A DNA stretch of 13,604 nucleotides, taken from Bifidobacteriaceae bacterium. Lineage in GTDB: Bacteria; Actinomycetota; Actinomycetes; Actinomycetales; WQXJ01. How positions within the stretch are numbered: the first letter of the stretch is position 1; each line of letters starts with the position of its first letter. Below the pieces are notes generated by a model that saw only the letters and a list, made by a program, of their open reading frames with translations, was not told where the DNA came from and did no database searches. Positions 1 through 13,604 of this stretch are shown here, piece after piece. The stretch lies in assembly GCA_031279575.1 (NCBI GenBank), contig JAITIG010000026.1, positions 1-13,604 on the forward strand. Direction: 5' to 3'. A program made the translations under genes and the position numbers.

Positions 1-3
1 TGG

Positions 4-1704
4 TCAGATGTGGGCTGAGGGGCTGGGATTGCGGTTTGCGCGGGGAGCGCGATGCGGCCGCGGCCGGCTCGGCCGGGGGCTCGGCGAAGGCCGGCGCCGC
101 AGCCGACCCGGCGAGGGCCGGCGCCGCGGAACTTCGGCCACCGCCGGCGGCGGCGCGGGCGACCCGGCGGGGGCCGACACGACGGGCGACCCGGCGACCA
201 TCGGCACCGCAGGGGCTTCTGACAGGGCCAACGCCGCGGGCGAGCCGGCGGCGGGCGGCTCGGCGACGGCTTCGGCGGGCGACCCGGCCCCCACCAGCCC
301 CGCGGGCGGCTCGGCGACGGCATCGACGGACGACCCGGCGCCCACGGGCGCCGCGGGGGACTCGGCCGGGGCTTCGGCGGGGGCTTCGGCGACGGCATCG
401 GCGGGGGACTCGGCGATCTTGGCGTTGCCGGGCAGGCGGATGAACCGGCCCAGCACCAAAATGGACAGGTAAAGCCCGGCCACAGTCCACACCACGCCGG
501 TGTAGCCGCCGGCGCTCAAAATGGCCGCGGTCAAAGCCGGGCCAAGGAAGGAGGCCAGCCCCCGGGCCAACCCAGAGGCGGCCAGGGCGGAGCCCGTCTC
601 GCCCCGCGAGTGGGCCAGGAACAGGGCGTTCAGTGGGATAAAAGCGCTGACGCCAAAGCCGAGCAGGACCCCGCCCAAAGCGATCACCGCGAAGTTCGGC
701 CCCACCAGTTTGGGCGCGTAGTAGAAGAACAGCACAGCGGCGGCGCACAGCGGGCCGGCCCCGAAGCGGACCACATTGGTCCAGCCCAGGGCGTTGCCGA
801 TGTTCCCCCACACCACGTTCCCAACCACCGCGAAAATCCCCACAATGGTGAACACCAGCACGGCGCCGGACTCGCCCAGGCCGATCTCGTCGGTCAGGTA
901 GGTGACGTAGAAGGCGGACAGCGCCAGCGGCCCAATCAGATTGATGGCGCCGATCACCGAGCAGACGGCGATCTTCGGCACCCGGCAAATGATCGACAAG
1001 CTGCGCACCACCGCCAGGCCCATCGGCCGCCGCTGGGCCGCCGTCAGCACCACGCCCGGCCCGCGCATGAACCCCAGCCCGATGCCGCCGCCCGCCACCG
1101 CCAAAGCCAGCCCCGCCCACAGCGCGCCAATCTCCCCCACCCGGGGCAACAGGAAGCTGGCCGCGTAGGAGCCCAGGATTTGCAGGCCCAGCGAGTAGAA
1201 AAAGAAGAACCAGCCGCTGACCGGCCCGTGCTCGGCGGGCTTTGACTTCTTCATCAGCCAGGCGAAGAACCCCATGGCGAAGAACGGGTAGCCCAGCCCG
1301 CGGCAGGAATAGACCGCCACCAGCAGCGCGAAGTCGCCGGAGGGGATGCCCACAGTGATGAACAAGGTGTCGAAGACCGCAAAGCTGGCCAGCCCCGCCA
1401 TCATGATCCGCCGCGGTCCGATGGCGTCTGCCAGCGCCATCGACAAGAACGACCCAACCGCCACCACCACGCCGTAGAAGGTCAGCAGCAACGCGGACAC
1501 GCCCAGCTCGTAGCCCAGCTCGGTGTGGGCGAAGTCGGTGATCCAGACGCTCTCGAGCCCGTCGCCGATGAGAAACAAGGTGACGCCGAGCAAGCTGGCC
1601 GCCACCCCCTTGGGGAACCGCACCTTGCCCAGCAGCCCAGTGGTGTGAACATTGTCCGAGCCGCCCTGCGCCGCGCTCGCGGCCGTTTGCGTTGCTTGCC
1701 TCAT
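4..1704 (-). CDS. MFS transporter, polyol permease (RbtT/CsbX-like) type, with long low-complexity C-terminal tail
   Basis: Predicted inner-membrane secondary transporter of 566 aa. The hydrophobic core runs from about residue 35 to 428 and can hold 12 membrane segments. The first helix region contains LTLFLIGDGLES-like sequence (VTLFLIGDGLES), followed by CRGLGYPFFAMGFF, which resembles the polyol permease branch (ribitol/arabitol carriers, CsbX) as I remember it; the substrate is inferred only. The loop 2-3 motif ALADAIGPRR is present. I chose the ATG at 1704 because AGGAGG sits 8 bases upstream; an in-frame TTG at 1740 has no such site. The family is usually about 430 aa, so the last ~138 residues are extra: Ala/Pro/Glu-rich with a 17-residue repeat (AVAEPPA twice), then an Arg/Pro-rich end. 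A DeoR regulator lies just upstream on the same strand. The gene ends at the window edge with TGA, so further operon genes may lie beyond it. Confidence 0.85.
   Translation of the reverse strand: MRQATQTAASAAQGGSDNVHTTGLLGKVRFPKGVAASLLGVTLFLIGDGLESVWITDFAHTELGYELGVSALLLTFYGVVVAVGSFLSMALADAIGPRRIMMAGLASFAVFDTLFITVGIPSGDFALLVAVYSCRGLGYPFFAMGFFAWLMKKSKPAEHGPVSGWFFFFYSLGLQILGSYAASFLLPRVGEIGALWAGLALAVAGGGIGLGFMRGPGVVLTAAQRRPMGLAVVRSLSIICRVPKIAVCSVIGAINLIGPLALSAFYVTYLTDEIGLGESGAVLVFTIVGIFAVVGNVVWGNIGNALGWTNVVRFGAGPLCAAAVLFFYYAPKLVGPNFAVIALGGVLLGFGVSAFIPLNALFLAHSRGETGSALAASGLARGLASFLGPALTAAILSAGGYTGVVWTVAGLYLSILVLGRFIRLPGNAKIAESPADAVAEAPAEAPAESPAAPVGAGSSVDAVAEPPAGLVGAGSPAEAVAEPPAAGSPAALALSEAPAVPMVAGSPVVSAPAGSPAPPPAVAEVPRRRPSPGRLRRRPSPSPRPSRPRPHRAPRANRNPSPSAHI
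251..321 (-). repeat. 51-base period repeat in the MFS C-terminal tail
   Basis: The 20-base string GCGGGCGGCTCGGCGACGGC (plus strand) occurs at 251-270 and 302-321, a 51-base spacing that equals a 17-residue protein repeat containing AVAEPPA. Similar imperfect units flank it within the Ala/Pro-rich tail coding region (about 7-420). Confidence 0.7.
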
Positions 1705-1712
1705 GTTGATGG

Positions 1713-1718
1713 CCTCCT
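1713..1718 (-). promoter_or_regulatory. Ribosome binding site of the MFS gene
   Basis: On the minus strand this reads AGGAGG, followed by an 8-base spacer and ATG at 1704. It decides the start in favour of 1704 over the upstream in-frame TTG at 1740. Confidence 0.8.
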
Positions 1719-1740
1719 CGCCGAACTTCGTCGTTGGCAA

Positions 1741-1914
1741 CCAGTCTGGGCGGGCGCGCGGCGGGCGCGTTAGTGGATTCGAGTTTGATTCAAGGTTCGG
1801 TTCGCGACCACTTGACCACCTAAAACCGCAGGTGGCACGGCATCGTGCGGCGGGGACTTGTGGGATTGGCCACCTGAGCGTGACCGGTGTCTGCGGCCTT
1901 GGCGGCCGGGGCAG
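1741..1914. promoter_or_regulatory. deoR-MFS intergenic region with clustered short repeats (candidate operators)
   Basis: No gene is seen here. It is richer in A/T than its surroundings and holds short repeats. On the plus strand, GATTC or GGTTC begins at 1776, 1787, 1794 and 1799. GACCAC is repeated 8 bases apart at 1806 and 1814. CCACCT (1816-1821) and AGGTGG (1830-1835) form an inverted repeat, and CCACCT recurs at 1870. GCACG/CGTGC (1835-1848) forms a small hairpin with a 4-base loop. DeoR-family proteins often bind several short repeats near the promoter they repress, so these are candidate sites for the adjacent regulator. I could not find a convincing -35/-10 pair, and there is no T tract that would make the hairpins classical terminators. 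Confidence 0.4.
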
Positions 1915-2703
1915 CTAGACGCGGAACACCCGGGGGCCGAGCGCCCCGAACACGGCCGCCTTGGCCCGGGGCAATTCGCGGCCCGTGATGACCGCCTCGA
2001 AATCCGCCAAGCTGGCGAACCGGACAAAGGTGGAGACGCCAAACTTGTAGTGGGCGCCGACAAAGATGCGCCGCCGCGCCGCCTGGCAGGCCGCCTCTTT
2101 GACCGCCGCCACCAGCGGATCCGGGGTGGTCAGCCAGCCGTCCTCGGTGACGCCGTTGGCCCCGACAAAAGCCAGATCCGGTTGGACCGTGCGCAGCATG
2201 TCGGTGGCCCAGCGGTCCACCACGCCCTGGGTGGACGGCCGGATGCGCCCGCCCACCATGATGACCTCGCCCGCCCGGCGGCGCACAATCGCGTTGGCCA
2301 CCGGCAGCGACGTGGTCAGCACAGTCAGCCCGATGGCGGGCAGCGCCTGCGCGATCAACGACGGCATGTAGCCCTCGTCGATGAAAATGGTCCGGGCGTC
2401 CTCCAGGTGGCGGGGCGCCTCCGCCGCGATGCGCTGCTTTTCCTCGACGCTGCTGGTTTGGCGGGAGTCGAGGCCGGTCTCGACCACGCCGCTGGCCACC
2501 GCGTGGACCACGCCGTAGCTGCGGGCCACCAGTTTGCGCTCCTCCAGGCGGCGCAGGTCGCGCCGGACGGTCTCGCCGGAGACCTCGAAGGCGGCCGCCA
2601 ACTCGGCCACGCTCAGGCTGGCGCGCTCCCGGATCAACTCGATCATGCGGGCCCGGCGCGCCCGGCCGGCCCGCTGGTTGGCGGCTTGGTCGCTGGACGG
2701 CAT
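1915..2703 (-). CDS. DeoR-family transcriptional regulator
   Basis: A 262-aa protein, the usual length for the DeoR family. An N-terminal winged helix-turn-helix covers about residues 20-65, with the family signature SVAELAAAFEVSGETVRRDL followed by RRLEE. The C-terminal sensor domain (about 80-250) resembles an isomerase fold and in the family binds phosphorylated sugars or polyols. Recognisable blocks are FIDEGYMPS (107-115), TTSLPVANAI (130-139), GGRIRP (151-156) and GANGVTEDG (181-189). The usual effector-binding motif D-x-G-(T/S)-T reads DEGYM here, and the usual S-K-F-G reads HYKFG (218-222), so the ligand pocket looks diverged. The gene is on the same strand as the polyol-type transporter and upstream of it; that the transporter is its target is inferred. 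It ends in TAG, the only gene-terminal TAG in the window. Confidence 0.9.
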   Translation of the reverse strand: MPSSDQAANQRAGRARRARMIELIRERASLSVAELAAAFEVSGETVRRDLRRLEERKLVARSYGVVHAVASGVVETGLDSRQTSSVEEKQRIAAEAPRHLEDARTIFIDEGYMPSLIAQALPAIGLTVLTTSLPVANAIVRRRAGEVIMVGGRIRPSTQGVVDRWATDMLRTVQPDLAFVGANGVTEDGWLTTPDPLVAAVKEAACQAARRRIFVGAHYKFGVSTFVRFASLADFEAVITGRELPRAKAAVFGALGPRVFRV

Positions 2704-2831
2704 CGGCGGCCTGCCTCAGCGCCCCGCCGGCGCCGACCGGGGGCGGGTCAGCCCGCCGCGGGTCAAGTCCTGCCCAGTCATCAACTCCCGCTCCCGCCGA
2801 TCCGCCCCCAGGGCGTAGCTGAAACCTTTCC

Positions 2832-2846
2832 CACTGCGGCGCAGTG
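2832..2846. promoter_or_regulatory. Dyad CACTGC-ggc-GCAGTG (candidate operator)
   Basis: A perfect 6-base inverted repeat with a 3-base centre. It lies about ten bases downstream of the candidate deoR -10 element, around or just after the expected transcription start. That is a classical repressor position and fits autoregulation by DeoR or another regulator. It could also fold as a short 5' leader hairpin. Confidence 0.4.
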
Positions 2847-2855
2847 CCCGCCCAG

Positions 2856-2861
2856 ATTTTA
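2856..2861 (-). promoter_or_regulatory. Candidate -10 element for deoR
   Basis: On the minus strand this reads TAAAAT, five of six matches to TATAAT, in a short A/T-rich island within very GC-rich DNA. Transcription would start near 2849 and give a leader of about 145 bases before the deoR ATG. No good -35 hexamer is visible at the right distance. Confidence 0.4.
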
Positions 2862-2898
2862 CAACCTCCCCCCGCGCCGGGCCTTGGCGCGAGCCTTT

Positions 2899-2916
2899 CA
2901 GGCCCCCGCCAGCGCG
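2899..2916 (+). repeat. 18-base direct repeat, copy 1
   Basis: CAGGCCCCCGCCAGCGCG occurs here and again, identical, at 3033-3050. Both copies lie in the non-coding region between deoR and the hydrolase gene. Confidence 0.6.
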
Positions 2917-2983
2917 CCCGCCGCCAGTAGCTAGACCCGGCTCAGCCTCAATCCACCGCCCCCGGGGCGGGCTCGTGCGGGCT

Positions 2984-3003
2984 CGGGCGCCTTCGGGCGC
3001 CCG
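2984..3003. other. Stable hairpin with UUCG tetraloop
   Basis: CGGGCGCC-TTCG-GGCGCCCG gives a perfect 8-bp G/C stem closed by the cUUCGg tetraloop on the plus strand, one of the most stable RNA hairpins known. No T tract follows on either strand. It lies between the divergent deoR and hydrolase genes, upstream of the candidate hydrolase -10, so it is not placed as an ordinary gene-end terminator. Confidence 0.6.
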
Positions 3004-3032
3004 GATCGGACCATGGCGGGGTTTACCGAGGC

Positions 3033-3050
3033 CAGGCCCCCGCCAGCGCG
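3033..3050 (+). repeat. 18-base direct repeat, copy 2
   Basis: Identical to 2899-2916. This copy sits immediately upstream of the candidate -10 of the hydrolase gene, where a -35 hexamer or activator site would be expected. Confidence 0.6.
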
Positions 3051-3054
3051 GCAG

Positions 3055-3060
3055 TACGAT
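3055..3060 (+). promoter_or_regulatory. Candidate -10 element for the hydrolase gene
   Basis: TACGAT fits the actinobacterial -10 pattern TAnnnT. It would start transcription near 3067 and leave a leader of about 40 bases containing the AGGAGG at 3096. No clear -35 is visible; the 18-base repeat occupies that region. Confidence 0.35.
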
Positions 3061-3095
3061 GGCGTGCGGGCGGCGCGCCCTGGACTGCGAGGCTG

Positions 3096-3101
3096 AGGAG
3101 G
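3096..3101 (+). promoter_or_regulatory. Ribosome binding site of the hydrolase gene
   Basis: AGGAGG lies 4 bases before the ATG at 3106. The spacing is slightly short but the match is perfect, and it supports this start. Confidence 0.7.
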
Positions 3102-3105
3102 GCCG

Positions 3106-4086
3106 ATGGAGATCGAACTGGTCGACCCGTCGCTGCGGCGGCTGGTGTCCCGGGTGGGCTCGGTAGATCTGTCCAAGGCCAGCGCCCGCCGCCTGGCCCG
3201 CCTGGTGGGGGGCTTGCAGGTGGCGCGGCCCGAACGCGGCGTCCAGATCACCCAGGTGCGGGCGGGCGCGGCCCGGCTGCGCCTCTACCGGCCGGCGGCC
3301 CCCCGCCAGGCCCGGCCCGCCGCCGGCCTGCTGTGGATCCACGGCGGCGGCTACCTGTTTGGCCGCGCCCGGCAAGACGACTTCCTCTGCGCCCGGGTGG
3401 CGCGCGAGCTTGGCCTGCCGGTGGCCTCAGCCGAATACCGCATGGCGCCCGAGCACCCCTTCCCGGCCGCGCTCGAGGATGTGGCGGCGGCCTGGGCTTG
3501 GCTGGCAGGCCAAGCGGACCGGGCCGAGAGCCGGGGCGCGGGGCCGGTGCGGCTCGGCATCGGCGGGGAAAGCGCGGGTGGCGGCCTGGCGGCCGGGCTG
3601 GTCCAACGCCTGCGTGACGCGGCCGGGCGGCAGCCCGCGGCGCAATGGCTGTTTGCGCCGATGCTGGATGACCGCACCGGCGCGAACCGCGACCTCGACC
3701 AGATTGAGCACTGGGTGTGGGCGAACAGCGCCAACCGGGCGGCCTGGCGCTTCTACCTCGGGGCCGAGCCGGGCGCGGCCGCCTTGCCGCCCTACGCCTC
3801 GCCCGGCCGCCGCGCAGACCTCTCCGGCCTGCCGCCCACCTACATCACCATGGGCGACATCGAACTCTTCCACGCCGAGGACTTGGCCTACGCCGAGCGC
3901 TTGGCGGCCGCCGGGGTGCCGGTCGCAACCGATGTGGTGCCAGGCGCGCCGCACGCCATCATCCACGCCGACCGCATCCCTGTGGCCCGCGCCGTGGTGA
4001 CCCGGGCCCTAGCCTGGCTCGCCGCAACCCTCGCCCCGCCCCCGGCGCCCGCGCCGCCCCCGAATGGCGCCGACCCGGGAATGTGA
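3106..4086 (+). CDS. Alpha/beta hydrolase, hormone-sensitive-lipase (HSL) type esterase
   Basis: A 326-aa probably cytoplasmic esterase or lipase; no signal peptide is seen. The oxyanion-hole motif HGGG is at residues 79-82 (WIHGGGYLFG). The nucleophile elbow GGESAGG places the catalytic serine at S156. The acid is probably D251 (TMGDIELF) and the base H283 (GAPHAII), so the triad looks complete. The block YRMAPEHPFPAALEDV (111-126) is typical of the family. The natural substrate cannot be read from sequence. The last ~17 residues are a Pro/Ala-rich tail. The gene stands alone on the plus strand, divergent from deoR, and converges on priA with only 11 bases between the stop codons and no evident terminator. 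Confidence 0.9.
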   Translation: MEIELVDPSLRRLVSRVGSVDLSKASARRLARLVGGLQVARPERGVQITQVRAGAARLRLYRPAAPRQARPAAGLLWIHGGGYLFGRARQDDFLCARVARELGLPVASAEYRMAPEHPFPAALEDVAAAWAWLAGQADRAESRGAGPVRLGIGGESAGGGLAAGLVQRLRDAAGRQPAAQWLFAPMLDDRTGANRDLDQIEHWVWANSANRAAWRFYLGAEPGAAALPPYASPGRRADLSGLPPTYITMGDIELFHAEDLAYAERLAAAGVPVATDVVPGAPHAIIHADRIPVARAVVTRALAWLAATLAPPPAPAPPPNGADPGM

Positions 4087-4097
4087 GGCGCGGGCCG

Positions 4098-4853
4098 TCA
4101 CGCCGCTGGGTCTGGGGCGGGGAGGGGGCCTTCGGCGGCGGCTAGGGCCTGGCGCAGGGTGAAGGCGCCGGCGTAGAGGGCCTTGCCCACGATGGCGCCC
4201 TCGACCCCCTGGGGGACCAAGCGGCGCAGCGCCGCCAAATCGGCCAGGGAGGCGATGCCGCCGGAGGCCACCACCGGCGCGTCGGTGCGGGCGCAAACCG
4301 CCCGCAGCAGCTCTAGGTTGGGGCCCTGCAACGTGCCGTCCCGCGTCACATCAGTCACCACATAGCGCCGGCAGCCGTCCTGGTTCAAGCGCTCCAGCAC
4401 CTCCCACAGGTTGCCGCCGGGCCTGGTCCAGCCCCGCGCGGCCAAAGTCTCGCCGCGCACATCGAGGCCCACCGCGATCCGCTCGCCGTGCCGCTGGAGC
4501 GCCCGCCGGGTCCACTCCGGGTCCTCCAAGGCGGCGGTGCCCAAGCTGACCCGCTTGGCGCCGGTGGCCAAAGCCCGGCTCAGCGAGGCGTCATCGCGGA
4601 TGCCGCCGGACAGCTCGACGCGCACATCGAGCGCCGCCACCACCCCTTCGAGCAGGCCGGCGTTGGAACCGCGGCCGAAGGCCGCGTCCAGGTCCACCAG
4701 GTGGACCCAGGAGGCCCCGCCCCGCTGCCAATCCATGGCCGCCGCCAGCGGGTCGCCGTAGAAGGTCTCAGACCCAGCTTCGCCTTGCACCAGGCGCACG
4801 GCCTGACCTGCGGAAACATCAACGGCGGGCAACAGTTCAAGCGGAGGTGTCAT
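4098..4853 (-). CDS. priA: Phosphoribosyl isomerase A (HisA; probably bifunctional HisA/TrpF)
   Basis: A 251-aa TIM-barrel isomerase that converts ProFAR to PRFAR, step four of histidine synthesis. Actinobacterial PriA enzymes usually also perform the TrpF step of tryptophan synthesis. Visible blocks are LLPAVDV (7-13), [12 protein letters not shown] (53-64), [10 protein letters not shown] (79-88), [11 protein letters not shown] (165-175) and VASGGI (195-200). The catalytic aspartates are D12 and D172. R140 and W142 (ARGW) correspond to the arginine and tryptophan used in the TrpF reaction of M. tuberculosis PriA, so I infer dual activity. The start overlaps the hisH stop as ATGA, and no strong Shine-Dalgarno precedes it, which points to translational coupling. 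It is the last gene of the his cluster here; hisF does not follow. The C-terminus has a short Ala/Pro-rich extension. Confidence 0.95.
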
Positions 4854-5491
4854 AGTGTTTCAATCCAGTTCTTGAGTAGGCGGGCACCGGCGTCGCCGGA
4901 CTTCTCGGGGTGGAATTGGGTGGCGCAAAGCGGCCCGTTCTCAACTGCGGCCACAAACGGGCCGCCATGCTCAGACCAGGTCACCAGCGGCGGCGCCAAC
5001 GGCCCCGGGTTTGGCGGGCCGGCGGGCGCGGCCAGCGGGAACTCCTGCGCCGCGTAGGAGTGGACAAAGTAGAAGCGCTGGTCCTCAAGGCCGCGAAACA
5101 AGCGCGTGCCGGCCGGCGGGCGCACCGGCGACCAGCCCATATGCGGCACCACGGGCGCCCGCAGGCGGGTCACCGCGCCGGGCCACTGCCCCAGCCCCGC
5201 AGCCCCGCTGCCGTGCTCCTCGCCGCGCTCGAACATGACTTGCAGCCCAACGCAGATCCCCAGCACGCCGCGCCCCCCGGCCAGCCGCCGCTCAATCAGC
5301 CGCGGCGCCTGGACGCTTTTGAGCCCCTCCATCACGGCCGCGAAGGCCCCCACGCCGGGCACTATCAGGCCGTCGGCCGCCATCGCCGCCGCCGGCTCGG
5401 CGCTCAGCTCGACGGCGGCCCCGGCCCGCAGCGCGGCGCGGCAAGCGCTGCGCACGTTGCCGAAGCCGTAGTCCAAGACCACAACTTTCAT
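4850..5491 (-). CDS. hisH: Imidazole glycerol phosphate synthase, glutamine amidotransferase subunit
   Basis: A 213-aa class I glutamine amidotransferase. It supplies ammonia to HisF (not in this window) for making imidazole glycerol phosphate and AICAR. The start [13 protein letters not shown] is typical. The catalytic triad is C80 (GICVGLQ), H194 and E196 (QFHPEKSG). Other family blocks are PGVGAF (45-50), PHMGW (116-120) and YFVHSYA (141-147). The ATG at 5491 was chosen because the protein aligns from its first residues and overlaps the upstream stop as ATGA; the same frame stays open far upstream, but that is antisense-like Arg/Gly-rich sequence over orf287. A Pro/Gly/Ala-rich stretch at about 154-168 is an unusual surface insertion. 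It is slightly longer than typical members (about 200-210 aa). Confidence 0.95.
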
Positions 5492-6351
5492 GCCTGGCCC
5501 GCCTCGTCGGCCTCGCCCGCCTGGCCTGCTTGGCCCGCCTGGCCCGGCTGGCCCGCCTCGCCGACCTCGCCCGCCTGGCCCGCCTGGCCCGGCTGGCCCG
5601 CCTCGCCGGCCTGGCCGGCCTCGACGGCCTGGTCCGCGCGGCCGGCCTGGCCCGCCTGGCCGGCCTGGCCCGGGCGGCCTTTGCGCCAGCGCCAGGGGGA
5701 CCGCCCCGAGGCCATCCGGGCCCTGGCCGCGATCACCGAGATCGCCTCGGCCGCCGTCAACTGCCCCACATCGATGGCCGCCTCCAGCGCCGCCTCGGCC
5801 GCCTCCGGGTCGATCAGCAAATCCTCCAGCAGTTGCGGCGACTGCGCCAAAGCCAACCCGGGCGCCACCCGCTCGCGCAACTCGCCGTCGATGAACAAGT
5901 AAGCCTGGATGTCGCCGGCCGCCGGGTCCTGGCTCGGCCCCAGGCGCATCAAGAACAGCGGCACGCCCTTCAGCGTGGCCGATGCCGTCCGCGCCGCCTC
6001 CAGCGCCGCCGCCTCGGCCGGGTTGTCCAGCACCGCGAAGCCCATGCCGCCCTCCGCCAAGGTGCGGGCGGCGATCTGCGGCCCCTTCAGCAACGCCGCC
6101 AGCAGGCGTTTGCCGCTCACGCCGAGCACCAGCACCGCCACCTGGCGGGCGGGCGGCGCCGCCTCGCCCAGCCCGTCCCCGGGGCCGGGCCAGCCCCCGG
6201 GGGCGGCGCTGGGCGGCGGCGGGGCGGAATCGTCCAGGGCGGCGCCGCCGGGCGCAAGGGGGCGGGCCTGGCCGGCCGGCGGCGCGCCGGGGGAGGACAA
6301 GAGCTCTTCGAGCGCCTGGTCCCAGTTGTCGCGCGGCGGCTGCTGGCTCAC
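5488..6351 (-). CDS. Uncharacterised protein in the his operon with Gly-Gln-Ala repeat tail
   Basis: A 287-aa protein of unknown function. It starts with GTG at 6351, overlapping the hisB stop (GTGA), and its TGA overlaps the hisH ATG, so it is embedded in the operon and surely translated with it. It has three parts. Residues 1-68 are a Pro/Ala/Gly-rich, probably disordered segment. Residues 69-213 form an Ala/Leu-rich soluble-looking domain with [23 protein letters not shown] and [11 protein letters not shown] blocks. After a basic linker (WRWRKGR, 220-226), residues 228-287 are exactly 20 triplets, mostly GQA or GEA. No signal peptide, membrane segment or catalytic motif is seen. Hypothetical genes between hisB and hisH occur in other actinobacteria, but I cannot assign this one to a named family. 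Confidence 0.8.
5491..5670 (-). repeat. 9-base tandem repeat encoding 20 Gly-Gln-Ala-like triplets
   Basis: A low-complexity array of 9-base units (CTGGCCCGC-like on the plus strand) encodes triplets such as GQA, GEA and GQP. Glycine is first in 17 of 20 triplets. A higher-order unit exists: a 33-base stretch at 5531-5563 is repeated identically at 5576-5608, a 45-base (15-residue) period. The array ends directly at the hisH start codon. Confidence 0.85.
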
Positions 6352-6947
6352 AGCGAGCCTTTGGTGGACGGCACGCCGCTGACCCGCGGGTCCAGCGCCA
6401 CCGCCGCCCGCAAGGCCCGGGCCACCGCCTTGAACTCCGCCTCCACAATGTGGTGCGGGTCGCGCCCCCCCAGCAGGCGGACATGCAAGGCGAGGCCCGC
6501 ATTCAGCGCCAGCGACTCCAGCGCGTGCCGCCCCAAAGACCCCGTGAAATGGCCCCCGATCAGCGCAAACGCCAGCTCGGGCGGCTCGCCTGAGGCGGTG
6601 AAATAGGGCCGCCCGGAAATGTCGACGACAGCTTGGGCAAGGGCCTCGTCAAGCGGCACGGTGGCCTCGCCGAAGCGCGCGATGCCGCGCTTGTCGCCCA
6701 AGGCCTGCCTCAGCGCCTGACCCAGCACAATCGCCGTGTCCTCCACCGTGTGGTGGACGTCGACTTCGAGGTCGCCGCTGGCGGCCACCGCCAAGTCGAT
6801 CAGCGAGTGGCGCGCCAAGGCCGCCAGCATGTGGTCGTAGAAACCGACCCCGGTTGAGACCTGCGCCGCCCCCGTTCCGTCCAAATCAAGCGTCACCTGG
6901 ACGTTTGACTCGTTGGTGGCGCGTTTGACTGTGGCTGTCCGGTTCAT
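6348..6947 (-). CDS. hisB: Imidazoleglycerol-phosphate dehydratase
   Basis: A 199-aa monofunctional dehydratase that converts imidazole glycerol phosphate to imidazole acetol phosphate. Family motifs are [10 protein letters not shown] (32-41), [15 protein letters not shown] (62-76), [10 protein letters not shown] (84-93), VDISGRP (108-114), [10 protein letters not shown] (165-174) and GVPSTKG at the C-terminus. The metal-binding histidines and glutamates of the two half-repeats (around H65-H66/E69 and H165-H166/E169) are present. There is no N-terminal histidinol phosphatase domain as in E. coli, so the phosphatase step must be encoded elsewhere. The ATG at 6947 overlaps the hisC stop as ATGA, and its TGA overlaps the GTG of the next gene. 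Confidence 0.97.
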
Positions 6948-8041
6948 TCCAGCTCCTCACGGATTTGGGCGAGCGCGCGCAAGAAGGCCAGTGTCTCGCC
7001 TTCCGCGCCTACCGATACCCTAAGCCACCCGGGCGGCCCGACCTCCCGGATGACCACGCCGAGGGCGAGCAGTTTGGCCCACACGGCGTGCCTGTCCGGG
7101 AATTTGCCGAACAGGACAAAGTTCGCCTCCGAGGCCGCCACCTGGAACCCCATCGCGCCGAGCGCCGCCGCCAAGCGGTCGCGCCGCTCCTGGATGTCCG
7201 CCACGTGCCCCAGCATCAGCCCGGCGTGGTCCAAGGCGGCCAGGGCGGCGGCCTGGGTGAGCCCGGACAGGTGGTAGGGCAGCCGCACTGTGCGCAGGTA
7301 GGAGACCAGTTCCGGGTCGGCCGCCAGGTAGCCCAGCCGCACCCCGGCGAAGGCGAAGGCCTTCGACATGGTGCGGCTGACGGCGACGTGCGGGTACTTC
7401 GCCACCAACTCCAGGGCGGAGGGCTGGGTGGCGCGGCGGAACTCGGCGTAGGCCTCGTCCACCACCAGCACGGCCCGCCCGTCGAGGTGTTTGGCCAGGG
7501 ATTCGACCACCGCCAGGGGCGTGTACGCGCCGGTCGGGTTGCCGGGGTTGTCCAGCAGCACCACAGTGGGCGCCACCCGGTCGATGTGCCCGATGCCGCT
7601 CCCCAGGTCCAAGGAGAAGTCCGCCTCCCGTTTGCCCGGCCGCCAAAGGGTGTGCGTGTCGCGGGCATACTCCGGGTACATCGAGTAGCTCGGCTCGAAC
7701 GCGGTGGCCACCCGCCCGGGGCCGCCGAAGGCCTGCATAACGTGCAGCAGGACCTCGTTTGAGCCGTTGGCCGCCCAGATCATCCGCGGCGTGATGTCCG
7801 CCACCCCGGCCTCGCGCACCAGGTAGGCGGCCAGGGCGGCGCGCAGCTCCGCGAAGTCCCTGTCCGGGTAGCGGTTGGCCTGCTCGGCCGCCTGGCGGAC
7901 GCGCCGGACCAGGCTTTCGACCACCTCGGGGGGCGGCGGGTAGGGGTTCTCGTTGACGTTGAGGCGCACCGGGGCCGCCGGGTGGGGCGCCCCGTAGGGC
8001 CGGGCGGCCCCGATGTCCGGCCTGACGGGCAGCCGGCTCAC
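6944..8041 (-). CDS. hisC: Histidinol-phosphate aminotransferase
   Basis: A 365-aa fold-type I PLP aminotransferase that converts imidazole acetol phosphate to histidinol phosphate. [11 protein letters not shown] (28-38) is the HisC-specific N-terminal block. NPGNPTG (165-171), VVDEAYAEF (193-201) and [17 protein letters not shown] (222-238) follow, with K227 as the PLP Schiff-base lysine and R235 and R341 as phosphate/substrate-binding arginines. I chose GTG at 8041 rather than the longer open frame from 8149 because the extra N-terminus is Arg/Gly-rich with no homology, and GTG overlaps the hisD stop as GTGA, matching every other junction in this operon. Confidence 0.96.
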
Positions 8042-9447
8042 GCTGCCGGCCCTCCGCCCGGGCTTGGCGCCGGCCCGGCCGGCGGCCCCTCGAAGCGCCC
8101 GCCGCCGGCCGGCCCGGCCGCGTCGGCGGCGCCGGCCAGGTGGGCGCAAGCCCGCGCCCGCACCGCCTCGCCGTGCGCGGGCAGGTCCTCCGCCAGGGCA
8201 AACGCCTCGATCAGGGGGACCACGCCGTCCAAGGCGGCGGCGCTGTATTGGACCTGTTGGACGGATTTGAGGAACGCCGTCACGCCCAGGCCGGAGGCGT
8301 AGCGGGCCGTCCCGCCGGTGGGCAGCACATGGTTGGAGCCGGCCATGTAGTCCCCCAGCGGCACCGGGCTGTAGGGGCCAATGAAGATCGCCCCCGCCGA
8401 ATGGATCGCCTCGGCGGCCCGGACCGGGTCCGCCACCTGCAACTCGAGGTGCTCGGCGGCGTAAACATTGGCCACCGCCAGCGCCTGGCTGAGCGAGTCC
8501 ACCAGCACAATCGCGCTTTGCTGGCCGCCCAGGGCGGCCTTGACGCGGTCGCGGTGCTTGGCCGCCTCGGCCCGGCGGGCCACCGCCGCGCCCACCTGGC
8601 GGGCCAAATCCGGCGAGTCGGTGATCAGCACGGCGGCCGCCAGCGGGTCGTGCTCGGCTTGGCTGACCAGATCGGCCGCCACAAACTCGGCGTTGGCGCC
8701 GCCGTCCGCCACCACCGCGATCTCGGTTGGGCCAGCCTCGGAGTCAATCCCCACCCGGCCCATCACCAGGCGTTTGGCCGTGGCGACGTAAATGTTGCCG
8801 GGGCCGGTCACCACGTCCACTTTGGCCGCCAGGCCCGGCACGCCATAGGCGAATAGCCCGATGGCGCCCACCCCGCCGGCGGCGTAGACCTCCTCCACGC
8901 CCAGCAGCGCGCAGGCGGCCAGCACATCCGGGTGCGGCAAACCGCCGCAGGCGGCCTGCGGCGGCGAGGCCACCGCCAGCTCCGCCACCCCCGCCTCTTG
9001 GGCGGGCACCGCGTTCATGATCACCGAGCTGGGGTAGGCCGCCAACCCGCCCGGCACATACAACCCCACCCGGCGCACCGGCACCCAGCGCTGCGAGACC
9101 ACCGCGCCGGGGGCCAGCTCCAAGGTGTTCTCCGGCGGCACCTGGGCGGCGTGGACCCGCCGGGTGCGCTCGATGGCCAGCTCCATGGCGGCGCGGACCT
9201 TCGGGTCCAACTTGGCCAGGGCCTCCCGCAAGGCCCGCCGGGGCAAGCGCAAATGGGGCGGCCGCACCCGGTCGAAGCGCTCGGCTTGGTCTAGGATCGC
9301 CGCCGCGCCGCGCGCCGCCACATCCTCCAGCAGGGGGCGGACCTGGGCGGCTGCCGCGTCGACCCCCAATTCGGCCCTGGGGAGCAGGGCCTCGATCTGC
9401 TCCGGCGCCAACTCCCCCAGGCCCCGCGCGTCGATGGTCCTCAACAT
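8038..9447 (-). CDS. hisD: Histidinol dehydrogenase
   Basis: A 469-aa zinc enzyme that oxidises histidinol to histidine using two NAD+, the last step of the pathway. Family blocks are VPGGLAAYPSSVIMNAVPA (131-149), TGPGNIYVATAKR (214-226), AGPTEIAVVAD (238-248) and SQAEHDP (262-268). Zinc ligands correspond to Q263, H266, D366 (GDYMAGSNHVLPT) and H425 (PAHGEAVRAR); the catalytic pair is E332-H333 (AEHLEL). I placed the start at ATG 9447 (MLRTIDARG fits the usual N-terminus) rather than GTG 9477, because a -10-like TAGACT ends 7 bases before this ATG and would make the transcript leaderless. The enzyme usually has about 430-440 residues; the last ~30 here are an Ala/Gly/Pro-rich tail. First gene of the his operon. 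Confidence 0.96.
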   Translation of the reverse strand: MLRTIDARGLGELAPEQIEALLPRAELGVDAAAAQVRPLLEDVAARGAAAILDQAERFDRVRPPHLRLPRRALREALAKLDPKVRAAMELAIERTRRVHAAQVPPENTLELAPGAVVSQRWVPVRRVGLYVPGGLAAYPSSVIMNAVPAQEAGVAELAVASPPQAACGGLPHPDVLAACALLGVEEVYAAGGVGAIGLFAYGVPGLAAKVDVVTGPGNIYVATAKRLVMGRVGIDSEAGPTEIAVVADGGANAEFVAADLVSQAEHDPLAAAVLITDSPDLARQVGAAVARRAEAAKHRDRVKAALGGQQSAIVLVDSLSQALAVANVYAAEHLELQVADPVRAAEAIHSAGAIFIGPYSPVPLGDYMAGSNHVLPTGGTARYASGLGVTAFLKSVQQVQYSAAALDGVVPLIEAFALAEDLPAHGEAVRARACAHLAGAADAAGPAGGGRFEGPPAGPAPSPGGGPAA

Positions 9448-9454
9448 GCCCACG

Positions 9455-9460
9455 AGTCTA
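9455..9460 (-). promoter_or_regulatory. Candidate -10 element of the his operon (leaderless type)
   Basis: On the minus strand TAGACT is followed by 7 bases and the hisD ATG, so transcription would begin at or next to the start codon. No Shine-Dalgarno is visible upstream of hisD. The same TAGACTCG string precedes dnaE. The gap to the upstream gene is only 58 bases, so no T-box or attenuator leader fits between this promoter and hisD. Confidence 0.55.
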
Positions 9461-9505
9461 TTAGCCCCCTGTGACACGCCACTGCGCCGCGGCGGGCGGG
9501 CGGCT

Positions 9506-10030
9506 TCACCAGGTGCGGCCGAACATCGCCCTCCAGGCCAGCGCCCCGGTCGCCACCAGCGCCTCGGCCAGCAGCCACAGCGCCAGCAGCCCCGGCGAAG
9601 TCAAAACCAAGGGCGCGCGCGCCACCGCGCCAACGGCCGGCGGGCCCAGGCCGCCGCTCAAAGCGCCGCCGCTGAACAGGCAGGCCACCGCCCCCGCCGC
9701 CCCGCCGCCAAGCCACAGCCCGGCCCGCCGCCCGGCCGCCGGCCGCCCCGCCAGCCCCGCCAAGCAGGCGCCGGCCGCCAGTCCCGCCACCCCCGTCAGC
9801 ACCCCGAACCAGACGTCCTGGGCGGCGCCAAAGCCGTAGTCGCCCTCGCCCAGCCACAACAGCCCGGTCCAGCGCGCCGCCGGCCGGGGCGCCAGCGCCA
9901 GCCAGACCGCCCCCAGCGCCAGCCCCAACCCCGTCTGCCCGCCCAGCGCGACCAGCGCCCGGTCGCCCCACCCCGGGCGCCAGCCCGCCGCCGCCCGATG
10001 GCGCCCCGGCGCCTGGCCGGCGCGGCTCAC
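9506..10030 (-). CDS. Small four-helix membrane protein, function unknown (possibly DUF2567-like)
   Basis: A 174-aa integral membrane protein. It starts at GTG 10030, overlapping the dnaE stop as GTGA, which is why I chose this start although the frame is open further upstream inside dnaE antisense-frame sequence. Hydrophobic segments are at about 25-47, 73-93, 103-124 and 140-165, with a conserved-looking loop LGEGDYGFGAAQDVW (60-74) between the first two. The N-terminus is basic (RHRAAAGWR), so it probably lies inside the cell. The layout loosely resembles the actinobacterial DUF2567 family, but that is memory-based and weak. It is coupled to dnaE translation and lies 58 bases upstream of hisD; no role in either system can be read from the sequence. 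Confidence 0.7.
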   Translation of the reverse strand: MSRAGQAPGRHRAAAGWRPGWGDRALVALGGQTGLGLALGAVWLALAPRPAARWTGLLWLGEGDYGFGAAQDVWFGVLTGVAGLAAGACLAGLAGRPAAGRRAGLWLGGGAAGAVACLFSGGALSGGLGPPAVGAVARAPLVLTSPGLLALWLLAEALVATGALAWRAMFGRTW

Positions 10031-12645
10031 ACCACGCAATTCGACCCCAGCGTGGCCTTGAGGTCGGCGTACAGCGGATCGGATTTGGACACCCTGAGGC
10101 CGCTCCCCAAAGCCACCACCGTGGTGCGGCTGGGGGCGGTCACCCGCAAATGCACCGGCGAGCCGCCCGGATGCGCCTGGAGGACCTGCTTCAGCTTGGC
10201 CGCGACAGCCTCGTTGACCCGGTTGGCGGGCAGGGTGATCTCCAACGGCCCGGCCTGCGCCGAGCCCGCCGCCAAGGCCGCCAACGGCTTCATCTCCTGG
10301 ACAAACAGGCTCGCCCCAGACCGCTGGTCGCGCGTCAGGCGGCCGGCCAGGACCACCAGCGTGTCGTTCGCCAACTGCTCGGCGTACCGGTTGTAGGTCT
10401 GCTGGAAAAACTTCACCTCGACCGCGCCGTCGAGGTCCTCCAGCGTCGCCAACGCCCACAAGGTGCCCTTCTTGGTGGTCTTGCGCTCCAAAGAGCCCAA
10501 CAACCCGGCCACCTCCACCCAAGTCCCCTCCGGGTTGGCCTCGGCGTCGGCCAAGGCGGCCGTGGAATGGGAGGCCGCCCGCTTCAAATCGGCCGCCAAA
10601 CCGGACAGGGGGTGGTCGGAGACATACAACCCCAGCATCTCCCGCTCAAAGGCCAGCTTGACAGCCGAGTCCCACTCCGGCAGCGGCGGGATGGCGGTCG
10701 CCAAGCCGCTCGCCGCCTCAGCCAAATCGCCAAACAAATCGAACTGGCCCACCGCCTCATTCCGCTTCAAGCCCATCACAGCGTCCACCGCCTCCTCGTA
10801 GACGGAGGCCAAAGCCCGCCGGGTGGCCGCAAAGGCGTCGAACGCGCCCGCTTTGATCAAAGACTCGATGACCCGTTTGTTGCAGACCGCCACCGGCACC
10901 TTGGACAAGAAGTCCAAGAACGACTCGAAAGCGCCCTTCGCCTCGCGGGCCCGGATGATGCCCTCGACCACTCCCCCGCCCACATTTCTGACCGCCGTCA
11001 GGCCAAACCTGATGTCCCGCCCGGCCGGCGTGAAGTCCGCCACCGAGGAGTTGACGTCCGGCGGCAGCACCGTGATCCCCATCCGGCGGCATTCCGCCAA
11101 ATAGAGCGGCAGCCGGTCTTTGTCGCCGCGCACCGAGGTCAGCAGCGCCGCCATGTACTCCACCGGGTAATGGCACTTGAGGTAGGCCGTCCAATAGGAC
11201 AACAGCCCGTAGGCGGCCGAGTGGGCTTTGTTGAAGGCGTAATCCGAGAACGGCACCAAAATGTTCCACAGGGTTTTGATGGCCGCCTCCGAGTAGCCGT
11301 TGGCCCGCATGCCCTGGCTGAACGGCACATACTCGTGGTCCAGGATCTCCTTTTTCTTTTTGCCCATGGCGCGGCGCAGCAAATCCGCCTGCCCCAAGGT
11401 GTACCCGGCCACCTTCTGGGCGATCGACATGACCTGCTCTTGGTACACGATCAACCCGAAGGTGCCCTCCAGGATCTCCCGCAGCGGCTCGGCCAATTCC
11501 GGGTGGATCGGCGTGATCGCCTCGCGCTTGTTCTTCCGGTCGGCGTATTTGTTGTGCGAGTCGGCGCCCATCGGCCCCGGCCGGTACAGCGCCCCGACCG
11601 CCGAGATGTCCTCGAAGTTGTCCGGCCGCAGCCGTTTGAGCAGCGACTGCATGCCGCCGCCGTCGAGTTGGAACACCCCCAGCGTGTCGCCGCTGGTGAG
11701 CAGGCCGTAAGTGGCGGCATCGTCCAACGGCAGCTCTTCCAGCACCAGACGCTGGTGGCCGTTGAGCACGATGCCGTCCAGCGCGTCCTCCAAGATGGTC
11801 AGGTTGCGCAAACCCAAGATGTCCATCTTGACCAGCCCCAGGTCCTCGCAGGCGGGGTAGGCGAACTGGGTGATGGTGGCGCCGTCCTGCTCGCGGCGCA
11901 TGATCGGGATGACATCCATCAACGGCTCGCAGGACATGATGACCCCGGCCGCGTGCACACTCCACTGGCGGGCCAGGCCCTCCAACTCGCGGGCGGTGGC
12001 CAGCACCCGGGCGGCATCGGCGTCCGCCTCGACCAGGGCGCGGAACTCGGCCGCCTCCTTGTAGCGCTCGTGGGCCGGGTCGTAGGCGCCCGCCAAGGAC
12101 AGATCCTTGCCCTGGACCGGGTCGGGAAAAGCCTTGGTCAGCCGCTCCCCCACGGCGAACGGGTAGCCCTGCACCCGGGCCGAGTCCTTCAAAGCCTGCT
12201 TGGCTTTGATCACCCCGTAGGTGACAATCTGGGAGACCCGCTCCGAGCCGTACTTCTCGGTCACATAGCGGATCACCTCGCCCCGGCGGCGCTCGTCGAA
12301 GTCGACGTCGAAGTCCGGCAGGGATTCGCGCTCCGGGTTCAAGAAGCGCTCAAAGATCAGGCCGTTCTTGAGCGGGTCCAGGTCGGTGATGCCCATGGCG
12401 TAGGCCGCCATCGACCCGGCGCCGGAGCCGCGGCCGGGCCCCACCCGGATGCCTTGGGCGCGGGCCCAGTTGATGAAGTCCGCCACCACCAGGTAGTAGC
12501 CGGCGTAGCCTTTGGAGGCGATGACGTCTTCCTCGTAGGCGGCTTGCCGCGCCGCCGCGGCCGGCACCTGCGGCCCGAAGCGCCGGGCCAGGCCGCGCTC
12601 GACTTCTTTGATGAACCAGGAGACCTCGTCCTCGCCGGCGGGCAC
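10027..12645 (-). CDS. dnaE: DNA polymerase III alpha subunit DnaE1, polymerase part (after in-frame TAG)
   Basis: 872 codons in the same frame as the upstream PHP part, beginning at the GTG that directly follows the TAG at 12646-12648. It carries the whole polymerase. Palm and fingers include GPGRGSGAGSMAAYA (69-83), PDFDVDF (110-116, catalytic D113 and D115) and LVKMDILGLRN (271-281, catalytic D275). FNKAHSAAYG (471-480) is also typical. QFDLF (634-638) is an excellent beta-clamp binding motif. An OB-fold region follows (about 707-785: WVEVAGLLG ... VLAGRLTRDQ), then a C-terminal domain to 872. Together with the N-part this gives 1181 codons, like M. tuberculosis DnaE1 (1184). No other lesion is seen. 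Whether this piece is made by readthrough, by reinitiation, or the TAG is a sequence error is open. Confidence 0.93.
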   Translation of the reverse strand: MPAGEDEVSWFIKEVERGLARRFGPQVPAAAARQAAYEEDVIASKGYAGYYLVVADFINWARAQGIRVGPGRGSGAGSMAAYAMGITDLDPLKNGLIFERFLNPERESLPDFDVDFDERRRGEVIRYVTEKYGSERVSQIVTYGVIKAKQALKDSARVQGYPFAVGERLTKAFPDPVQGKDLSLAGAYDPAHERYKEAAEFRALVEADADAARVLATARELEGLARQWSVHAAGVIMSCEPLMDVIPIMRREQDGATITQFAYPACEDLGLVKMDILGLRNLTILEDALDGIVLNGHQRLVLEELPLDDAATYGLLTSGDTLGVFQLDGGGMQSLLKRLRPDNFEDISAVGALYRPGPMGADSHNKYADRKNKREAITPIHPELAEPLREILEGTFGLIVYQEQVMSIAQKVAGYTLGQADLLRRAMGKKKKEILDHEYVPFSQGMRANGYSEAAIKTLWNILVPFSDYAFNKAHSAAYGLLSYWTAYLKCHYPVEYMAALLTSVRGDKDRLPLYLAECRRMGITVLPPDVNSSVADFTPAGRDIRFGLTAVRNVGGGVVEGIIRAREAKGAFESFLDFLSKVPVAVCNKRVIESLIKAGAFDAFAATRRALASVYEEAVDAVMGLKRNEAVGQFDLFGDLAEAASGLATAIPPLPEWDSAVKLAFEREMLGLYVSDHPLSGLAADLKRAASHSTAALADAEANPEGTWVEVAGLLGSLERKTTKKGTLWALATLEDLDGAVEVKFFQQTYNRYAEQLANDTLVVLAGRLTRDQRSGASLFVQEMKPLAALAAGSAQAGPLEITLPANRVNEAVAAKLKQVLQAHPGGSPVHLRVTAPSRTTVVALGSGLRVSKSDPLYADLKATLGSNCVV

Positions 12646-12648
12646 CTA
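12646..12648 (-). other. In-frame amber (TAG) codon inside dnaE
   Basis: The frame reads ...MPRF-TAG-GTG-PAGEDEVSWF..., with both flanks fitting a continuous DnaE1 protein and no shift of frame. It lies between the PHP domain and the polymerase core. A GTG codon follows immediately, but no Shine-Dalgarno-like sequence is visible just upstream. Confidence 0.95.
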
Positions 12649-13566
12649 GAAGCGCGGCATGTAGCGGCCGGGGGCGGAGGCGAAGGCCACCTCGCAGCGC
12701 TCCGCCACGGCCAGGGTGTTGTCGCAGGCCTCGGGCAGCTCGCGCCAGATTTGGCGCATCTCCTCGGAGGATTTCAGGTAGTAGCCCTCGCCGTCGAACT
12801 TGAACCGGGTTGGGTCGTCCAAGGTTTTGCCGGATTGGACGCACAGCAGGGCCGAATGGGCGGCGGCGTCCTCAGGCGCGGTGTAGTGCAGGTCGTTGGT
12901 GGCCAGCAGCGGCGCCCCGATGTGCTTGGCCAGGCGCAGCAGGTCCTTCAGGACGCGCCGCTCGATGTCCAGCCCGTGGTCCATCAGCTCGACAAAATAG
13001 TTGTCCCGGCCCAAGATGTCCTGGAACTCGCCGGCCGCGATCACCGCCTCGTCCCACTGCCCCAGCCTGAGCCTGGTCTGCACCTCGCCAGAGGGGCAGC
13101 CGGTGGTCCCGATCAAGCCGCTGGCATAGCGGTGGAACAGGTCGCGGTCCATCCTGGGCTTGTAGAACTGCCCTTCCAGGGAGGCCAGCGAGCCCATCCG
13201 GAACAGGTTGTGCATCCCGTCGGTGGTCTGCGCCAGCAGGGTCATGTGGGTGTAGGCGCCGCCGGCTGAGACGTCATCGTCCCGCTGCGCCTCGGTGCCC
13301 CACAAGACGCGCTTTTTGTCTTGGCGGGCCAGCCCCGGGGTGAGGTACGCCTCCAGGCCGATGATGGGTTTGACGCCCGCCTTGACGGCCGCCGTCCAAA
13401 ACGCGTGGGCCCCGAACAAGAAGCCGTGGTCGGTTGTCGCCAGGGCCTGCTGGCCCAGCATTTCGCAGCGTTTCAGCAGGTCAGCGATGCGCGCGGCCCC
13501 GTCCAGGAGGGAGTACTCGGTGTGGACGTGAAGGTGGGCGAAGCCTTCCTTGCCGGTGCGCGTCAT
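12646..13566 (-). CDS. dnaE: DNA polymerase III alpha subunit DnaE1, N-terminal PHP part (ends at in-frame TAG)
   Basis: This is the polymerase-and-histidinol-phosphatase (PHP) domain plus the linker of DnaE1; 306 aa from ATG 13566, or 308 aa from ATG 13572. All nine metal-binding residues that make the M. tuberculosis DnaE1 PHP domain an active proofreading exonuclease are present. Numbered from the upstream ATG at 13572, they are H15 and H17 (HLHVHTEY), D24, H49 (TTDHG), E74 (GLEAYLTPG), H109, C159 (TTGCPSGE), D227 and H229 (ATNDLHYT). Proofreading activity is therefore expected if the domain is connected to, or assembles with, the polymerase. I favour ATG 13566 because TAGACT at 13575-13580 is too close to the first ATG to serve it. 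The piece stops at TAG after MPRF, where other DnaE1 proteins simply continue. Confidence 0.92.
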   Translation of the reverse strand: MTRTGKEGFAHLHVHTEYSLLDGAARIADLLKRCEMLGQQALATTDHGFLFGAHAFWTAAVKAGVKPIIGLEAYLTPGLARQDKKRVLWGTEAQRDDDVSAGGAYTHMTLLAQTTDGMHNLFRMGSLASLEGQFYKPRMDRDLFHRYASGLIGTTGCPSGEVQTRLRLGQWDEAVIAAGEFQDILGRDNYFVELMDHGLDIERRVLKDLLRLAKHIGAPLLATNDLHYTAPEDAAAHSALLCVQSGKTLDDPTRFKFDGEGYYLKSSEEMRQIWRELPEACDNTLAVAERCEVAFASAPGRYMPRF

Positions 13567-13574
13567 GGTCATCG

Positions 13575-13580
13575 AGTCTA
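13575..13580 (-). promoter_or_regulatory. Candidate -10 element of dnaE (leaderless type)
   Basis: On the minus strand TAGACT is followed by CG, a first ATG, ACC and a second ATG at 13566, eight bases after the hexamer. Transcription would start at about the second ATG. A small inverted repeat (CCGCC-TCT-GGCGG on the plus strand, 13585-13597) lies just upstream. The sequence ends at 13604, so the -35 region is only partly visible. Confidence 0.5.
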
Positions 13581-13604
13581 ATCACCGCCTCTGGCGGCCC
13601 CCCC

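Follow-up and report, generated by a model that had tools for sequence, protein, structure and literature searches.

Introduction

The actinobacterial polymerase DnaE1 with its PHP exonuclease is the described system closest to the locus reported here, and it is represented by the structures PDB 7pu7 and 5lew, which we take to be of mycobacterial origin. DnaE1 is the alpha subunit of DNA polymerase III; it has been mapped in M. tuberculosis, in which the PHP domain (residues 1-300) borders the palm (301-450) according to PMC5636811, and the PHP metal-site motif is given as HHDHEH[C/H]DH in PMC12926913. In PMC3666897, PHP mutations of E. coli Pol III are described as reducing the stability and activity of the whole polymerase; these mutants are point changes and not a split. 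A replicative polymerase gene in two pieces has been described in cyanobacteria, as the split DnaE with an intein (PMC3919608), and the same source mentions fragmented polymerase genes, usually broken by frameshift, some of which are perhaps sequencing or assembly errors. In addition, many of the internal stops and frameshifts met in bacterial assemblies are reported to be assembly errors (PMC11017572). For prokaryotic orthologues under purifying selection, a survey which required the stop in at least two genomes has reported in-frame stops in common, with a TAG/CAG example in Paenibacillus (PMC7918605).

In the present study, we followed up an in-frame TAG in the dnaE1 gene of the window, by which we mean the whole stretch of 13,604 nucleotides that was analysed. 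The locus resembles 7pu7 and 5lew in domain order and catalytic residues, and differs from them in one TAG near the PHP/palm border. In contrast to the cyanobacterial split DnaE as described in PMC3919608, its pieces abut in one frame with a single codon between them and without an intein or extra sequence; a split intein was rejected, since nothing is inserted and the pieces align with full-length relatives one codon apart. With the spurious assembly stops of PMC11017572 it shares a lone internal stop in a conserved gene, absent from the relatives seen. It is also like the orthologous stops of PMC7918605 in having a TAG under purifying selection and a CAG in a relative, whereas here one sequence has the TAG.

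Results and Discussion

In the window sequence as given, the TAG lies in frame on the minus strand (12648-12646) and interrupts an otherwise intact dnaE1 frame of 308 codons, TAG and 872 codons. The PHP frame starts at ATG 13572 and its last codon before the TAG is at 12649; directly after the TAG, GTG 12645 opens the 872 codons, which are terminated by TGA at 10029-10027. The features are as follows:

12649..13572, minus strand: first part of dnaE1, PHP domain, 308 codons from ATG 13572 (PF02811; 91.1% identity to P0122)
12646..12648, minus strand: in-frame TAG separating the PHP part of dnaE1 from the polymerase part; relatives have sense codons at the aligned position
12643..12645, minus strand: GTG directly 3' of the TAG, a Val codon in most relatives read, without Shine-Dalgarno pairing
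10027..12645, minus strand: second part of dnaE1 (palm, thumb, fingers, HhH and OB regions), 872 codons with TGA end (PF07733, PF17657, PF14579, PF01336; 83.9% identity to P0122)

Translation of both parts revealed no other stop. Pfam placed the PHP domain at residues 13-199 of the first piece (155 bits), and DNA_pol3_alpha (10-278), the finger domain (281-450), HhH_6 (523-612) and the OB domain (723-788) in the second. Counting both pieces together, the PHP, Pol3, finger, HhH and OB domains thus follow in the order of a DnaE1; the single uninterrupted chain is seen in the relatives and is broken in the window. P0122, P0124, P0125 and P0126, all close relatives, each form one chain of 1176-1179 residues; P0122 matches 7pu7 over residues 6-1177, and the two pieces of the window add up to the usual length of a DnaE1. 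By eye, all nine metal-site residues of the PHP domain and the polymerase aspartates could be located in the translation. The first-pass annotation had described this gene, frame and TAG and had held the catalytic residues to be intact, and in these respects it is borne out.

The window has a G+C content of 72% and, beyond dnaE, carries hisD, hisC, hisB, hisH and hisA. Locus L002 has the order dnaE, hisD, hisC, hisB, hisH, hisA, and locus L001, up to its end, the order dnaE, hisD, hisC, hisB. No tRNA genes were found in the window. The nearest proteins and loci come from metagenome-assembled genomes labelled Bifidobacteriaceae bacterium, for example isolates Pcl387_bin30 and Gx481_bin29; these bins presumably derive from termite guts. 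Bifidobacteriaceae of termite guts are described in PMC11707648, and no connection to these bins is drawn from that source here. The protein clusters at 90% identity that correspond to the two parts of the gene (P0001 and P0121) have one member each, so that no second sequence confirms or contradicts the TAG base.

The relatives were checked for the same TAG, as the first-pass annotation had proposed, and none of those seen had it. In the nearest genus, a dnaE1 match without an in-frame stop was obtained in 10 of 10 genomes, two of the matches being partial: that of G003 is an open frame of 942 residues at a contig edge which still covers the TAG site, and that of G005 starts at query residue 152, with the TAG site outside the match. 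An order-wide search gave a dnaE1 match in 395 of 396 genomes, and no internal stop occurred in the 150 matches listed from it, whereas any weaker, possibly broken matches would fall outside those 150. As far as seen, the TAG therefore appears to be private to this contig. Each of the ten genus genomes has a single close DnaE1 (64-78% identical), and eight of them have a second, DnaE2-like gene with 33-36% identity over its best match. A hotspot of breaks at the linker was considered and rejected, as the ends of the 120 PHP fragments listed are scattered (on P0122 numbering, 9 in the bin 300-319 and 14 in 320-339). Among the proteins seen, P0007 (304 residues, on a contig of 3,872 bases) terminates at the same linker residue, and P0123 (876 residues, on a contig of 3,991 bases) has its called start at MPRF just ahead of it. 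These ends may be contig edges or gene-call choices.

Both parts of the gene bear the marks of constraint. Of the columns that are otherwise invariant among 20 relatives, the window differs at 0 of 97 in the PHP part and at 3 of 292 in the polymerase part, and the corresponding figures for P0122 are 0 of 97 and 4 of 293. When the polymerase columns conserved in at least 97% of 119 homologs were counted, the window departed at 6 and P0122 at 15 (median 1, 95th percentile 9.1); the six departures fit either natural divergence or errors. A raised rate of odd residues in the PHP part was not found, which counts against an error. In comparison with five relatives, dN was 0.087-0.172 in the PHP part and 0.16-0.228 in the polymerase part, well below dS in both, although the dS values (0.69-2.08) are partly saturated. 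On these comparisons, the whole gene was under selection until very recently, which argues against a pseudogene and fits an error or a very young mutation; since both halves are conserved, a real mutation would be very recent. The lack of decay claimed in the earlier annotation agrees with this picture, and a decayed pseudogene was rejected because conserved columns are kept, dN is far below dS and neither part has a further stop.

The residue at the stop position is variable. Among the 20 aligned relatives, Pro is the commonest residue in this column (10 sequences), followed by Ala (3), Asp and Gln (2 each) and Glu, Ser and Ile (1 each). A looser pattern, matched by 218 of 240 proteins, gave Pro 171, Asp 23, Gly 11, Ala 6, Glu 2, Ser 2 and Gln, Leu and Thr one each, counts which show just that Pro is commonest. 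Another residue tally, made over loci, was left out of account, because some of its pattern matches were misplaced (the second rows of L028 and L078, and L031) and 27 loci gave 'none' or escaped the pattern. The closest relative, P0122 (91.1% identical in the PHP part and 83.9% in the polymerase part), has Glu here at the protein level, and G008 has Gln coded by CAG (L085/L103). Judged from these alignments, the linker position evidently tolerates many residues. The first-pass annotation had argued that, if relatives have Pro, TAG would be at least two base changes away and a simple error less likely. This argument fails: the residue is variable, and TAG is one substitution away from CAG and from one Glu codon, the residues of close relatives. 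Of the 10,620 single-base changes that are possible across the gene, 352 would produce a stop, in 250 cases TAG; 127 of the 352 fall outside every Pfam match, 33 between the PHP and DNA_pol3_alpha matches and 9 in residues 290-319. A place in the linker coil (33/352; 9/352 in residues 290-319) would be somewhat lucky for a random change, which counts against an error, yet it is unremarkable for a feature picked because it looked odd.

Regarding the structural position, a hand count places the TAG opposite residue 310 of 7pu7, a solved DnaE1. If the numbering of 7pu7 is that of PMC5636811, as we infer, the TAG would lie about 10 residues beyond the PHP/palm border, in the palm. In a structure model of P0122 (mean pLDDT 78.7, pTM 0.63, 24 sequences), the aligned residue 306 falls in a coil between the helices 277-289 and 313-328. 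The claim that the break falls exactly in an inter-domain linker therefore holds in part: the site is near the border and in a predicted inter-helix coil, but some 10 residues past the border itself.

The alternative explanations listed in the first-pass annotation were the right ones, and they can be weighed on these data. A real, fixed TAG might be read through, by near-cognate decoding or by a suppressor tRNA private to the species, to give enough full-length DnaE1. The single frame with both parts conserved would suit this, as would the shared in-frame stops under purifying selection of PMC7918605, whose TAG/CAG example has a parallel in the Gln CAG of G008 at the site. Such a reading predicts, however, that the same stop is kept in at least two related genomes, and it was seen in none, neither in the 10 genus genomes nor in the 150 order matches listed. 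Furthermore, TAG acts as a terminator in this lineage: dnaE1 terminates in TAG in 3 of 10 genus genomes (G001, G003 and G005, 0-1 codons after the match), the dnaE2-like gene does so in G006 and G004 (2 of the 6 loci in which a stop could be reached; one further locus runs off its contig), and so does the DeoR-type gene of the window. The gene prfA for release factor 1 was above the cut-off in 8 of 10 genus genomes; of the other two, G003 has a partial match and G004 just a weaker match resembling the second match of the others, which we take for RF2. A CUA anticodon was absent at 30 of the 31 tRNA matches of one relative, G008. Reassignment of TAG, which would appear as a non-terminating TAG with loss of release factor 1, was rejected for the lineage in view of the TAG-terminated dnaE1 genes of relatives and the release factor 1 found there. 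Decoding of TAG as a lineage trait is therefore unlikely, on tests that rest on relatives and not on the species of the window. An RNA structure promoting readthrough was also rejected, as the 141 nt surrounding the site showed no more stable folding than shuffled sequences (z +0.98; 168 of 200 shuffles folding at least as well), and no relevant title on UAG readthrough in actinobacteria was among the literature matches listed. Taken together, we regard readthrough of a fixed TAG as improbable. The least probable explanation of all is a real TAG in a copy on its way to being lost, its task having passed to another polymerase gene: the DnaE2-like second gene of 8 of 10 genus genomes could be cited for it, but each of the ten has one close DnaE1 only, DnaE2 is described as non-essential and error-prone in PMC12926913, and the gene is free of decay.

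The first-pass annotation had preferred a functional split, in which a real TAG makes a PHP protein and a separate polymerase out of DnaE1, with a stop at the TAG, a restart at the adjacent GTG and assembly of the two chains. The adjoining of TAG and GTG, the keeping of the domains by both parts and the site in a modelled coil between helices are consistent with this. Any restart at the GTG would rely entirely on termination at the preceding TAG, and the preference also faces the TAG as a working terminator in the lineage. However, in the GTG column most of the relatives read have Val, coded by GTG, GTC or GTT, and P0122 has Ala, and the 18 bases upstream of the GTG gave a duplex energy of +0.2 kcal/mol with the anti-Shine-Dalgarno, against -13.5 kcal/mol at ATG 13572 and -3.7 to -12.0 at six other gene starts of the window. 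Of the in-frame ATG, GTG and TTG codons of the gene, 112 of 113, the GTG itself counted, pair at least as well. No divided gene was seen in the 10 genus genomes or the 150 order matches listed, the linker codon is variable, and the GTG looks like a plain Val codon that lacks a ribosome-binding site. In addition, since PHP mutations destabilise the E. coli Pol III in PMC3666897, separation of the PHP part would be costly unless assembly were efficient. No title on a split dnaE with PHP or DNA polymerase III was found among the literature matches listed. The preference for a split was thus not upheld, and we consider such a division very unlikely. More doubtful still is a two-chain replicase without an intein, in which stop and restart at TAG-GTG would yield, from one gene position, a separate proofreading protein with the PHP domain and a polymerase lacking it.

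In our judgement, the facts are accounted for with the fewest assumptions by an error, or by a nonsense variant carried by only part of the population. The base is probably either wrong, through sequencing or assembly, or an unrepresentative nonsense variant. The gene would then be an ordinary actinobacterial dnaE1 that codes for one uninterrupted replicative polymerase. Either the consensus of this 13.6-kb contig would be in error at the TAG, or the nonsense change would be very recent and confined to part of the sampled population, and working DnaE1 would be made from uninterrupted copies.

Conclusion

The case is one of a lone internal stop in an assembled essential gene, and it is largely deflated by comparison with relatives. 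If the TAG were nevertheless real and fixed, it would mean that an amber codon is tolerable in an essential replicase, whether it is read through or the enzyme is made as two chains, and the locus would be a natural test of whether PHP proofreading needs a covalent link to the polymerase.

Polymerase gene and linker

In the polymerase part of dnaE, Ser 538, Cys 548 and Ile 585 were found at columns that hold Gly, Ser and Phe, respectively, in all 119 homologs. These three residues all fall inside a span of 48 residues, and Ile 585 adjoins a conserved aspartate. The word CTAG was observed 7 times in the window (positions 1-13604), in comparison with about 34 expected from the base composition, and the in-frame TAG of dnaE sits within one of these 7 words. 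A long frame is also open on the opposite strand, and is probably a by-product of the high G+C content:
10150-13269, plus strand, open frame of 1039 aa, antisense to dnaE and spanning the in-frame TAG

Among the database proteins, P0007 is a PHP fragment of 304 aa whose end coincides with the linker holding the TAG in the window, and P0123 is a polymerase of 876 aa whose gene call begins just ahead of the same linker. These two boundaries may represent either a contig edge or a real break.

Other genes of the contig

Repeats were also found within two genes on the minus strand:
4-1740, minus strand, major-facilitator transporter near the contig end
251-381, 51-base repeat within the transporter gene
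5488-6351, minus strand, ORF with a repeat-coded tail, between hisB and hisH
5492-5672, repeat of a 9-base unit in this ORF, about 20 copies

The C-terminal stretch of the transporter is long, rich in Ala, Pro and Glu, and partly encoded by the 51-base repeat. In the ORF between hisB and hisH, the copies of the 9-base unit encode the C-terminal tail, with the pattern Gly-Gln-Ala/Gly-Glu-Ala, and this tail matched the collagen repeat of Pfam. The middle of the protein has a weak match at the corresponding location of L002, a related locus in which dnaE is followed by his genes.
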